Origin: an uncultured Caulobacterales bacterium
Lineage (GTDB): Bacteria; Pseudomonadota; Alphaproteobacteria; Caulobacterales; Caulobacteraceae
DNA length: 64,000 nucleotides
Reading direction: 5' to 3'
NCBI GenBank assembly: GCA_903858185.1
Contig: CAIOHT010000008.1
Location: 33,931-97,930 of the forward strand
Shown here: positions 1 to 64,000 of the stretch, one piece after another
How positions within the stretch are numbered: the stretch's first letter is position 1
Layout: every line of letters starts with the position of its first letter
Program-made: the position numbers and the translations under genes
The notes under the pieces: generated by a model
The model's database searches: none
Seen by the model: the letters and a program-made list of their open reading frames with translations, nothing else
Told to the model about the DNA's origin: nothing

Positions 1-329
1 GCCAGGCGGCGCTGGGCGACCGGGTCGCGGTCAAGCTTCTTCACCAGCGCCTCGGCGGCCAGCAGCTTCTGGTCAACCACCTCGTCCATCACCCGGCGGA
101 ACAGGTCCGAGGAAGTGTCGAGCGGCTCGCCCTCGCTGATCAGGCCCTGGGCGACAGCCTCGCGCTTGACGTCCGAGGCCCAGACCGTCTTGCCGTCAAT
201 GCGCGCCACGGCGACATCGCCGGCCTGCGGCGGCTTCTCGTTGCCCTCCTGACGCCCGCAGGCGCTCAGGGTCAGAGCCACGGTGAGGGCGGCGATAACG
301 CCCCACACGCCGGTCGTTGCGGTCTTCAT
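1..329 (-). CDS. SurA/PpiC-like peptidylprolyl isomerase lipoprotein, partial (N-terminus only)
   Basis: The window edge cuts this gene, and 109 N-terminal codons are visible. The protein starts at ATG (327-329) with a short basic end, a hydrophobic stretch and a lipobox LSAC around residue 24, so it should be an exported, lipid-anchored protein. The following residues (VAVARIDGKTVWASDVKREA, then FRRVMDEVVDQKLLAAEA) have the look of the SurA N-terminal chaperone domain that precedes a parvulin/PpiC domain. The catalytic part lies outside the window. It would act on outer-membrane or secreted proteins in the periplasm. The lipoprotein signal is clear; the isomerase assignment rests on the N-terminal pattern only. 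Confidence 0.7.
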   Translation of the reverse strand, partial: MKTATTGVWGVIAALTVALTLSACGRQEGNEKPPQAGDVAVARIDGKTVWASDVKREAVAQGLISEGEPLDTSSDLFRRVMDEVVDQKLLAAEALVKKLDRDPVAQRRL

Positions 330-456
330 GGCGGCCATTTCTCCACGGGAGCCTCGCTCCCGGTCCTAGCGCGGTTTCGGTCGAAGGGAAATGCGGCTCG
401 CCCGCCCGCCCGCATTGTCAGGCGGACAGCATGACCTGTCCCCGGTTTCCCGGTTC

Positions 457-1524
457 CTACACTGCCTCCATCATCTCCCGGGTAATCCGGTACTCGCCAT
501 CCAGAAACGCGACGATCTCCCGCGCGCCCGGATGATCGAAGGCGGCGTAGCGCGCGCGCAACGAGGCGATGGTCTCCGCCTCGGTGAGCGGCAGGCCAAA
601 CTGCTGGAAGCGGGAGATGTGAAGCTGCACCTGCCCCGCCAGCGGTTCGCCGAGCACCTTCCGCGCGGCATCGTTGAACGCCGCGCCGTACTGATAGGCG
701 TCGCCCAGTCGGTAGCTGTCGGCCAGCGTCAGCAGCGGAATGCGCGACAGCACCGGCTGCAGCGCGGGATTCACCGCATGGGCGGTCAGATGTTCGCCCA
801 TCGCCGCCGGCCGGCCCGTCATGGACCGCAGGTGCAGGTACTGGCTCATCCGCGGCCCGTCGTTGACCGGATAGTTGTCCCACAGCACCGGCTTGCGGCG
901 CAGCTGATCCGCGACTCTCGCCAGATGCCCCGGGCTGTACTCGGCCGAACAGACCTCTTCGCCGGTCCAGAACACCCCGATGGCCGGATCGAGGGCCGCG
1001 CCGAGGGTCTCCAGATAGTCCGCCGGACGCTGGCCGAAGAACCGGTCCAGCACCGGGTCGTCGGTGTAGTAGGTCGGGCAGACGATCACCCGGCTGGCGG
1101 CGGTTCGCCCGGCGATCCAGTGCAGGATGTCGGTCTGGCTTCGCGCCAGGTCCGGCAGGTCGCCGCGCATGTCGTCGAACAGGATCCCCAGGTCGTCAAT
1201 GCCGATGTCATCCAGCCAGGCCAGCTTGCGGCCCAGGTCCGCCTTCGCCTCATCGCCGAAGTCGCGATAAAGCTCATAGGGGCTCAAGCCCACCCCGAAC
1301 CGCACGCCCGACGACCGGCAATGGGCCGAGAAGGCCTTGAGCGCGCTCGTCTCCGCCGCCGGATGGTCTTCCCGCCAGCGCTTGCGCAGGAAGGCGTCGG
1401 CCTTGGGGGCGTACATGAAGAAGCGGTAGCCGTGGGGCGCGAGGAAGCTGACCTGGTCTGCCCGCGCGGCCCAGGACCAGGGTTTGCCGTAGTAGCCCTC
1501 GATGATGCCCAGCTCTGTCGCCAA
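457..1524 (-). CDS. GH84-family beta-N-acetylglucosaminidase
   Basis: This 355-aa protein opens with GIIEGYYGKPWSW, the glycoside hydrolase 84 signature (O-GlcNAcase/hyaluronidase NAGidase domain). The catalytic Asp pair is visible in LGILFDDM near residue 115. The family removes beta-linked N-acetylglucosamine by substrate-assisted catalysis. There is no signal peptide, so a cytoplasmic enzyme acting on imported aminosugar or modified protein is inferred. The start is TTG at 1522-1524, supported by an SD-like GGGAGAG about nine bases upstream and by homology beginning at once. It is shorter than eukaryotic O-GlcNAcases and consists of the catalytic domain alone. No neighbour links it to a specific chitin or peptidoglycan pathway. 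Confidence 0.85.
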   Translation of the reverse strand: MATELGIIEGYYGKPWSWAARADQVSFLAPHGYRFFMYAPKADAFLRKRWREDHPAAETSALKAFSAHCRSSGVRFGVGLSPYELYRDFGDEAKADLGRKLAWLDDIGIDDLGILFDDMRGDLPDLARSQTDILHWIAGRTAASRVIVCPTYYTDDPVLDRFFGQRPADYLETLGAALDPAIGVFWTGEEVCSAEYSPGHLARVADQLRRKPVLWDNYPVNDGPRMSQYLHLRSMTGRPAAMGEHLTAHAVNPALQPVLSRIPLLTLADSYRLGDAYQYGAAFNDAARKVLGEPLAGQVQLHISRFQQFGLPLTEAETIASLRARYAAFDHPGAREIVAFLDGEYRITREMMEAV

Positions 1525-1550
1525 ACCGTCTCTCCCTTCGGCTCCTATCC

Positions 1551-1653
1551 GTCTCCCCGGCGAAGGCCGGGGTCCAGATTCAGCTACGGTGTCGAGCCCT
1601 TGCTGCGCCCCGCACCGCCCTTTGATCTGGGCCCCGGCCTTCGCCGGGGAGAC
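1551..1653. repeat. REP-like inverted repeat, 29-bp arms
   Basis: The arms at 1551-1579 and 1625-1653 are reverse complements at 28 of 29 positions and flank a 45-base centre. Each arm also holds its own hairpin (CCCCGGC-gaag-GCCGGGG). The element lies between the divergently transcribed GH84 and carotenoid oxygenase genes. It belongs with the dyads at 38774-38860 and 49634-49751 in organisation, though not in exact sequence. Confidence 0.85.
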
Positions 1654-1741
1654 GGAACTGTACCTGACCTCATCTTACCTTGGGCGATGTCCCTCGTCCC
1701 GCAAATGAGGGCTTGCCAAGCTCAGGACCCGGGATCATAGA

Positions 1742-1754
1742 TTTACATCGTAAA
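1742..1754. promoter_or_regulatory. Candidate TetR-type operator TTTACATCGTAAA
   Basis: A perfect dyad ATTTAC-ATC-GTAAAT spans 1741-1755, about 26 bases upstream of the chosen carotenoid oxygenase start. It resembles the site at 8068-8080 (CGTACACTGTAAA) in front of the TetR gene. Both fit TTTACA-N-TGTAAA with one or two deviations. Binding by that regulator is inferred. Confidence 0.45.
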
Positions 1755-1780
1755 TGACAAAGGCCGCTGGGAGGCTCCTC

Positions 1781-3172
1781 ATGGACCGTGACGTGCGCGT
1801 GAACCCCTATCTGGCTGGCGCCTTCGCTCCGATCCGGTCGGAGGACGACTTCGAGCTGACGGTCGAGGGCGAGATTCCCGCCGGCCTGCGCGGCGCCCTC
1901 TACCGCATCGGACCGAACCCGCAGTTCGACCCGCGCGACCCGAACCATCACTGGTTCGCCGGCGACGGCATGGTCCACGGCTTCTGGGTCGACGGCGGCA
2001 AGGTCAGCTATCGCAACCGCTACGTCCGGACCCCGCGCTGGGAGACCGAGAACAAGGCCGGCAAATCGCTGTTCGGCACGTTCGGCAACCCGATGACCAC
2101 CGACCCCGAAGTGTTCGGCAAGGTCGACTCGGGCGTGGCCAACACCAACATCGTCTGGCACGGCGGCCGCCTGCTGGCGCTGGAGGAGGGTCACGAGCCC
2201 TTCGGCCTGGACCCCGAAACGCTGGAGCCGCGCGGCTACCAGGCCTTCGGCGGCAAGGTCACGGCCCATCCCAAGGAAGACCCGGTGACGAAGGATCTGG
2301 TGTTCTTCGGCTACGCCGATGCGCCGATGCCGTTCTCGCCCAACGTCAGCTACGGCGTGATGGGCGCCGACGGGGTGCTGAAGCGCCGCGACAGCTTCCA
2401 GGCGCCCTACTGCTCGATGATCCACGACTTCATGGTCACGGGCAGCCACGTGCTGTTCCCGATCCTGCCCCTCAGCGGCAGCATGGAGCGGGCGATGAAG
2501 GGCCTGCCCCCCTTCGCCTGGGAGCCGGAAAAGCCCGCCATGGTCGGCGTTATGGCCCGCGACGCGGCGGTGGACAGCATCCGCTGGTTCCAGACCGAGG
2601 CCTGCTACGTGTTCCATGTCATGAACGCCTGGGACGAGGACGGGAAGATCGTCGCCGACGTGATGAAGTACGCCGTTGCGCCGCTGTTCCCGCTGGCCGA
2701 CGGCAGCCGGGGCCAGCAGGCCGGGGCCTACCTGGTACGCTGGACCTTCGACCTGAACGACGCCTCGGACGTCATCCGGGAAGAGCAGCTGGACGACCTG
2801 GCCGGCGAGTTCCCGCGCTACGACGAGCGGTTCACCTTCAAGGCCAATCGCCACGGCTGGTATTCGACCCAGTCGGCCAAGCCCGGTGACATCCGCACCA
2901 ACGGCCTGAGCCATATCGACCTGACCTCGGGCAAGCGCATCGACTGGGTGAGCGGCGCCGGCGACGCGGTGTCGGAACCGGTGTTCGTGCCCCGCTCGGC
3001 CGCCGCGCCGGAAGGCGACGGCTGGATCCTGGCGGTGCAGTACATCGCCGCCGAGGCCCGCAGCGACTTCGTGGTGTTCGACGCCCAGGCCATGGACAAG
3101 GGCCCGATCGCCCGGGCGAAGATGCCCCGCCGCATGCCGCTGGGCTTCCACGGGAACTGGGTGGGGGCTTAG
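1781..3172 (+). CDS. Carotenoid oxygenase (RPE65/lignostilbene dioxygenase family)
   Basis: This 463-aa protein belongs to the beta-propeller, non-haem iron family that cleaves carotenoid or stilbene double bonds. Family hallmarks are HHWFAGDGMVHGF near the N-terminus and the four iron-binding His contexts: TAHPK, MIHDFM, FHVMNAW and the C-terminal LGFHGNW. There is no signal peptide. ATG 1781 is preferred over ATG 1754 because GGGAGG (1769-1774) sits six bases ahead of it and because 1754 lies inside a palindrome likely to be an operator. The substrate cannot be told from sequence; bacterial relatives act on apocarotenals or lignin-derived stilbenes. Confidence 0.9.
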   Translation: MDRDVRVNPYLAGAFAPIRSEDDFELTVEGEIPAGLRGALYRIGPNPQFDPRDPNHHWFAGDGMVHGFWVDGGKVSYRNRYVRTPRWETENKAGKSLFGTFGNPMTTDPEVFGKVDSGVANTNIVWHGGRLLALEEGHEPFGLDPETLEPRGYQAFGGKVTAHPKEDPVTKDLVFFGYADAPMPFSPNVSYGVMGADGVLKRRDSFQAPYCSMIHDFMVTGSHVLFPILPLSGSMERAMKGLPPFAWEPEKPAMVGVMARDAAVDSIRWFQTEACYVFHVMNAWDEDGKIVADVMKYAVAPLFPLADGSRGQQAGAYLVRWTFDLNDASDVIREEQLDDLAGEFPRYDERFTFKANRHGWYSTQSAKPGDIRTNGLSHIDLTSGKRIDWVSGAGDAVSEPVFVPRSAAAPEGDGWILAVQYIAAEARSDFVVFDAQAMDKGPIARAKMPRRMPLGFHGNWVGA

Positions 3173-3264
3173 GCGCCAGGTCGGTCAATTCCCGCGACAG
3201 TTGAGCCGATTTCCCAAGTACGGCGATCTGCCGGACTCTCAAATGGGGATGGCGGATCGCGGGG

Positions 3265-3948
3265 GTGGGCGTGTCGGGACTTGGTGGTGGCTTGAGCAGC
3301 GAGCTTGCACCTTGGGTGCAGGCGATTGGCTCCGTAGTGGCCCTTGCTGCTGCCTACCTTCTGGGACGCGTAGAAAAGCAAAACAAGCAACGCGCCTTCG
3401 CCATGACCGGCTGGTTGCTGGCGAACGACTGCTTCACCTGCCTGAACAATGTGCTGAATCGACGGTTTTTTGAGGATGAGAACAGCCCCGGCTTTTTCAG
3501 CCGTTTGGCGGCCGATGTGCGCGGTCTGACGAACAGCATCGATGCGATGATGCAGTTCCCGATTCATGAGCTGAAGTCTGACATCGTGCGGGACTTCCAT
3601 CTCCTCCGCACTGCCACGAACCGGATTCACTCGATCATCGAACCCAGGACGGCAAACATGGCGTCCCTCGACCTTGAGGACGTCCCGGAAATCATTGCTG
3701 ACATTCAGTATGCGAACCAGGCGATGACCCGGTTGAAGAATGGGCTGGGCCTGAACAGGCGAGCGGCGCTCAAGGAAGAGCGAGAGCGCGAATTGAAGGT
3801 CGCCGAATGGCGAGACCGCATCTACCAGGCGCTGGAAGACTACCTCGCCAAGCAGCCGGACGCGCGGGCGAACCTCGCCGCTGTCCGCCGGGAGCGTGAT
3901 AACGGCTGGCCGAACGCAAAGGGCTTGCGCCGTCGCGCCAAGGGCTGA
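3265..3948 (+). CDS. Hypothetical membrane-anchored protein, atypical composition
   Basis: This 227-aa protein is not recognised. It has one N-terminal hydrophobic segment (about residues 12-34, APWVQAIGSVVALAAAYLLG), then a helical, charged body with a likely coiled coil near residues 150-200 (RRAALKEERERELKVAEWRDR). The layout suggests a single-pass membrane protein with a cytoplasmic helical domain. The DNA is visibly less GC-rich than its neighbours and uses codons such as TTT, TTG and AAT more freely, which suggests recent acquisition. The start is GTG 3265; GTG 3271 is also possible. It converges on secA with 13 bases between stops. Confidence 0.65.
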   Translation: MGVSGLGGGLSSELAPWVQAIGSVVALAAAYLLGRVEKQNKQRAFAMTGWLLANDCFTCLNNVLNRRFFEDENSPGFFSRLAADVRGLTNSIDAMMQFPIHELKSDIVRDFHLLRTATNRIHSIIEPRTANMASLDLEDVPEIIADIQYANQAMTRLKNGLGLNRRAALKEERERELKVAEWRDRIYQALEDYLAKQPDARANLAAVRRERDNGWPNAKGLRRRAKG

Positions 3949-3961
3949 TGGTCGCTGAAGC

Positions 3962-6733
<2,772 letters not shown>

Positions 6734-6904
6734 GCGTTGGGAAATCCGGTGTTGCGTATGGGCGCGGCGGCGGTTGGCGTGGTCGTGCAAGCCCTTTCGG
6801 CCGCACGGAAAACCGCCCGTTTAAGCGCGCCGGAGACTTAAGCAGCGGGTCCCCCAGTGTCAACGCGAGGGCGTTGCGCCGATACCTCAACGTGGCGCCG
6901 ATGC

Positions 6905-6922
6905 GCCACCCTCGCGAGGGGT
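6905..6922. terminator. Possible hairpin downstream of the DUF2855 gene
   Basis: CACCC-TCGCGA-GGGGTG forms a short GC-rich hairpin in the 244-base gap between the DUF2855 3' end and the secA start. It has no T-tract, so a terminator role is tentative. The rest of the gap should hold the secA promoter, but no confident -35/-10 pair was seen. Confidence 0.3.
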
Positions 6923-6977
6923 GCCGGTGGGGGCCGGCCATCCCGCCCCGGGGAGGCAGGAAGGTCTGTCCCGATGC

Positions 6978-8041
6978 CTAGGGCCGGCAGATCAGCCCTT
7001 CGCTCGACGGCGCCATCCCCCCGAGCACATCCAGATACGCGGTCTTCACCCCCTCAGCGCCGTTGAAATCCTTCAGGGTCAGCCAGCGCGGGGTGTCGCC
7101 GACGAAGCGGTCCCAGGCCTCGCCGTAGCGGCTTTCCAGCCCGCCGGGACCCCAGTCCTGCCGCCGCTTCACGATCCTGTCCGGCGCGAAGAAGAACGCC
7201 GGTTTGGGTCCCGGCAGTCCGGCCGGCGCGCTCCGGGCCTCCCAGTGGGTGGCGCCGACCAGACAGCTGTAGGCCAGATCGTCCCCGAACCGCTTGTGCA
7301 CCGCGGCCCTCACTACCGGATCGCCGGCGAAGTCGACGAGCACCGCCGGCGTCTCGACCGGCGCGGCGTCGAGGTCGTCGTACAGGACAACCTGATCGTA
7401 GTAGCCGAGGCTCTCGACGAAGGCCTTGTTGCGCGGCGAGGTCAGCCCGACCACCTTCACCCGCCCGGACTGTTTCAGCAGCCAGGCCAGCCCGAGCGAC
7501 GTGCGGCTGGAGGCGCTGGCGAGGATCACCGTCTTGCCGCCAAAGTCGCCGTTGTCGGCGAGCAGATCGTCGATCAGGAACGAGGTTATGAACAGCGGAT
7601 AGAGCAGCGAGCGCTCATCCTGTAGCGGGCGTCCGCGGGCGCATCGACATACTGGTTGTAGGCTGGCGGCAGATCGGCACGGCAGGCGGCTTCGTCCACA
7701 AATCCCGCCCGCGACCGGCGCGGCGTCGCCAGCAGGTGGCTGGCCATTGGCCAGTAGCCGTAGAACCGCTCACCCGGCGCGAAGTCGGGATGGGCCGAGG
7801 CCTCGACCACGCCATAGCCCCAGGCCGGGATACAGCCCCAGCCGCCGGCCTTGGGGAAGAACCGCCAGTAGCCGATCTGGTCGCCGGCCACGGCATAGGT
7901 GACGTTGTTGGCGGTCAGGGCGAAAGACTCGACCCGGAACAGCACCTCGCCCTCGGCCGGATCGCCCAGGGTCACAGGGGCGATCTTCGTCTGGTGAAGA
8001 TCGCTTCGAAGCACGAGAAGGTCCCAGCCCTGAGCGGCCAT
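6978..8041 (-). pseudogene. DUF2855 family protein, frameshifted
   Basis: Two adjacent frames together encode one DUF2855 protein. The N-terminal part (8041 down to about 7622) runs from MAAQGWDLLV to YNQYVDAPADARY. The other frame continues with DERSLLYPLFITSFLIDDLL and then a Rossmann-like segment (GKTVILASASSRTSLGLAWLL) through to 6978. A single missing base near 7621 accounts for the break; in the first frame translation ends 13 residues after the shift. DUF2855 proteins are about 360 aa and resemble quinone-reductase-type oxidoreductases of unknown substrate. ATG 8041 is chosen because homology begins there. It is divergent from the TetR gene at 8110, its likely regulator. A sequencing error is an alternative to true loss. 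Confidence 0.8.
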
Positions 8042-8067
8042 GTCCGGTGTCCTTGCGTAATGATGCG

Positions 8068-8080
8068 CGTACACTGTAAA
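8068..8080. promoter_or_regulatory. Candidate TetR operator CGTACACTGTAAA
   Basis: A dyad TACA-C-TGTA extended by AAA sits in the 68-base divergent spacer between the DUF2855 gene and the TetR gene, where an autoregulatory site is expected. It matches the palindrome at 1742-1754 in its TACAnnGTAAA core. Confidence 0.5.
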
Positions 8081-8109
8081 TCTGCCTGACCGTCAGAGTC
8101 CAACGCTCC

Positions 8110-8712
8110 ATGCCCCGCCTGCTGTCCGACACCGACGTCGCCGAGTTCCGCGAGCGCCTTATCGCCGCGGCCGAGCGTCTGTTCGGCGAGCGCGGCCCGG
8201 ACGGGGTGACGATGCGCCAGCTGGCGACCGAGCTGGGCGTCAGCCCGATGACCCCGTATCGCTACTTCAAGGACAAGGACGCGATCCTGGCGGCGGTCCG
8301 GGCCAGCGGCTTCGCCCGCTTCGCCGAGGCGATGGAACAGGCGACCGCCGGGATCACCGATCCGCAGCAGCAGTCCGAGGCCACGGGCCGCGCCTATGTC
8401 CGGTTCGCGCTGGGCAATTCCGACGCCTACCGGCTGATGTTCGATTTTTCGCAGCCCAACGAGTCCGAGTATCCGGACCTGGTCGAGGCGTCCGCCCGGG
8501 CGCGAACGATGATGGCGCGGCATGCCCGGGCGCTGGTCGCCTCCGGCGCGGCGCGGGGCGATCCGATGATGATCGCCCACATGCTCTGGGCCTCGCTGCA
8601 CGGCGGCCTCGTGCTGCAGATGGCCGGCAAGCTGTCGCCCGACATCGACCCCTCGGCCCTGCGTCGACAGGCTTTCGAGGCGATCCTGCGGGGATTGCGG
8701 CCGGACGCTTGA
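8110..8712 (+). CDS. TetR/AcrR family transcriptional regulator
   Basis: A 200-aa regulator with a TetR N-terminal helix-turn-helix at about residues 15-60 (RLIAAAERLFGERGPDGVTM..LGVSPMTPYRYFKDKDAILAAV). The C-terminal ligand-binding part is of the WHG type seen in many alphaproteobacterial members. It is divergent from the broken DUF2855 gene, with a candidate operator between them. The obvious target is that gene and itself. A similar operator-like site 6.3 kb away suggests the carotenoid oxygenase as a second target. The ligand is unknown. Confidence 0.9.
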   Translation: MPRLLSDTDVAEFRERLIAAAERLFGERGPDGVTMRQLATELGVSPMTPYRYFKDKDAILAAVRASGFARFAEAMEQATAGITDPQQQSEATGRAYVRFALGNSDAYRLMFDFSQPNESEYPDLVEASARARTMMARHARALVASGAARGDPMMIAHMLWASLHGGLVLQMAGKLSPDIDPSALRRQAFEAILRGLRPDA

Positions 8713-8743
8713 CGGTCGCTGGGGAAGGGCGCTGAAGCTGGTT

Positions 8744-8860
8744 GCGTGGTTCGAGACGCTCGCTTGAGGCTCGCTCCTCACCACGACGAAAAGATTTGCC
8801 ACCCACCCTGCGCGTCATCCTGAGGAGCGATCCCTCAGGATCGCGTCTCGAAGGACGCAC
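8744..8860 (+). repeat. 118-bp inverted-repeat element, copy 1
   Basis: Imperfect long hairpin. The left arm begins GCGTGGTTCGAGACGCTC and contains GCTCCTCACCACGACGAA. The right arm (GTCATCCTGAGGAGCGATCC...GTCTCGAAGGACGCAC) is largely its reverse complement. Near-identical copies lie at 11430-11547 (same orientation) and 57447-57565 (opposite orientation). Copy 1 ends two bases before the epoxide hydrolase ATG, and its terminal AAGGA is placed to serve as that gene's ribosome binding site. Confidence 0.9.
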
Positions 8861-8861
8861 C

Positions 8862-10010
8862 ATGACCCAGCCCAAGCCCTTCACCGTCGACTGGTCGGAA
8901 ACCGATGTCCGCCGCGTGCTGGATCAGGTGCGCCACTATCCCTGGCCGCCGGCGCCGGCGGTGGATGACGGCTGGCTCTACGGCTGTGACGCGGCCTTCC
9001 TTGAAGAGACCTCCGCGCACTGGGCTGACCACTATGACTGGCGGGCCGCCGTCGCCGAGCTGAACCGCTTTCCGCAGTTCACCGCGCGGGTCGAGGACTT
9101 TGACCTGCACTTCGTCCATGTGGTCGGCGAAGCCGGCGGCAAGCGGCCGCTGCTGCTGACGCACGGCTGGCCGGGCAGCCACTACGAGTTCTGGGCCTCG
9201 ATCGACAAGCTGGCCTTCCCGTCGAAGCACGGCGGCAAGGCCGAGGACGCGTTCGACGTCGTGGTGCCGAGCCTGCCGGGTTTCGGCTTCTCCTCGAAGC
9301 CGGCGCGGCCGATGGGCCAGCGGCTGACGGCCAAACTGTTCAACACCCTGATGACCGAGGTGCTCGGCTACGACCAGTATCTCGCCCAGGGCGGCGACTG
9401 GGGCGGGCTGGTCACCAGCTGGATCGGCTTCGACCACGGGGCGCACGCGAAGGCGATCCACCTCAACATGATCGGCTTCCGGCCCAAGGGCGGGCCGCAG
9501 TCGCCGGAGGAAATCGCCTGGCTGCAGCACAGCCAGATGATGATGCAGATGCTCGGCGCCTATTTCAGCCTGCAGGCGTCCAAGCCGCAGTCGCTGGCCT
9601 GGCTCGGCGCCGGCAACCCGGTGGGGCAGGCGGCCTGGATCCTCGAGCGGTTCTATGACTGGTCGGACCTGCGGACAAAGCCGCTGATCGGCGCCTACAC
9701 GCGCGACCAGTTGCTGACCAACATCATGATCTACGTGATGACCGGCAGCTTCACGACCGGCGCCTGGTACTACCGTGGCCTGATGGAAGAGGGCGGTATC
9801 GCGGCCATGGAAGGCCAGCGCTGCGAGACCCCGACGGCCTTCGCCAACTTCCCCGGCGAGGCGCTTTACAAGGCCCCGCCCCGCAGCTGGGCCGACCGCG
9901 CCTACAACATCACCCGCTGGACCGACATGCCCACCGGCGGCCACTTCGCCGCGATGGAAGAGCCGGACCTGTTTGTGGCCGACGTGCGCGCCTGGGCGCG
10001 GGAGATCTGA
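8862..10010 (+). CDS. Epoxide hydrolase (EHN-type alpha/beta hydrolase)
   Basis: A 382-aa enzyme with the N-terminal EHN domain (FTVDWSETDVRRVLDQVRHYPWPP) followed by an alpha/beta hydrolase fold. The oxyanion motif HGWPGS, the nucleophile elbow GGDWGG (Asp) and the terminal His in PTGGHFAAME are in family order, as in microsomal/juvenile-hormone epoxide hydrolases that open epoxides to diols. ATG 8862 is chosen over the long upstream extension to 8742, which only translates the repeat element. No signal peptide is present. The natural epoxide is unknown. It converges on the transporter gene across a long hairpin. Confidence 0.88.
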   Translation: MTQPKPFTVDWSETDVRRVLDQVRHYPWPPAPAVDDGWLYGCDAAFLEETSAHWADHYDWRAAVAELNRFPQFTARVEDFDLHFVHVVGEAGGKRPLLLTHGWPGSHYEFWASIDKLAFPSKHGGKAEDAFDVVVPSLPGFGFSSKPARPMGQRLTAKLFNTLMTEVLGYDQYLAQGGDWGGLVTSWIGFDHGAHAKAIHLNMIGFRPKGGPQSPEEIAWLQHSQMMMQMLGAYFSLQASKPQSLAWLGAGNPVGQAAWILERFYDWSDLRTKPLIGAYTRDQLLTNIMIYVMTGSFTTGAWYYRGLMEEGGIAAMEGQRCETPTAFANFPGEALYKAPPRSWADRAYNITRWTDMPTGGHFAAMEEPDLFVADVRAWAREI

Positions 10011-10012
10011 TG

Positions 10013-10089
10013 GGGGCATGTACCGAAGGTACGTGTCCCCTAAACCCGGAAGCTCGATTGGGGGACACGTACCTCCGGTACATGTCCCC
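10013..10089. repeat. Long palindrome between convergent genes (bidirectional terminator or repeat)
   Basis: The left arm GGGGCATGTACCGAAGGTACG.. and the right arm ..CGTACCTCCGGTACATGTCCCC pair over about 28 bases around a loop of about 20 bases. Each arm also contains an inner GTACC/GGTAC hairpin. It fills the space between the stops at 10010 and 10093 almost exactly. It could terminate both genes, although it lacks T-tracts and looks like a repeat element. Confidence 0.75.
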
Positions 10090-10092
10090 GCC

Positions 10093-11370
10093 CTATTCCG
10101 CCTTCGGCTTCAGCAGCAGCAGCGCCACCAGGCTCAGCGCCGCAGCGGCGCTGAGATAGAGCCCCACCGGCGCGAGGCCGCCCTTGTTGGCCAGGTCTTG
10201 GGCGATCAGCGGGGTCATCCCCCCGCCGATGATGCCGCCGACGTTGAAGGCTACGCTGGCCCCGGTGTAGCGCACCCGGGCCGGGAACAGGCCGGGCAGC
10301 CAGGCCCCGAGCGGGCCGTAGACCAGCCCCATCAGCACCATCGCCAGCGACAGGAAGACCCCGACCAGCAGCAGCGATCCCGAGCCGAGCAGCGGGGCCA
10401 GCGCGAACCCGCCCAGCACCGCCGCCGCGCAGCCGATCATCAGCACCCGGCGCGGGTTGGTCGCATCCGACCAGTAGCCGGCCCAGATGATGCCGCCGGC
10501 CATGAACAGGATCGCGATGAGCTGGACGCTGAGGAAGGCCTCGCGGCTGTAGCCGAGCGTCTTGGTGCCGTAGCCCAGCGCGAAGGCGGTCGAGATGTAA
10601 TAGATGCAGAAGCAGGCCACGACGCCGAAGGTGCCGCCGAGCACCTCGCGCCAGTTGGTCTGCATCACCTCGCCCAGCGGGACGGCCGGCGGCGGGGCTT
10701 CTTCAAGGGAGGCCTTGAAGGCTGGCGTCTCGGTAAGGCTCAGCCGCACCCACAGCCCGATGGCCACCAGCACGGCGCTGAGCAGGAAGGGGATGCGCCA
10801 GCCCCAGTCGAAGAACTGTTCCGCCGACAGGCTCAGGCCGAGGATCAGGAACAGGCCGTTGGCGAAGAGGAAGCCGACCGGGGCGCCCAGCTGCGGGAAC
10901 ATGCCGAACCGGGCCTTCCAGCCCGGCGGGGCGTTTTCCACCGCCAGCAGCGCCGCGCCGCCCCATTCCCCGCCGAGGCCGAAGCCCTGGCCGAACCGCA
11001 GGATGCAGAGCAGCAGCGGCGCGATCCAGCCAGCCATGGCGTAGCCGGGCAGGAAGGCGATCAAGGTCGTCGAAACGCCCATCAGCAGCAGCGAGGCGAC
11101 CAGGGTCGACTTGCGCCCGATCCGGTCGCCGAAGTGACCGAAGAACACCGCCCCGACGGGCCGCGCGATAAAGGCGATTGCGAAGGTGGCGTAGGAGCTC
11201 ATCAGCTGCGCCGTCGGCGAACTCGACGGGAAGAACAGCGGCCCGAACACCAGCGAGGCCGCCGTGGCGTAGATGTAGAAGTCGTAGAACTCCACCGCCG
11301 TGCCGACGAGGCTGGCGGTGAGCACCGTCCGGTTGGAGGGCGCGGTCTTGCCCTGAGTGTCGCTCGCCAT
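10093..11370 (-). CDS. MFS transporter, metabolite:H+ symporter (MHS) type
   Basis: A 425-aa, 12-helix permease. The N-terminus (VGTAVEFYDFYIYATAASLVFGPLFF), the loop GHFGDRIGRKSTL and the motif GFGLGGEWGGAALLAVENAP are typical of the metabolite:H+ symporter branch that includes ProP, ShiA and KgtP. These import organic acids, betaines or shikimate with protons. The substrate is not predictable here. It starts at ATG 11370 and converges on the epoxide hydrolase, with which no functional link is evident. Confidence 0.9.
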   Translation of the reverse strand: MASDTQGKTAPSNRTVLTASLVGTAVEFYDFYIYATAASLVFGPLFFPSSSPTAQLMSSYATFAIAFIARPVGAVFFGHFGDRIGRKSTLVASLLLMGVSTTLIAFLPGYAMAGWIAPLLLCILRFGQGFGLGGEWGGAALLAVENAPPGWKARFGMFPQLGAPVGFLFANGLFLILGLSLSAEQFFDWGWRIPFLLSAVLVAIGLWVRLSLTETPAFKASLEEAPPPAVPLGEVMQTNWREVLGGTFGVVACFCIYYISTAFALGYGTKTLGYSREAFLSVQLIAILFMAGGIIWAGYWSDATNPRRVLMIGCAAAVLGGFALAPLLGSGSLLLVGVFLSLAMVLMGLVYGPLGAWLPGLFPARVRYTGASVAFNVGGIIGGGMTPLIAQDLANKGGLAPVGLYLSAAAALSLVALLLLKPKAE

Positions 11371-11429
11371 GTCGTTCCCCCCGGTTCGTCGTCCCTGAAT
11401 GGCGGGGCGAGGGGTTGCGGGTCAAGCGA

Positions 11430-11547
11430 GCGTGGTTCGAGACGCTCGGCTGGGGCCTCGCTCCTCACCATGACGAAGATTTTTGGCTTCCACCCTCTTC
11501 GTCATCCTGAGGAGCGATCCGTCAGGATCGCGTCTCGAAGGACGCAC
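11430..11547 (+). repeat. 118-bp inverted-repeat element, copy 2
   Basis: Same orientation as copy 1 and nearly the same sequence (GCGTGGTTCGAGACGCTCGG...CTCCTCACCATGACGAA / TTCGTCATCCTGAGGAGCGATCC...GTCTCGAAGGACGCACC). It lies in the 205-base region between the divergent transporter and the small gene at 11576. Confidence 0.9.
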
Positions 11548-11575
11548 CCCTGCGCAGCTGTGCTATAGCCCGCCC

Positions 11576-11746
11576 ATGACCGACGCCCCCCAGACCCCCG
11601 CCGAGAAGATGAAGGCCATCCTGGCCGCGAAACAGGGCGGCGCCGCGCGCGCCGGCCAGGGCAGCGGCGCCGCCGGCGGCAAGCAGGGCGAGGCGCTGGC
11701 CGCCGCCCGATCATTCTCGAAGTCCAAACCGGCCCTGCGGAAGTAG
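11576..11746 (+). CDS. Small basic Ala/Gly-rich hypothetical protein
   Basis: A 56-aa reading frame starting at ATG 11576 (MTDAPQTPAEKMKAILAAKQ) and ending five bases before the threonine aldolase. It has a short helical N-terminal segment and then a flexible Ala/Gly/Lys-rich tail, with no cysteines and no membrane segment. The frame can extend upstream only through the repeat element, so the internal ATG is preferred. Its position and spacing suggest co-transcription with the aldolase. The function is unknown; it may be a small nucleic-acid-binding or intrinsically disordered protein. Confidence 0.55.
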   Translation: MTDAPQTPAEKMKAILAAKQGGAARAGQGSGAAGGKQGEALAAARSFSKSKPALRK

Positions 11747-11751
11747 TCGCC

Positions 11752-12807
11752 ATGGCCCGCTACGACTTCGCGTCCGACAATGTCGCCGGCGCCATGCCCG
11801 AGGTGATCGAGGCCCTGATCGCCGCCAACGCCGGCGTCGCCTCAGGCTACGGGACCGACCACGTCAGCGCCCGGGCGGCCGACCTGATCCGGGCGTCGCT
11901 GGACGCCGACGCCGACATTCGCTTCGTCGCCTCCGGCACGGCGGCCAACGCCCTCTCCTGCGCCGTGCTGGCCCAGCCGCATGAAGCGGTTCTGGCGCAC
12001 GAACACGCGCACATCCTGACCGACGAGACCGGCGCCCCAGGGTACTTCGGTGCGGGGGTCGGGCTGATCGGTCTGCCAGGGGCCAGCGGTCGTATCGACC
12101 CGGCCGCCCTGGCCGAAGCGCTCGCCCAGCCAGAGGTGTCCTACCGCCAGCCGGCGGCGGCGCTGTCGCTGACCAACACCACCGAGTACGGCACGGTCTG
12201 CTCGGCCCAGACCTTCAAGGCGCTGATCGATCCGGTGAAGGCGCGCGGCTACGGCGTGCACCTCGACGGCGCGCGGCTGGCCAACGCCGTGGCCGCTGGC
12301 TTCGACCTGAAGGCCGTGCCGAAGCTCGGCGTCGACATCCTCATCATGGGCGGCACCAAGGCCGGTTCGACACCGACCGAGGCGATCGTCCTGCTCAACA
12401 AGAGCCTCGCCCGCCGGTTCGATGCGCGGCTCAAGCATGCCGGCCAGCTGGTGTCCAAGGGTCGGTTCCTCGCCGCGCCGTGGATCGGCCTGCTCGAGAC
12501 GGGCGCCTGGCAAACTCGCGCCGCCCATGCCAACGCCATGGCGCAGCGGCTGGCGGCGCTGATGCCGTTCCCGATCGTCCATCCGGTCGAGGCCAACGGC
12601 ATCTTTGTCGAGATGGACCAGCCGACGCTGGACCGGCTCGCGGCGACCGGCTGGTTCGTCTACCGCTTCATCGACGGCACGGTGCGCTTCATGTGCAGCT
12701 GGGCGACGACGCCGGAGATGGTGGACGAGCTGGGCGAAGCGCTGAAGGCGGTGGCTGAGGGCGCTGGAAACGCCGCCGTTAGTCCGCAGCCGGAACGGCC
12801 GGGCTGA
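11752..12807 (+). CDS. Low-specificity L-threonine aldolase-type PLP enzyme
   Basis: A 351-aa fold-type I PLP protein of the beta-eliminating lyase/threonine aldolase family. FASDNVAGAMPEV opens the domain, FVASGTAANALS binds the cofactor phosphate, VHLDGARLANA holds the Asp that contacts the pyridine nitrogen, and MGGTKAG carries the Schiff-base Lys. The family cleaves threonine or allo-threonine to glycine and acetaldehyde. The start at ATG 11752 is five bases after the small gene at 11576, so the two are probably co-transcribed. Related beta-hydroxy amino acids may be the real substrate. Confidence 0.9.
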   Translation: MARYDFASDNVAGAMPEVIEALIAANAGVASGYGTDHVSARAADLIRASLDADADIRFVASGTAANALSCAVLAQPHEAVLAHEHAHILTDETGAPGYFGAGVGLIGLPGASGRIDPAALAEALAQPEVSYRQPAAALSLTNTTEYGTVCSAQTFKALIDPVKARGYGVHLDGARLANAVAAGFDLKAVPKLGVDILIMGGTKAGSTPTEAIVLLNKSLARRFDARLKHAGQLVSKGRFLAAPWIGLLETGAWQTRAAHANAMAQRLAALMPFPIVHPVEANGIFVEMDQPTLDRLAATGWFVYRFIDGTVRFMCSWATTPEMVDELGEALKAVAEGAGNAAVSPQPERPG

Positions 12808-12896
12808 GCCTTCAGTTTAAGCCGGGCCATGACGGAGTCTAATTGGAACGCGTGGCCCTCTTGCCTCACCCTGCGTCCGCCCGTTAGCTCGCGGCC

Positions 12897-14051
12897 ATGA
12901 GCGAGCCATCCCATCCCGAGATCCGAGACGCCGTCCGCAAGCTGTGCGCGGGCTTTCCCGGCGAGTACTGGCGCGCGCTGGACCGTGAGCGGACCTATCC
13001 GACCGAGTTCGTGCGCACCCTGACCGAGGCCGGCTTCCTGTCGGTTCTGATCCCTGAGGAATACGGCGGTTCGGGCCTTGGCCTGTCGGCGGCGACGGCG
13101 GTGCTGGAGGAAATCCACCGCAGCGGCGGCAACGGCGGCGGATGCCATGCCCAGATGTACACCATGGGTACGCTGCTCAAGCACGGGAGCGCGGCGCAGA
13201 AGGCCGAGTATCTGCCGAAGATCGCCAACGGCGCGCTCCGCCTGCAGGCCTTCGGCGTGACCGAGCCGACCGCCGGCACCGACACGACCCGCATCTCCAC
13301 CCTCGCCCGCCGCGAGGGCGACAAATACGTCGTCAACGGCCAGAAGATCTGGATCAGCCGCGCCGAGCACAGCGATCTGATGGTGCTGCTCTGTCGCACC
13401 ACGGCCCGCGAGGACGCGGCCCGTCCGGCCGACGGCATGAGCGTGCTGCTGGTCGACATGCGCAAGGCGGTCGGCAATGGCCTGACCATCCGGCCGATCC
13501 GCACCATGCTGAACCACGCCACCACCGAGCTGTTCTTCGACAACCTCGAGGTGCCGGTCGAGAACCTCATCGGCGAAGAGGGCAAGGGCTTCCGTTATAT
13601 CCTCGACGGCATGAATGCCGAGCGCATCCTGATCGCCGCCGAGTGCATCGGCGACGGGCGGTTCTTCATCGACCGGTCGAGCGCCTATGCGCAGGAACGC
13701 TCGGTGTTCGGCCGGGCCATCGGCGAGAACCAGGGCGTGCAGTTCCCCATCGCCCGCAACTACGTCCAGCTGTCGGCGGCGGCCCTGATGGTCGATCACG
13801 CCGCAGCGCTGTTCGACGCCGGCCAGCCCTGCGGGACCGAGGCGAACATGGCCAAGATGCTGGCCAGTGAGGCCAGCTGGGCCGCCGCCGACACCTGCAT
13901 CCAGACCCACGGCGGCTTCGGCTTCGCCGAGGAGTACGACGTCGAGCGCAAGTTCCGCGAGACGCGCCTTTATCAAGTGGCCCCGATCAGTACGAACCTG
14001 ATCCTCAGCCACGTGGGCACGCACGTGCTCGGCATGCCCAAGAGCTTCTGA
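12897..14051 (+). CDS. Acyl-CoA dehydrogenase family protein
   Basis: A 384-aa FAD enzyme with the acyl-CoA dehydrogenase N-terminal helical domain (residues 1-110), the middle beta domain (FGVTEPTAGTDTTRIST..VVNGQKIWISRAEHSDLM) and the C-terminal helical domain ending in IQTHGGFGFAEEYDVERKFRETRLYQVAPISTN, trimmed here as a pattern of conserved residues. The family introduces a 2,3-double bond in acyl-CoA thioesters and passes electrons to ETF. The stop is followed at once by the RNA methyltransferase reading frame, so the two may be co-transcribed, although their functions do not obviously match. Substrate chain length is unknown. Confidence 0.9.
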   Translation: MSEPSHPEIRDAVRKLCAGFPGEYWRALDRERTYPTEFVRTLTEAGFLSVLIPEEYGGSGLGLSAATAVLEEIHRSGGNGGGCHAQMYTMGTLLKHGSAAQKAEYLPKIANGALRLQAFGVTEPTAGTDTTRISTLARREGDKYVVNGQKIWISRAEHSDLMVLLCRTTAREDAARPADGMSVLLVDMRKAVGNGLTIRPIRTMLNHATTELFFDNLEVPVENLIGEEGKGFRYILDGMNAERILIAAECIGDGRFFIDRSSAYAQERSVFGRAIGENQGVQFPIARNYVQLSAAALMVDHAAALFDAGQPCGTEANMAKMLASEASWAAADTCIQTHGGFGFAEEYDVERKFRETRLYQVAPISTNLILSHVGTHVLGMPKSF

Positions 14052-14061
14052 GGCGCAGGCG

Positions 14062-14862
14062 ATCCCGACCTTCATCCCCATCGACGACCCGGTAGACGCC
14101 CGCCTGGACGCCTATCGTGACATCCGCGAGCGGGACCTCGTCGGGCGGCAAGGGCGCTTCATCGCCGAGGGCGAGACCGTGCTGCGGGTGCTGGCCGGCC
14201 AGCAGCGGTTCCGGCCCCTGTCGGTGCTGATCGCGGCCAAGCGGCTGGAGAAGCTGATGCCGATCCTGGAGCAGCTGGCGCAGGAGGTTCCGGTCTTCCT
14301 GGCCAGCCCGCCGGTGCTGGACACCATCGTCGGCTTCGAGCTGCACCGCGGTATTCTGGCGCTGGCGGAGCGAGCCGCGCCGGTCAGGGCGGACGACCTG
14401 CTCGCGGGTCTGCCGGACAGGGCGCTGGTGCTGGCGCTGGTCGGCATCGCCAACCACGACAACATGGGCGGGCTGTTCCGCAATGCCGCCGGGTTCGGGG
14501 TCGACGCCGTGCTGCTCGATCCGACCTGCTGCGACCCGCTCTATCGCAAGGCCATCCGGGTCTCGGTCGGGGGCGTGTTGCGCGTGCCCTATGCGCGTCT
14601 GGGCGAAGGCGAGGACCTGATCGGACTGCTGGCGCGGCGGGACTTCACGCCAGTGGCGCTGAGCCCGTCAGGGGAGACCGCCCTCTCAGACCTGCCGCCG
14701 CTTGCCCGCCCGGCCCTGCTGCTGGGCGCGGAAGGGCCAGGGCTGCCTGACGCGACCCTGGCCCGTTGCCGGACGGTCTCTATCCCGATGGCGCCCGGCT
14801 TCGACTCGCTGAATGTCGCGGTCGCGGCGGGGATCGCCCTGCATCAGCTGCGGGTCAGTTAG
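14062..14862 (+). CDS. TrmH/SpoU-family RNA 2'-O-methyltransferase, start codon uncertain
   Basis: SPOUT-class RNA methyltransferase. The substrate-binding N-terminal domain is followed by the SAM knot with NHDNMGGLFRNAAGFGVDAVLLD, LLLGAEGPGLP and IPMAPGFDSLNVAVAAGIAL, the three TrmH motifs. The first ordinary start is GTG 14179, but family-like sequence (IPIDDPVDARLDAYRDIRER, then GRFIAEGETVL) lies upstream in the same frame, and no ATG, GTG or TTG occurs between the stop at 13999 and 14179. ATC at 14062 would give PTFIPIDDP after the initiator, a natural-looking N-terminus right after the acyl-CoA dehydrogenase stop. Its 3' end overlaps the convergent sulfatase by 8 bases. Confidence 0.82.
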   Translation: MPTFIPIDDPVDARLDAYRDIRERDLVGRQGRFIAEGETVLRVLAGQQRFRPLSVLIAAKRLEKLMPILEQLAQEVPVFLASPPVLDTIVGFELHRGILALAERAAPVRADDLLAGLPDRALVLALVGIANHDNMGGLFRNAAGFGVDAVLLDPTCCDPLYRKAIRVSVGGVLRVPYARLGEGEDLIGLLARRDFTPVALSPSGETALSDLPPLARPALLLGAEGPGLPDATLARCRTVSIPMAPGFDSLNVAVAAGIALHQLRVS

Positions 14863-16507
14863 CCCACATCACGTATTCCGCGTCCTTCGGCATGGGCGTG
14901 CCGTCGACCGCCTTGTCGATCCAGATCGGGCCCTCGATCAGCGCCGGCCAGATCGGTTTGGCGGCTCGACGATCCTGGGCGTCGAGCATAGCCGTCAGCT
15001 GGGCCACGATGGCCGGGTTGGACGCTGCCAGATTGGTCTGCTCTGTCGGATCGGCCTTGAGGTTGAACAGCCAGGTCTTCTTGGGCCGCTCCGACAGCTG
15101 CAGTTTCCAGTCTCCGTTGATCACCACACGGTAGTGACCCGAGCGGAAGAACAGCGGACGGTCGGACGCCTTGCCACTGGCAAGGGTCAGCAGGTCGACG
15201 CCGTCCAGCACGCCGGGTTTGGCCGCCGGCGCGCGCGCCGCCGCCGCCGCAGTGGCGAAGATGTCGAAGTGCATCGCCCGCGCCGTCGTCGTCGAGCCCG
15301 GCTGGATCTGACCCGGCCACTTGACGAAGAACGGCACCCGCACGCCACCCTCGAAGAAGGTCGCCTTGAAGCCGCGGTAGGGTTTGTTGACGTCCGGCAG
15401 GCCGATGTAGTTGGCCCCGCCGTTGTCGCTGGTGAAGATGATGATGGTGTCGTCCGTCAGGCCCTGGGCCTCGAGTTCGGCCATCACCTTGCCGACGTTG
15501 CGGTCGAGCGCCTTGATCATCGCCGCGTACACCCGCAGCCGGTGGTCCTTGATCGACGACAGGGCGTCGTAGTCGGATTTCAGGGCCTGCAGCGGCGTGT
15601 GCGGCGCGTTGAACGCCAGGTACATGAAGAACGGACGGTCCTTGTTGGCGCGGATGGCGCTGACCGCCTCATCGCCGAAGTAGTCGGTGATGTAGTTGCG
15701 GGGATGGAACGGCTTGCTGCCGTTGAACCGGACGGAGAAGGGCAGGTTGGCCCACAGGAACCGGTCGATGGGATCGAAGTCCTGCTTCGAGTTCACGACG
15801 TTGGGGTCGTTGGCCGGAAGGAACATGCCGCCGCCCGCGTAGAAGCCGAGCGTGTCATCGAACCCCTGGTCCTGCGGACGCAGACCCTCGGCCTCGCCCA
15901 GGTGCCACTTGCCGATGTGCAGGGTGCGGTAGCCGGCGGACTTCATCGTCTCCGCCAGGGTCACTTCGCTGGCGGGCACGCCCAGGTCCTCGACCGCCGG
16001 CATGCCGGCGACGCGGTCCTCGTAGAAGATCGGCTTTACCGGGCCATGACCGCCAAGCCGCACGATGTTGCGGGCGAAGGCAACCGGCACAGAGGTGAAC
16101 TCGAAGCCGAACCGGGTCGGATAGCGGCCGGTCATCATCGCCGCCCGCGAGGGCGAGCAGGTCGCGTTGCCGGCATAGCCGTTGACGAAGCTGACGCCGT
16201 TGCGGGCCAGGGAGTCGATGCTCGGCGTCTCAAGGGCGCCGTTGGCCACGCCCTCACCGGTCGACTGGAGGTCGTTGATGCCGAGGTCGTCGGCGACGAT
16301 GACGATGACGTTGGGCGGTCGCTTCGCGCCCGCAGCCGGGGCCGGCGCTGCGCCCGACGCCCAGGTGACCTCATGAAAGGGCTGGATCGGATTCTTGATC
16401 CGCCCGATCACGCCGGGAATGTAGATCCAGAACTGCTGGAAGGCGACGACGCCGGCCACCAGCACAAGGGCGACGACCCCCAGGGTCACGGTCAGTTTGC
16501 GGTTCAT
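14855..16507 (-). CDS. Type I sulfatase (formylglycine-dependent), membrane-anchored
   Basis: A 550-aa arylsulfatase-type enzyme. An uncleaved-looking N-terminal hydrophobic segment (residues 6-25) would anchor it with the domain in the periplasm. The metal-binding VIVADDLG and the activation motif CSPSR (Cys 117, to be oxidised to formylglycine) followed by GRYPTRFG are intact, as are HIGKWHLG and FTSDNGG. The family hydrolyses sulfate esters. The start is 14 bases after the metallo-hydrolase gene at 16522, so the two form an operon. A formylglycine-generating enzyme is encoded 4 kb away. Substrate unknown. Confidence 0.93.
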   Translation of the reverse strand: MNRKLTVTLGVVALVLVAGVVAFQQFWIYIPGVIGRIKNPIQPFHEVTWASGAAPAPAAGAKRPPNVIVIVADDLGINDLQSTGEGVANGALETPSIDSLARNGVSFVNGYAGNATCSPSRAAMMTGRYPTRFGFEFTSVPVAFARNIVRLGGHGPVKPIFYEDRVAGMPAVEDLGVPASEVTLAETMKSAGYRTLHIGKWHLGEAEGLRPQDQGFDDTLGFYAGGGMFLPANDPNVVNSKQDFDPIDRFLWANLPFSVRFNGSKPFHPRNYITDYFGDEAVSAIRANKDRPFFMYLAFNAPHTPLQALKSDYDALSSIKDHRLRVYAAMIKALDRNVGKVMAELEAQGLTDDTIIIFTSDNGGANYIGLPDVNKPYRGFKATFFEGGVRVPFFVKWPGQIQPGSTTTARAMHFDIFATAAAAARAPAAKPGVLDGVDLLTLASGKASDRPLFFRSGHYRVVINGDWKLQLSERPKKTWLFNLKADPTEQTNLAASNPAIVAQLTAMLDAQDRRAAKPIWPALIEGPIWIDKAVDGTPMPKDAEYVMWAN

Positions 16508-16521
16508 GGTCAGGTCTCGCG

Positions 16522-17592
16522 TCAGCGCAGAAGGCGTTTACGGGTGATGTCGGAACTGCCCGCGGGCAGGCTGATCAGGTCGCCGTCACGGGCGATCCAC
16601 AGCGGGCCGGCGAAGATCTTGCGGGCTTGTCCGAGGAACGGGCCTTCAAGCGCCCGCAACGGCAGGGGCGGAACGATGTGGTTGAGCAGCAGCACCTTCG
16701 CGCCGGCTTTCGTGGCGATGTCGGCCGCCTGTTCCGGGGTGGTGTGGTAGTTGAGGATGTCGTTCATGATCTTGGCGCGCTTGGTGTTCCCGGCCTTGAG
16801 CGCCGCCTTCTCGATCAGGCCGACCAGACGCGGCGACAGGGCTTCATGCACCAGCAGGTCAGCGCCCGTGGCGAACCGGGTTACGTTGGGCGAGGGGGCG
16901 GCATCGCCACTGATGACGACGCTGCGTCCCTTGTAGTCGAAGCGATAGCCGACGGCGGGCTCGACCGGGCCGTGGTCAACCTTGAAGGCGGTGATCTTCA
17001 CGCCGTCTTCTTCCAGCACCACGACCGAGTCCCGCCCTTCCGGGAAGGCGAAGGGGCGGGCCTCGATGCCCGCGCCGGACGGCGGGGCGACGCCCTCACC
17101 GTGGTGCGCCGTGCGATAGCTGGAGTCGGCCACATAGGCCTGGGTGAAGCCGGCCGCGACCTGCTCGACGCCCGGAGGGCCGTATAGCTTCAGTGGCGTC
17201 GGCAGGTTCCCGCCGGCCCAGCGCTGCATGGCGACGTTGCCCAGACCGTCGATATGATCGGAGTGGAAGTGGGTCAGCAGCACCACCGAGTTGCCGGCGA
17301 TGCCCATGCGGCCCAGTGTCCGGCCGGCGGCCTCGCCCGTATCGACGATGAACAGCCGCTTGCCGGCGATCACCGCAGTACAGGGCGCCCCGCGATCGCC
17401 GTCCGGGAATGGGCCGCCCGAGCCGCAGACGGCCACATGCAACCCGTCGGGCAGGCCGGCGACGACGTTGGTCGCCATGCCGACCGCCAGTCGGCGCTCC
17501 ATGAGCCGGATCGCCAGGTCCCCGCGCAGGAACCAGGCTCCAACGCCCGCCAGCATGACGACGACCAGCAGTCCCGTCAGGATCCGTTTCAT
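16522..17592 (-). CDS. Exported metallo-beta-lactamase fold hydrolase
   Basis: A 356-aa protein with an N-terminal signal or anchor segment (residues 3-20) and the binuclear zinc motif THFHSDHIDG near residue 110. Further ligands are DTGE, SGDAAPSPN and the late NHIVPP His, in an RNase Z/arylsulfatase-like arrangement. It is the first gene of a two-gene operon with the sulfatase and divergent from the haloalkane dehalogenase operon. Likely roles are hydrolysis of a phosphate, sulfate or ester bond in the periplasm. The location argues against tRNA processing. Confidence 0.85.
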   Translation of the reverse strand: MKRILTGLLVVVMLAGVGAWFLRGDLAIRLMERRLAVGMATNVVAGLPDGLHVAVCGSGGPFPDGDRGAPCTAVIAGKRLFIVDTGEAAGRTLGRMGIAGNSVVLLTHFHSDHIDGLGNVAMQRWAGGNLPTPLKLYGPPGVEQVAAGFTQAYVADSSYRTAHHGEGVAPPSGAGIEARPFAFPEGRDSVVVLEEDGVKITAFKVDHGPVEPAVGYRFDYKGRSVVISGDAAPSPNVTRFATGADLLVHEALSPRLVGLIEKAALKAGNTKRAKIMNDILNYHTTPEQAADIATKAGAKVLLLNHIVPPLPLRALEGPFLGQARKIFAGPLWIARDGDLISLPAGSSDITRKRLLR

Positions 17593-17628
17593 CTCGCCCC
17601 CAATTCCGGCTTGCTTGCCCGAATTATA

Positions 17629-17647
17629 TTGGCATAGTTAGTGCCAT
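17629..17647. promoter_or_regulatory. Palindrome TTGGCA-N7-TGCCAT in a divergent promoter region
   Basis: The 105-base spacer between the hydrolase/sulfatase operon and the dehalogenase operon is locally AT-rich. It carries TGGCA (17630-17634) and TGCCA (17642-17646) as a dyad with a seven-base spacer. This is a plausible operator for one regulator controlling both operons; the TetR gene at 19472 is the nearest candidate. Confidence 0.4.
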
Positions 17648-17697
17648 TAGTTTCCCCGCCGGTCAACCCGGCTTCACGACCCCCCGAGAGATCGAGC

Positions 17698-18600
17698 ATG
17701 CAGGTTCTCCGAACCCCTGACGAGTGTTTCAGCAACCTGCCGGACTTCCCGTTCGCGCCTCACTACGAGACCATTCGCGACGCGTCAGACGTCGATCTGC
17801 GCATCGGTTACATTGACGAGGGGCCCCGTGATGCGGCGCCGGTGCTGCTGATGCACGGGGAGCCAGCCTGGTCCTATCTGTATCGGGGCATCATCGCGCC
17901 GCTGAAGGGCAGGCACAGGGTGGTCGCGCCGGACCTCGTCGGCTTTGGCCGATCGGACAAGCCCGCGGAAACCACCGACTACAGCTACGAGAAACATGTG
18001 GCCTGGATGAGCGCCTGGCTGGTCGCGCTCGACCTGAAGGACATCACCCTGTTCTGCCAGGACTGGGGTGGACTGATCGGCCTGCGCCTGGTCGCCGCCT
18101 TCCCCGAGCGCTTCGCCCGCGTGATCGTGGCCAACACCGGCCTGCCGACCGGTACGGGCATGAGTGACGCCTTCCAGACCTGGCTGACGATGAGCCAGTC
18201 CATCCCGGTCTTTCCGGCGGGCATGATCGTCAACATGGGCACTGTGCGCGAGCTCAGTCCCGAAGAGATCGCCGCCTTCGACGCGCCCTATCCCGACGAG
18301 AGCTACAAGTCCGCCGCGCGGATCTTCCCGACATTCGTGCCGGTGACGCCGGAGCATCCGTCGGTCGCCGAGAACAAGGCGGCCTGGAAGGTGCTCGAGG
18401 CCTTCGACAAGCCCTTCCTGACCGCCTTCAGCGACAGCGACCCGGTGTCGAAGGGCGGAGATGTCCCGTTCCAGCAGCGGGTGCCCGGCGCGAAGGGGCA
18501 GAAACATACCGTCGTCCAGGGCGGCGGCCACTTCCTGCAGCAGGACAAGCCCGATGAGATCGCGGCCCTGATCGACAGCTTCATTTCGGAGACCCGCTGA
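17698..18600 (+). CDS. Haloalkane dehalogenase-like alpha/beta hydrolase (HLD-I type)
   Basis: A 300-aa enzyme resembling the DhlA/HLD-I subfamily. [11 protein letters not shown] is the oxyanion and halide-site segment, FCQDWGG carries the nucleophile Asp 122 with the halide-binding Trp 123 beside it, and [11 protein letters not shown] holds the catalytic His near 278. The family hydrolyses carbon-halogen bonds to alcohols. The start ATG 17698 ([11 protein letters not shown]) matches the family better than GTG 17641. The stop overlaps the next gene as ATGA, which indicates an operon. Some close relatives act on other esters or epoxides, so the halogenated substrate is an inference. Confidence 0.85.
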
Positions 18601-19016
18601 TGAACGTGGAAAACGCTGTCCTGCCGAAAGGCGAACAGATGCAGGCCTTGCTCGCCATGGGCGGCGAGGGGCCGATCGTCATGCTCAACCTGCTCAAGTT
18701 CCGCGACAAGGCCCAGTACGACGAACCCGGCGAACCGGAGATGACCGGTCGCGAAGCCTACGACCGCTACGGCCGCGTGATGGCCCCGCTGGTGCTGGCA
18801 AAGGGCGGGAGACTGCGCTTTTCCAGCACGGTCGACGCACTCGTCATCGGCGAGGTGGGCGAACTTTGGGACGTGGTGGCCATCATGGAATACCCGAGCC
18901 GCGCCGCCTTTGTGGAGATCGCCACCTCGCCCGAGGTGATTGAGATCGGCCGCCACCGAAAGGCCGGCCTGGCGGGTCAATTGCTGATCCAGTGCTCCGA
19001 GGCGCCAGGTCGATGA
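18600..19016 (+). CDS. DUF1330-like protein
   Basis: A 138-aa dimeric alpha-beta-barrel type protein. PIVMLNLLKFRDKA and AYDRYGRVMAPLV, followed by WDVVAIMEYPSRAAFVEIATSPE, are the DUF1330/NIPSNAP-like pattern. Such small proteins are common beside degradative enzymes, but their reaction is not known. It is translationally coupled to the dehalogenase upstream (ATGA) and to the membrane protein downstream (ATGA). Confidence 0.8.
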   Translation: MNVENAVLPKGEQMQALLAMGGEGPIVMLNLLKFRDKAQYDEPGEPEMTGREAYDRYGRVMAPLVLAKGGRLRFSSTVDALVIGEVGELWDVVAIMEYPSRAAFVEIATSPEVIEIGRHRKAGLAGQLLIQCSEAPGR

Positions 19017-19432
19017 GCGCCGCGGCTGGCCGGTCGCCCTCGCGGTTCACCCTCGCCCTGCTGGTCGGTCTCGGCCTGATGAACCTCGTTCGTGGTGCGA
19101 TCCACGTCTTCCTGCCTGACAGCGGCGCAGGGGTCATTGCGCACTTCGATCTGGCCCAGGGCGGACGGACGATCGTCTTCCTGCTGGCGATGATCGGGGC
19201 GGGTCAGATCGCTTCCGGACTGGTCGAATTGCTGGTCGTCGCTCGCTTCAGGGCCCTGGCGGCGCCGCTGCTGGCGATCGAGCTGCTCCGGGCATTGCTG
19301 GCCGTCTACATCGCCTTCGTCTCGAAGTCGGTCGGGACCGACTATCCGGGGGCGAAAGGCATCATCGGTTCGGCCATCGTGCTGACCCTCGCTGTGCTTT
19401 GGGAGTTCGCCCGCCCGCGACCGAAGGCGTGA
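19013..19432 (+). CDS. Four-helix membrane protein of unknown function
   Basis: A 139-aa hydrophobic protein with about four transmembrane helices: residues 13-33, 55-75, 80-100 and 115-133 by hydrophobicity. ATG 19013 overlaps the upstream stop as ATGA and is preferred over a start at 18992. It is the third gene of the dehalogenase operon. It resembles small DUF4345-like membrane proteins in layout, but the family cannot be fixed by eye. It may carry a substrate or anchor an enzyme complex. Confidence 0.7.
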   Translation: MSAAAGRSPSRFTLALLVGLGLMNLVRGAIHVFLPDSGAGVIAHFDLAQGGRTIVFLLAMIGAGQIASGLVELLVVARFRALAAPLLAIELLRALLAVYIAFVSKSVGTDYPGAKGIIGSAIVLTLAVLWEFARPRPKA

Positions 19433-19471
19433 TCCCTTGCAGGATGCGCCCGTGGTGATAGGCCTGATCGC

Positions 19472-20080
19472 ATGACTGCCCCGACAAAATCTCCGCTGGC
19501 TGCAGAACCGGTCATCGATGGCCGCCGCCTGCGGTCGGAGATGAGCCGCCTGCGCATCGTCGAGGCGATGATCGCGCTGGTGTCGGAAGGCCTGACCATG
19601 CCGCCGGCCGAGGCCGTGGCCGCGCGGGCAGGCGTCGGCCTGCGCACCGTGTTCCGCCTGTTCGAGGACATGGACGGCCTTTACCGCGGCATGCAGGCGG
19701 TGATGACCGAACGGCTCGGCGGCCTGCTGGAAGGTCCGATCGAGGCCTCGGACTGGCATGAAGCCATCAACATCCTGATCGACCGGCGTGCGGAAGCTTT
19801 CGAGATGATGCTCCCGCTGCAGATGGCCGCCGACAGTGTTCGCACCCGCTCGGCGGCCCTTCGCGACGGGCGGCTCCGACTGGTCCGGGGCCAGCGCGAC
19901 ACCTTGCTGGCCGCTCTGCCCGCTGCGATCCAGGGCGATGCCGAGCTCGTCGAGGCGCTGAATCTGGCGCTGAGTTTCGAGGCCTGGCGTCGCCTGCGCA
20001 CCGACCAGGGCGCCGACATTGCCCGGGCTCGAGCAATCATGCGTCGTATTGCAACCGCGCTCGTCGGCGACACCGCGTGA
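19472..20080 (+). CDS. TetR family transcriptional regulator
   Basis: A 202-aa regulator with an N-terminal TetR helix-turn-helix (about residues 25-70: MSRLRIVEAMIALVSEG..AVAARAGVGLRTVFRLFEDMDGL) and a C-terminal helical ligand domain. It lies between the dehalogenase operon and the formylglycine-generating enzyme gene, overlapping the latter by four bases (GTGA). It is therefore co-transcribed with that gene and a candidate regulator of the sulfatase/dehalogenase locus, possibly through the dyad at 17629-17647. Ligand unknown. Confidence 0.85.
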   Translation: MTAPTKSPLAAEPVIDGRRLRSEMSRLRIVEAMIALVSEGLTMPPAEAVAARAGVGLRTVFRLFEDMDGLYRGMQAVMTERLGGLLEGPIEASDWHEAINILIDRRAEAFEMMLPLQMAADSVRTRSAALRDGRLRLVRGQRDTLLAALPAAIQGDAELVEALNLALSFEAWRRLRTDQGADIARARAIMRRIATALVGDTA

Positions 20081-21009
20081 AGCGCCTCCTGCTGGTTCTG
20101 GCCCTCGGCCTGGGCGGCTGCGGAGCGAAAACGCCGCAACTGGCCGCGCCGACGCGGGCCTGTCCGGGCGCCGCGCCGAGCGGCGAGGTCGCGCTCAAGG
20201 GCGGAACCTTCGTCCTCGGCGCCCGGCCTGAGCACGACGACGAGGGCCCGCCGCGCACCGTGACGGTCGGCCCCTTCTCGATCGACCGCACCGAGGTGAC
20301 CAACGCCCAGTTCGCCGCCTTCGTGGCGGCCACCGGCTATGTGACCCTGGCCGAACGCCGGCCGGATCCGAAGCTCTATCCCGGTGTCCCGGCGAGCAAG
20401 CTAAACCCGTCATCCCTGGTGTTCGTCGGGGCCGAGGGGCTGGGTTCGGGCGATCCGTCCGGCTGGTGGCGCATCGTCGACGGCGCCAGCTGGAAACATC
20501 CGGAGGGACCGGGCAGCACCATCGTCGGCCGCGAGCGCCATCCCGTGGTGCAGATCGCCTTCGACGACGCCCTGGCCTATGCCCGATGGAAGGGCCGTGA
20601 TCTGCCGACCGAGGCCGAATGGGAATTCGCCGCCCGGGCCGGGCTCGACGGCGCCCGTTATGAATGGGGCGACGACAAGCCCGCGCCCGGCAAGCCCCGC
20701 GCCAACAGCTGGCAGGGCGTGTTCCCGGCCGTCGACACCGGCGACGACGGCTACAAGGCCCGCACCGCGCCGGTCGGTTGCTATCCGACCAGCGCCTACG
20801 GGTTGTTCGACATGAGCGGCAACGTCTGGGAGTGGACCAGGGACTGGTACGAGGCCCCGTCCCCGAACGGGCGCAGCCACCTGATCAAGGGCGGCTCGTT
20901 CCTCTGCGCCGACAACTTCTGCTACCGCTACCGCCCGTCTGCGCGGCAGCCCGGGCCGCCGGATACCGGTTCGAGCCACGTCGGGTTCCGGACGGTGAAG
21001 CGGGGATAA
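20077..21009 (+). CDS. Formylglycine-generating enzyme (SUMF1/FGE family), lipoprotein form
   Basis: A 310-aa FGE-sulfatase domain protein. The active-site segment GGSFLCADNFCYRYRPSARQ holds the paired cysteines (277 and 282) of true copper-dependent formylglycine-generating enzymes. LPTEAEWEFAARAG, DMSGNVWEWTRDW and HVGFRTVK complete the family pattern. Its role would be to oxidise the Cys of the sulfatase CxPxR motif to formylglycine using O2. Unusually, it begins with a signal peptide and lipobox (LGGC, Cys at about residue 15), which puts it in the periplasm. The GTG start overlaps the TetR stop. The sulfatase at 14855 is the obvious client. Confidence 0.92.
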   Translation: MKRLLLVLALGLGGCGAKTPQLAAPTRACPGAAPSGEVALKGGTFVLGARPEHDDEGPPRTVTVGPFSIDRTEVTNAQFAAFVAATGYVTLAERRPDPKLYPGVPASKLNPSSLVFVGAEGLGSGDPSGWWRIVDGASWKHPEGPGSTIVGRERHPVVQIAFDDALAYARWKGRDLPTEAEWEFAARAGLDGARYEWGDDKPAPGKPRANSWQGVFPAVDTGDDGYKARTAPVGCYPTSAYGLFDMSGNVWEWTRDWYEAPSPNGRSHLIKGGSFLCADNFCYRYRPSARQPGPPDTGSSHVGFRTVKRG

Positions 21010-21040
21010 TCCTGCCCCTATCCCAAGCTCTCTTGGCATA

Positions 21041-21189
21041 CCCGCCCTGATGTCTTGACGGCCAGTGTTGCTCCGGCGGACGACCTGCTCAAGGACCGCT
21101 TCGCGGCCGCGCAGCGGCGACCCCGCAGGGGTCGTCCTTGACCAGGCCGACCGACCGGAGCGCATCATTCCATCAAGGCCAAAGGGCAA
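21041..21189 (+). repeat. 149-bp structured repeat, copy A
   Basis: The element runs from CCCGCCCTGATGTCTTGACGG to the ATTCCATCAAGGCC segment and beyond. The inner core (about 21088-21144, TCAAGGACCGCTTCGCGGCC...GGGGTCGTCCTTGA) is almost identical to the inverted copy at 30191-30339. The outer stem (GCTCCGG...CCGGAGC, 21070-21161) has a different sequence in the two copies but pairs in both. It fills the space between the FGE gene and the TauD-type gene. Confidence 0.9.
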
Positions 21190-21272
21190 TTGTCATCTGG
21201 CCCGAGGGGAGGATCGTTGCGCTGGGGATCGCCGCACGCGATCATGCGTCCAACGAGAAGGGGAGCTCTCAC

Positions 21273-22109
21273 ATGAGCGGGATCACGGTCCACCAGGTCG
21301 CCGGCGCGCTCGGCGCGGAGATATCGGGCGTCGATCTGTCCGGCCCGCTGTCCGACGAAACCATCGCCGACATCCGCGACGCCTTCACCCGGCACCAGGT
21401 GATCTTCTTCCGCGACCAGACCCTGACGCCGCAGCAGCAGCTGGCGTTCGGGCGCCGCTTCGGCCCCTTGAACATCCACCCCTACGTTGCCGGCATGGAC
21501 GACCATCCCGAGGTGATGGAGATCATCAAGGAGCCGACCGACCGGATCAATTTCGGCGGCGGCTGGCACTCGGACATGAGCTTCCTGGAGACGCCCGCGA
21601 TCGGCTCGATCCTCTATGCCGTGGAAGTGCCCGACTTCGGCGGCGACACCCTGTTCGCCAGCCAGGCGGCGGCGTTCGAGGCGCTGTCGCCGGGCCTGCA
21701 GAAGACGCTGGAGGGCCTCAACGCCATCCATTCCGCCGAGCGGGAGTATGCCCCCACCGGCGCCTCGGCCCAGAAGCGCGAGTCGATGAAGATCAGCGAC
21801 GCCGAAGGCATGGCCGGCCGCTTCGCCCATCCGATGGTCAAGGTCCACCCGGAGACCGGCCGCAAGGCGCTGTATGTCAATCCGGCCTTCACGATGAACA
21901 TCGAGGGCTGGAGCCGGCGCGAGTCGAAGCCGCTGCTGGACTACCTTTTCGAGCACAGCCGCAAGGAGGCCTTCACCTGCCGCTTCAGCTGGCGGCCGGG
22001 CTCGATCGCCTTCTGGGACAACCGCTCGGTCTGGCACTACGCGCTGAACGACTACCACGGCCAGCGCCGGCACATGCGCCGGGTGACGGTGGATCCGGTG
22101 GGGGGTTAG
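21273..22109 (+). CDS. TauD/TfdA-type 2-oxoglutarate-dependent dioxygenase
   Basis: A 278-aa Fe(II)/2-oxoglutarate enzyme. The HxD iron motif is in GGGWHSDMSF, the distal His in NRSVWHYALNDY and the oxoglutarate-binding Arg in HMRRVTVD. IFFRDQTLTPQQQLAFGRRFG is a typical family N-terminus. Members include taurine and alkylsulfate dioxygenases (TauD, AtsK) that release sulfite or sulfate, and TfdA. Its place beside the sulfatase locus makes a sulfur-related substrate attractive but unproven. ATG 21273 follows GGGAG; the frame upstream runs into the repeat. Its stop overlaps the convergent hydrolase stop. Confidence 0.88.
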   Translation: MSGITVHQVAGALGAEISGVDLSGPLSDETIADIRDAFTRHQVIFFRDQTLTPQQQLAFGRRFGPLNIHPYVAGMDDHPEVMEIIKEPTDRINFGGGWHSDMSFLETPAIGSILYAVEVPDFGGDTLFASQAAAFEALSPGLQKTLEGLNAIHSAEREYAPTGASAQKRESMKISDAEGMAGRFAHPMVKVHPETGRKALYVNPAFTMNIEGWSRRESKPLLDYLFEHSRKEAFTCRFSWRPGSIAFWDNRSVWHYALNDYHGQRRHMRRVTVDPVGG

Positions 22110-23800
22110 ACCACCTGCGTCGCCGTCCCCGCCACCACGTACCAGGTGACGAACAGGCCGCAGATCACCGCGCCGGGGACGTAGCTGCCGGTCCTCCGCC
22201 AGGTGAAGGTCGAGATCAGGGCGACGATGGCCATCAGCGGCAGGAACTGGATCGCCACCACCGTGCTCAGCGGGTCGAAGTCGGTCGGCAGACGGCCGGT
22301 GGCGAAGAACAGGCCGTAGTCGACGACAAGCAGCAGCAGGAAGCCCAGCGACATCGCCGCGATGGACGTGGCGTAGGTCTTCACCGGGCCGTCGCCAAGC
22401 ACCGGCAGCCGTCCGTGTAGCGCCCGCGTCGCGACGAGGAAGAAGGCCGTCAGCGGCAGGACATAGACCAGCGCGATCTTGAACTGCGACAGGCCGAACA
22501 GCTTGAGCGCCACCACCCAGAAGCGGAAGTCGACCTTGAACAGGGCGTCCATGGCGACGAGCGACAGGTAGCCGACCGCGACAGTGGCGACGGCGATCCC
22601 GACGGCCGGGACCCAGCGGTTGTCGAACGTCGCCATCGCCCGCTTGCGCCCGAACCAGCCGATGACGAGGGTCAGGGCCGCGTTGACCAGGGCCCAGACC
22701 ACCACCTGGTTGGTGATGCTCTGCGGCAGCAGCGCCGAGGGCTTGAGCAGCACCGTCACGGCGATGAAGGCCGGAAAGAAGGTCAGGACGGGCAGGAGGG
22801 CGGTGGTCGCGAGGCCGGCCCACCAGCGGCCGGTTCGCCATTGCACGGCCGCCTCCGGCTCGTGCCGCAAGGCCGCGAACACCGGGAGGCCCAGCAGGCC
22901 GTTGAAGGCGCCGAGCAGCAGCACCACAAACCCGATGAAGGCCACGCCGGTGGCGATCTCCTTCCAGATCCAGATCTGGTCGGCGGCCGGGCGGGGCGTG
23001 CCGCCCGTGAGGGTTTTGGCGAACCAGTCGGTCGCGTCGCCGACGGCGGCGGTCGAGATGTGGTCGCCGGGATGTGTGGTGACGGGCTGGGTCAGCCGCC
23101 GGGCGGTCCCGCCGGCGAGGTCGCCATAGACCCGGCCTGGAACGACGTCGGCCGTCGTACCGAACACCGTCTTCAGCTTCGGCGACGAGGCGACGTCCTG
23201 CGCCCGCTTCACGCCCCACATGATCGTGCTGAACTCGTCGTATTTGCTGAACACCAGCGCCATGTTGCGCGGCCAGACGGGCGTGCCCTCGGCGGCGAAC
23301 GGCGCGCCTGTCGAGGAGCCTTCCAGCACCACGGCCTTGTAGGCGTCCGGCATGGTCGCGGCCGCGGCCAATACGGTCCAGCCGCCCATGCTGTGCCCTT
23401 CAAGACCGATGTTGGCCTTGTCGACCGTCGGCAGGCTGCGCAGGTATTTCAGCCCGTCCGGCCCGCCGAAGCCGTTTGAGAAGGCCGCCCCGCCGCTGTA
23501 GCCGTGGCCGGTCTGGTCCATCGCCAGCACGACATAGCCGCGCCGGGCGAACTCGATGGCGAAGGCGCTCTGGGTCTCGCGGCTGTTGATGTAGCCGTGG
23601 ACGGCCAGGATGCCGGGCGCGGGGGTGGCGGCGGTGGCGGTCTTCGGCGTGTAGAGCAGACCGCTCATGGTCACGCCGCCGGTTCCCTTGAACCGCACGT
23701 CCGTGACGGTGATCCCGCCGGACGTCTGGACGGCGCTCGCCCACCATGACCCGGCCAGGACCAGCACCAGTCCGGCCAGAAACAGCCCCCATCTGCGCAT
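22106..23800 (-). CDS. Exported alpha/beta hydrolase fused to a multi-helix membrane domain
   Basis: A 564-aa protein. After a signal or anchor helix (residues 5-22), residues 35-270 form an alpha/beta hydrolase with AVHGY, nucleophile GHSMGGW, and HPGDH as the likely catalytic His. Residues 280-560 then give about eight hydrophobic helices. The hydrolase part should face the periplasm. ATG 23800 is chosen because GGGGAGA precedes it and the signal sequence starts there. The substrate is unknown; relatives are annotated as dienelactone hydrolase-like. Its end overlaps the dioxygenase gene by four bases. Confidence 0.82.
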   Translation of the reverse strand: MRRWGLFLAGLVLVLAGSWWASAVQTSGGITVTDVRFKGTGGVTMSGLLYTPKTATAATPAPGILAVHGYINSRETQSAFAIEFARRGYVVLAMDQTGHGYSGGAAFSNGFGGPDGLKYLRSLPTVDKANIGLEGHSMGGWTVLAAAATMPDAYKAVVLEGSSTGAPFAAEGTPVWPRNMALVFSKYDEFSTIMWGVKRAQDVASSPKLKTVFGTTADVVPGRVYGDLAGGTARRLTQPVTTHPGDHISTAAVGDATDWFAKTLTGGTPRPAADQIWIWKEIATGVAFIGFVVLLLGAFNGLLGLPVFAALRHEPEAAVQWRTGRWWAGLATTALLPVLTFFPAFIAVTVLLKPSALLPQSITNQVVVWALVNAALTLVIGWFGRKRAMATFDNRWVPAVGIAVATVAVGYLSLVAMDALFKVDFRFWVVALKLFGLSQFKIALVYVLPLTAFFLVATRALHGRLPVLGDGPVKTYATSIAAMSLGFLLLLVVDYGLFFATGRLPTDFDPLSTVVAIQFLPLMAIVALISTFTWRRTGSYVPGAVICGLFVTWYVVAGTATQVV

Positions 23801-23865
23801 CGTCGTCTCCCCCCGTCGAAGCAGGGAAACTGTATAGGCCCAATCCGGCATGCACGCGAAACCGC

Positions 23866-24570
23866 TCAGTGCGCGCCGGCTGGCTCCGGGATCAGCGGCC
23901 GGATTGCGTCGGCCCACAGCCGGTAGCCGCGTCCGGCCAGGTGGCGGCCATCAAATGTCAGATCCTGCGGCAGGAGCAGGTCCGGGGCGATCACCCGGTT
24001 CAGGTCCACATAGGTGCAGGCGCCCGTCTCGCAGAGCCGGCGGTTCAGCGCATTGAGCGCGGTGATCCGTTCGTTCAGCTTCGGCTGCCGGGTGTAGAGC
24101 ACCGACTGCAGATAGACTTGGCGGCCCTTGAGCTTGCCGACCGTCTGCGCGGTCCAGCCGGCCACCTTGGCCGGGGGGACCTGGAACGTGCGCAGGTCGT
24201 TCAGGCCGATCATCAGGAAGACCCGCTCCGCCGACGCCGGCGTCGAGGCCTCGATGCGGCCAAGGAGACCAAGCGCCGTATCGCTGCCAATCCCCCGGTT
24301 GGCCACGGAGGGACCCAGCCATTCGTTCCAGTTGCCGTTGGCGGTCAGGGAATCGCCGATCATGATGGTTGTAGGTCGGGACTTAAGCTCTCGAAACTGG
24401 CTGACCCGGCTGCGAAAGTGCTGCGACCGCATGGTATCAGGCACGCGTTCCCGGCGCAGCGCCTCGGCCTCCTGCCTGGCCTTGAACCCGGGGATGGCGC
24501 GACCGGCGCCGAAACTGATGGCCATCAGCCCGATGACCCCGATCAGCATAAGCCAGCGCGCCAAGCTCAT
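23866..24570 (-). CDS. SGNH/GDSL-family hydrolase, membrane-anchored
   Basis: A 234-aa esterase-type protein with an N-terminal anchor helix (residues 4-22). It has block I GDSLTANGNW (nucleophile Ser), GIGSDTALG, block III GLNDL, and block V DGRHLAGRGY with the catalytic Asp/His. It begins six bases after the acyltransferase gene, forming an operon. A deacylase or acyl-transfer partner in surface polysaccharide modification is the likely role. It acts in the periplasm. Confidence 0.87.
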   Translation of the reverse strand: MSLARWLMLIGVIGLMAISFGAGRAIPGFKARQEAEALRRERVPDTMRSQHFRSRVSQFRELKSRPTTIMIGDSLTANGNWNEWLGPSVANRGIGSDTALGLLGRIEASTPASAERVFLMIGLNDLRTFQVPPAKVAGWTAQTVGKLKGRQVYLQSVLYTRQPKLNERITALNALNRRLCETGACTYVDLNRVIAPDLLLPQDLTFDGRHLAGRGYRLWADAIRPLIPEPAGAH

Positions 24571-24576
24571 CTCCTC

Positions 24577-26451
24577 CTACTCCGCCAGGGCGCTGAATAC
24601 GCCGCGCTGACGCAAGGCAGCCGCGATGTAGCGCGACCCCTCGCCCGTCATATGTGCCCCGTCGTATTGGATCGGCGCACCGTTCGAAGTCGTCTTGCAG
24701 GTCTTTGCATCGCAAAGGGCGTTGACGACCGAATAGTAGGGGATGCCGGTCTCCGCGGCCTTGGCGGCCATCAACGCATCAACCTGGCGCGGGCCCGGCT
24801 TGCGATGACGGTCGAGGATTGATGGGTCCTGCCGTTTCGCAGCAAGGTTCAGGAGGCGCGGCGCCTCCTGGTCATACTGCACCAGCGGGCCGACCCAGAT
24901 GACCTTCATTCCCATGGCGCGGATGCGTTGCGCCGCCCTGGCGACCGGTTCGACGTCATCGGCCTTCCAATTGCCCATCAGCACAACAGCGTCGACGGGG
25001 CGTCCGGGCAGGAAGTCCTCATAGACCCGCTTCGTCAGCTCATCGCAGCGGTCGTAGGTCGGACCGGTCTGGACTGGGAGCGGTTTGCAGCTCGCCGCCG
25101 TGGCCTGGAGGAAATGATACTCGGGGAAGACCTCGTGCAGGCCGAGCCAGAGGTTGGCGGCGTGGCTGTCTCCGATGATCAGGATGTTCGGTCGATCCCC
25201 GGCGGGCGTCAGGCACGCGGCGTCGTCGAGGCGCGAATCCTTGCGCTTCCACAGCAGGCAGATCCCGCGGCGTTGATTGATGTCGGCGTTGTAGCTCGCG
25301 TACCTCGCGTACGGACCGGCCTGGTTCGGCAGCACGTCGGGCAGGCCCTTGGTGGCGAACAGAACGGTGGCCAGCGCGGCAATGGCCAGAGCGGCGACAC
25401 CGAGAATCGTCATCACCTTGCGCGTCGGCATCCGCTTGCCGCGAAACGGCTGTTCGACGAAGCGCCACGTCAGCCAGCTGGCTATGACCGACAGGCCGAT
25501 CACGACGATGCCGGCGCCGATCTTCGAGTCATAGGGGAAGAAGGTCCAGCCCATCCGCTGGAAGGTCAGGATCGGCCAGTGCCACAGATAGAGCGAGTAG
25601 GAGATCAGCCCGAGGGCGACCATCGGCTTGAGCGACAGCAGTCGGCTGGCGAGGTTGGGGCCCGATGCGCCGGCATGGATCAGGGCCGCCGCGCCGAGAC
25701 AGGGCGCAAGCGCGCCGATCCCGGGGAAGGGCGTCAGGCCGTTGATCAGCAGGATCGAGCCCGCGACCAGCGCGAGGCCGGCGAGTCCGAGCGCTTCGCG
25801 CCCGAGCCGCGATGTGACCTTCGGCACGGCGCCGATCGCCAGCAGTGACCCGGTCAGCAGTTCCCAGGCCCGGCTTGGCAGCAGATAGAAGCCCGCCGTC
25901 GAGTCGTTGAGGGCCCCGTAGGTGCTGATCGCCAGCGAGACGGCGAACAGGCCCCAGAACACCAGGGCGAGGGAGGCTTTCCGGCGCGCCAGGAAGACCA
26001 CCAGCAGCGGGAAGACCAGGTAGAACTGCTCCTCGACCCCCAGCGACCAAGTGTGCAGCAGGGGCTGAGCGTCTGCCCCACGACCGAAATAGTCGAGGGC
26101 GAAGGTGAAGTAGATGTTCGAGATCGAAGCCAGGGCATAGAGCGTCGTTTTGCCGAGGTTCTCACGGTCTGACGGTGCCAGCGCGAAGATCGACAGAACG
26201 AGGAACGTCGCCAGTACCAGCAGCAGCGCGGGCGCGATGCGCCGCACCCGCCGCTCGTAGAAGCCGGCGATCGAGAAGGTCCCGGCAGCCTGCTCCTGGA
26301 CGATCAGGCTGGTGATCAGAAAGCCGGAAATGACGAAGAAGATGTCGACCCCGACAAAGCCGCCGGTGCTGATGCCGATATGAAAGAGCACGACCGGGAT
26401 GACGGCGACGGCGCGCAGGCCATCGACATCGGAACGATACGTCAAGGACAT
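24577..26451 (-). CDS. OafA/YrhL-type acyltransferase with C-terminal SGNH domain
   Basis: A 624-aa protein. Acyltransferase-3 membrane domain with ten or so helices (YRSDVDGLRAVAVIPVVLFHIG, GFVGVDIFFVISGFLI, RRVRRIAPALL, HTWSLGVEEQFYLVFPLL), then a periplasmic SGNH domain (IIGDSHAANLWLG; final DGAHMTGEGS). Such enzymes O-acetylate lipopolysaccharide or other cell-surface glycans. The start is ATG 26451, where the family pattern begins; the open frame upstream to 26853 is antisense to the GST gene. Paralogous to the protein at 41713-43569. Confidence 0.92.
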   Translation of the reverse strand: MSLTYRSDVDGLRAVAVIPVVLFHIGISTGGFVGVDIFFVISGFLITSLIVQEQAAGTFSIAGFYERRVRRIAPALLLVLATFLVLSIFALAPSDRENLGKTTLYALASISNIYFTFALDYFGRGADAQPLLHTWSLGVEEQFYLVFPLLVVFLARRKASLALVFWGLFAVSLAISTYGALNDSTAGFYLLPSRAWELLTGSLLAIGAVPKVTSRLGREALGLAGLALVAGSILLINGLTPFPGIGALAPCLGAAALIHAGASGPNLASRLLSLKPMVALGLISYSLYLWHWPILTFQRMGWTFFPYDSKIGAGIVVIGLSVIASWLTWRFVEQPFRGKRMPTRKVMTILGVAALAIAALATVLFATKGLPDVLPNQAGPYARYASYNADINQRRGICLLWKRKDSRLDDAACLTPAGDRPNILIIGDSHAANLWLGLHEVFPEYHFLQATAASCKPLPVQTGPTYDRCDELTKRVYEDFLPGRPVDAVVLMGNWKADDVEPVARAAQRIRAMGMKVIWVGPLVQYDQEAPRLLNLAAKRQDPSILDRHRKPGPRQVDALMAAKAAETGIPYYSVVNALCDAKTCKTTSNGAPIQYDGAHMTGEGSRYIAAALRQRGVFSALAE

Positions 26452-26502
26452 TCCCAACCCCGGCCGCCGCACGCCCGTGAGGAAGTGCTCTTCCCGTGCG
26501 AC

Positions 26503-26515
26503 TATACGGTATAAT
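26503..26515 (+). promoter_or_regulatory. Promoter-like TATAAT overlapping the dyad TATAC-G-GTATA
   Basis: In the 108-base divergent space between the acyltransferase and the GST, TATACGGTATA (26503-26513) is a perfect dyad that overlaps a -10-like TATAAT (26510-26515), 45 bases ahead of the GST start. No good -35 is visible, which fits an activated or repressed promoter. Confidence 0.35.
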
Positions 26516-26559
26516 CCCGGGCTGACAGCCCCGGCGCCGGGGCATCCCGGGGGGCGATC

Positions 26560-27225
26560 ATGATCATACTGTTCCACTGCCACGACGCCCGTTCGTTCCG
26601 ACCGCTCTGGGCGCTGGAGGAACTCGAACTTCCCTATGACCTGCGGATGTTGCCGTTTCCGCCGAGGTTCCTGAAGAAGGAATACCTGCAGGAAAATCCG
26701 CTGGGTACGATCCCGCTGCTGGTGGACGGCGAGACGCGGATGACCGAGTCGGCGGCCATCGTGGAGTATCTGTCGCGGCGCTACGGCAAGCCGGGCGGCC
26801 TGGCCGTCGAGCCCGATGAACCCGGGTTCGGCGCCTGGCTCAACGCCCTGCATTTCGGCGAGGCGACCCTGACGTTCCCGCAGACCCTGGTGCTGCGCTA
26901 CACGCGGCTAGAGCCGGAGGCCCGCCGGCAGCCGCAGGTTGCCGACGACTATGCCAAATGGTTTCTCGCCCGGCTGCGCGGGCTTGACGCGATCGTCAGC
27001 CAGGCGGAGTTCGTCGCCGCGGGCCGGTTCACGGGCGGTGACATCTCGGTCGCCTATGCCCTCCTGCTGGCCCGGTCGCTCGGACTGGCCGACCGCTTCC
27101 CGCCGGCGGTCGCCGACTACTGGGCGCGGATGCAGGACCGGCCCGGCTTCAAGCGCGCGAAGGCGTCGCAATCGGCGGCGTCGGTCGCGCAGGGGCTGAC
27201 CGCCGTGCCGGTCGATCAGCTATAG
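26560..27225 (+). CDS. Glutathione S-transferase family protein
   Basis: A 221-aa protein with an N-terminal thioredoxin-fold GST domain (LFHCHDARSFRPLWALEELELPYDLR; NPLGTIPLLVDGETRMTESAAIVEYLSRRYG, the cis-Pro and glutathione-binding Glu-Ser region) and an alpha-helical C-terminal domain. The enzyme would conjugate or reduce electrophiles with glutathione. It is followed 11 bases later by the nucleoside hydrolase gene, which may share its transcript. Substrate unknown. Confidence 0.88.
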   Translation: MIILFHCHDARSFRPLWALEELELPYDLRMLPFPPRFLKKEYLQENPLGTIPLLVDGETRMTESAAIVEYLSRRYGKPGGLAVEPDEPGFGAWLNALHFGEATLTFPQTLVLRYTRLEPEARRQPQVADDYAKWFLARLRGLDAIVSQAEFVAAGRFTGGDISVAYALLLARSLGLADRFPPAVADYWARMQDRPGFKRAKASQSAASVAQGLTAVPVDQL

Positions 27226-27236
27226 ACGTCCGCAGC

Positions 27237-28175
27237 ATGAGCGCGCGCCCCCTGATCATCGACTGCGACCCTGGCGTCGACGACGCCGTCGCCCTGTTGC
27301 TGGCCTTCGGCGCGCCTGAGGCGCTCGATATCCTGGCGATCACGACGGTGGCCGGAAATGTCGCCGCCGACCTGACCGCCCGCAACGCGCGGCTGATCCG
27401 CCAGATCGCCGCCCGTGAGGACGTGCCCGTCCATGTCGGCGCATCCGCCCCGCTGGTCCGGCCGCCGATCATCGCCAGCCATTTTCATGGCGAGTCAGGG
27501 CTCGGGACGATGGCCGTGTTCGAGCCGACCGCGCCTGTGGCGGAAGGAGACGCCGCCCGGGCGATCATCGACATCGTGATGAACCGCCCTGTCGGCTCGG
27601 TCTCGATGGCGGTTACCGGTCCGATGACCAACCTAGCGCTGGCGATCCAGCGGGAACCGGCTCTGGCCGCGCGACTGGGGCCGGTCGTTGTGATGGGCGG
27701 CGCCCGCCGTGAGGGCGGCAACATCACCGCCTCGGCCGAATACAACATCTATGCCGACCCGGATGCGGCGGACGTCGTGTTCCGCTCGGGGGCAAAGACC
27801 GTCGTCCTGGGCCTCGACGCGACCCACCAGGTTCGGGCGACCCCGGACCGGGTCGCGGCGGTCAAGGCGATCGACACCCCGGCGGCAAAGGCCGTCGCGC
27901 AACTTTTCGACTTCGCGGTCTGGACCGAACAGACCCATGTCGGCGGCGACAGCCCGCCGCAGCACGACCCCTGTACGATCCTCTATCTGCTGGCGCCGCA
28001 GCACTTCACCGCCGTGCCCGTGGACCTGCAGGTCGAAACGCAGTCGGCCCTGACCATGGGCCACACCGCCGTCGAGTTCCGCCTCGCCGACGCCGCGACC
28101 GCAACCTGCCAGTGGGTGACGGAGGTCGATCATGAGGCGGTGTTCGCCCTGATGCTGGAGATCTTCGCCCGATGA
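27237..28175 (+). CDS. Inosine-uridine-type nucleoside hydrolase
   Basis: A 312-aa N-ribohydrolase. LIIDCDPGVDDAVALLLA is the calcium-binding Asp cluster of the IU-NH family, with TTVAGNV, TGPMTNLALAI, VVMGGA and SAEYNIYADPDAA also in order. It cleaves nucleosides to free base and ribose. The stop overlaps the ribokinase start (ATGA), so released ribose would be phosphorylated by its partner. No signal peptide is present, so it acts in the cytoplasm. Whether it prefers uridine or purines cannot be told; a Rut uracil-degradation cluster lies 2 kb downstream. Confidence 0.92.
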   Translation: MSARPLIIDCDPGVDDAVALLLAFGAPEALDILAITTVAGNVAADLTARNARLIRQIAAREDVPVHVGASAPLVRPPIIASHFHGESGLGTMAVFEPTAPVAEGDAARAIIDIVMNRPVGSVSMAVTGPMTNLALAIQREPALAARLGPVVVMGGARREGGNITASAEYNIYADPDAADVVFRSGAKTVVLGLDATHQVRATPDRVAAVKAIDTPAAKAVAQLFDFAVWTEQTHVGGDSPPQHDPCTILYLLAPQHFTAVPVDLQVETQSALTMGHTAVEFRLADAATATCQWVTEVDHEAVFALMLEIFAR

Positions 28176-29026
28176 CCGCGCCGCTGATCACCGTTGTGGG
28201 GTCGGTAAACCTCGACTTCGTCGCCACGGCGAAAACCCTGCCCGCGCCCGGCGAGACGGTCACGGGCGCGACCCTGGCCCGCTATCCCGGTGGAAAGGGC
28301 GCCAACCAGGCGCTGGCCGCGCGGCGACTGGGCGCGGACGTGCGGATGATTGCCCGCGTCGGTGCTGACGCGATGGCCGATGAGGCGCTCGCCCTGCTGA
28401 AGGCCGAGGGCGTCGATCTGTCCGGCGTCGCGGTCGATCCTACGGCTTCGACCGGCGCGGCCCTGATCGCTGTGGACGCAGAGGCCGAGAACCAGATCGT
28501 CGTGGCCTCCGGGGCCAACGCCGCCTTCCTGCCCGAGCACCTGCCGGCGGCGATCGACGGCGCGCTGATCTGCCAGATGGAGCTGCCGGCGGAGACAGTC
28601 GCCGCCGCCGTGGCCCGGGCGTCCGGGTTCGTGTGCGTCAACCTGGCCCCGGCGCTCGACGTGCCCGACAGCGTGCTGCAGCGGGCCGATCTGATCATCG
28701 TCAACGAAGGCGAGGCCGAGGTCTACGGCAAGCGCCTGCATGGGCTGAAGGGCCTGGTCGCGATCACCTGGGGCTCGCGCGGCGCGGGCCTGTTCCGCGA
28801 TGGCGCGCGGGTCGCCACCGCCGAGCCGCCGGAGGTGGATGCCGTCGACACGACCGGCGCGGGGGATGCGTTCGTTGCCGCCCTGACCGTGGCCATGCTG
28901 GAAGGCCAGACGCCCGAGCGGGCGCTGGCCTTCGCCTGCGCCGTCGGAGCGCTGACGGCGACGAGGGCGGGCGCGCAACCCTCCTTGCCGACCAGAGCCG
29001 CGGTGGAGGCGCGGTTGCGCGGCTGA
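28172..29026 (+). CDS. rbsK: Ribokinase (PfkB family)
   Basis: A 284-aa PfkB sugar kinase. VVGSVNLDFVATAKTLPAPGET, YPGGKGANQALAARRLGA (sugar site) and DTTGAGDAFVAAL (anion hole and catalytic Asp) are the ribokinase signatures. It converts ribose to ribose 5-phosphate with ATP. Four-base overlap with the nucleoside hydrolase supports a two-step salvage unit. A hairpin at 29031-29057 follows the stop. Other PfkB substrates such as deoxyribose cannot be excluded. Confidence 0.9.
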   Translation: MTAPLITVVGSVNLDFVATAKTLPAPGETVTGATLARYPGGKGANQALAARRLGADVRMIARVGADAMADEALALLKAEGVDLSGVAVDPTASTGAALIAVDAEAENQIVVASGANAAFLPEHLPAAIDGALICQMELPAETVAAAVARASGFVCVNLAPALDVPDSVLQRADLIIVNEGEAEVYGKRLHGLKGLVAITWGSRGAGLFRDGARVATAEPPEVDAVDTTGAGDAFVAALTVAMLEGQTPERALAFACAVGALTATRAGAQPSLPTRAAVEARLRG

Positions 29027-29030
29027 GTCC

Positions 29031-29057
29031 GGGGACAAGCACTGGAGTGAATGTCCC
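29031..29057 (+). terminator. Possible hairpin after ribokinase
   Basis: GGGGACA ... TGTCCC pair across a 14-base loop, followed by TGTTTG, four bases after the ribokinase stop. It also looks like a degenerate half of the palindrome at 10013-10089, so it may be a repeat remnant used as a terminator. Confidence 0.4.
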
Positions 29058-29095
29058 TGTTTGAGGCCCCCGCCAGTTGGGTCTAGCCTGTCCCC

Positions 29096-30019
29096 ATGAC
29101 CCGATCCGTTCCCGAACTGAGCCTCAGGGCCTTCACCGAGGGCGACGCCGCCCAGCGCGGGGCCTTCTCCGACGCGATGATGCGCGGCCTGCAGGACTAC
29201 GGCTTCTTCGTCCTTAAGGATCACGGCGTGCCGCTGGAGTTGTTGCAGCGCGCCTACGCCGAGGCGGAGGGGCTGTTCGCCCTGCCGGAGGCGACCAAGC
29301 GCCAGTACGCGAAGGGCATGCGCGGCTATACGCCGTTCGGCGTCGAGCACGCCAAGGACAGCGGCCATCCGGACCTGAAGGAGTTCTGGCAGGTCGGCCA
29401 TGATCCGTCGGCGGAGGCCGGCGACGGCGTCGAGCCCAATGTCTGGCCGGCCGAGGCCCCCGGCGTGCAGGCGGTGTTCCAGAGCCTGTTCGGCGCCCTG
29501 AACGACACCGGCATCACCCTGCTGCGCGCCCTGGCGCCGAAGCTGGGTCTGGCGAGTGACTTCTTTGACGACAAGGTGCGCTACGGCACGTCGCTGCTGC
29601 GCGTGCTGCACTACCCGCCGCTCGCGGCCGATGCCAACCCGAACGCGGTGCGCTCGGCGGCGCATGAGGACATCAACTTCCTGACCATCATGGTCGCCGC
29701 CAAGGGCGCGGGGCTGGAGCTGCTCGACCGCGACGGGACCTGGCTGCCGGTGGTCACCGAACCGACCAACCTGATCGTCGACAGCGGCGACATGCTGGCC
29801 CGGATGACCAACGGCGTTATCCCGGCCACGACCCACCGGGTGGTCAACCCGACAGGGCCGAACGTGAGCCGCTACTCGATGCCGTTCTTCATGCACCCGA
29901 CGCTGGAGACCTCGCTGGCCGTGCTGGAGAGCTGCGTCGGCGACGGTTCGAAGTTCGAGCCGGTGACGGCGGGGGCGTTCCTGGACGAACGGCTCAGGGC
30001 GATCGGGTTGAAATCCTGA
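29096..30019 (+). CDS. Isopenicillin N synthase-like Fe(II)/2-oxoglutarate oxygenase
   Basis: A 307-aa IPNS/DIOX family protein. A DIOX_N domain (residues 5-120, LQDYGFFVLKDHGVP) is followed by the double-stranded beta helix with AAHEDINFLTI (His-x-Asp), TTHRVVNP (second His) and RYSMPFF (RxS oxoglutarate-binding motif). Bacterial members hydroxylate or desaturate diverse small molecules; a beta-lactam role is not implied. A palindromic repeat begins two bases after its stop. No neighbour defines its substrate. Confidence 0.88.
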   Translation: MTRSVPELSLRAFTEGDAAQRGAFSDAMMRGLQDYGFFVLKDHGVPLELLQRAYAEAEGLFALPEATKRQYAKGMRGYTPFGVEHAKDSGHPDLKEFWQVGHDPSAEAGDGVEPNVWPAEAPGVQAVFQSLFGALNDTGITLLRALAPKLGLASDFFDDKVRYGTSLLRVLHYPPLAADANPNAVRSAAHEDINFLTIMVAAKGAGLELLDRDGTWLPVVTEPTNLIVDSGDMLARMTNGVIPATTHRVVNPTGPNVSRYSMPFFMHPTLETSLAVLESCVGDGSKFEPVTAGAFLDERLRAIGLKS

Positions 30020-30020
30020 A

Positions 30021-30171
30021 CCCCTCCTCCTCGATGGAGGAGGGGCAGGGGTGGAGGTGTGGCCAACTCAGTTGGGTAATGGGCTCTGTTTGGCGCGGAG
30101 CCTCTCGCGCGCTGCCGGAAACACCCAGCCCCCACCACCATCCCCGGCCCTTCCTCCATCGAGGAGGAAGG
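30021..30171. repeat. Inverted repeat with CTCCTCGATGGAGGA arms
   Basis: The arms at about 30021-30062 and 30125-30171 are near reverse complements (CCCCTCCTCCTCGATGGAGG.. and ..CCTCCATCGAGGAGGAAGGG), and each is itself a hairpin. Together with structured repeat copy B it fills the 301-base space between the oxygenase stop and the kinase stop; no gene is seen there. Confidence 0.85.
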
Positions 30172-30190
30172 GAGAAGAAATGATGCTGCC

Positions 30191-30339
30191 TTGCCCTGAA
30201 GGCCTTGATGGAATTGGAGCTCTGCCAGGGGTCTTGGTCAAGGACGGCCCCTGCGGGGCCGCCGCGCCGCGGCCGCGAAGCGGTCCTTGAGCAAGACCCC
30301 TGGCAGAGCAAAGCTGGCCGTCAAGACATCAGGGGCGGT
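30191..30339 (-). repeat. 149-bp structured repeat, copy B (inverted relative to copy A)
   Basis: Reverse complement of copy A at 21041-21189. The outer stem 30219-30309 (GCTCTGCCAGGGGTCTTG / CAAGACCCCTGGCAGAGC) is perfect over 18 pairs and unlike the stem sequence in copy A. The core (TCAAGGACGGCCCCTGCGGG...CGCGAAGCGGTCCTTGA) matches. The conserved flank CCGCCCCTGATGTCTTGACGG overlaps the 3' end of the kinase gene and supplies its stop codon. Confidence 0.9.
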
Positions 30340-30848
30340 GCGCCTGCGGCGCTGTTCGATGCAGTTATCGCTGCGATGGCACGTTCCAGTGCGGCTTGGT
30401 CGCGGACGACATGGCAGTCGTCTCGAACCGCTAAAGCGCTGAGGATGCCGGGCCTTACGTTGATCGGGAACCTCCAGATGATCTTGATGAGCCTGGGAAT
30501 GATCAGGATTTCAGGACAGTTCTCCGGCAGGCCGGGTCGGCTGCGAAACAGATACTTCCAGTTCCGCCCGGCGCATCGAACGAAGGACGTCGCCCGGGAT
30601 ACATCGAGGAAAATCACATAGTCCGCTGCATCGAGGACGGTTCGCGAGACGCCGTCGATAACCCAGTGGGGCCGGGCGACCAGGTCGGCTTCGCAATCCC
30701 TGCGCCAGTCCGCGGGGCTCTTTCGCCAGCCGGGTCGCCAGACGATCTGGTCGAGGCCGTAGACCGGCAGGCCCAGGCTGCGCCCGAGCGTCGCGGCCAG
30801 GGTGGACTTTCCGCTCCCGGCGTTTCCGGTGATGAAGATCCGGGTCAT
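30321..30848 (-). CDS. P-loop kinase, topology-modulation/adenylate kinase-like
   Basis: A 175-aa protein with Walker A GNAGSGKSTLAATLGRSLG at residues 8-15 onwards, then LPVYGLDQIVWRPGW and WVIDGVSRTVLDAADYVIFLD. This is the pattern of small FlaR/topology-modulation-type ATP-binding proteins and nucleotide-kinase relatives. The true substrate is unknown. It starts ten bases after rutA and could be the last gene of that operon. Its last codons and TGA lie inside repeat copy B, so the C-terminus may have been replaced or trimmed by that element. Confidence 0.8.
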   Translation of the reverse strand: MTRIFITGNAGSGKSTLAATLGRSLGLPVYGLDQIVWRPGWRKSPADWRRDCEADLVARPHWVIDGVSRTVLDAADYVIFLDVSRATSFVRCAGRNWKYLFRSRPGLPENCPEILIIPRLIKIIWRFPINVRPGILSALAVRDDCHVVRDQAALERAIAAITASNSAAGAPPLMS

Positions 30849-30858
30849 TGGCCAGAAG

Positions 30859-31929
30859 TCAGCCTGTCACCTTCACCCCCGCCCGACATTTCATCAGCGG
30901 CTGGATCTTCGTCCCGAAGTCTTCCACCCCCTGAACAAAGTCATCGAACGTCAGCAGCACGCCCGCCGTGTCCGGCACCGTCGCCACCTCGTCCAGCATC
31001 CGGGCGATGGACGCATAAGACCCCACCAGCGTGCCCATGTTGAGGTTCACCGCCGCCTTTTCGGCCGCCAGCTGTTTGGTGTTGGTGTCCTCCGACGTAT
31101 TGCCCGCAGCCTGGCCGACGAGCCAGGCCACGGCCTCCTTGTCGACGCCGTCGCGGTAGAGCTCCCACTTGGCCATGGCCTTCTCGTCCGTCTCGTCGGC
31201 GATGACCATGAACAGGATGTAGGCGCTGACGTCCCGGCCGGTCTTGTCCCTCGCCGCCCGCAGGCGCTCGTTGACGTCGGCGAAGGCGGTCGGGGTGTTG
31301 GTCCCCTTGCCCAGGGCGAAGCTGTAGTCGGCGTACTGCGCGGTGAAGGCCAGGCCCTCGGTCGAGGAGCCGGCGCAGATGATCTTGGTGTCGGTCGCCT
31401 TCGGGCTGACCCGGCAGTCGGTCATCTGGAAGTAGTCGCCCTTGAAGTTCGACACCCCGGTGTCGAACAGGTCGCGCAGGATCTGGGCGTATTCCGCCAG
31501 GTAGTCGTAGCGTTTGGTGTAGTGGCTGTCGCCCGGCCAAAGGCCCATCTGGCTGTACTCGGCCTCGGCCCAGCCGGTGACCAGGTTGATGCCGAACCGG
31601 CCCGGCGCGATCGAGTCGATGGTCGCAGCCATACGGGCGACAATGGGAGGCGGCAGCGTGAGCGTGGCCGCCGTCGCGAAGATCTTGATCCGGTCGGTGA
31701 CGGCCGCCAGGCCGGCCATCAGGGTGAAGCTCTCGAGGTTGTGCTCCCAGAACTGCGTCTTCCCGCCGAACCCGCGCAGCTTGATCATCGACAGGGCGAA
31801 GTCGAAGCCATAGCGGTCCGCCGCCTGGGTGATGGTCTTGTTGAGCTCGAAGGACGGCATGTACTGCGGCGAGGTCTCGGAGATGAGCCAGCCGTTGTTG
31901 CCGATCGGAATGAAGACGCCGATTTCCAT
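30859..31929 (-). CDS. rutA: Pyrimidine monooxygenase RutA
   Basis: A 356-aa luciferase-like FMN monooxygenase that opens the uracil or thymine ring to the ureidoacrylate stage using FMNH2 and O2. It matches RutA along its full length: [73 protein letters not shown] and [15 protein letters not shown] are hallmark segments, quoted here as recognisable blocks. It lies last of the core rut genes, 14 bases after rutD. No rutF-type flavin reductase is in the window to supply FMNH2. Confidence 0.96.
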
Positions 31930-31943
31930 GGGACTGATCTCCG

Positions 31944-32735
31944 TCAGGCGCGCCCGCCGAGGAAGGCGAGCAGTGTGGTGTTGAATGCGTCCGGCGCGGT
32001 GGCGGTGAAGGCGTGTCCACCCCAGGGCACGATGTAGAGCGTGGCGTTCGACAGCCGTTGCGCAAGCCGTTCCGAGCAGAGCGACGGCACGAGCATGTCG
32101 TCGGCCGAGGCGCTGACCAGCACCGGCACGGTGATGCCAGGCAGGTGGTCATCGATGTCGAAGGCCAGCAGGGCGTTGATGCGCGCCAGCATGTTGTCGC
32201 GGCCCTGGAAGCCGGCGATGTGGTGCGCCTCCTCCGCCGCCAGGCGGTCCGCATGGGCGCTGATCCAGTTGGCCGGATAGAGGAACAGCGGCTGGGCGTG
32301 GATGTAGGCCTCCGGGCCGCTGTCGTTCAGCAGGCTGATGCGGGTGCGAAAGCAGCGGGCGATATGGGGATCTGGCCGGCTCCAGCCGTTGATCACCGTC
32401 AGGCTGCTCACGAGCTCCGGCCTATCGAGCGCCAGTTGCAGGCCCGCCAGGCCTCCGGCGGCGTGGCCGACGACGTGCGCTGGGCCGCCGACCGCTTCGA
32501 TGATCGTCGCGATGTCGTTCGCCATGTGGCTCACCGCGTAGGGCGAGGGCAGGGCGCGGTCGCTGCGCCCGGTTCCGCGCTGGTCGTAGAGTACGACGCG
32601 GAAGCGTCTGGTCAGGGCCTCCATCTGTGGGGCGAAGAAGGAACCCGAGCCGCCGAGGCCGGCGGACAGGATGACCGTCTCGTCGCCCGCGCCGTACACC
32701 TCGTAGTGCAGGCCGTTGACGATCCCGGCGCTCAC
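31944..32735 (-). CDS. rutD: Aminoacrylate hydrolase RutD
   Basis: A 263-aa alpha/beta hydrolase, close to the usual RutD length. [25 protein letters not shown], the elbow [22 protein letters not shown] (the usual nucleophile Ser is Ala in GHAAGG, as in known RutD proteins with GHALG), [18 protein letters not shown] and [13 protein letters not shown] are in family order. It speeds breakdown of aminoacrylate to malonic semialdehyde. GTG 32735 overlaps the DUF3147 stop (GTGA); the longer open frame upstream is spurious. Confidence 0.93.
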
Positions 32736-33091
32736 AGCTTCAGCCCGAAGCGCGGCCCGAGCGTCGTCATGGCGATATAGAGGCCGATGGTCAGAAGGCA
32801 GCCCAGGCCCAGCGCCGGCCAGAAGGGCAAGCCGCGCCGCAGCAGCGCCGGGATCAGCAGGAACATCGGCAGGGACGGCAGGACGTACCAGAACGTCGCC
32901 TGGGCATGATGCGCCATGTTCTCGGCGTCGGGCCGCGCGGCCCAGAGCCAGACCATGCCGAGCACCGAGACCAGCGGCAGCGAGGCGATCAGCGCGCCGC
33001 CGCCGGGGTTGCGGCGCGCCACCTCTGACGCCGCCACGATCAGGATCGCGGAGACGACGCCCTTGAGCAGCAGCGGCAGAAGCGGGCTCAG
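32732..33091 (-). CDS. DUF3147 membrane protein within the rut operon
   Basis: A 119-aa, four-helix membrane protein. [29 protein letters not shown] and [25 protein letters not shown] are DUF3147 patterns. The first usual start is GTG 33037, but that would drop the conserved first helix ([17 protein letters not shown]). CTG 33091 overlaps the rutC stop as CTGA and would restore it, so non-standard initiation is proposed. It is tightly coupled to both rutC and rutD. It may handle a pathway product or uracil, replacing the missing RutG permease, but it is small for a permease. Confidence 0.8.
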
Positions 33092-33480
33092 GCGCGCTTG
33101 CCGATGTGGGCGATCGAGGCGATCTCGACCAGGAAGTCGGGCCGCACCAGGCCGCAGACGATGCAGAACCGGGCCGGCTTGTCGCCCGGGAAATACTCCG
33201 CATAGACCTTGTTCAGGGCGGCGTAGTCGGCCCAGTCCTTGAGGAAGATGTGGTTCATGGTCACGTCGTCCATGGTCCCGCCGGCGGTTTCGATGACCGA
33301 CTTGATCGTCTCCAGCACGATCCGCGTCTGACCCTCGGCGTCGCCGACGCAGGCTACGTTGTTGTCCTTGTCGAAGGCCAGCGTGCCGGAGACATAGACC
33401 ACGCCGTCGGCAAGCGTGCCGGGCGAGAAGGGGGCGATGGGCGTCTGGGTCCCCGGCGGGGTGATGACGGTCTTGGGCAT
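33088..33480 (-). CDS. rutC: 3-aminoacrylate deaminase RutC (RidA/YjgF family)
   Basis: A 130-aa RidA-fold protein. [24 protein letters not shown], the catalytic-region [19 protein letters not shown] with its conserved Arg, and the length all fit RutC. It deaminates 3-aminoacrylate in pyrimidine degradation. It sits between the unknown 114-aa gene (24-base gap) and the DUF3147 gene (overlap). Functional naming rests on family and operon context, since RidA proteins are similar to one another. Confidence 0.93.
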
Positions 33481-33504
33481 TGGTGCTCTGGGTCCTTTTG
33501 TATT

Positions 33505-33849
33505 TCAGCCGGGGCGACAGGCTGCGTCATCGAACAGAAAAGCGTGGCCGCGCTTGAAAAATCTGGGCGCCTCGGCGCGCCACCAAGCGGCCGCTTCTGG
33601 TCTGGCGGCGTCGAGTATGGCGAGCGCCTCTTGCGAGGGCACGTAATAACCGGAAGCCGTGTTGGTTCTGCCGGTCACCAGGCCGAGGAGCATCGGCAAC
33701 ACCCCGTCGGGACCGGTGAGAACGCCGGCGCTGAGATAACGACGCGCACCACGCCCGTCCTTCGTTGGGAGCCGCAGTCCAACCCAGGCTTCACGAACCC
33801 AGTCCGGCGCCTCGCCCTGGGGCGGGCTGACAATCAGTACGCTATCCAT
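33505..33849 (-). CDS. Unknown 114-aa protein encoded between rutB and rutC
   Basis: Not recognised. ATG 33849 lies inside the rutB 3' end (8-base overlap), and the gene ends 24 bases before rutC, so it is embedded in the operon. The protein is soluble-looking, with no signal peptide or membrane helix. It has a hydrophobic first strand ([11 protein letters not shown]), an aromatic segment ([14 protein letters not shown]), GTGRTN-like [14 protein letters not shown] and a Trp/Phe-rich end ([15 protein letters not shown]). Tight coupling implies a role in or beside pyrimidine breakdown. It may be a small enzyme or an accessory protein; no catalytic motif stands out. Confidence 0.75.
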
Positions 33850-34555
33850 CGGCGTCCCCGGGCGCGACCTGGCCGAACGCGCCCTTGAAGTCGGCGACGC
33901 TGGACACCCAGCCGAAGAATTTCTCGATGTTGTAGATCGCCGCCTGCTGCACGAACTCGGGACCGGCCTGGTGGGTGGCGTCCTCCAGCACGATGCCGAA
34001 ATACTCGAGGAAGAAGCCGTCGCGCAGGGTCGACTCGACGCAGACGTTGGTGGCGATCCCGACCACGACGATATTGCGGATGTTCCGTGAGCGGAGGGTG
34101 CTGTCGAGCTGGCTGTTGAAGAAGCCGCTGTAGCGGGTCTTGTGCAGCACGATGTCGCCCGGCTGCGGCTTCAGCTCATCGACCAGGTCGTAGTCCCAGG
34201 TCCCCTTCGCCAGCAGCGTGCCCTGCAGCTCCGGTCGCTCACGCATGGTCTTCAGGGCATTCGATTTGTGGAAGTTGGGCGAGCCCGGCCCGCCGGCCTC
34301 GACGTAGTCGGCGTCCCAGCCGTTCTGGAAATAGATCACCGGCATCCCGGCGGCGCGGGCCACCTCGAGCACGCCCTTCGTATTGCGGATCACCCGGTCG
34401 GCGCCGGAAATGTCGAACCCGGCCAGGTCCAGATAGCCGCCCGGCGAGGCGTAGGCGTTCTGCATGTCGATGACGATCACCGCCGTCTGCGACACAGAAA
34501 CCGGGATCGGTTCGGGCCGGGCGGGGAGCATGATGATGTCGTCGGGCGTAGCCAT
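33842..34555 (-). CDS. rutB: Ureidoacrylate amidohydrolase RutB (isochorismatase family)
   Basis: A 237-aa cysteine hydrolase. The catalytic triad is visible as Asp 30 ([11 protein letters not shown]), Lys 139 ([12 protein letters not shown]) and Cys 172 ([17 protein letters not shown]). These blocks and the length match RutB, which splits ureidoacrylate to carbamate and aminoacrylate. It is the first gene of the leftward rut operon. ATG 34555 is preferred; the frame is open far upstream, antisense to rutE, without meaning. Divergent from rutE with 87 bases between starts. Confidence 0.95.
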
Positions 34556-34642
34556 GCCGAAGCGGGCCCTTGCGTTGTCGGGGCCGTAACATGGCATACG
34601 CTGCGATGGCGCCAACCCGTCCCGAGCCCGAGGTCCCGTTCC

Positions 34643-35236
34643 ATGTCCGATCGCCTGCCAGACGCCAGCCTTGACCAGGTTTTCCGCACCGCCCGCACGC
34701 GCAATGGCTGGACGGCGGAGACGATCACCGAGGCGCTGATCCGCGAAATCTACGACACCGCCAAATGGGGTCCGACCTCGTCCAACTGTTGCCCAGGCCG
34801 GTTCGTCTTCCTGACCAGTGAAGAGGCCAAGGCGCGCCTTGCGCCACACATGTCCTCCGGCAACCGGGCCAGGACCCTGGCCGCGCCGGTCAATGTTATC
34901 CTGGCCTACGACATGGCCTTCTTCGAGCGGCTGCCCTGGCTCGCGCCGCACAGCCCGAACGCGAGGGACTGGTTCACCTCGAACGAGGCGCTGGTGAAGG
35001 AAACGGCGTTCCGCAACGGCTCGCTGCAGGCCGCCTATCTGATGATCGCGGCCCGCGCGCTGGGCCTGGACTGCGGGCCAATGTCGGGCGTGAAACTGGA
35101 CGGGGTGAACGCGGAGTTCTTCGCTGGCACGACCTGGGAGGCCAACTTCATCTGCAATATCGGCCACGGGACCGACGACCATCTGCACCCCCGCGCGCCG
35201 CGGCTGGACTTCGACGAAGCCTGTCGGGTGCTTTGA
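34643..35236 (+). CDS. rutE: Malonic semialdehyde reductase RutE (nitroreductase family)
   Basis: A 197-aa FMN nitroreductase-fold protein. [44 protein letters not shown], in shorter blocks, and [16 protein letters not shown] match RutE, which reduces malonic semialdehyde to 3-hydroxypropionate. It is transcribed away from rutB, unlike the single rutABCDEFG operon of Escherichia coli. The 87-base spacer holds no RutR-like TTGACCA box, so control may differ. ATG 34643 is the family-like start. Confidence 0.94.
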
Positions 35237-35254
35237 CGAAGCCGCCCGCGGGCG

Positions 35255-35830
35255 TCACCGCAGGGTCGGAACCGCGAAGCCCTTCTCCGCCAGCCGCGCC
35301 CCCATCGCGTCCCGCCGGTCCGCCCAGTCCTCGGTCAGAAGGCCCAGTCCGAACACGTCAACCGCGACGCCGTCCTTGATGATGTGCCGGCGGAAACAGG
35401 CCTCGCGGACGAACCCGTGGCGCTCGTGCAGCGACCAGACGGCCTCGTTGCTGGCCAGCACCTCGCACCACAGCTTGCCCAGACCCTGCGGTCCGAACAC
35501 CTGCTCGATCATCCAGAACTCGACATAGCTGCCCAGACCCAGGCCGCGCGTCGACGGATCGGCCAGATAGTAGGCCCAGGCGCAGCGGCCATGCCTGCGG
35601 TCGATGTCGTAGAGGTTGGCGAGGCCCACCGGCCGGCCGTCCACCTCGATGATCCAGTAGCGCCGCCGGTCGTCGCCGGCGATGCCGGCGAACCAGCGGG
35701 CGTGCTCGTCCGGACTGATCACATGGTCGGTGTACATGTACGACCGGACTGCCTCGCTGTTGCGCCAGGCGTGGATGCGGCCGCTGTCGTCAGGCGTCAG
35801 GTCGCGCAGGGTGACGGTCGGGGCGGTCAT
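35255..35830 (-). CDS. PseH-like GNAT N-acetyltransferase
   Basis: A 191-aa GNAT protein. LRDLTPDDSGRIHAWRNSEAVRSYMYTD..ISPDEHARWF and YYLADPSTRGLGLGSYVEFWMIE are the PseH/FlmH pattern. PseH acetylates a UDP-diamino sugar on the way to pseudaminic acid, used on flagellin in Caulobacter and relatives. Start ATG 35830 overlaps the preceding cytidylyltransferase gene (ATGA), supporting a joint role in nonulosonate sugar synthesis. Other pathway genes (pseB, C, G, I) are not in the window. Confidence 0.8.
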   Translation of the reverse strand: MTAPTVTLRDLTPDDSGRIHAWRNSEAVRSYMYTDHVISPDEHARWFAGIAGDDRRRYWIIEVDGRPVGLANLYDIDRRHGRCAWAYYLADPSTRGLGLGSYVEFWMIEQVFGPQGLGKLWCEVLASNEAVWSLHERHGFVREACFRRHIIKDGVAVDVFGLGLLTEDWADRRDAMGARLAEKGFAVPTLR

Positions 35831-36546
35831 ACGCGTCGGTCTCCGCCGTAGTCTGCGAGGTCGGGCCGGCCAAGGACGAACCGGCGCACGGCGTCGGAGG
35901 TGAAGTTGCGGTTGCCGCGATAGAGGGCGTCGTAAACCGTGGCCATGAAGGCATAGTCGTCCGGCCGGTCGACGGTCCAGCGCACCTCGCCCTCGTCGGC
36001 CGGTTGGGAATGGAAGGCCAGGCGGTAGCGGTCCGGGTTGTTCCAGATGCCCCAGGTGACGTGTTCTCGCTCCTCCGGCGTCGTCGCTTCGGCGCCCGCC
36101 CGGCGCAGGACGTCGGCCCGCATCACCTCGATATCGAGGCCCTTGGGAAAGGTCCGGTGCGGCGGGGTGTTGCTGGTGTAGTCGGCGCCGGTCTCCAGGT
36201 GCGTCTCGATCGTCTCGTCGATGACATCAGGGTCTGCCAGCGGGCAGTCGGCGGTCAGGCGCACGACATGGTCAGCGGGGCCGTGCTCTTCCAGAGCGCC
36301 GAGAAACCGCGCCAGCACATCGTCCAGCGGCCCCCGGTGAACCTCGATCCCTTCGCGGCGCACGGCCTTCTCGATGGCGTCGTCGGCGGGGTTCAGGCTG
36401 GTCGCGACCACCAGCCTGTCGATCCGGCGCGCGCGGGCGACCCGCTCGATCTGACGCACGATCATCGGCGCCCCGGCCAGCGGCATAAGCACCTTGCCCG
36501 GCAAACGGGTGGAACTCATGCGGGCCTGGAGAATGGCGAGGATCAT
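35827..36546 (-). CDS. SpsF-like cytidylyltransferase/glycosyltransferase family protein
   Basis: A 239-aa nucleotidyltransferase-fold protein. ILAILQARMSSTRLPGKVLMPLAGAPMI is the nucleotide-binding start, with VVRLTADCPLADPDVID and TSNTPPHRTFPKGLDIE following. This is the spore-coat polysaccharide protein F family, often found in operons that make and activate nonulosonic acids. It would transfer CMP to such a sugar. ATG 36546 is the family start; upstream extension is not supported. Coupled to the PseH-like gene. Confidence 0.82.
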   Translation of the reverse strand: MILAILQARMSSTRLPGKVLMPLAGAPMIVRQIERVARARRIDRLVVATSLNPADDAIEKAVRREGIEVHRGPLDDVLARFLGALEEHGPADHVVRLTADCPLADPDVIDETIETHLETGADYTSNTPPHRTFPKGLDIEVMRADVLRRAGAEATTPEEREHVTWGIWNNPDRYRLAFHSQPADEGEVRWTVDRPDDYAFMATVYDALYRGNRNFTSDAVRRFVLGRPDLADYGGDRRV

Positions 36547-36593
36547 GGAGGGTCCCGTGGCGCGACTCACCAGTTGTAGCGCAGCCGCCGTGA

Positions 36594-37097
36594 CTATGCG
36601 CCGTTGGGATCGCCGACCGGGCGGTAGCGGATGAAGCAGAGCGCCGGCTCGTCGCCCATCTGCGGCAGGCTTGTCAGGGCCAGATAGTTGCCCTGGCCGA
36701 TATCCGCCCACTCCAGCACCGTCAGGGTGAAGTTGTACAGCTTGCTGCTCTTGTCCCGCGGCGCTCCGTGCCGCGTCCTGAGCAGCGACGTGAGGCGCTC
36801 GCAGTCATCGGGGTTCTTCAGGCTCAGCCGGACCACGTGCAGCGCCTTGCCCTCGGCGTCGAAGTAGAACTCGCCCCGGAAATCGAAATCATCCTGGCGA
36901 AGGTCGCCAGCGGCCATCAGCCACCAGTTGTTGACCCGGTCGTTGGCGGTTCCCGATGCAATCTTGACCCGGCCGCCCGAGCCCCGGATCACGTCCTTTG
37001 CGGACATGTCCCAGGTCGTCCAGTTCCACGCCGCCAGCGCGGGAGCGGGCAGCGACGCCATCACAAGCGCGACCGCGAGCGTCAGAATCCGGACCAT
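36594..37097 (-). CDS. Secreted protein, paralog 1 of a tandem pair
   Basis: A 167-aa protein of unknown family with a signal peptide (cleavage after ALA, about residue 22). Mature segments WNWTTWDMSAKDVIRGSGG, FYFDAEGKALHVVRLSL and CFIRYRPVGD recur in the neighbour at 37191-37685. Two conserved cysteines (DDCERL and ALCFIRY) suggest one disulfide. It would be periplasmic or released. The gap to its paralog is 93 bases, same strand, so co-transcription is likely. No catalytic motif. Confidence 0.8.
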   Translation of the reverse strand: MVRILTLAVALVMASLPAPALAAWNWTTWDMSAKDVIRGSGGRVKIASGTANDRVNNWWLMAAGDLRQDDFDFRGEFYFDAEGKALHVVRLSLKNPDDCERLTSLLRTRHGAPRDKSSKLYNFTLTVLEWADIGQGNYLALTSLPQMGDEPALCFIRYRPVGDPNGA

Positions 37098-37190
37098 CTC
37101 GTTCTCCAGCTCGCCCCGCCCCCGGGGCCGTACGGGCTGACGATGCCGTTAGCGGCGCCCGGGAACAAGTCCGACAGCATCCGCGGGGGT

Positions 37191-37685
37191 TCAGTTTTCC
37201 CCGCTGCTGTCGTCGACCGGGCGGTAACGGACAAAGCAGATGCCGTCGGCATCGCCGATCTTCAGTCCGGTGACGCCGACGTAGTTGCCGCGACCGTCAT
37301 TCTTCCATTCCAGATAGGAGCCGGGTGAGTCCGGCGCGCCCAACTCCCGCCGCACGGCCCGTTTGAGCCTGTCGCAGTCGGCGAAGTCGATGACCGACAG
37401 GCGAATGACCTTCAGCGACTGCCCGGCCGGGTCGAAATAGAACTGGGCGTTCAGCCGGATACCATAGCGATCGATCTCGCCGGTGGCCTTGAGGTCGTAG
37501 CCGTGCACGCGCTGGCCTGGCCGCCCCTCCACCCGGCCAATGGCGCCGTCGGAGCCGGCGATCACGCCGTCGACGGTCATGCCCCAGCGCGTCCACTCCC
37601 AGTCCGCGTGCGCAACCGCCGGCGCGGCCAGGGCGATGACGGCCGCGAGGACGGCGGCGTGGCGGCGGAACAGGGAAGGTGACAT
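37191..37685 (-). CDS. Secreted protein, paralog 2 of a tandem pair
   Basis: A 164-aa protein with a signal peptide ending AHA near residue 27. It shares with the gene at 36594-37097 the order WEWTRWGMTVDGVIAGSDG, FYFDPAGQSLKVIRLSV, CDRL, GAPDS, NDGRGNYVGVTGL and CFVRYRPVDD. Both have the two Cys at equivalent places. The pair looks like a tandem duplication that has diverged strongly in the middle. Function unknown. Confidence 0.8.
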   Translation of the reverse strand: MSPSLFRRHAAVLAAVIALAAPAVAHADWEWTRWGMTVDGVIAGSDGAIGRVEGRPGQRVHGYDLKATGEIDRYGIRLNAQFYFDPAGQSLKVIRLSVIDFADCDRLKRAVRRELGAPDSPGSYLEWKNDGRGNYVGVTGLKIGDADGICFVRYRPVDDSSGEN

Positions 37686-37767
37686 TGGCGTCTCTGGGGC
37701 GTCTCGGGCGTCAGGGGATTTTCATCCTGGCCTGCCCGGACCCGGGCCGCGCCCCGAATAAAGGGGG

Positions 37768-38760
37768 TCAGCCCGCCTTCGCCGCGCCCATCCGTGCGAG
37801 AATTTCCTTCGCCGCGCGGTCCGTCTCGGCCAGGGGCTCATAGCTCCAGCCGTGGAACGCGCCGCCGAACGGTCGCGCCGCGCCGTGGCGTTCCAGTTCT
37901 TCATGGAACAGCCGGAACTTCAGGCTCTGGCCGTCCATCTTCAGGATGAACACCGGCTTGCCGGTCCCGGCCGCCTCGGTGGCCATGTTGGCCGAGTCCT
38001 CGGTGACCAGGATGTAGTCAGCGCCGGCGAGGAAGGCGAAGTAGGGATTGTCGCCCTCGTTGTCCCAGATGATTCCGGGCAGGTGCTTTAACCGCGCGGT
38101 CAGCAGCGCCCGCGCCTGGGGCGGGGTCCGCCGCGAGAAGCTCATCAGCAGGGACCCGCCCTCCTGTTCGAGCGGCAGCTGGATCTCGTGGGCGATGGCG
38201 GCGGCCCGTTCCGGCGAGAGGTCGAAGGCCTTGGATCGACCGCCGATCAACACCGCGGCGCGCGGGTGGGGCAGGGGATCGATCGTGGCGGCGAACCGCT
38301 TGTACTCGTCCGTCAGCTTCTTCGGGGTTACCCGGTGCGGCGCGCCGATGATCGAGACGATATTGTCGCCCTTCAGCCGGTCATGGTTGGGCGGCACGAC
38401 CAGGTCGAACAGCCCGGCCGGCGCCCGCGGGTCCTGGATCTGGACCACAAAGGTCTTGCCGCCGGTCCAGCGGCGCATGCGGATAGCCAGCGGCAGGGTC
38501 GCGCGTCCGGCGGCGACCAGCAGGTCAGGCCAGGGGGCCTCGAATTCACTCTCCGGCGTCAGCCAGCGGCGGGGAAACAGGTTCAGCCACCAGGGCAGGC
38601 GGCCGATGCGGCCGGTCCAGCCGATCCGCTTGACGATCACCTTCGCCTTGCGATGCCGTGCGACGGCTTCCGCCAGACCGACGGCCTGCGCCTCGATGCC
38701 GGCGCGCCCGTCGGACAGGGCCCAGATCGTCAGAGGAGGTTCTGCGGGGAGTTTCGCCAC
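37768..38760 (-). CDS. ELM1-family (mitochondrial fission ELM1-like) protein
   Basis: A 330-aa protein of the ELM1/DUF1022 family. IWALSDGRAGIEAQAVGLAEAV, VVQIQDPRAPAGLFDLVVPPNHD, VLIGGRSKAFDL and YILVTEDSANMATEAAGTGKPVFI are characteristic. The fold is glycosyltransferase-like (GT-B), and a role in envelope sugar transfer has been suggested for bacterial members; plant ELM1 acts in mitochondrial division. Start GTG 38760. It is the last gene before a REP-like element separating it from greA. Confidence 0.85.
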   Translation of the reverse strand: MAKLPAEPPLTIWALSDGRAGIEAQAVGLAEAVARHRKAKVIVKRIGWTGRIGRLPWWLNLFPRRWLTPESEFEAPWPDLLVAAGRATLPLAIRMRRWTGGKTFVVQIQDPRAPAGLFDLVVPPNHDRLKGDNIVSIIGAPHRVTPKKLTDEYKRFAATIDPLPHPRAAVLIGGRSKAFDLSPERAAAIAHEIQLPLEQEGGSLLMSFSRRTPPQARALLTARLKHLPGIIWDNEGDNPYFAFLAGADYILVTEDSANMATEAAGTGKPVFILKMDGQSLKFRLFHEELERHGAARPFGGAFHGWSYEPLAETDRAAKEILARMGAAKAG

Positions 38761-38773
38761 GTCGCCCTAAATT

Positions 38774-38860
38774 CCGTCATGGCCCGGCTTGTCCGGGCCA
38801 CCCATGAACACCGTCAGACTCGAACGTGCCTGGGTCCCCGCACAAGCGCGGGGATGACGG
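38774..38860. repeat. REP-like paired hairpins
   Basis: CCGTCATGGCCCGGCTTGTCCGGGCCACCCA and, inverted, the CCGTCATCCCCGCGCTTGTGCGGGGACCCA form are quoted here in outline. Both arms start CCGTCAT and end ACCCA, and each holds a hairpin whose stem differs but still pairs (GGCCCGG/CCGGGCC against CCCCGC/GCGGGG). The element occupies the ELM1-greA gap. Confidence 0.85.
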
Positions 38861-38881
38861 CGGGAAAATGGCGGAGCGGGT

Positions 38882-39355
38882 CTAGACCCACTCGACCTTG
38901 AGGATTTCGTAGGCCTTGACGCCGCCCGGGGTGTTCACCTCGACGACCTCGCCCACTTCCTTGCCGATCATCGCGCGCGACAGCGGCGAGGACAGCGAGA
39001 TGCGGCCCTGCTTCACGTCGGCTTCGTGCTCGCCGACGATCTGGTAGCGGCCTTCGTCCTCGGTGTCCTCGTCGACCACGGTGACGGTGGCGCCGAACTT
39101 GACCTGCGAACCGGAGAGCTTGGAGACGTCGATGATCTGCGCGCGCGCGATCTTGTCCTCGATCTCGGCGATGCGGCCTTCGATCCAGCCCTGACGTTCC
39201 TTGGCCGCGTGGTACTCGGCGTTCTCGCTGAGGTCGCCGTGCGCACGCGCTTCGGAGATGGCCGCGATCACGCTCGGCCGCTCCAGCGTCTTCAAACGCT
39301 TAAGTTCTTCGTCGAGGGACGTATATCCCCCGGCGGTCATCGGCACTTTTTCCAT
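38882..39355 (-). CDS. greA: Transcription elongation factor GreA
   Basis: A 157-aa GreA. The N-terminal coiled coil (residues 1-75; [43 protein letters not shown] with the tip acidic residues) and the C-terminal FKBP-like domain ([24 protein letters not shown]) are complete. It rescues backtracked RNA polymerase by stimulating transcript cleavage. The start may be at M1 or at M6; both keep the coiled coil. The 244-base upstream gap (39356-39599) should hold its promoter, but no clear site was seen. Confidence 0.97.
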
Positions 39356-39599
39356 TCGGAGATTAGCTCGGGTTCGCCCTGGGGAGGTGTTGATAGCCGG
39401 CCGCGGGCGCAGACGTCCGGGGGCGTCAAGACTAGTCCGGCGGGTCCGGAATTACAAGTGATTTGCTGCGATGCAGCGGAGTCGCGCGATGCTGGTCGAA
39501 AGAATTTGGCGCTTCCATCGGAGTAAGTCCGGGTCTTCGCCACCGCGCGGCGAGATCAGGCCCTGTTTCGGGCGCCGTCGCGATCTGATGAGCCCCGGC

Positions 39600-40172
39600 C
39601 TAGGCCTGGCGTCCGAACGGGTCGCCGCTGTCACGGTTCCAGGACAGCGTGGCCGCCTCGTCGAGCTGGGGAATCCGTTCGGGCGCCAGGTCGTCGGAGT
39701 CGACGGCGCCGACGAGCATCTGCATCAGCGTCTGCACCAGCACCGCCATCACCAGCCATGTGCCCGCCGCGACCGCCAGCGGCAGATAGCCGGCGGCCAT
39801 CTTCAGCGCGCCGTCGCCTGTTGTCAGCAGGAGGTCACGGCCAAGGCCCATCGCCACGAAGAGGGCGAAGAAGCTCAGCTCGCCGGCGGCGCCCCAGTTG
39901 CGGATCATCCGCCATCCGATCAGCCCCAGACCCGCGCCGAACCAGAACACCACCGGCGCATAGGTGACGACCGGCGCGTAGGGTGTATCGCCGAAGGTCC
40001 ACCAGTCGAAGTGATAGGCGACCATGTCGATTCCGAAGCGGAAGCCGGCGGCGGTCAATCCCCCCAGAAGGGCCGCCGCCGTCCGCCAGTAACCGGCGCG
40101 CGTGATCCAGGCGCTGAGCAGAAACAACAGGCCTGAAAACAGTGACGCGGCGACGATGATCATCGAGACCAT
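39600..40172 (-). CDS. Hypothetical multi-helix membrane protein
   Basis: A 190-aa protein with about five transmembrane helices in residues 3-150 and a soluble, acidic C-terminal tail of about 35 residues (VDSDDLAPERIPQLDEAA). No family recognised with confidence. It lies between greA and the EamA transporter and is divergent from the latter. Conserved-looking aromatic stretches (DMVAYHFDWWTFGDTPYAPV) may line a pocket. Confidence 0.7.
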   Translation of the reverse strand: MVSMIIVAASLFSGLLFLLSAWITRAGYWRTAAALLGGLTAAGFRFGIDMVAYHFDWWTFGDTPYAPVVTYAPVVFWFGAGLGLIGWRMIRNWGAAGELSFFALFVAMGLGRDLLLTTGDGALKMAAGYLPLAVAAGTWLVMAVLVQTLMQMLVGAVDSDDLAPERIPQLDEAATLSWNRDSGDPFGRQA

Positions 40173-40306
40173 GGCGGTATCTCCCCGACGACACGCTAGG
40201 CCTGCACCCTGACACCCGCATGGGCCTTCATCCGCCGGATGAGTCTTGTGGTTAACCGTTCTGGCGGGAGTTGCGCGCCGCGGGGTAAGCCTGTCAGGGC
40301 TTGGAC

Positions 40307-41140
40307 ATGACCGCCGCCCAGACCGCCGCGCTGATGATGATTGCCTCGGGTGCGACCCATGCCGTGGTCAACGCCATCCTCAAGGCCGGCAAGGACAAGA
40401 TGTCGAGCCGGGCGCTGATTGACGGCTTTTCGGCTCTGCTCGTCCTGCCCGCGGCCTTCATCGTCCCGTTGCCCCATGGCGCCTGGGGCTGGCTGGCAGG
40501 CAGCTGGGCAACGCACCTGGTCTATCTTTTCTGCCTGATCAAGGCGTTCGAGCGGGCCGACATGTCGATGGCCTATCCGATCTCGCGCGGCGTCGCGCCG
40601 GCGCTCGCTGCGGTCGTCGCCGTCAGTCTGTTCGCCGAGCCGATCACGGTGCTGGTCGCCTGCGGCATCGGGCTGATCTCCTGCGGCGTGATGGCGGTCG
40701 GCTTGGGACGCCACGTCGACCGCCGCGCGCTCGGCTGGGCCGTCGCGACCGGGGTCAGCATTGCCCTCTACACGGTGATCGACGCCCAGGGCGTGCGGGC
40801 GGCGCCCTCGGCGTTCAGTTACATCGTCTGGGTCTATCTTTGCCTCGGCGGCGGGATCGGCCTGCTGTTCGCCCTCTGGCGTGGACCGCGCTTTCTGCTG
40901 GCGGTGCGTGAAGAGTGGAAGCCCGGTCTGATCGCCGGGGCCCTGAGCATCGTCACCTATGGCCTGGCCCTGTGGGCCTACCGGCTGGGCGACACCCCCC
41001 GGCTGGCGGCCCTGCGCGAGACCTCGATCCTGTTCGGCGTGGCGATCGCATTCTTCTTCCTGCGCGAAACCCTGACGCGCGGCCGCATCCTCGGAACCCT
41101 CGCCATCGCCAGCGGCGCGGCGCTGCTGCTGTTGGGATAG
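40307..41140 (+). CDS. EamA/DMT-family transporter
   Basis: A 277-aa membrane protein with ten predicted helices in two repeated EamA halves. AFERADMSMAYPISRGVAPALAAV closes the first half and LRETSILFGVAIAFFFLRETLTRGRILGTLAI the second; both are typical drug/metabolite transporter patterns. It probably exports or exchanges a small metabolite. ATG 40307 is preferred to TTG 40301. Substrate unknown. Confidence 0.88.
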   Translation: MTAAQTAALMMIASGATHAVVNAILKAGKDKMSSRALIDGFSALLVLPAAFIVPLPHGAWGWLAGSWATHLVYLFCLIKAFERADMSMAYPISRGVAPALAAVVAVSLFAEPITVLVACGIGLISCGVMAVGLGRHVDRRALGWAVATGVSIALYTVIDAQGVRAAPSAFSYIVWVYLCLGGGIGLLFALWRGPRFLLAVREEWKPGLIAGALSIVTYGLALWAYRLGDTPRLAALRETSILFGVAIAFFFLRETLTRGRILGTLAIASGAALLLLG

Positions 41141-41194
41141 GACGCCGGACTTCATGTCCTGTCCCCGCACGCATGACGTTGGTAGAAGGCGCTC

Positions 41195-41716
41195 ATGAGC
41201 GAGATCATCATCCGCACCTGCACGACCGGCGACGCTGCCCGGCTCTCCGTCGTGGCCGCGGCGACCTTCATCGAGACCTACGCCGGCATCGTCGATGGCG
41301 ATGACCTGATCGCCCACTGCCACAGCACCCACGCGCCGGAGGCTTACGCCGGCCTGCTGGCCGATCCGTCCCGGCGGCTGTTCCTGGCGGTGATGGAGCC
41401 GGGCGATGCACCGGTCGGCTTCCTGCTGATGGGGGAACCCGACCTGCCGGTCGAGACAGGGCCGGACGATATGGAGCTGACCCGCATCTACGCCCTGCAC
41501 CGGTTCCACGGCCAGGGGCTCGGCGCCAGGCTGATGCAGACGGCCATCGACACCGCGCGGGCGGCCGGCAAGCGCCGGCTGCTGCTGGCGGTCTACAGCC
41601 GCAACGACCGGGCCAACGCCTTCTACCGCAAGTCAGGCTTTCGAAAGGTCGGCGAGCGCCTGTTCCATGTCGGCGTCAACGACTACCAGGACTGGGTGCT
41701 GGCGCTCGATCTCTAG
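41195..41716 (+). CDS. GNAT family N-acetyltransferase
   Basis: A 173-aa acetyltransferase. The acetyl-CoA-binding motif A is ELTRIYALHRFHGQGLGARLMQTAI, and the C-terminal NDRANAFYRKSGFRKVGE is typical of GNAT motif B. The N-terminal TFIETYAGIV segment resembles polyamine or peptide N-acetyltransferases of the PaiA type. Substrate unknown. Its TAG stop overlaps the stop of the convergent acyltransferase within CTAG. Confidence 0.87.
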   Translation: MSEIIIRTCTTGDAARLSVVAAATFIETYAGIVDGDDLIAHCHSTHAPEAYAGLLADPSRRLFLAVMEPGDAPVGFLLMGEPDLPVETGPDDMELTRIYALHRFHGQGLGARLMQTAIDTARAAGKRRLLLAVYSRNDRANAFYRKSGFRKVGERLFHVGVNDYQDWVLALDL

Positions 41717-43569
41717 GGCTTCGCCGGGAACAGGCCGCGCTCGCGCATCCGCGCCGCGAGAAACCGCGAGCCTTCCGGCGTCAGATGACCGTAGTCCCAC
41801 TGCAGCGGCGTGGTCGGATCGACCAGCATGGTGCAGTCCTTCTCGTCGCAGAGCAGGTCGTAGAGCGAGACATAGCGCACGCCCTTTTCCGCGGTCAGCT
41901 TGCGCAGGTCCCGGTCCACCGTCGCCGGCCAGGGCAGTCGTCGCCGCGCTGGCAGGCCGGGGTCGTTGAAGCGCCAGGACAGGATCAGCAGCCGGGTCAG
42001 GTCGTCACTGTACTGCGGGATCGGCCCGATCAGGATCACGGGAATGGCGCGGGCCTGGAACCAGGCGAGCGTCTCGGCCAGACGGGGCAGATCCTTCTCC
42101 CACCAGCGACCCGCCAGGATCACCCCGTCGGGGCGATTGTTGATCAGCAGGTCGCCGTAGACCAGCTGCGCCATCCGTGTGCAGACGTCCCGCTCGACCG
42201 GGTCTTTCGTCAGGGTGATCTCGCAGCCCGACGAGGTCACCTGCATGATGTTGACGTCGGGGTTGGCCGCGTTGAGGCCTGACCACAGGTGTGCGGCGTG
42301 GCTGTCGCCGACCAGCAGCCAGTCCGGCCTGTCCGGATCGCGCCGGTTACAGAGATCGCGGCGGTAATCCTTCGCGTCGAAGCGATGGGAGATGAAACAG
42401 GTCCCGTCGCGATAGCTGCCCCGTGACCGCTCGAGCCGGGAATCGGCCATCGCCAGCGACCGGGCGTCAAACCGCGCCGGGAACCCCTTGGCCAGCACGA
42501 TCCCGCCCGCGACCAGCCCCAGAACAGCGATGGCCGCACCGCCGGCGGCGAAGACCTGGCGACGGGTCAGGAAGGCGCTGCTCCGGAACGGCCGCTCGAC
42601 ATAGCGCAGCGACAGGGCCGCCAGCAGGATCGACGCCAGCACCGTGATCGCCGCAGGCCAGGCGCCGGGCAGGACGAACCGCTGGAACGTCAGCAGTGGC
42701 CAGTGCCAGAGGTACAGCGAATAGGAGAGCAGGCCGATCCAGACCATGGGCCGGGTGGCCAGCAGGCGTCCGGCGATCCCGCCTTCTCCCGCCGCGATTA
42801 CCAGAACCGCGCCGAGTACCGGAACCAGGGCCGCGGCGCCCGGCCAGTCGGTGTCCTTCGTGAACAGGAGACAGGCGGCGAGGATCAGGCCCAGGCCCGT
42901 GACCCCCGCAGCATGTTGCAGCGACGGGCGGCGGATCACCGGCTTCCACAGGGCGAGAAGCACGCCCGCCAGCAACTCCCACGCCCGCGAGAAGGGCAGG
43001 TAGAAGGCGGCCTCCGCGTGTCCCACGGTCTGCCAGATGCCGAAGCCCAGCGACAGCACGGCCAGGACGCCCAGCACGGTCCGAACGCGGCCGGCGGCGT
43101 ACCGGGCGGCAGCCAGCATCAGCAGCGGGAAGACGAGGTAGAACTGCTCCTCCACCGCCAGCGACCAGGTGTGCAGCAGCGGCCGGAACAGGTCCTCCCC
43201 GCCGAAATAGTCGCTGGTCTGCCAGAAGAAGACGTTGGACAGCGAGACCAGCGCCGCGCCCATCGACTGGCCGTACTGGACGAATTCCCGGGGCAACAGC
43301 AGCCAGGCGGCCATGACGGTGGTCACCGCCAACACGACCATAAGCGAGGGGAAGATGCGCCGGATGCGCCGCTCCCAGAACCAGCCCAAAGAGAAATCGC
43401 CCTGGGCCTGCCGTTCTGCGACCACGCCGCCGATCAGGAATCCGGAGATGACGAAGAACACGTCGACGCCGGCGAATCCGCCCGTCAGCCAGGGTATGCC
43501 CGCATGAAAGCCCACCACGGCCAGCACCGCGACCGCGCGCAGTCCGTCGACATCCGCCCTGTACTTCAT
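41713..43569 (-). CDS. OafA/YrhL-type acyltransferase with C-terminal SGNH domain (second copy)
   Basis: A 618-aa protein with the same architecture as the one at 24577-26451. Acyltransferase-3 membrane domain (YRADVDGLRAVAVLAVVGFHAG, GFAGVDVFFVISGFLIGG, RRIRRIFPSLM, HTWSLAVEEQFYLVFPLL), then SGNH domain (LLVGDSHAAHLWSG; DYGHLTPEGS). A surface-glycan O-acetylation role is expected. It shares a stop-codon overlap with the GNAT gene. Two such genes 17 kb apart suggest modification of two different surface sugars. Confidence 0.92.
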   Translation of the reverse strand: MKYRADVDGLRAVAVLAVVGFHAGIPWLTGGFAGVDVFFVISGFLIGGVVAERQAQGDFSLGWFWERRIRRIFPSLMVVLAVTTVMAAWLLLPREFVQYGQSMGAALVSLSNVFFWQTSDYFGGEDLFRPLLHTWSLAVEEQFYLVFPLLMLAAARYAAGRVRTVLGVLAVLSLGFGIWQTVGHAEAAFYLPFSRAWELLAGVLLALWKPVIRRPSLQHAAGVTGLGLILAACLLFTKDTDWPGAAALVPVLGAVLVIAAGEGGIAGRLLATRPMVWIGLLSYSLYLWHWPLLTFQRFVLPGAWPAAITVLASILLAALSLRYVERPFRSSAFLTRRQVFAAGGAAIAVLGLVAGGIVLAKGFPARFDARSLAMADSRLERSRGSYRDGTCFISHRFDAKDYRRDLCNRRDPDRPDWLLVGDSHAAHLWSGLNAANPDVNIMQVTSSGCEITLTKDPVERDVCTRMAQLVYGDLLINNRPDGVILAGRWWEKDLPRLAETLAWFQARAIPVILIGPIPQYSDDLTRLLILSWRFNDPGLPARRRLPWPATVDRDLRKLTAEKGVRYVSLYDLLCDEKDCTMLVDPTTPLQWDYGHLTPEGSRFLAARMRERGLFPAKP

Positions 43570-43597
43570 GCGCCCCCGGCCCTGTAAGCGGCGGCGT

Positions 43598-44386
43598 TTA
43601 GCGCGTGATCAGGCCGCCGTCGATGACCAGCTCGATGCCGGTCACATAGCGGGACTCGTCAGACGCCAGATACAGCACTCCGGCGGCGATATCGGCCGGA
43701 AACCCCTTCGTACCCAGCGGCGCGGCGAGGGCGGCGATGTCATCGACGGTCAGGGGGCGGTCGGGCCCGCTGTTCCCGGCTGCGCCGCCGATCGTGCTGG
43801 TGATGCCGTCCCAGATCGGCGTGTCGATGATCCCCGGGTGCACGGAGTTGACCCGCACCCCGTCCCGCGCGGCCGCGCATTCCATGGCGATCGACTTGGT
43901 GAACAGCCGCACTGCGCCCTTGGTGGCGCAATAGCCGCTCATGTTGGCCGAGCCCTTCATGCCGGCCACGGAGGACATGTTGATGATGCTGCCGCCGCCA
44001 CCGCTGCGGCGCATCAGCGGCAGGCTGTGTTTCACACCCAGGAAGACGCCGTCGACGTTGACCGCCTGCTGCCTGCGCCAGTCGGCCAGGCTGAATTCAG
44101 TGACCGGCCCGCCGATGCCGATGCCGGCGTTGTTGACCAGGATGTCGAGCCGCCCGAGCCGCTTGTCGATTTCGGCGATGACCTCGATCCACGCCGCCTC
44201 GTCCGTGACATCGTGGTGCAGGTAGTGACCGCCAATGGCGGCGGCGATGGCCTCGCCCTTGTCGTCCTGCACGTCGGTGACGACCACCGTTGCGCCCTCG
44301 CGCGCCAGAAGTTCGGCGCAGCCCTGCCCGATCCCGCTCGCTCCCCCGGTAACCAACGCGACCTTGCCCGCGACCCGCCCCGTCAT
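43598..44386 (-). CDS. Short-chain dehydrogenase/reductase
   Basis: A 262-aa classical SDR. VALVTGGASGIGQGCAELLA is the NAD(P)-binding TGxxxGIG motif, DILVNNAGIG follows, the catalytic Ser is in INMSSVAG, and YCATKGAV is the YxxxK motif. TDVQDD after beta-2 carries the Asp that favours NAD(H). A dyad at 44409-44421 upstream may bind its regulator. Substrate unknown; a hydroxysteroid- or alcohol-type reaction is common in the family. Confidence 0.9.
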   Translation of the reverse strand: MTGRVAGKVALVTGGASGIGQGCAELLAREGATVVVTDVQDDKGEAIAAAIGGHYLHHDVTDEAAWIEVIAEIDKRLGRLDILVNNAGIGIGGPVTEFSLADWRRQQAVNVDGVFLGVKHSLPLMRRSGGGGSIINMSSVAGMKGSANMSGYCATKGAVRLFTKSIAMECAAARDGVRVNSVHPGIIDTPIWDGITSTIGGAAGNSGPDRPLTVDDIAALAAPLGTKGFPADIAAGVLYLASDESRYVTGIELVIDGGLITR

Positions 44387-44408
44387 CCCTGCCTCCCTCG
44401 GCTTTTTG

Positions 44409-44421
44409 TTATCAGCGATAA
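44409..44421. promoter_or_regulatory. Dyad TTATC-AGC-GATAA upstream of the SDR gene
   Basis: A perfect five-base inverted repeat with a three-base spacer lies 23-35 bases ahead of the SDR start, beside an AT-rich tract (CTTTTTG). Geometry fits a TetR-class operator. No regulator gene is adjacent. Confidence 0.4.
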
Positions 44422-44453
44422 GGTGACGGGGAGTCGGGGGAGCGTCCAGTAAC

Positions 44454-44479
44454 TTCCCTCCCCTTAGTGGGTAGGGAGG
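44454..44479 (-). terminator. Hairpin after the GST gene
   Basis: CCCTCCC and GGGAGGG arms pair across CTTAGTGGGTA just beyond the GST stop, in the space before the SDR promoter. It lacks a T-tract, so it could also be a member of the local short palindrome families. Confidence 0.35.
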
Positions 44480-44488
44480 GTTCCAACC

Positions 44489-45154
44489 CTAGGCGTAGGC
44501 GTAAGGCCCGCCCTTCTCCAGCGCGGCCTTGTAAGCCGGCCTCGCGTGGATCTTCTCCAGGAAGGCTTTCAGCCTCGGTCGCCCCTCCAGAGCGCCCGCC
44601 CGGTCGGCGGCGGCTTCGACAGGAAAGCTCATCATGATGTCGGCGGCGCTGAAGTCCTTGCCGGCGAACCAGCCGGTCTTGCCCAGTTCGGCCTCCCAGT
44701 AGTCGAAGTGATCCTTCAGCTGCGGGTCGACGAACCCCTTCAGCGCCTGGCTGGAGATGACCTTGACCAGGCCCCGGATCAGACCGGGCGCGCGCTCCGG
44801 CAGGGCGGAAAACACCAGCTTCAGCAGAAGCGGCGGCATGGCCGAGCCCTCGGCGTAGTGCAGCCAGTAGAGCCAGCGGAGACGCTCCTCGCTGCCCGCC
44901 GGCGGTTTCAGTCGTCCGCCGCCGTAGGCGTCGCAGAGCGTCTCCACGATTGCCCCGGTCTCGGCCAGGGTCGCCGGTCCGTCGGTGATCACCGGCGACT
45001 TGCCCAGCGGATGGATCGCCTTCAGCGACGCGGGCGCCAGCATCGTCTGCGCATCCCGCTGGTAGTGTTTGATCTCGTAGGGAAGGCCCAGTTCCTCCAG
45101 CAGCCACAGCACACGCTGCGAGCGGGAGTTGTTCAGGTGGTGGACGGTTAGCAT
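44489..45154 (-). CDS. Glutathione S-transferase
   Basis: A 221-aa GST. N-terminal domain LTVHHLNNSRSQRVLWLLEELGLPYEIKHYQR with the catalytic-type Ser/Asn-Ser-Arg-Ser segment, then HPLGKSPVITD and LAETGAIVETL (glutathione contacts). C-terminal helical domain with WFAGKDFSAADIMMSFP. It resembles beta/fungal-type GSTs. Same strand as the SDR gene but separated by a hairpin and a putative promoter, so probably expressed separately. Confidence 0.9.
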   Translation of the reverse strand: MLTVHHLNNSRSQRVLWLLEELGLPYEIKHYQRDAQTMLAPASLKAIHPLGKSPVITDGPATLAETGAIVETLCDAYGGGRLKPPAGSEERLRWLYWLHYAEGSAMPPLLLKLVFSALPERAPGLIRGLVKVISSQALKGFVDPQLKDHFDYWEAELGKTGWFAGKDFSAADIMMSFPVEAAADRAGALEGRPRLKAFLEKIHARPAYKAALEKGGPYAYA

Positions 45155-45234
45155 GGCGGGACCCCGATTCAGCGGATGAGGCTAGTGCGCGGCCGCAGCC
45201 TGTCCAGCCACATATCCTGTGGCCTGCGGCAGGC

Positions 45235-45262
45235 TTGACGGCGCCCGGCACCCGCCTAGACT
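45235..45262 (+). promoter_or_regulatory. Sigma-70-like promoter TTGACG-N16-TAGACT
   Basis: A -35 TTGACG (45235-45240) and -10 TAGACT (45257-45262) with a 16-base spacer lie in the 245-base gap between the GST and the methyltransferase. They would give a leader of about 130 bases. Confidence 0.45.
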
Positions 45263-45399
45263 GCCGCTTATGAAGGCCTAGGCGACATATGCGCCGCGGA
45301 CATCCGCCGGCATGACGCCCCGCTCCGGCGATCTCGCTGGCGCGATCCTTGTCTCGTCCGCTGAACACGACGCGTGTCGCGGACTGCGAAAGACCCTTC

Positions 45400-46164
45400 A
45401 TGTCCATTCAGACCAGCAATCTCTACGGCTCCATCGCCGCGGAAATCTATGACCTCGACAAGCCGTTCGGCGCCCTGCCGGACACGGCCTTCTACCTTGA
45501 CCGCCTGTCCGGCGTGACCGGCCCGATCCTCGAGCCGGCCTGCGGGTCGGGGCGGGCGCTCGTCCCGCTGGCGCAGGCGGGGCATGCGGTGAGCGGCTTC
45601 GACACCAGCACGGAGATGCTGGCCCGTGCCCAGGCCCGCTGCGTCGAGGCCGGCGTGACGGCGCACCTGTCGCAACAGGGGTTCGAGGACTTCGTCTACG
45701 ACCAGCCGTTCGCGGCCATCGTCCTGCCGGTTGGGTCGTTCACCCTGATCGGCGACGTCGCGGTCGCGCTCGCCGTGCTCAAGCGGTTCCACGCGGCGCT
45801 CGAGCCGGGCGGCCTGCTGATGATCGACCTGCCGCCGCTGTCGATGCTGAGCCGGCCCATCCAGGATCGGCGCAGCTGGACGACCCCGGACGGCGAGCTG
45901 CTTACGCTGGAGGGGTTCGGCACGGGGACCGACTGGCTGTGCCAGACGTACGAGGCCCGCTACCGCTACGAGCGCTGGCGCGACCACCGGCTGGTCGAGA
46001 CCCAGATCGACCCGATGATCCAGCGCGCCTGGGGCCGGACGGAGTTCGAACTGGCGCTGGCACACTGCGGCTTCGGCGAAGTGCACGTCATCGGCGGCTA
46101 TGACCGCTCGCGCGGGGTGCGGCAGTCGGACCGGGTGCTGACGTTCGAGGCGAGGGCGCTGTAG
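45400..46164 (+). CDS. Class I SAM-dependent methyltransferase
   Basis: A 254-aa protein. ILEPACGSGRALVPLAQAGHAVSGFDTSTEML is the SAM-binding motif I/II region, and EPGGLLMIDLPPLS the post-motif strand. The N-terminus SNLYGSIAAEIYDLDKPFG resembles UbiE/Cyc-type small-molecule methyltransferases. ATG 45400 begins the family-like sequence; the earlier start 45349 adds unlike residues. The acceptor is unknown. Confidence 0.87.
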   Translation: MSIQTSNLYGSIAAEIYDLDKPFGALPDTAFYLDRLSGVTGPILEPACGSGRALVPLAQAGHAVSGFDTSTEMLARAQARCVEAGVTAHLSQQGFEDFVYDQPFAAIVLPVGSFTLIGDVAVALAVLKRFHAALEPGGLLMIDLPPLSMLSRPIQDRRSWTTPDGELLTLEGFGTGTDWLCQTYEARYRYERWRDHRLVETQIDPMIQRAWGRTEFELALAHCGFGEVHVIGGYDRSRGVRQSDRVLTFEARAL

Positions 46165-46230
46165 CGGCAGCACAGCCGCCCAGGAGCGAGACCGTTCCTC
46201 AGTCGCCAGGGCCGCTCCGGCGTGTGACCA

Positions 46231-49518
<3,288 letters not shown>

Positions 49519-49633
49519 GCTCGTCTCGCGCACAAGGGCGGTCGCGCAGATCTGCGCGCCCGGCCCCGTTCAAACTGCTGGTTAAGGGGCCGGTTTAGAG
49601 AGGGAGTCGGACTGGTGCAACCCGCTTTCCCAC

Positions 49634-49751
49634 TGTCATCCCGACCGTAAGGCGGAGCCCGGAGAGCCGGGACCCGGATTCGGCTCCAGGCAGGTCTGGC
49701 CGGGCTGGATCGGGGTCCCGGATCGGCCCTGCAGGCCGTTCGGGATGGCAG
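49634..49751. repeat. REP-like imperfect dyad upstream of carB
   Basis: TGTCATCCCGA... at 49634 and its inverted partner ...TTCGGGATGGCA near 49751 enclose internal GCCGGGACCCGGAT and GGGTCCCGGATC-type arms. It occupies the middle of the 344-base region between the carB start and the membrane-protein gene; the rest is the AT-rich promoter region at 49801-49862, and no gene is seen. Confidence 0.7.
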
Positions 49752-49800
49752 TGAGAGAGGCTCTCCAGGCCCCCGACGCGTCGAAACGGGTTCGGTCTAG

Positions 49801-49862
49801 TTGACGCAATGTTATGTTTGTTTTACATGATGTCGACATTATCGAACCTGTGAGGAGCGGCC
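49801..49862 (+). promoter_or_regulatory. AT-rich promoter region with dyad ATGTCGACAT
   Basis: A -35-like TTGACG (49801-49806) and a weak -10 TACATG (49824-49829, 17-base spacing) precede a ten-base palindrome ATGTCGACAT (49830-49839). GAGGAG just before ATG 49863 is a good ribosome binding site. The XRE regulator in the same operon is the likely ligand of the dyad. Confidence 0.5.
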
Positions 49863-50294
49863 ATGCCGTATCGAGAGAAATCAAACCTGCTGGCGCTGGC
49901 GGCGATGCTGGTGGCCTACGTCCCCTATTTCGTCGTCGCGGCTATGGCGCCCGTCCAGACCGTGGTGACGCCCAACCTGCTTCTGCTGACCCTGTTTGCT
50001 GCAGTCTCCGTCGTGCGGTTGCTGATCCTCGGCGTGGGCTATCTGTGGTTCCGGATCCGGACGCCGGACGATGTCCGTGAGCCGGCCGACGAGCGGGACC
50101 GCGCGATCACCCGCCGATCGACCACCGTCGCCTACTATGTGCTGATGGCGGGCACGCTTGTGGCGGCCGCGATCATGCCGGTCTGGTTCGCCGGCTGGAC
50201 CATCGTCAACGCCGCGCTGTTTGCCATCGTCCTGGCGGAAATCGTCCGCTGCCTGGTGGCGGCGGTGAGCTATCGGCGGGGCTGGAATGGCTGA
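49863..50294 (+). CDS. Four-helix membrane protein co-transcribed with an XRE regulator
   Basis: A 143-aa protein with four hydrophobic segments in two pairs (about residues 9-28, 38-60, 88-108 and 113-133). The central cytoplasmic loop is charged (DDVREPADERDRAITRRS). Similar small proteins with a DERD loop are commonly paired with a short XRE regulator in bacteria; their function is not known. The gene overlaps the regulator by eight bases, so the two are made together. Confidence 0.82.
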   Translation: MPYREKSNLLALAAMLVAYVPYFVVAAMAPVQTVVTPNLLLLTLFAAVSVVRLLILGVGYLWFRIRTPDDVREPADERDRAITRRSTTVAYYVLMAGTLVAAAIMPVWFAGWTIVNAALFAIVLAEIVRCLVAAVSYRRGWNG

Positions 50295-50502
50295 CGGCGC
50301 AATCACCAACCAGATCCGCACCCTTCGCTTTCTGGCCGGCGAGATGTCCCAGGCCGAGCTCGGCCAGAAGATCGGCGTGACGCGGCAGACCATCGCCGCC
50401 ATCGAGGCGGGGAAGTACTCCCCCACGCTGGAGGCGGCGTTCCGCATCGCCGAGGTGTTCGGCAAGCCGCTGGACGAGGTGTTCCAGTGGGTAAGGGGGT
50501 GA
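50287..50502 (+). CDS. Short XRE-family HTH transcriptional regulator
   Basis: A 71-aa protein that is almost entirely a Cro/C1-type helix-turn-helix: IRTLRFLAGEMSQAELGQKIGVTRQTIAAIEAGKYSPTLEAAFRIAEVFG, conserved throughout in shorter blocks, ending LDEVFQWVRG. It belongs to the YgzD/YozG-like small regulators that accompany DERD-type membrane proteins. Autoregulation of the operon through the dyad at 49830-49839 is inferred. Confidence 0.9.
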   Translation: MADGAITNQIRTLRFLAGEMSQAELGQKIGVTRQTIAAIEAGKYSPTLEAAFRIAEVFGKPLDEVFQWVRG

Positions 50503-50606
50503 TTTCCTCTTCGCTCAGCCGGGAGGATCCGCCGAAACATTGACCGCCCCGCCGCACCGGGACTACGACTCGCTCAGGGGACGAAACCAAAAAAGGGAGG
50601 AAGTTC

Positions 50607-50960
50607 ATGCGTATTCTGCTCGGCGCCGTTGCGGCGCTCGCGCTCTCCGCCACCGCCGTTCTGGCCGCCGGCGAGGACGTCATGGCCTCGCGGATCGGCA
50701 ACACGACCATCACCACCGACGCCAGCGGCATGTCCTCGAGGATCTACTACGAGGCCGACCACAGCTTCACCGGCGTCCAGGGCGATCTGCAGCTGGCCGG
50801 CACCTGGGCGGTCAAGGGCAGCCAGGTCTGCCTGACGTTCACCAGCGAAGCGCCTCCGGGCTACCCGAACCCGATCTGCACCCCGGTCGCCGCGCACAAT
50901 GTCGGCGACAGCTGGACCAGCGGCCCGTTCACGGTCCAGCTGGTGGCCGGACGGCAGTAA
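50607..50960 (+). CDS. Small secreted protein of unknown function
   Basis: A 117-aa protein with a clear signal peptide (RILLGAVAALALSATAVLAAG, cleavage near residue 21). The mature part is beta-rich (IGNTTITTDASGMSSRIYYEAD..GDLQLAGTWAVKGSQVCLTF) with two cysteines (QVCLTF and NPICTPV), likely one disulfide. A strong AGGGAGGA site precedes ATG 50607. Probably periplasmic. No family recognised. Confidence 0.82.
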   Translation: MRILLGAVAALALSATAVLAAGEDVMASRIGNTTITTDASGMSSRIYYEADHSFTGVQGDLQLAGTWAVKGSQVCLTFTSEAPPGYPNPICTPVAAHNVGDSWTSGPFTVQLVAGRQ

Positions 50961-50963
50961 CCC

Positions 50964-52145
50964 TTACGCGTCGGGCGACGCCGGCGAATGCCAGGCGTCG
51001 CCGGCGACAGCACGGTCATAGCCCAGCTGGAACAGCCGGCTCATGTAGTCGGCCTTGAAGTTGAGGCCCTGCGCCTCGGCGGTCTCGGGAATTTCACTGA
51101 CCTGCAGGGTCAGGCCGTTTCGCGTCGCGAAGGCGGCTGTCGCGGCCAGCAGCGTGCGGGTCGAGGCCTTGCTCATGGCGTCGAAGGATCGCGACAGGAT
51201 GCCGACCAGCGTGCCGCGGGTGACGCCGAAACTGGAACCTGTCTGGCCATTGATCAGGACGAAAACCGCCCCCTTGTGAACGCCGCCCTCCGGATCGGTC
51301 CACAGCAGCAGCGAGTCCGGCACCGTGAAGAATGGCGTCATCACTCCGCCGTCGGTGTGCATTTCGGAGTACCGCCCGGCGGAACCATCCAGCCCGATCA
51401 TCACCGGCGGGAATACGCCGGGAATGCTCGAAGAGGCCACCAGGACGTCCTGAAACAACTTGACGGCGGCCGGGTCGGCCCGTGTCGCTATCGCCCCCAT
51501 GTCCCAGATCGTCGTCTCCTGGGTATCAAGGTTGGTGGTCGCGACCAGCAGCCGGCGGCCCTTCGCGTGTTCGACGGCCACCGCCCTGAGCAGGGTGGCG
51601 TCGACGTACTGCTCGACCAGCCGCCGGATCGGGGCCGCGCTGAACAGGGACGGGCTGCGGAAGGCGTTCAGGGCCCGCAGGCCGATCAGGTCATCGGCGC
51701 CGCCGCCGGTGTAGGCGGCCTTCATGCGATCGTCCCAGGACGGGCCGAGGTAGGCGAAGGGCGCGGCGAGGGCGCCGGTGCTGACACCGGTGACGATATC
51801 GAACTTCGGACGCTTGCCGGTGCGGGACCAGCCGGCCAGTACACCGGCGCCATAGGCGCCGTTGGCCCCGCCACCTGACAGCGCAAGGACATTGAACCCG
51901 CCGCGTTCGGCCTGCAGGCGGGCCTTGACCGGCTCGGCGTTGCTGATCGCCGCAGAGGCGTCGCGGGCGGTGAACCGGACATCGAGCAGGGCTGAGGGCG
52001 TATCGGGACGAGGCCCTGCCGGATCAAACGCGTCCCGGGGGAGGGTACCGCAAGCGGTCAGCAGAATGGCGGCCAGGAGGGTCAGCAGGCGGCTGGCCGC
52101 GGCAGCCGATCGGGGGCGCCGCCGGCCGCTGGAGATCGTCATCAT
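50964..52145 (-). CDS. Patatin-like phospholipase lipoprotein
   Basis: A 393-aa protein. A basic N-terminus and hydrophobic stretch end in the lipobox LLTAC (Cys about residue 32). The patatin domain shows the glycine-rich oxyanion loop SGGGANGAYGAG, the nucleophile elbow GVSTGALAAPF and the catalytic Asp in HTDGGV. The family hydrolyses acyl chains of lipids using a Ser-Asp dyad. Location in the periplasm or outer membrane is inferred from the lipobox. The first of two adjacent ATGs (52145) is chosen. Confidence 0.9.
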   Translation of the reverse strand: MMTISSGRRRPRSAAAASRLLTLLAAILLTACGTLPRDAFDPAGPRPDTPSALLDVRFTARDASAAISNAEPVKARLQAERGGFNVLALSGGGANGAYGAGVLAGWSRTGKRPKFDIVTGVSTGALAAPFAYLGPSWDDRMKAAYTGGGADDLIGLRALNAFRSPSLFSAAPIRRLVEQYVDATLLRAVAVEHAKGRRLLVATTNLDTQETTIWDMGAIATRADPAAVKLFQDVLVASSSIPGVFPPVMIGLDGSAGRYSEMHTDGGVMTPFFTVPDSLLLWTDPEGGVHKGAVFVLINGQTGSSFGVTRGTLVGILSRSFDAMSKASTRTLLAATAAFATRNGLTLQVSEIPETAEAQGLNFKADYMSRLFQLGYDRAVAGDAWHSPASPDA

Positions 52146-52226
52146 GGTTCGCGTCCGCCCGGCCGGCGGGCCGGCCCCGCCGCACATGAGCGTGCGGTAA
52201 CGCCCTGCGAGCGCCTTCGTTCCGCG

Positions 52227-53396
52227 CTAGGCCTTCGCCTTGTCCATCAGCCCGGCGAACCGCTCGAACAGATAGAGGCTGTCGGTCGGGCCGGGCGAGG
52301 CTTCCGGGTGATGCTGGACGCTGAACACCGGCTTGTCGGCCAGGGCCAGGCCCGCGTTGGTGCCGTCGAACAGCGAGACATGCGTCTCCGTGACCGGCGC
52401 GGGCAGACTGTCGCGGTCGACGGTGAAGCCGTGGTTCATCGAGACAATCTCCACCTTGCCGGTGGTCAGGTCCTTCACCGGGTGGTTCGCCCCGTGGTGG
52501 CCCTGTTCCATCTTCACCGTCTTCGCGCCCAGCGCCAGAGCCAGCATCTGATGGCCGAGACAGATGCCGAACACCGGCGTGCCGCTCTCGACAAGTTTGC
52601 GGATCTCGGGGACGGCGTAGGCGCCGGTCGCGGCCGGATCGCCCGGCCCGTTGGACAGCAGCACGCCGTCCGGCTTGCGCGCCAGGATGTCCTCGGCCGG
52701 GGTGTTCGCCGGCACCACCGTCGCCCGCGCGCCGATCGAGGCCAGCGAGCGCAGGATGTTGCGCTTCACGCCGTAGTCCAGAACCACGACCTCGTACTTC
52801 GGCGTCTCGAGCCTGCCGTAGCCTTCGCCCCATTCCCACAGCTGCTCGTCCCAGACGAAGGTCTGGCGGGTGGTGGCGTCCTTCGCGAGATCCAGGCCTT
52901 CCAGACCCGACCAGGCGCGCGCCTGCGCAACCAGGGCGTCGAGATCGAACACCCCGTCCGGGCTGTGGGCGATCACCGCGTGCGGCATGCCCTTCTCGCG
53001 GATCACCCGGGTCAGGGCCCGGGTGTCGACCCCGGCCAGGCCGATGACCCCGCGCCGGGCCATCCAGCCGGCCAGGTCGCTGTCGGCGCGGTAGTTGGCC
53101 GGCTCGGTGGGCACATCGCGGAAGATCGCGCCCCGGGCGGCTGTCTCGCTGCCGCCGCTGATCTGTTCCAGGTCTTCGACGTTGGTCCCGACATTGCCCA
53201 TATGCGGGAAGGTGAAGGCGATGATCTGGGCCATGTAGGACGGGTCGGTCAGGATCTCCTGATACCCGGTCATGGCGGTATTGAAGCAGACCTCGCCGAC
53301 CGCAGCGCCGGTCGCGCCGACGCCGATCCCCTGCAGGATCGTGCCATCGGCCAGCGCCAGAACGCCGGTGACGCCGGGGAGCAGGGTCTGCGTCAT
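52227..53396 (-). CDS. carA: Carbamoyl-phosphate synthase small subunit CarA
   Basis: A 389-aa glutamine amidotransferase subunit. The N-terminal CPSase domain has [21 protein letters not shown] and [12 protein letters not shown]; the class I amidotransferase domain has the nucleophile Cys in [19 protein letters not shown], with NHGF and [12 protein letters not shown] holding the His-Glu pair. It feeds ammonia to CarB. No attenuator or operator was identified in the 176-base region ahead of it, which it shares with the divergent serine hydrolase. Confidence 0.98.
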
Positions 53397-53572
53397 GGGA
53401 TCGGTTCCTGGCGGATGGACAAACGGGCGCGTTGGTAGTGAGTCGGACCAGATCGGTCAAATCCAAACGCGGCTCTCCCACGTTGCGCTCCGGCGAGCAT
53501 CATGAAAAATGCTTCACTTGTCCCACGCATGAGACACGCATAGAGGTCCGCTCTTCAATCCGAGGCCTGTCC

Positions 53573-54703
53573 ATGACCCGTATCGCCGCCCTGTTCGTCC
53601 TGCTGATTCTCGCCGCCGCGCCCGCCCGGGCGGAGGAGGCGGCGCCGAGGCCGCTGTCGGCGGTTCTCGCCGAGGCGATGGACGGCAAGGCCGTCCCGGC
53701 CATGGGCATTCTGGTGATCCGTGACGGCAAGGTGGTCGACCAGGCGGTGCGCGGCCTGCGCCGCATCGGCGAGCCGGCGCCGGTCGGGCTGGCGGACCGC
53801 TGGAACATCGGCTCGGACGCCAAGGCCCTGACCGCGACCCTGGTCGCCCGGTTGGTGGAGCGCGGCAAGCTGCGCTGGGACACGCCGTTGTCGCAGATGC
53901 TGCCGGATCTGGCTGCCGACATGCGCGTGGAATACCGGGATGTGACGCTGCTCGAGCTGCTGTCGCACCGCGCCGGCCTGCCGGAAAACACCGGCGACAT
54001 GGCCTTCTTCAACACCTTCTACAACGACACTCGGCCTCTCCCGGCACAGCGCTTTGCCTATGTGAAGCGGACGCTGACCGAGGCGCCGGTTGGACCGGCG
54101 CGCGGCGAGTCGAGCTACTCCAACACCGGCCTGATCATTGCCGGAGTGATCGCCGAGCGGGTGATGGGCAAGCCGTTCGAACAGCTGATGCAGGAGGAGG
54201 TGTTCAGGCCGCTGGGCATGACCTCCGCCGACTACAGTCAGGCGCCGGGCGTCGGCGAGCCATTCGGCCATCTCGACGGCCGCGTCTCCACGACGGCCGA
54301 GGCCAATCCACAGATCATCACCCCGGCCGGAGGCCTGCGCCTGTCGCTGGCTGACTGGGGCAGGTTCGCTGTCGACCAGCTGGAAGGCGAGCAGGGCCGC
54401 GGCAAGCTGCTCCGGGCCGAGACCTACAAGCTGCTCCATACGCCGCAGGGGGACACCATCTACGCCCTCGGCTGGGGCGCGCCGCCGGCCATCGCCGGCC
54501 GCCAGGGGCCGGTGCTGACGCACGGCGGGTCGGACGGCAACTGGTTCGCCTTCATCTGCCTGTTCCCGGACAGCGGAAATGGTGTTCTGGTGGTCGCCAA
54601 CGCGGCCGGGAACATGGGCGGCGATGCGGCGGCCAGGGCCGCGTTCCTGGCCGTCATCGCGTCCCTCGCTCCGCCCGTGGCCGCCGCGCCCGCCGCCCCC
54701 TAG
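53573..54703 (+). CDS. Exported serine hydrolase, class C beta-lactamase-like
   Basis: A 376-aa protein with a signal peptide (cleavage after ARA, about residue 20). The beta-lactamase/esterase catalytic motifs are present: SDAK (SxxK, nucleophile Ser), SYSNTG (YxN) and THGGSDGN (HGG, the KTG equivalent). The family includes D-Ala-D-Ala carboxypeptidases, esterases and AmpC; resistance activity is not implied. The start ATG 53573 begins the signal peptide; the longer frame runs into the carA promoter region. Confidence 0.88.
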   Translation: MTRIAALFVLLILAAAPARAEEAAPRPLSAVLAEAMDGKAVPAMGILVIRDGKVVDQAVRGLRRIGEPAPVGLADRWNIGSDAKALTATLVARLVERGKLRWDTPLSQMLPDLAADMRVEYRDVTLLELLSHRAGLPENTGDMAFFNTFYNDTRPLPAQRFAYVKRTLTEAPVGPARGESSYSNTGLIIAGVIAERVMGKPFEQLMQEEVFRPLGMTSADYSQAPGVGEPFGHLDGRVSTTAEANPQIITPAGGLRLSLADWGRFAVDQLEGEQGRGKLLRAETYKLLHTPQGDTIYALGWGAPPAIAGRQGPVLTHGGSDGNWFAFICLFPDSGNGVLVVANAAGNMGGDAAARAAFLAVIASLAPPVAAAPAAP

Positions 54704-54712
54704 GAGAGACCG

Positions 54713-54943
54713 ATGCTCCAGATGCGCCCCAACTGCGAATGCTGCGATCGCGACCTCGCGCCCAACGCCGGCGACGCGCGAATCTGCAGCTTTGAATGCA
54801 CCTTCTGCTCGGCCTGTGCAGAAACCCGCTTCGAGGGTCGCTGCCCCAACTGCGGCGGCGACCTGGTCGGCCGCCCACCTCGCCCGACAACCCTGCTGGC
54901 GAAGTATCCGGGCAGTAGCGAGCGCGTGGTGAAGGCGCATTGA
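54713..54943 (+). CDS. DUF1272 cysteine-rich zinc-ribbon-like protein
   Basis: A 76-aa protein of the DUF1272 family. The start MLQMRPNCECCDRDLAPNAGDARICSFECTFCSACA and then CPNCGGDLVGRPPR (quoted in family blocks) contain CxxC pairs likely to bind two zinc ions. Function unknown. It begins nine bases after the serine hydrolase stop with GGAGAGACC ahead of it, so the two are probably co-transcribed. Confidence 0.9.
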   Translation: MLQMRPNCECCDRDLAPNAGDARICSFECTFCSACAETRFEGRCPNCGGDLVGRPPRPTTLLAKYPGSSERVVKAH

Positions 54944-54976
54944 TCCTCTCGGGAGAAGGCATGTAGGAAGCCCCCC

Positions 54977-55672
54977 ATGACCATCACCACGGTCGGCCTC
55001 GATGCCGACGACACGCTCTGGCACAACGAGACGCTGTTCCGCCTGACCCACAAGCGGTTCACCGATCTGCTCAGCCCGCATTGCGACGAGGCGACGCTTG
55101 AGGCGCGGCTCGCCGAGACCGAGAAGCGCAACCTGCGGCTCTACGGCTACGGCGTGAAGGGCTTCACCCTGTCGATGATCGAGACGGCGATGGAGCTGAC
55201 CGACGGGGCGGTCGAGACTTCCGTGATCCGCGAGATCCTCGCCGCCGGGCGCGAGATGCTGACCGAACCGGTCGAGCCGCTGCCGGGCGTCGATCATGCC
55301 CTGGCGCAACTGTCGGAGCGCTATCGCCTGGTGCTGATCACCAAGGGCGACCTGCTGCACCAGGAGCAGAAGCTGGCCGCCAGCGGCCTGGGCGACCTGT
55401 TCGCGGCGGTCGAGATCGTCAGTGAAAAGGACGCAGACACCTATCGCCGCGTCTTCACCCGCCACGGCACCGGGCCGGCCCAGGCGGTGATGGCCGGCAA
55501 CTCGGTGCGGTCGGACGTGATTCCGGCGATCGAGGCCGGCTGCTGGGGCGCGCTGATTCCCTACCCGCTGGTCTGGGCCCACGAAGCGGCGAACGCCCCG
55601 TCTGACCATGCGCGCTATGTGGAACTGGCCTCGATCGCCGACCTTCCGGCATGGATCGACAGCCTTGCCTAA
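54977..55672 (+). CDS. HAD-superfamily phosphatase
   Basis: A 231-aa haloacid dehalogenase-type hydrolase. Motif I is GLDADDTLW (nucleophile Asp), motif II LVLITKGD, motif III Lys in SEKDADTYRRVF, and motif IV GNSVRSDVIPAIEAG. A helical cap lies between motifs I and II (C1 type). Members dephosphorylate nucleotides or sugar phosphates. Substrate unknown. A possible leader of about 33 bases separates it from DUF1272. Confidence 0.9.
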   Translation: MTITTVGLDADDTLWHNETLFRLTHKRFTDLLSPHCDEATLEARLAETEKRNLRLYGYGVKGFTLSMIETAMELTDGAVETSVIREILAAGREMLTEPVEPLPGVDHALAQLSERYRLVLITKGDLLHQEQKLAASGLGDLFAAVEIVSEKDADTYRRVFTRHGTGPAQAVMAGNSVRSDVIPAIEAGCWGALIPYPLVWAHEAANAPSDHARYVELASIADLPAWIDSLA

Positions 55673-55715
55673 ATCCGCTCATCCTGTCCTTCGCCAGGGG
55701 GAGTGGAGTTTGAGC

Positions 55716-57446
55716 ATGATACGCGCCGTTGCCGGTCTGGCCCTGAGCCTCCTGCTCCTCTCCTGCGCCACCCCTTCGGCCCAGGCGCCGTTCGATATCG
55801 TGATCCGCAATGGCACGGTCTACGACGGCTCCGGCGGGCAACCGTTTGTCGGCGACGTGGCCATCCGCGGCGACCGGATCGTCGCGGTGGGGCGCAAGCT
55901 GCGCGGGACGCGGCTCACGGAGATCGACGCCACGGGTCTGGCCGTCTCGCCCGGCTTCATCAACATGCTCAGCTGGGCCACCGAGAGCCTGCTGGCTGAC
56001 GGCCGGGGCCTGTCAGACCTCAAGCAGGGCGTGACCCTGGAGGTGATGGGCGAGGGCTCCTCGATGGGCCCGTGGAACGAGAAGATGCGCCGCCAGGAGA
56101 CCGACCGGCAGGGCGACATCAAGTACCCGGTCACCTGGGCGACCCTCGACGAGTATCTGCGCAAGCTCGAGACCATGGGTATCGCCCAGAACGTCGCCTC
56201 GATGGTCGGTGCGGAGACCGTCCGGACCCATGTGCTGGGCGAGGAGGACGTCGACCCGTCGCCGGCCGAGCTGGCGAAGATGCAGGCGCTGGTGGTCCAG
56301 GCGATGGAGGACGGCGCCCTGGGCGTTGGCTCGTCGCTGATCTATGCGCCCGGCAGCTATGCCGACACCGACGAGCTGGTCGCGCTGGTCACCGAGGCCG
56401 GCCGCTGCGGGGGGATCTACACCAGCCACATGCGCAGCGAGGGCAACCGGCTGCTGGAGGCCATCGACGAGCTGATCGAGATCTCGCGCCGGTCCGGTGC
56501 GCCGGCCGAAATCTATCACCTCAAGGCGGCCGGCAAGGCCAACTGGCACAAGATCGACGCGGCCATCGCGAAGATCGAGGCCGCCCGCGCCTCTGGCCTG
56601 CGGATCAGCGCCGACATGTACACCTACACCGCCGGCTCCACCGGCCTGGACGCCGCCATGCCGACCTGGGTCCAGGCCGGCGGTCGTGAGGCCTGGATCA
56701 AGCGCCTCAAGGACCCGGCCACCCGCCGGGAGGTGATCGCCGAGATGCGCGTCGACAGCCCGGCGTTCGAGAACCTCTACCGGTTCGCAGGCGCAGAGGG
56801 GACACTGCTGGTCGGCTTCCGCAATCCGAAACTCAAGCACCTGACCGGCAAGACCCTGGCCGAGGTGGCGAAGATGCGCGGCGTCAGCCCCGAGGACGCG
56901 GCGATCGACCTCGTCATCGAGGACGGCAGCCGCGTTCAGGTGGTCTATTTCCTGATGAGCGAGGAGAACGTCCGCAAGCAGGTGGCCCTGCCGTGGATGA
57001 GCTTCGGCTCGGACGCGGCGGCCCTGACGCCGGACGGCGTGTTCGCCGGGTCGAGCACCCACCCGCGCGCCTACGGCAATGTCGCCCGGCTGCTGGGCAG
57101 GTATGTGCGCGAAGAGAAGGCGCTGACCCTGCCGGATGCCGTCCGCCGCCTGTCTGCCCTGCCGGCGCAGAACCTCGGGCTGCGCGACCGGGGCATGCTC
57201 AAGGCGGGCAATTTCGCGGACGTGGTGATCTTCGATCCGGCGACCATCGGCGACACGGCCACTTACGAGACGCCGAAGCAGTTCGCGACCGGCGTCCGCT
57301 GGGTGCTGGTCAACGGCGGCGTGGCGCTGAAGGAGGGCGAGCCGACCGCGCTGGCCACCGGCCGTGTCGTCCGCGGCCGCGGCTGGAAAGGCTGGCCCGA
57401 CGGCGGCTGTCGCGCCAGCGCGAAGGACTGGCAGTGGGCGTGGTGA
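55716..57446 (+). CDS. D-aminoacylase-like amidohydrolase lipoprotein lacking the HxH metal motif
   Basis: A 576-aa protein with a lipobox LLSC (Cys about 17). It matches N-acyl-D-amino-acid deacylases: FDIVIRNGTVYDGSGGQP, IDATGLAVSPGF, TSHMRSEGNRLLEAIDE, IYHLKAAGKANW, SSTHPRAYG. However, the usual PGFID.HSH is here PGFINMLSWATE (residues 79-90), so both N-terminal metal-binding His are replaced, by Leu and Trp. Later His and Asp residues remain. It may be a distinct subfamily with a single metal site or a changed reaction. A copy of the 118-bp repeat begins immediately after the stop. Confidence 0.87.
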   Translation: MIRAVAGLALSLLLLSCATPSAQAPFDIVIRNGTVYDGSGGQPFVGDVAIRGDRIVAVGRKLRGTRLTEIDATGLAVSPGFINMLSWATESLLADGRGLSDLKQGVTLEVMGEGSSMGPWNEKMRRQETDRQGDIKYPVTWATLDEYLRKLETMGIAQNVASMVGAETVRTHVLGEEDVDPSPAELAKMQALVVQAMEDGALGVGSSLIYAPGSYADTDELVALVTEAGRCGGIYTSHMRSEGNRLLEAIDELIEISRRSGAPAEIYHLKAAGKANWHKIDAAIAKIEAARASGLRISADMYTYTAGSTGLDAAMPTWVQAGGREAWIKRLKDPATRREVIAEMRVDSPAFENLYRFAGAEGTLLVGFRNPKLKHLTGKTLAEVAKMRGVSPEDAAIDLVIEDGSRVQVVYFLMSEENVRKQVALPWMSFGSDAAALTPDGVFAGSSTHPRAYGNVARLLGRYVREEKALTLPDAVRRLSALPAQNLGLRDRGMLKAGNFADVVIFDPATIGDTATYETPKQFATGVRWVLVNGGVALKEGEPTALATGRVVRGRGWKGWPDGGCRASAKDWQWAW

Positions 57447-57565
57447 GTGCGTCCTTCGAGAGGCGATCCTGAGGGATCGCTCCGCAGGATGACGGGCAGG
57501 GTTTGATTGCACTGTTGTTCGTCATGGTGAGGAGCGAGGCCCCAGCCGAGCGTCTCGAACCACGC
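57447..57565 (-). repeat. 118-bp inverted-repeat element, copy 3
   Basis: Opposite orientation to copies 1 and 2 (GTGCGTCCTTCGAGAGGCGATCC...TGGTGAGGAGCGAGGCCCC...GTCTCGAACCACGC). It begins at the base after the amidohydrolase stop and ends eight bases before the stop of the convergent permease, filling that space. Confidence 0.9.
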
Positions 57566-57572
57566 AATCTGC

Positions 57573-58892
57573 CTAGGCTTTCGCCTTCAACCGCCGCCCC
57601 AACACCACCAGCCCGTACATCGGCACGGTCGCCGCAAAGGCCCACAGGCTTGGCGCCAGCATGGTCGGGTCGGAGGCCGCCACCACCCAGACCGAGAAGG
57701 CCGCGCCGCCGAGCGCCATGGCCCGCGCGGCCAGGCGCTTGCCCGGGTCGGCGATCTGTCGGGCAAAGCTCACCAGCGCCAGGGCGCAGAGGGCGTACAT
57801 GGCCATGCTCAGGTTCACGGCGATATTGATCAGCACCCCGAACTGCTTGCCCAGCGTCGGCGACATGCTGGAGGCGATAACCAGCGACATCAGCATGCCG
57901 GTCAGTAGCAGGTCGCGGACCGGCGCGCGGGCCGGATCGGGGCTGGACAGGCCCTTTGGCAGGAATCCGGCCGTCGCGCCGCTGCGCGTGGCCTCGGCCG
58001 TCACGAGGATCCAGCCGCCGAGGGTGCCGGCCGCCTTGACCATGGCGCAGACTGCGATGACCGCGGCGGCGGTGGGTCCGGCCAGCACGGCGATGGCGTC
58101 GGCGAACGGCGCCGCCGATTGGGCCAGCGTCCCCGCGGGGATCGCGCCCATAAGGGCGACCGACGCCGCCATATAGACCAAGGCGGCCAGGCCAACGCCG
58201 CCGAGCGCCGCCCGCGGAATGTTCCGTTCGGGGTCCCGGACCACGGCGGCGGCCATGCTGGCGCTTTCCAGCCCGAGGAAGGCCCAGAAGATCGGAGCCA
58301 GCGACGCACCAACGGTCTGCGGCAGCGGTTTGCCGGTGACGTTCCAGCCCGCCGCGAAGGTGTCGGCGTCGAAGGCCATCAGCGCGAGCACCGTCGCCAC
58401 GATGATCGGCGCCAGGCCGATCAGCAGGGTCATTCCGCCCAGGCGCGTGACGGTCCGTGCGCCGATGATGTTGGCCAGGGTCATCAGCCAGATGAACCCG
58501 ATCGTCGACCAGACGCCGGCCAGGGGCTCCTTCAGGGCGGGAATGAAGAACGACAGGTAGCCCGTGATCGCCAGGGCGATGGCGGGAACGCCCGCCCAGT
58601 TGGCCAGCCAGTAGAGCAGCCAGTTGGCGAAGCCGAAGAAGGGATGCAGGCCCTGGGCGGGATAGTCGACCAGTCCGTCGGGCGTGGGCTTGAGGATGGC
58701 CAGCAGGGCGAACACACCCGCCAGCAGCATCGCGCCGCCTGAGGCGATGATCCAGCCGATGATGGTGGAAGAGCCGATCGCCGCCAGCGTCGCCGGCAAC
58801 AGGAACACTCCCGAGCCGATCATGTTGCCCGCCACAAGCATGGTTGCCAGCAGGGGGCCGATGCGCCGGGCGGCGGAGGTCGTGTCTGTCAT
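57573..58892 (-). CDS. APC-superfamily amino acid permease
   Basis: A 439-aa, 12-helix transporter. LATMLVAGNMIGSGVFLLPATLA is the substrate-binding helix 1 signature (GSGVF), and FWAFLGLESASMAAAVVRDPERNIPRA the helix 6 region. It resembles the arginine/agmatine antiporter AdiC branch. It could import amino acids released by the neighbouring D-aminoacylase-like protein, an inference from position only. ATG 58892 is the family start; the open frame beyond it is antisense to the next gene. Confidence 0.9.
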   Translation of the reverse strand: MTDTTSAARRIGPLLATMLVAGNMIGSGVFLLPATLAAIGSSTIIGWIIASGGAMLLAGVFALLAILKPTPDGLVDYPAQGLHPFFGFANWLLYWLANWAGVPAIALAITGYLSFFIPALKEPLAGVWSTIGFIWLMTLANIIGARTVTRLGGMTLLIGLAPIIVATVLALMAFDADTFAAGWNVTGKPLPQTVGASLAPIFWAFLGLESASMAAAVVRDPERNIPRAALGGVGLAALVYMAASVALMGAIPAGTLAQSAAPFADAIAVLAGPTAAAVIAVCAMVKAAGTLGGWILVTAEATRSGATAGFLPKGLSSPDPARAPVRDLLLTGMLMSLVIASSMSPTLGKQFGVLINIAVNLSMAMYALCALALVSFARQIADPGKRLAARAMALGGAAFSVWVVAASDPTMLAPSLWAFAATVPMYGLVVLGRRLKAKA

Positions 58893-59012
58893 CGCGGCAG
58901 TGGTCCGCAGTTTTGCCCGCCGGTCAACGCCTCGGGCTCGCCCGCCAGCGCTTGACGGCCCCGGCCCCCCGGCGGTCAAAGTGACCCCCGCAACGGCCCC
59001 GGGAGAACCACC

Positions 59013-59924
59013 ATGAGCTTCGACACGCCCCTGACCCTCGTGGGTCCCCTGCGCGCGCCGCGCCAGATGCTGCAGGACCAGGAATACGGCGGCCACAGCT
59101 CGATCCACGACGACGCCATGGCCGAGAAGCTCGGCTTCCGCGCCGGGCCGATCGAGGGTCCGACCCACTTCAGCCTGTTCCCGCCGCTGCTGGCGAAGAT
59201 CTGGGGCAATGCCTGGTTCGAGCGCGGCTGCCTGTCGGCCCACTACCAGAACATGGTCGTCGAGGGCGAAGAGGTCCGGGCCATCGTCGAGATCCCGCCC
59301 GAGGGCGCGACCCGCACCCTGGTCAGGGCCGAGAAGGCGGACGGCACGCCGGTGCTGGAGGCCTCTGCCAGCATCGGCCCCGGCCACGGTCAGACCCTGC
59401 TGGAAGCCCGCATGGCCGGTCTGCGCCCGCCGGGCAAGCTGCTGATCCTCGAAGACCTGACGGTCGGCCTGAAGGGCGCCGTCGACGAGCTGGTGACCAT
59501 GGCCCCCGACCAGCATATGGGTGCGCTCTACCCCTTCTCCCTCAACGACAAGCTGGCGAAGATCACCGAGACCTCGCCCTGGTACAGCGACGCCGACGCC
59601 TCGCCCTGGGGTCGGGCGATCATCCCGCTGGAGATGGTCAGCGTGCTGGCGGAATACTCGAGCCACAGCGCGAAGTTCCCGGTGAAAGGCCCGGCCGTCG
59701 GTCTGTTCGCCGACCAGGAGATCCGCATGATCGATGGGCCGCTGTTCGTCGGCGAGACCTATCTGATCCGCCGCGAGATCGCCGCCCTGGCCGACAGCCG
59801 CCGCACGGAGTCCTACTGGGTCCGCAGCCGAATCTTCGACGCCACCGGCACGCGCCAGCTGGCGGAGATGCTGCTGAATCACGCGACGCTGAAGGACAGC
59901 TATGCCGGCTACGCCGCCGGCTGA
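59013..59924 (+). CDS. Hotdog-fold (MaoC-like) protein of unknown function
   Basis: A 303-aa protein. GHSSIHDDAMAEKLGFRAGPIEGPTHFSLF in the N-terminal half resembles the hydratase region of MaoC-type hotdog proteins, and a second half with VGETYLIRREIAALADSRRTESYWVRSRIFD looks like another hotdog strand set. A double-hotdog acyl-CoA hydratase or thioesterase is possible but not certain. The gap of 26 bases to the GST gene suggests joint transcription. Confidence 0.65.
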   Translation: MSFDTPLTLVGPLRAPRQMLQDQEYGGHSSIHDDAMAEKLGFRAGPIEGPTHFSLFPPLLAKIWGNAWFERGCLSAHYQNMVVEGEEVRAIVEIPPEGATRTLVRAEKADGTPVLEASASIGPGHGQTLLEARMAGLRPPGKLLILEDLTVGLKGAVDELVTMAPDQHMGALYPFSLNDKLAKITETSPWYSDADASPWGRAIIPLEMVSVLAEYSSHSAKFPVKGPAVGLFADQEIRMIDGPLFVGETYLIRREIAALADSRRTESYWVRSRIFDATGTRQLAEMLLNHATLKDSYAGYAAG

Positions 59925-59950
59925 ATGATACCGGAACAGGGAAACGCACC

Positions 59951-60568
59951 ATGAAACTCTACAACTCCATCGGCCCCAACCCGCGCATGGTCCGGATGTT
60001 CGCCGCCGAGAAGGGCGTGACCCTTCCGACCATCGAGATCGACCTGCTGGGCGGCGAGAACCGCCAGCCGTCCTACAGCGGCGAGGTCAATGTCGCCGGC
60101 CAGACCCCGGCGCTGCAGCTGGCCGACGGCCAGGTGATCGCCGAGATCACGGCCATCTGCGAATACCTCGAGGAGAAGCACCCGACGCCGTCGCTGGTCG
60201 GCGCGACCGCCGAAGAGCGGGCGGAAACCCGCATGTGGACGCGCCGGATCGACCTCAACATCTGCGAGCCGCTGGCCAACGGCTTCCGGGCTTCGGAAGG
60301 GCGGGGGCTTTTCGCGCCGCGCATGAAGCTCGTCGGCGCCGAGGGCGCCGCCGAACTGAAGGCCATCGCCCGCGACCGGATCCTGTGGCTGGACGGCCAG
60401 ATGACTGGCCGCGCGTTCGTCTGCGGCGATCGCCTCAGCCTGGCGGACCTGCTGCTGTTTGCCTTCCTCGACTTCGGCGCCTCCGTTGGCCAGCCGATCC
60501 CGGCCGAGGCCGCCTGGGTCAACGCCTGGTTCGAACGCATGAAGGCCCGGCCCAGCGCGGCGGCCTAG
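59951..60568 (+). CDS. Glutathione S-transferase
   Basis: A 205-aa GST. MKLYNSIGPNPRMVRMFAAEKGV forms the N-terminal thioredoxin fold, with VAGQTPALQLADGQVIAEITAICEYLEEKHP giving the cis-Pro and glutathione-binding region. The C-terminal helical domain has the ND-type capping segment GDRLSLADLLLFAFLDFG. Third GST in the window and only distantly similar to the others. Substrate unknown. Confidence 0.9.
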   Translation: MKLYNSIGPNPRMVRMFAAEKGVTLPTIEIDLLGGENRQPSYSGEVNVAGQTPALQLADGQVIAEITAICEYLEEKHPTPSLVGATAEERAETRMWTRRIDLNICEPLANGFRASEGRGLFAPRMKLVGAEGAAELKAIARDRILWLDGQMTGRAFVCGDRLSLADLLLFAFLDFGASVGQPIPAEAAWVNAWFERMKARPSAAA

Positions 60569-60584
60569 GGGCCTCCGACGATAA

Positions 60585-60605
60585 CCTTTTCCCTCCGGGA
60601 GAAGG
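60585..60605. terminator. Short perfect hairpin CCTTTTCCC-tcc-GGGAGAAGG
   Basis: Nine base pairs (one G-T) with a three-base loop, 17 bases after the GST stop and ahead of dnaG. It matches the general form of short dispersed palindromes in alphaproteobacteria and could act as a terminator in either direction. Confidence 0.45.
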
Positions 60606-60656
60606 AATTGCAGAGCGGCTAGCGCCACGCAGCGCCTTCCGCGATATGCTGCCGAA

Positions 60657-62558
60657 ATGCGTTTCGACGACCGCTTCCTTGAAGAGATCAAGTCGCGCCT
60701 CCGCCTGTCGGACGTGATCGGCAAGACCGTGAAGCTGAAGCGTCAGGGCCGCGAGTTCGTCGGCCTGTCGCCGTTCACCAAGGAGCGGTCGCCCAGTTTC
60801 TTCGTCAACGACGACAAGGGCTTCTTCCACGACTTCTCCAGCGGCAAGCACGGCGACCTGATCAGCTTCCTGCAGGAGACCGAGCGCCTCAGCTTCGTCG
60901 AGGCGGTCGAGCGGCTGGCCGGCGAGGCCGGCATGCAGATGCCCGCGCCCGATCCCCAGGCCGCCGAGCAGGACAGGAAGCGCCAGGGCCTGGCCGAGTG
61001 GCTCGAGCTGGCCGCCAGCTGGTTCGAGGGCGAGCTGCGGCGCCCGGCCGGCAAGGAGGCCCGCGAGACCCTGATCCGACGCGGCCTGCCGGAATCCGAA
61101 TGGGGCCGCTTCCGGCTGGGCTTCGCGCCGTCGGGCCGCACCGCCCTGAAGGACTATCTGATCGCCAAGGGCGCCCGTCCGGCCGAGCTGGTCGAGACCG
61201 GCCTGCTGATCGCACCCGAGGACGGCGGGGCGCCCTACGATCGGTTCCGCGACCGGATCATCTTCCCGATCGCCGACCAGCGGGGGCGGACTGTCTCCTT
61301 CGGCGGCCGGGCGATGGACCCCGAGGCCCGCGCCAAATACCTCAACGGCCCCGAGACCAGCATCTTCTCAAAGGGCCGGCTGCTCTACGGTCTCTACGAG
61401 GCGCGCAAGATCCTGCACGCCGGACCGCCGTCGGCCGATGGCGAGGACGCCGCGCTGGTGGTGGTCGAGGGCTATATGGACGTCATCGCCTGCCAACGGG
61501 CGGGCGTCGCGGCCGTGGCGCCGATGGGCACGGCCCTGACCGAGGAGCAGATGGAGGTGCTGTGGCGGCTGCATCCCGAGCCGACCCTCTGTTTCGATGG
61601 CGACGGCGCCGGTCGCCGCGCCGCCAGCCGGGTCATCGACCGGGCCCTGCCGCTGCTCAAGCCGGGCAAGAGCTTCCGCTTCGCCATCGTCACCGGCGGC
61701 AAGGATCCCGACGATGTCCTGCGCGAGCAGGGGGCGGCGGCCCTGCGCGCCCAGCTCGCCCAGACCACGCCGTTCGCCGACGCGCTGTTCGTCCGCGAGC
61801 GCGACCAGGAGCCGCTCGACTCGCCGGAGCGAAAGGCCGGCCTGAAGGCGCGGCTGCGCGAGCGGGCCAACACCATTGCCGACAAGGACCTGGCCCAGGC
61901 CTATCGCGATGACTTGCTGGGCCGGTTCGACGCCCTCTTCCAGAAGCCCCAGCAGGGTGCGCGGCAACCGTTCGTCCCGAACCGCCCGTGGAAGCCCGGC
62001 GGTCGTCCGGGACCGCTCTTCGAGGCCACGTTTCCGACGCCCGAAGGCAAGGCGGCAGCCAAGCGACTGTCGACGGCGCTCGATCCCCTGGCCGCCGCCC
62101 TGGCGCGCGGTGTGCTCGATGATCCTCACAGGCTCGATGATCATCTGGAGACCTTCGAGCGCGCAGGGTTCGGCGATCCGGCGCTTTCAGCGCTGGCCGC
62201 TGAAATCATTCGCCTTCGTCTCGACGCTGATCACCTTGACTCAGGGGCTCTCAACCGCCATCTGCGGGAACGTGGATTTGCCGGGCTGCTGACTGACATC
62301 GACCGGGCCGCTGCTCAAGCAGGCGCGCCCTTCCTGAAACAGGATGTCACCCTCGCCACCGCCAGGTCCCAGTGGACGTACGCTTTTGAGGTTCTGAACC
62401 GATTGGCTGCGCTCGAGGCTGCCGTATCCTCCGCCAAGGGCAACCTGGGCGGGCGATCAGACATGGCGGCGCTGGAGCGGCTCAAGGCTGAACGGGATAC
62501 CCTCAAGCGCTCGGTTCGCTCGGGAACCCTGTGGACGGACGGTGAAACCTCTCCCTGA
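60657..62558 (+). CDS. dnaG: DNA primase DnaG, zinc ligands absent
   Basis: A 633-aa primase. The CHC2-type N-terminal domain is clear (GREFVGLSPFTKERSPSFFV..GFFHDFSSGKHGDLISFL), but the four zinc ligands are replaced by Ser 38, Thr 41, Asp 59 and Ser 62. The Toprim catalytic core is intact (VVVEGYMDVIACQRAGV; LCFDGDGAGRRAA), and the C-terminal helicase-binding region follows. It makes RNA primers for replication. Similar loss of the zinc ligands is known in alphaproteobacterial primases. It precedes rpoD as in the macromolecular-synthesis operon; rpsU is not in front of it. Confidence 0.97.
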   Translation: MRFDDRFLEEIKSRLRLSDVIGKTVKLKRQGREFVGLSPFTKERSPSFFVNDDKGFFHDFSSGKHGDLISFLQETERLSFVEAVERLAGEAGMQMPAPDPQAAEQDRKRQGLAEWLELAASWFEGELRRPAGKEARETLIRRGLPESEWGRFRLGFAPSGRTALKDYLIAKGARPAELVETGLLIAPEDGGAPYDRFRDRIIFPIADQRGRTVSFGGRAMDPEARAKYLNGPETSIFSKGRLLYGLYEARKILHAGPPSADGEDAALVVVEGYMDVIACQRAGVAAVAPMGTALTEEQMEVLWRLHPEPTLCFDGDGAGRRAASRVIDRALPLLKPGKSFRFAIVTGGKDPDDVLREQGAAALRAQLAQTTPFADALFVRERDQEPLDSPERKAGLKARLRERANTIADKDLAQAYRDDLLGRFDALFQKPQQGARQPFVPNRPWKPGGRPGPLFEATFPTPEGKAAAKRLSTALDPLAAALARGVLDDPHRLDDHLETFERAGFGDPALSALAAEIIRLRLDADHLDSGALNRHLRERGFAGLLTDIDRAAAQAGAPFLKQDVTLATARSQWTYAFEVLNRLAALEAAVSSAKGNLGGRSDMAALERLKAERDTLKRSVRSGTLWTDGETSP

Positions 62559-62630
62559 GACGCTTAGTCGCGTCACGACCGAATTTTGTAGGCGTCCCGC
62601 ATCCCCCGCCGCGGCCCGCCGGAGATCGCA

Positions 62631-64000
<1,370 letters not shown>

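What the first reader, a model, noticed from the sequence alone, without database searches (positions are those of the whole stretch)
21041..30339. Two copies of a 149-bp element whose outer stem changes sequence but keeps its pairing
Seen directly: the element at 21041-21189 and its inverted copy at 30191-30339 share a nearly identical inner core and outer flanks (CCTGATGTCTTGACGG and ATTCCATCAAGGCC). Between them the stem sequence is unrelated: GCTCCGGCGGACGACC.. in one, GCTCTGCCAGGGGTCTTG in the other. Yet both form a long helix, with 18 consecutive pairs in the second copy. Even a single mismatch next to the core falls at the same place in both. Such compensatory change implies selection on structure, or a copying mechanism that makes new palindromes. 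It could be a structured RNA, a DNA hairpin recognised by a protein, or a non-autonomous element.
Basis: seen in the sequence. Interest (0 to 1): 0.75.

Follow-up and report, generated by a model that had tools for sequence, protein, structure and literature searches.

The report
Caulobacter dispersed DNA cloverleaf repeat
The two copies belong to a large family of scattered DNA hairpins in Caulobacter-related bacteria that keep a cloverleaf fold while their sequence changes and whose centre can flip over in place, probably because DNA copying jumps between the hairpin's arms.

Summary
The own genome holds 16 sites. A covariance model finds the repeat in 47 of 75 genomes of the genus and 47 of 199 drawn from the family; of 289 drawn across the class, only this one and two weak hits match. 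Each copy is a nested palindrome: outer stem, variable 17-18 bp stem, a recurrent C·C or G·G mismatch, an 8-bp stem (TCAAGGAC/GTCCTTGA), then three triloop hairpins, a cloverleaf. Arms pair with their own partner better than with other copies' arms (0 of 20,000 permutations).

New: the core inverts in place. The window's second copy and its orthologue in a related genome match at 34 of 37 core positions only after inversion. Loops are mostly C(GNA)G or its complement (346 of 417). Arms and hairpins show no preference for G·T wobble. Copies are enriched between convergent genes; no target duplication was detected; presence is unrelated to Y1 transposases.

Best reading: a MITE/REP-like dispersed palindrome acting as DNA, kept paired by replication template switching plus selection for a foldable, mismatched hairpin. 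The mobilising enzyme is unknown.

The parts
21035..21197 (+). First copy of the repeat (GGC ... CATC), core in N orientation (short hairpin first)
   Evidence: no copy at the orthologous place in genome G024, which carries a different palindrome there
21070..21088 (+). Left arm of the variable stem (first copy), ending with the mismatched C
21089..21141 (+). Core of the first copy: TCAAGGAC, three triloop hairpins, GTCCTTGA
21142..21161 (+). Right arm of the variable stem (first copy), with bulge and mismatches
21167..21175 (+). ATTCCATCA, invariant 9-mer on the 3' side in the 42 aligned copies (the pattern that found most of them required TTCCATCA)
30182..30344 (-). Second copy of the repeat, core in N orientation; orthologous copies in five other genomes, two of them with the core inverted
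30238..30290 (-). Core of the second copy: TCAAGGAC, three triloop hairpins, GTCCTTGA

Best explanation
A dispersed, non-coding, MITE/REP-like palindromic repeat family of Caulobacteraceae that acts as DNA. A single strand (or an extruded cruciform) folds into an outer stem, a variable stem with recurrent mismatches, a fixed 8-bp stem and a cloverleaf of three mini-hairpins. SHOWN: the family; the fold by covariation; arm-by-arm co-change; core inversion at the second copy's own site; loops that swap to their reverse complement when the core is inverted; no detectable target duplication; enrichment between convergent genes. INFERRED: (1) arms stay matched, hairpins change on both sides, and cores flip because replication switches template between the two arms (homogenisation and spacer inversion); (2) on top of this there is selection for a foldable DNA substrate, since the 8-mers, ATTCCATCA, the mismatch beside the core and the G..A loop bases are kept; (3) the family spread, at least formerly, by an enzyme that recognises the hairpin and is not known.
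For: Covariation: 27 of 55 pairs change on both sides, 162 both-side cells against 42.6 in shuffles and at most 34 when slid. Own-partner arms pair best. In-place inversion: the G024 orthologue of the second copy matches the window core at 34 of 37 positions when inverted, 14 of 37 when not. 6 of 17 orthologous-site groups contain both orientations; in two of them (the window's site and L133/L170) the arms are of one type, so inversion is clear; in the other four the arms differ more and replacement by another copy is not excluded. Loop class follows orientation in 116 of 130 copies that could be parsed: N short TNC 69/76, fixed GNA 62/76; I short GNA 37/40, fixed TNC 35/40; the long hairpin in I is split 18 GNA, 18 TNC, 4 other, as if it also flips alone. 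Closest pair per group: 13 both-side against 4 one-side changes among 122 pairs of equal-length variable hairpins, and 7 of 34 hairpins changed length. Triloops C(GNA)G/C(TNC)G in 346 of 417 hairpins. No wobble preference in arms and hairpins. Mismatch in the first two pairs beside the core in 135 of 139. Copies up to 95% alike at different places of the own genome. Placement of 87 copies: 42 convergent, 37 tandem, 8 divergent, against background 114, 347, 106 (crude gene calls). Template switching between inverted-repeat arms homogenises arms and inverts spacers: PMC8604942 (abstract and passages); it can create and maintain hairpins: PMC8794818 (passages).
Against: Mismatches at arm positions 1-2, 6 and 9 persist (6 and 9 mismatched in 43% and 53% of copies), which free homogenisation should erase. 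At the second copy's site the six genomes show six different states at arm pair 6, four of them mismatched, so much change there is stepwise. Both-side changes per pair (13 of 122) do not exceed flank divergence (13.6%), so concerted mutation is not proven by rate. Nine printed members from nine other genomes of the genus have about 27 perfect pairs and no mismatch beside the core (L268-L271, L273-L277), so the mismatch is not universal. The outer stem has T·G pairs. Ectopic conversion between copies could also replace cores. No mobilising enzyme found; PF01797 (Y1) not detected here and not associated with the repeat. The scan that supplied most copies required the exact 8-mers and TTCCATCA, so their conservation there is by construction; among 38 copies found by similarity, 34 have both 8-mers exact.
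Confidence: 0.55

Rival explanations
1. Selection alone on a structured RNA (a bidirectional 3'-end or terminator-like hairpin, or a non-coding RNA): compensatory mutations restore pairing after stepwise changes.
For: Strong folding as RNA on both strands; strong covariation; enrichment between convergent genes; stepwise states at one arm pair of the second copy's site; T·G pairs in the outer stem.
Against: In arms and hairpins 11 one-sided against 154 both-sided cells and no excess of G·T over other mismatches; triloops of a DNA-stable class (hyperstability of GNA triloops in DNA is recalled, not tested); core and loops invert; no Rfam hit on the element; no T enrichment in the 14 bases after the 3' edge (tables, 77 copies).
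Confidence: 0.12
2. Selection alone on a DNA hairpin recognised by a protein (transposase or chromosome-binding protein), without any special mutational mechanism; inversions arise by rare recombination between the arms.
For: Conserved 8-mers, ATTCCATCA, recurrent mismatch positions and G..A loop bases; both-side change rate not above flank divergence; six states at one arm pair in six genomes.
Against: Both-side changes outnumber one-side changes 13 to 4 in closest orthologues, 7 of 34 variable hairpins change length, 26 of 51 loops differ, and core orientation differs in 6 of 17 closest pairs.
Confidence: 0.2
3. A REP/BIME-type element mobilised by a Y1 (IS200/IS605-like, RAYT) transposase.
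For: Hairpin with mismatches, no target duplication detected, near gene ends.
Against: No PF01797 match in the own draft genome; repeat present in 14 of 22 genomes with and 33 of 53 without Y1 (Fisher p = 1); 0 of 30 scanned Y1 loci (of 33 match rows) carry the core. Published GTAG/CGTC REPs are single 20-40 bp hairpins (PMC3733652, abstract and passages).
Confidence: 0.06
4. Ectopic gene conversion among copies: whole cores or stems are replaced from other copies at conserved blocks, so arms change together. It can act together with the best explanation.
For: Different stem subfamilies occupy the same orthologous site, e.g. L114, L198 and L132; four of the six groups with both core orientations have dissimilar arms.
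Against: It does not by itself create the many distinct well-paired stems; at the second copy's site five of six genomes share one arm type with private changes, and cores of both orientations occur with those arms.
Confidence: 0.12

Closest known systems
CIR (CcrM-associated intergenic repeats) of Caulobacter and other alphaproteobacteria
   Same: Intergenic, over 100 bp, inverted repeats, many copies, Caulobacter
   Different: CIRs carry a conserved GANTC in an exposed loop and consist of two arms joined by a linker (section on CIR in PMC2229807). Here GANTC is in 4 of 139 copies and the element is one nested palindrome. The original CIR paper was not held, so its sequences could not be compared.
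REP/BIME palindromes with GTAG or CGTC tags
   Same: Dispersed short palindromes with short loops; CGTC REPs also lack a dedicated transposase
   Different: REPs are 20-40 bp single hairpins (abstract and passages of PMC3733652); this is about 160 bp with three hairpins in a cloverleaf and an invertible core
Bacterial MITEs (Correia, ERIC, RUP, Rickettsia palindromic elements)
   Same: Short, repeated, palindromic, mostly intergenic
   Different: Several have terminal inverted repeats with target duplication (table passage of PMC2229807); no duplication was detected here
Template-switch (quasipalindrome) mutation
   Same: Homogenised arms, inverted spacers, paired changes in one event (PMC8604942, PMC8794818; passages)
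   Different: Described as a mutational process at inverted repeats; here it would act at nested levels on a whole repeat family
AAV-type terminal repeats with flip and flop forms (recalled, no call)
   Same: A stem carrying small hairpins that occur in two orientations
   Different: Dispersed inside chromosomes, no replication protein known, no sequence relation tested

Membership tests
CIR repeats of Caulobacter | Conserved GANTC (CcrM site) in the repeat | tested here: not met
   4 of 139 copies contain GANTC; 34% expected by composition
CIR repeats of Caulobacter | Two stem-loop arms joined by a linker | tested here: not met
   Single nested palindrome closed by an outer stem
CIR repeats of Caulobacter | Sequence similarity to CIR1-CIR4 | not testable with these tools
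   Paper PMC166474 not held
REP/RAYT system | Cognate Y1 transposase gene flanked by the repeat | tested here: not met
   None detected in own genome; 0 of 30 scanned Y1 loci of the genus carry the core
REP/RAYT system | 20-40 bp hairpin tagged GTAG or CGTC | tested here: not met
   Element about 160 bp; the base tables at its ends show GGC and CATC (used as anchors) and no GTAG or CGTC consensus (77 copies)
MITE | Non-autonomous dispersed short repeat at unrelated places | tested here: met
MITE | Target-site duplication | tested here: not met
   No convincing excess of matching flanks in the 77 of 130 copies that had both anchors; ends uncertain by a few bases
MITE | Parent transposon with the same ends | not tested
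   Only Y1 transposases were searched; the gene between two copies on contig C68 looks like a tRNA methylthiotransferase by inspection
Structured RNA (Rfam family) | Match to a curated covariance model | tested here: not met
   the second region gave only hits below cut-off on the neighbouring repeat
Template-switch substrate | Arm homogenisation and spacer inversion in place | tested here: inconclusive
   Inversion pattern clear at the second copy's site and both-side changes exceed one-side ones, but arms also change stepwise and no event was observed

The most novel reading that the evidence does not exclude
A mobile DNA family whose transposition substrate is a single-stranded cloverleaf with a recognised mismatch, copied by a snap-back or rolling-hairpin step that flips the core (flip/flop) each time it is processed, run by an enzyme of a kind not yet known; sequence turnover with kept pairing would then be a by-product of its own life cycle.
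Probability: 0.15. Interest if true: 0.85.

Novelty: new variant of a known kind. Interest (0 to 1): 0.55.

Why it matters
Covariation is usually read as proof of a functional RNA. Here strong covariation comes with in-place core inversion, no preference for wobble in the arms and hairpins, and DNA-type triloops, which points to DNA folding and perhaps template switching. The family offers many copies per genome and orthologous sites at which the rate of hairpin rewriting can be measured, and it is a caution for RNA-discovery pipelines. It also asks which enzyme spread a cloverleaf repeat through Caulobacteraceae.

Tried and rejected
Structured RNA: Rfam at gathering on the whole window (the same search twice) and at E up to 1 on both regions gave nothing on the element; the six hits are below cut-off and lie on the neighbouring repeat. 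Y1/RAYT transposase: no association. Autonomous parent between two inverted copies on C68: the gene there looks like a tRNA methylthiotransferase (by inspection). Plasmids and phages: no match with the first copy. Virus contigs: 3 pattern matches with the same printed sequence and no paired arms, dropped as chance. Target duplication: none detected. Clean empty sites: of 24 candidate rows several repeat one place, several still contain a copy, and others hold different palindromes or unalignable DNA, so exact insertion points stay unsettled. Literature: six searches aimed at the element listed no description of it; subscription papers are not held, so prior description is not excluded.

Rows dropped before counts: of 126 pattern matches, five were left out (L147 Arthrobacter, L162 archaeal MAG, L222-L224 virus contigs); L147 and L162 were looked at afterwards and lack paired arms. 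121 plus 38 copies gave 159, 139 distinct. Seed sequences for A2 and A3, apart from the window's two, were chosen from copies with three perfect triloop hairpins, so hairpin pairing is partly by selection; one search uses 126 of 139 without that filter. One search counts arm pairs without gaps, so bulges inflate arm mismatches. In one search, 19 of 116 copies could not be placed and 10 were called inside genes, by crude gene calls. Notebook slip: my last notebook entry counts the own-genome sites as 12 plus 3; searches show 13 and 16.

The rivals' odds overlap with it and with each other.
Full report
CHECK OF THE OBSERVATION. RNA folding z-scores are -6.2 and -6.3 for the first copy and -8.4 and -8.6 for the second on the two strands, with none of 200 shuffles as stable. 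The second copy has 18 unbroken pairs; the first has mismatches and a bulge. The mismatch beside the core is C·C in both. Aligned with other copies, the conserved block runs from GGC to CATC, about 21035-21197 (+) and 30182-30344 (-).

A FAMILY. A similarity search of the own genome gives 13 full-length places and two weak partial ones; a covariance model raises this to 16 sites. A pattern scan of public genomes stopped at its limit with 112 stretches, 110 of them from records titled Caulobacter, Caulobacteraceae or Caulobacterales. The model matches 47 of 75 genomes of the genus at E 1e-4, 47 of 199 drawn from the family at 1e-6 (8 of 22 genera), and of 289 drawn across the class only the own genome plus two weak ones. 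Plasmid and phage collections gave nothing.

ANATOMY. From outside in: an outer stem; an internal loop; a variable stem of 17-18 pairs; a mismatch; an 8-bp stem TCAAGGAC/GTCCTTGA; and a core that splits, without a spare base, into three hairpins with triloops in 117 of 139 copies. The middle hairpin is nearly fixed (GCCGC/GCGGC); the other two vary in sequence and length but stay paired. Of 417 loops, 346 are C(GNA)G or C(TNC)G, the middle base being free. With DNA parameters the cloverleaf core of the second copy is -19.2 kcal/mol against -20.1 for its optimum. That GNA triloops are unusually stable in DNA is recalled, not tested. In 135 of 139 copies one of the first two pairs beside the 8-bp stem is a mismatch: 117 only C·C, 14 only G·G, 4 others. 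Positions 6 and 9 are also often mismatched (43% and 53%), positions 3-5 almost never. Nine printed members from nine other genomes of the genus have about 27 perfect pairs and no such mismatch.

COVARIATION. On 42 copies, 93.6% of cells pair, 27 of 55 pairs change on both sides, 162 cells do so against 42.6 in shuffles, and sliding the partners drops this to 34 or less; 32 copies give the same picture. In the arms and hairpins 11 cells are changed on one side and 154 on both; the outer stem has more T·G pairs. Arms pair better with their own partner than with others (0 of 20,000 permutations). Relatedness is not removed by these controls, and all seed copies but the window's two were picked for perfect hairpins. 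Without that filter, 1149 of 1164 pairs of the two variable hairpins are Watson-Crick, 6 G·T, 4 A·C, 5 other; in the arms G·T (39 of 1390) lies below G·A (67) and G·G (54) and beside C·C (36). An RNA under selection should show G·U as the leading intermediate; arms and hairpins do not.

ORTHOLOGOUS SITES. The window aligns with a G024 contig across the region. The first copy has no counterpart there; another palindrome sits in its place. The second copy has an orthologue whose core is inverted: 34 of 37 core positions match after inversion, 14 without, and one arm pair is T-A in one and G-C in the other. Among 130 copies with both flanks there are 17 orthologous groups. The second copy's site is shared by six genomes, two with an inverted core; at arm pair 6 these six show six states (T-A, G-C, G·A, A·C, G·G, A·G), four of them mismatched, which speaks for stepwise change there. 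Six groups hold both core orientations; in two the arms are alike, so inversion is clear, in four replacement by another copy is possible. Loop classes swap with orientation, as a true inversion requires (116 of 130 copies parsed). In the closest pair of each group, 13 of 122 hairpin pairs changed on both sides and 4 on one, 7 of 34 variable hairpins changed length, 26 of 51 loops differ, with 13.6% flank divergence. Paired changes thus exceed single ones but not the flank rate.

SURROUNDINGS. Of 116 copies, 87 could be placed between two genes: 42 convergent, 37 tandem, 8 divergent, against 114, 347 and 106 in the background; 19 could not be placed and 10 were called inside genes by a crude method. 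No target duplication was detected in 77 of 130 copies with clear ends. 'Empty' places often hold other palindromic repeats. Copies up to 95% alike occur at different places of the own genome, so spread is not all ancient.

MECHANISM. Template switching between inverted-repeat arms is described as a process that homogenises arms and inverts spacers (PMC8604942, abstract and passages) and as a source of paired changes in hairpins (PMC8794818, passages). It explains arm matching, the scarcity of one-sided changes in hairpins, and inversion at loop and core level. It does not by itself explain the kept mismatches, the 8-mers, ATTCCATCA, or the G..A loop bases; those suggest selection for a recognised DNA hairpin. 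The enzyme is unknown: PF01797 is not detected in the own genome, is not associated with the repeat across 75 genomes, and none of 30 scanned Y1 loci carries the core.

WHAT IS KNOWN. Nearest are CIR repeats (section read), which this fails on GANTC and architecture, direct sequence comparison being impossible, and GTAG/CGTC REPs (passages), which are far shorter single hairpins. Searches listed no description of this element; subscription papers are outside the library.

VERDICT. Observation confirmed and enlarged. A new variant of a known kind (dispersed palindromic repeats), with an unusual cloverleaf and an invertible core. An RNA function is unlikely.

Noticed in passing
window 30019-30178: A second, different dispersed palindromic repeat of about 160 bp next to the second copy; one further near-full copy in the own genome (C68:38043-38197) and at least 14 other places in G024.
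   Followed up: partly
L102 (G024 contig C50), place matching window 21005-21289: A different long palindrome (GGGGACAGCTTACC ... GGTAAGCTGTCCCC) occupies the place where the window has its first copy; similar GGGGACA palindromes sit at other 'empty' places.
   Followed up: no
window 30321-30344: A minus-strand reading frame (30321-30848) ends inside the repeat, whose outer block supplies the stop codon.
   Followed up: no
L017 and L114; L215 and L182: At two shared places the whole element lies in opposite orientation in different genomes; either whole-element inversion or separate insertions.
   Followed up: no
G000 C11:29131-29247 (L254): A divergent member with different outer and variable stems and an altered 8-mer (TCAAGGCC) but the same plan.
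   Followed up: no
139 copies of the repeat: GANTC sites are rarer in the repeat (4 of 139) than composition predicts (34%), perhaps reflecting avoidance of CcrM sites or shared ancestry.
   Followed up: no

Follow-up and report, generated by a model that had tools for sequence, protein, structure and literature searches.

REP and BIME palindromes, which go with RAYT (Y1 tyrosine) transposases, are hairpins lying behind genes, and REP hairpins end transcription or protect messages from 3' exonucleases. Integron attC sites have the consensus ends RYYYAAC and GTTRRRY, and the inverted terminal repeat of AAV is a stem whose branched tip occurs in flip and flop forms. In Caulobacter, the CcrM-associated intergenic repeats (CIR; Chen and Shapiro 2003) are characterized in PMC2229807 as repeats of about 110 bp with two arms connected through a linker and a conserved GANTC at a loop. 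Here we describe a dispersed, non-coding hairpin family with two copies in the window, that is, in the whole stretch of 64,000 nucleotides that was analyzed.

The initial annotation had placed two copies of a 149-bp element in opposite orientation in the window, and both the positions and the orientation were confirmed (Table 1). The length was revised, since conservation in 33 copies set the ends about 11 bases 5' of CCTGATG and about 20 bases 3' of ATTCCATCAAGG, giving elements of 160 to 166 bp (about 163 bp for the window copies). The covariance model found no third full copy in the window and returned only two weak matches, of 17.7 and 13.3 bits.

Table 1. Positions in the window of the two elements, their parts and the neighboring genes
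Feature	Position	Strand	Remarks
Gene upstream of copy 1, FGE-sulfatase domain protein	20077..21009	+	Stop codon about 25 bp before element
Copy 1, entire element	21034..21197	+	Covariance model match 192.8 bits; conservation span of 33 copies; stem subfamily GCTCCGGCGG...; tip orientation A
Copy 1 outer stem, left arm GTCTTGACGG	21052..21061	+	
Copy 1 middle (variable) stem, left arm	21070..21087	+	
Copy 1 inner fixed arm TCAAGGAC	21089..21096	+	C at 21088 is one half of the C.C mismatch
Copy 1 tip, small hairpins	21097..21133	+	
Copy 1 inner fixed arm GTCCTTGA	21134..21141	+	
Copy 1 middle stem, right arm	21143..21161	+	
Copy 1 outer stem, right arm CCATCAAGGC	21170..21179	+	
Gene downstream of copy 1, TauD-family dioxygenase	21273..22109	+	Start is the ATG at 21273, chosen by eye
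Gene converging on copy 2 from below, 2OG-Fe(II) oxygenase	29096..30019	+	
Copy 2, entire element	30183..30345	-	Covariance model match 158.1 bits; stem subfamily GCTCTGCCAGGGGTCTTG; tip orientation A
Copy 2 middle stem, right arm	30219..30236	-	
Copy 2 inner fixed arm GTCCTTGA	30238..30245	-	
Copy 2 tip	30246..30282	-	Compared with orthologous tips in G069 and G024
Copy 2 inner fixed arm TCAAGGAC	30283..30290	-	C at 30291 is one half of the C.C mismatch
Copy 2 middle stem, left arm GCTCTGCCAGGGGTCTTG	30292..30309	-	Exact 18-bp arm
ORF converging on copy 2 from above	30321..30848	-	Weak AAA_18 match below curated cut-off; stop 30321-30323 inside element

Each copy formed one long hairpin made up of an outer stem, a variable middle stem, the fixed pair TCAAGGAC/GTCCTTGA and, at its tip, small hairpins that mostly carried GNA-type triloops (139 of 192, on either strand, in 87 distinct tips, with the middle base free). 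Across the aligned copies, TCAAGGAC and CCATCAAGG were fixed, the asymmetric sequences between the outer and middle stems were conserved, the outer stem was imperfect, and the putative ends of the elements carried the imperfect inverted sequences GCCCTGATGTCTTGACGG and GCCCTGAAGGCCTTGATGG. The 18 consecutive pairs first counted in the stem of copy 2 were present, as was the single mismatch at a matching place in both copies, a C.C adjoining TCAAGGAC in each. The middle stems had been called unrelated; instead they are equal in length, share a GCTC(C/T)G start and a C(C/T)TG end, and are linked by intermediates in other copies. The two are subfamilies of one stem.

The predicted folding energy was -87.4 kcal/mol for copy 1 (shuffle mean, -59.4; z, -6.2) and -98.6 kcal/mol for copy 2 (shuffle mean, -61.4; z, -8.4), and none of 200 dinucleotide shuffles of either copy folded as well. 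We measured covariation in 26 of the 33 copies found by sequence, leaving out the 7 with an inverted tip: 97.4% of the cells were paired, 12 of 46 pairs had two-sided changes, and four of five covariation measures were reached by 0 of 500 shuffles and the fifth by 1 of 500. The folds of the window copies and this covariation, each compared with shuffles, ruled out a chance palindrome. Ungapped stem positions were Watson-Crick in 1,375 of 1,919 cases in 101 of 102 elements, compared with a shuffled mean of 967 (sd 20, 2,000 shuffles), a test that is partly circular because the elements beyond the 33 found by sequence came from a model that rewards pairing.

Thirteen copies were found in this genome (G000), and at least 28 in the sister genome G024 (20 by sequence and 8 further places by the model). 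The covariance model was built from 26 of the 33 sequence-found copies. The search of the genus gave matches at E ≤ 0.001 in at least 47 of 75 genomes, and the search of the order gave matches in at least 33 genomes, 20 of the 33 being weak R1 matches outside the genus; up to 38 candidates per genome were scored in the former and up to 9 in the latter, and the genome counts are lower bounds. The listed matches do not equal copy numbers because a palindrome matches on both strands, and the search of the own genome listed full copies, opposite-strand echoes of them and short weak fragments. One of these weak matches, L255 from another genus of the same family, had the same architecture as the rest. 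Two order-level matches that were inspected (L038 and L041) seem to resemble the fixed core by chance, and records from Bacillota and RUG10619 contained the 20-mer without a covariance model match. Copy 1 had no blastn match in the plasmid and phage collections and the outer motif no exact match in viral contigs, and carriage on known plasmids or phages was rejected on these grounds.

The copies of the family lay mostly just behind stop codons. With orthologues collapsed, a simple codon-usage gene finder trained on the window placed 78 copies in 27 convergent, 25 tandem sense, 7 tandem against, 4 divergent and 15 unclassified contexts, and the tandem copies favored the sense of transcription (25 versus 7; p = 0.002). 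Occupancy varied among relatives. At site L014, G000 and G069 carried the element, which was absent in G072, G076 and G078, where the converging genes meet stop codon to stop codon. The copy 1 site lacked the element in G024, G069, G072, G076, G077 and G078, and G065 carried an orthologue cut by the contig end. Such element-free orthologous sites could be losses. The members of orthologue pairs O3 and O8 face opposite ways within one gap and may be separate insertions.

When orthologues were compared in 16 cases, pairs had been broken by a one-sided change 67 times and kept through a two-sided change 19 times. The 19 two-sided paired changes were found in 944 compared pairs, for which the observed per-side rate predicts about 6 of any kind, and tip inversions add to the two-sided classes in this comparison. 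The initial suggestion that compensatory change implies selection on structure held for the family overall and did not hold strictly for individual copies at their loci. The copy 2 locus, with both flanks common to G024, G065, G069, G078 and G084, had one varying stem pair that read T-A, G-C, G.G, A.C and G.A in five species; it was unpaired in three of the five species carrying the same stem there. Unpaired stem differences, which the initial annotation had named as grounds for refuting its reading, were found in part. The G.A of G084 is an extant intermediate between G-C and T-A, and it fits ordinary stepwise compensation equally well. The tip at this locus was in state A in G000, G065, G084 and G078 and in state B in G024 and G069; the G069 tip was the reverse complement of the copy 2 tip with one difference, and the G024 tip was also inverted relative to copy 2. 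We never caught one arm being copied exactly over the other in one step. The sole candidate for such an event, locus L106, was rejected as a contig-end foldback artefact, since the sequence to its right repeats, with noise, the reverse complement of that to its left.

An explanation has to account for many copies with a shared fold, covariation, variable occupancy, a location after stop codons in which one orientation is favored, and a tip inverted between orthologues. We lean toward the view that these are non-autonomous palindromic repeats of Caulobacter and its near relatives, spread by an enzyme acting in trans, with arms re-matched and tip inverted by templating; among the readings initially offered, the non-autonomous element fits best, together with a copying process that gives rise to new palindromes. 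During spreading, a putative trans-supplied enzyme would recognize the folded strand or a cruciform, and since spread would pass through the recognized fold, founder copies would be selected for foldability. In place, the arms would drift and at times be re-matched as one arm templates the other, either by template switching at the fork or by repair inside the hairpin. The same process may also flip the tip between the inverted 8-bp arms, and the host need make no use of the element. Arm homogenization and spacer inversion are the two outcomes that PMC8604942 states for template switching at inverted repeats, and according to PMC8794818 hairpins can be created and maintained by template switching.

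The elements might instead act as host RNA, each a hairpin at the 3' end of the upstream mRNA that stops transcription or blocks 3' exonucleases, with stems that vary because only pairing matters. The position just behind stops, the 25-to-7 sense bias, the strong covariation across the family, the long stable folds of both window copies and the conserved asymmetric sequences between the outer and middle stems all agree with such a function, and the orientation bias could reflect a function at the RNA level. We nevertheless consider it unlikely. Rfam 15 had no match in the whole window at gathering scores or in positions 20950 to 21300 (copy 1 only) at E ≤ 1. A dedicated structured RNA, as proposed initially, is possible, and the orientation relative to the upstream gene is biased. 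No intrinsic terminator, a G+C-rich stem with a T-run after it, was seen around either of the two window copies scanned, three relatives at L014 have neither the element nor a gap between the converging stops, and copy 1 is missing from its site in six relatives, though present in G065. Pairs are freely lost among orthologues, and the excess of G.T over A.C in stems (30 to 10 cells) shrinks to 14 to 8 when distinct contexts are counted (p = 0.29).

Size, intergenic place, variable occupancy and the imperfect inverted termini would suit a classical MITE, an internally deleted IS remnant moved by the transposase of that IS through terminal inverted repeats. This is improbable in our estimate: the longest direct repeats of 98 copies were no longer than those of shuffles, indicating no target-site duplication above the 3 bp or less that would escape detection, and structure and covariation extend inside the element, beyond its ends. 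The one partial match examined, the half-match L073, was a copy with a deletion; the neighboring ORF, judged by eye, encodes a transporter, and no transposase was seen beside the match. Mutation alone, in which template switching keeps any long palindrome matched without selection on the fold at any stage, would explain the inverted tip at the copy 2 locus and the excess of two-sided changes (19 of 944 pairs versus about 6), to which tip inversions add. We give this account little credence, as the fixed TCAAGGAC and CCATCAAGG and the GNA triloops with a free middle base point to selection on the folded form, and one-sided breaks build up in place.

Covariation is commonly taken to signal a functional RNA, and this strongly covarying family loses pairs freely and inverts its tip between close species. 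Pair loss and tip inversion fit palindrome rewriting as much as selection, and the family is a caution for covariation-based RNA discovery. Its many copies, some with orthologues in several species, record well how hairpins are rewritten in nature, and the rates of arm re-matching and of tip inversion could be measured on them.

Among known systems, integron attC was rejected, as its consensus ends were found in 0 of 33 copies at either end. The family resembles REP and BIME palindromes in placing hairpins behind genes, but it is longer and branched. A search across the genomes for the Y1 transposase family PF01797 found it at E ≤ 1e-5 in 22 of 75 genomes and in neither G000 nor G069, both rich in copies, and the REP/RAYT assignment was rejected on this result. 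The AAV inverted terminal repeat is alike in its branched tip of two orientations, a resemblance only, and differs in that our family has no replication protein, is not terminal and lies on a cellular chromosome. By analogy, the element might spread as a folded single strand whose branched hairpin is read by a putative enzyme, each cycle flipping the tip and re-matching the arms; we regard this as a long shot, and, if true, such a self-correcting palindrome would add a new mode of mobile element to those of bacterial chromosomes. Bacterial MITEs and small mobile repeats such as ERIC, NEMIS and RUP, as outlined in PMC2229807 and PMC10969869, are similar in size, end-to-end stem, intergenic position and presumed movement in trans, whereas our family has a branched tip in both orientations and neither target duplication nor a matching IS was found. 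Like CIR, it is a multi-copy, self-complementary intergenic repeat of Caulobacter, at least about 100 bp long and without a coding frame. Judged by the published description of CIR in PMC2229807, membership was rejected on architecture and GANTC: the window family is 160 to 166 bp long and folds as a single end-to-end hairpin, and, while base composition predicts 16.4 GANTC sites in 33 copies, 4 of the copies contain one. The window family appears to be a new one within a known kind of bacterial repeat.

The hairpin element of the window is real, and it is more informative than the initial annotation, made from the sequence alone, could see. That annotation had placed two elements here, each a long helix; both were borne out at their positions and fold far better than shuffles. 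It had also proposed a search for more copies in the same genome and its relatives. Using copy 2 as a blastn query and then reading and orienting the matches, we found 13 copies in the genome of the window (G000). In the sister genome (G024), 20 copies were found by sequence and aligned with the 13 of G000, and a covariance model found 8 further places, whose sequences were fetched. Conservation across the 33 sequence-found copies gave a unit of 160-166 bp, longer than the 149 bp first proposed. A fourteenth place in G000 (L073, G000:C132:86185) holds a shortened copy without the tip; therefore, deletion derivatives occur in this genome.

Copies of the hairpin element in the window
Copy	Positions	Strand	Basis
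Copy 1	21034-21197	+	Conservation of 33 copies and covariance model match
Copy 2	30183-30345	-	Conservation of 33 copies and covariance model match

The outermost part of the element is a short 5' hairpin-like end, GGCAGACC.GCC. The outer stem, GTCTTGACGG/CCATCAAGGC, leads inward to an internal loop that is asymmetric (CCAGTNTT / GCATCATT). Next come a variable middle stem 18-19 positions long, a position that is C.C, paired or G.G, and the fixed inner arms TCAAGGAC/GTCCTTGA, which enclose a tip of small hairpins. When hairpins with a stem of at least 4 bp and a 3-base loop were counted in 87 distinct tips, 29 tips had three, 48 had two, 9 had one and 1 had none. Among the 192 triloops, 98 were GNA and 41 were TNC, the same motif read from the opposite strand. 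In DNA, a GNA triloop with a closing C-G pair has unusual stability. Elsewhere in the genus, a related subfamily (L252, L253, L254 and L109-L111) has the same inner core with a different outer stem, CTTACATCTC / GAGATGTAAGG, and one locus in another genus of the same family (L255) has the same architecture with the core GTCAAGGA...TCCTTGAC.

We then analyzed the pairing in the 26 of the 33 sequence-found copies that have tip orientation A, leaving out the other 7. In this set 97.4% of cells were paired, two-sided changes occurred at 12 of 46 pairs, and 50 cells were changed on both sides, compared with 15.2 in shuffles. Shuffles reached the observed value in 0 of 500 cases for four measures and in 1 of 500 for a fifth, and sliding the register dropped pairing to 23-49%. 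The wider stem set held 102 elements, after an apparent perfect arm copy at the end of contig G017:C50 (L106) was rejected from 103 as an assembly artefact in which the contig end folds back through the palindrome. Both anchors were present in 101 of these, and Watson-Crick pairs occupied 1375 of their 1919 stem positions, versus 967 (sd 20) when right arms were dealt anew. Pairing was perfect over positions 2-18 in 15 distinct arm pairs of differing sequence, 13 of which begin GCTCTG. Copy 2 belongs to this perfect-arm GCTCTG kind, and copy 1 to the GCTCCGGCGG kind, which has a few lasting mismatches. Thus, the two stems of the window, initially described as unrelated, represent two subfamilies.

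The stem changes had also been read as compensatory. We identified orthologous loci by flank comparison and aligned twelve groups, giving 16 comparisons. Setting aside 9 pairs for gaps, 820 structure pairs were unchanged; one-sided changes left 67 pairs unpaired, 18 as G.U and 8 still Watson-Crick, while two-sided changes left 19 paired and 12 unpaired, in comparisons that share sequences and with tip inversions swelling both two-sided classes. The compensatory reading therefore stands in part: two-sided paired changes exceed the prediction of independence, yet pair-breaking changes are commoner.

The copy 2 locus shows such changes in place. With one mismatch allowed, its stem pattern matched in 8 of 75 genomes; both arms match in five (G000, G024, G065, G069 and G084), at one place each, and the one-mismatch matches in G044 and G055 are unrelated. 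Both flanks are common to G024, G065, G069 and G084, and also to G078, which has the other of the two kinds of stem; G075 retains a remnant missing the tip and right arm. The varying pair is T-A in G000, G-C in G024, G.G in G065, A.C in G069 and G.A in G084, with one further mismatch each in G024 and G084. Having the right-hand A of G000 and keeping the left-hand G, G084 is intermediate between G-C and T-A.

The tip also turns. It was scored relative to the outer sequences in the 83 elements with clear outer orientation and clear tip; beyond these, the tip was unclear in 4 elements and the orientation in 15. The tip was A in 64 of the 83 and the reverse in 19, made up of 15 scored B forward and 4 scored A reverse. 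The copy 2 locus carries tip A in G000, G065, G084 and G078, and tip B in G024 and G069. Apart from one difference, the G069 tip reverse-complements the G000 tip; since the neighboring C.C is unturned, the turning points there lie inside the 8-bp arms. A longer piece has turned in G024, as the neighboring position there is G.G. Spacer turning and arm matching are named as the two outcomes when template switching occurs at inverted repeats (PMC8604942; PMC8794818).

Occupancy varies among species. The copy 1 site is empty of the element in G024, G069, G072, G076, G077 and G078, and its gap holds differing sequences in other species. In G024 another palindrome of REP-like look, GGGGACAGCTTACCTATTTC...GAAATAGGTAAGCTGTCCCC, stands in its place (L075, G024:C50). 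In G065 a copy truncated where its contig stops adjoins the same right flank as copy 1, and in G075 the two flanks are far apart. The L014 site carries the element in G000 and G069; converging stop codons abut without it in G072, G076 and G078, a short gap separates them in G077, and other short palindromes occur in G075 and G084. Beside copy 2, window 30021-30172 holds a second repeat, whose 31-nt arms lie 90 nt apart and bear CCTCCATCGAGGAGG hairpins; copies L008, L063 and L069 are also flanked by stretches of this sort.

Gene context was counted for 78 oriented copies, with orthologues collapsed (O3 and O8, orthologue pairs of opposite orientation, were kept as two each) and genes called by a codon-usage finder trained on the window. 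Twenty-seven copies lay at convergent sites and 4 at divergent ones; of the tandem copies, 25 ran in the same direction as the upstream gene and 7 ran against it, and 15 copies went unclassified. By the same finder, the window itself has 10 convergent, 41 tandem and 11 divergent gene pairs. The element began a median of 27 bp from the left-hand stop codon at sense-tandem sites and 41 bp from it at convergent ones. The bias among tandem copies (25 versus 7; p 0.002) would suit an RNA element used by the host, a hairpin acting at the mRNA 3' end, and because of it we retain this explanation, although we consider it less probable than a non-autonomous repeat. Neither window copy has a terminator-like T-run, and no Rfam family matched the window at gathering scores or the copy 1 region at E<=1.

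We instead file the elements as dispersed palindromic repeats that form a new family and behave like non-autonomous mobile elements, likened to MITEs and not classed with them. Target duplication did not rise above shuffles in 98 copies, where repeats of 3 bp or less would escape. No Y1 transposase (PF01797, E<=1e-5) was found in G000 or G069. Neither blastn with copy 1 against plasmid and phage collections nor an exact search of viral contigs for the outer motif showed that known plasmids or phages carry the element. The literature search returned no publication recognized as describing the family; since its coverage took in few subscription journals, the result counts as weak support for novelty. 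Among described Caulobacter repeats the CIR elements come nearest, compared here by their description in PMC2229807 and PMC10969869; two CIR features, a conserved GANTC and the architecture, were tested, and the hairpin family has neither. In PMC1273637 the CIR work is simply cited among alpha-proteobacterial repeats. The hairpin family is ordinary in kind, and unusual for the amount of re-matching and tip turning that can be read from its orthologues.
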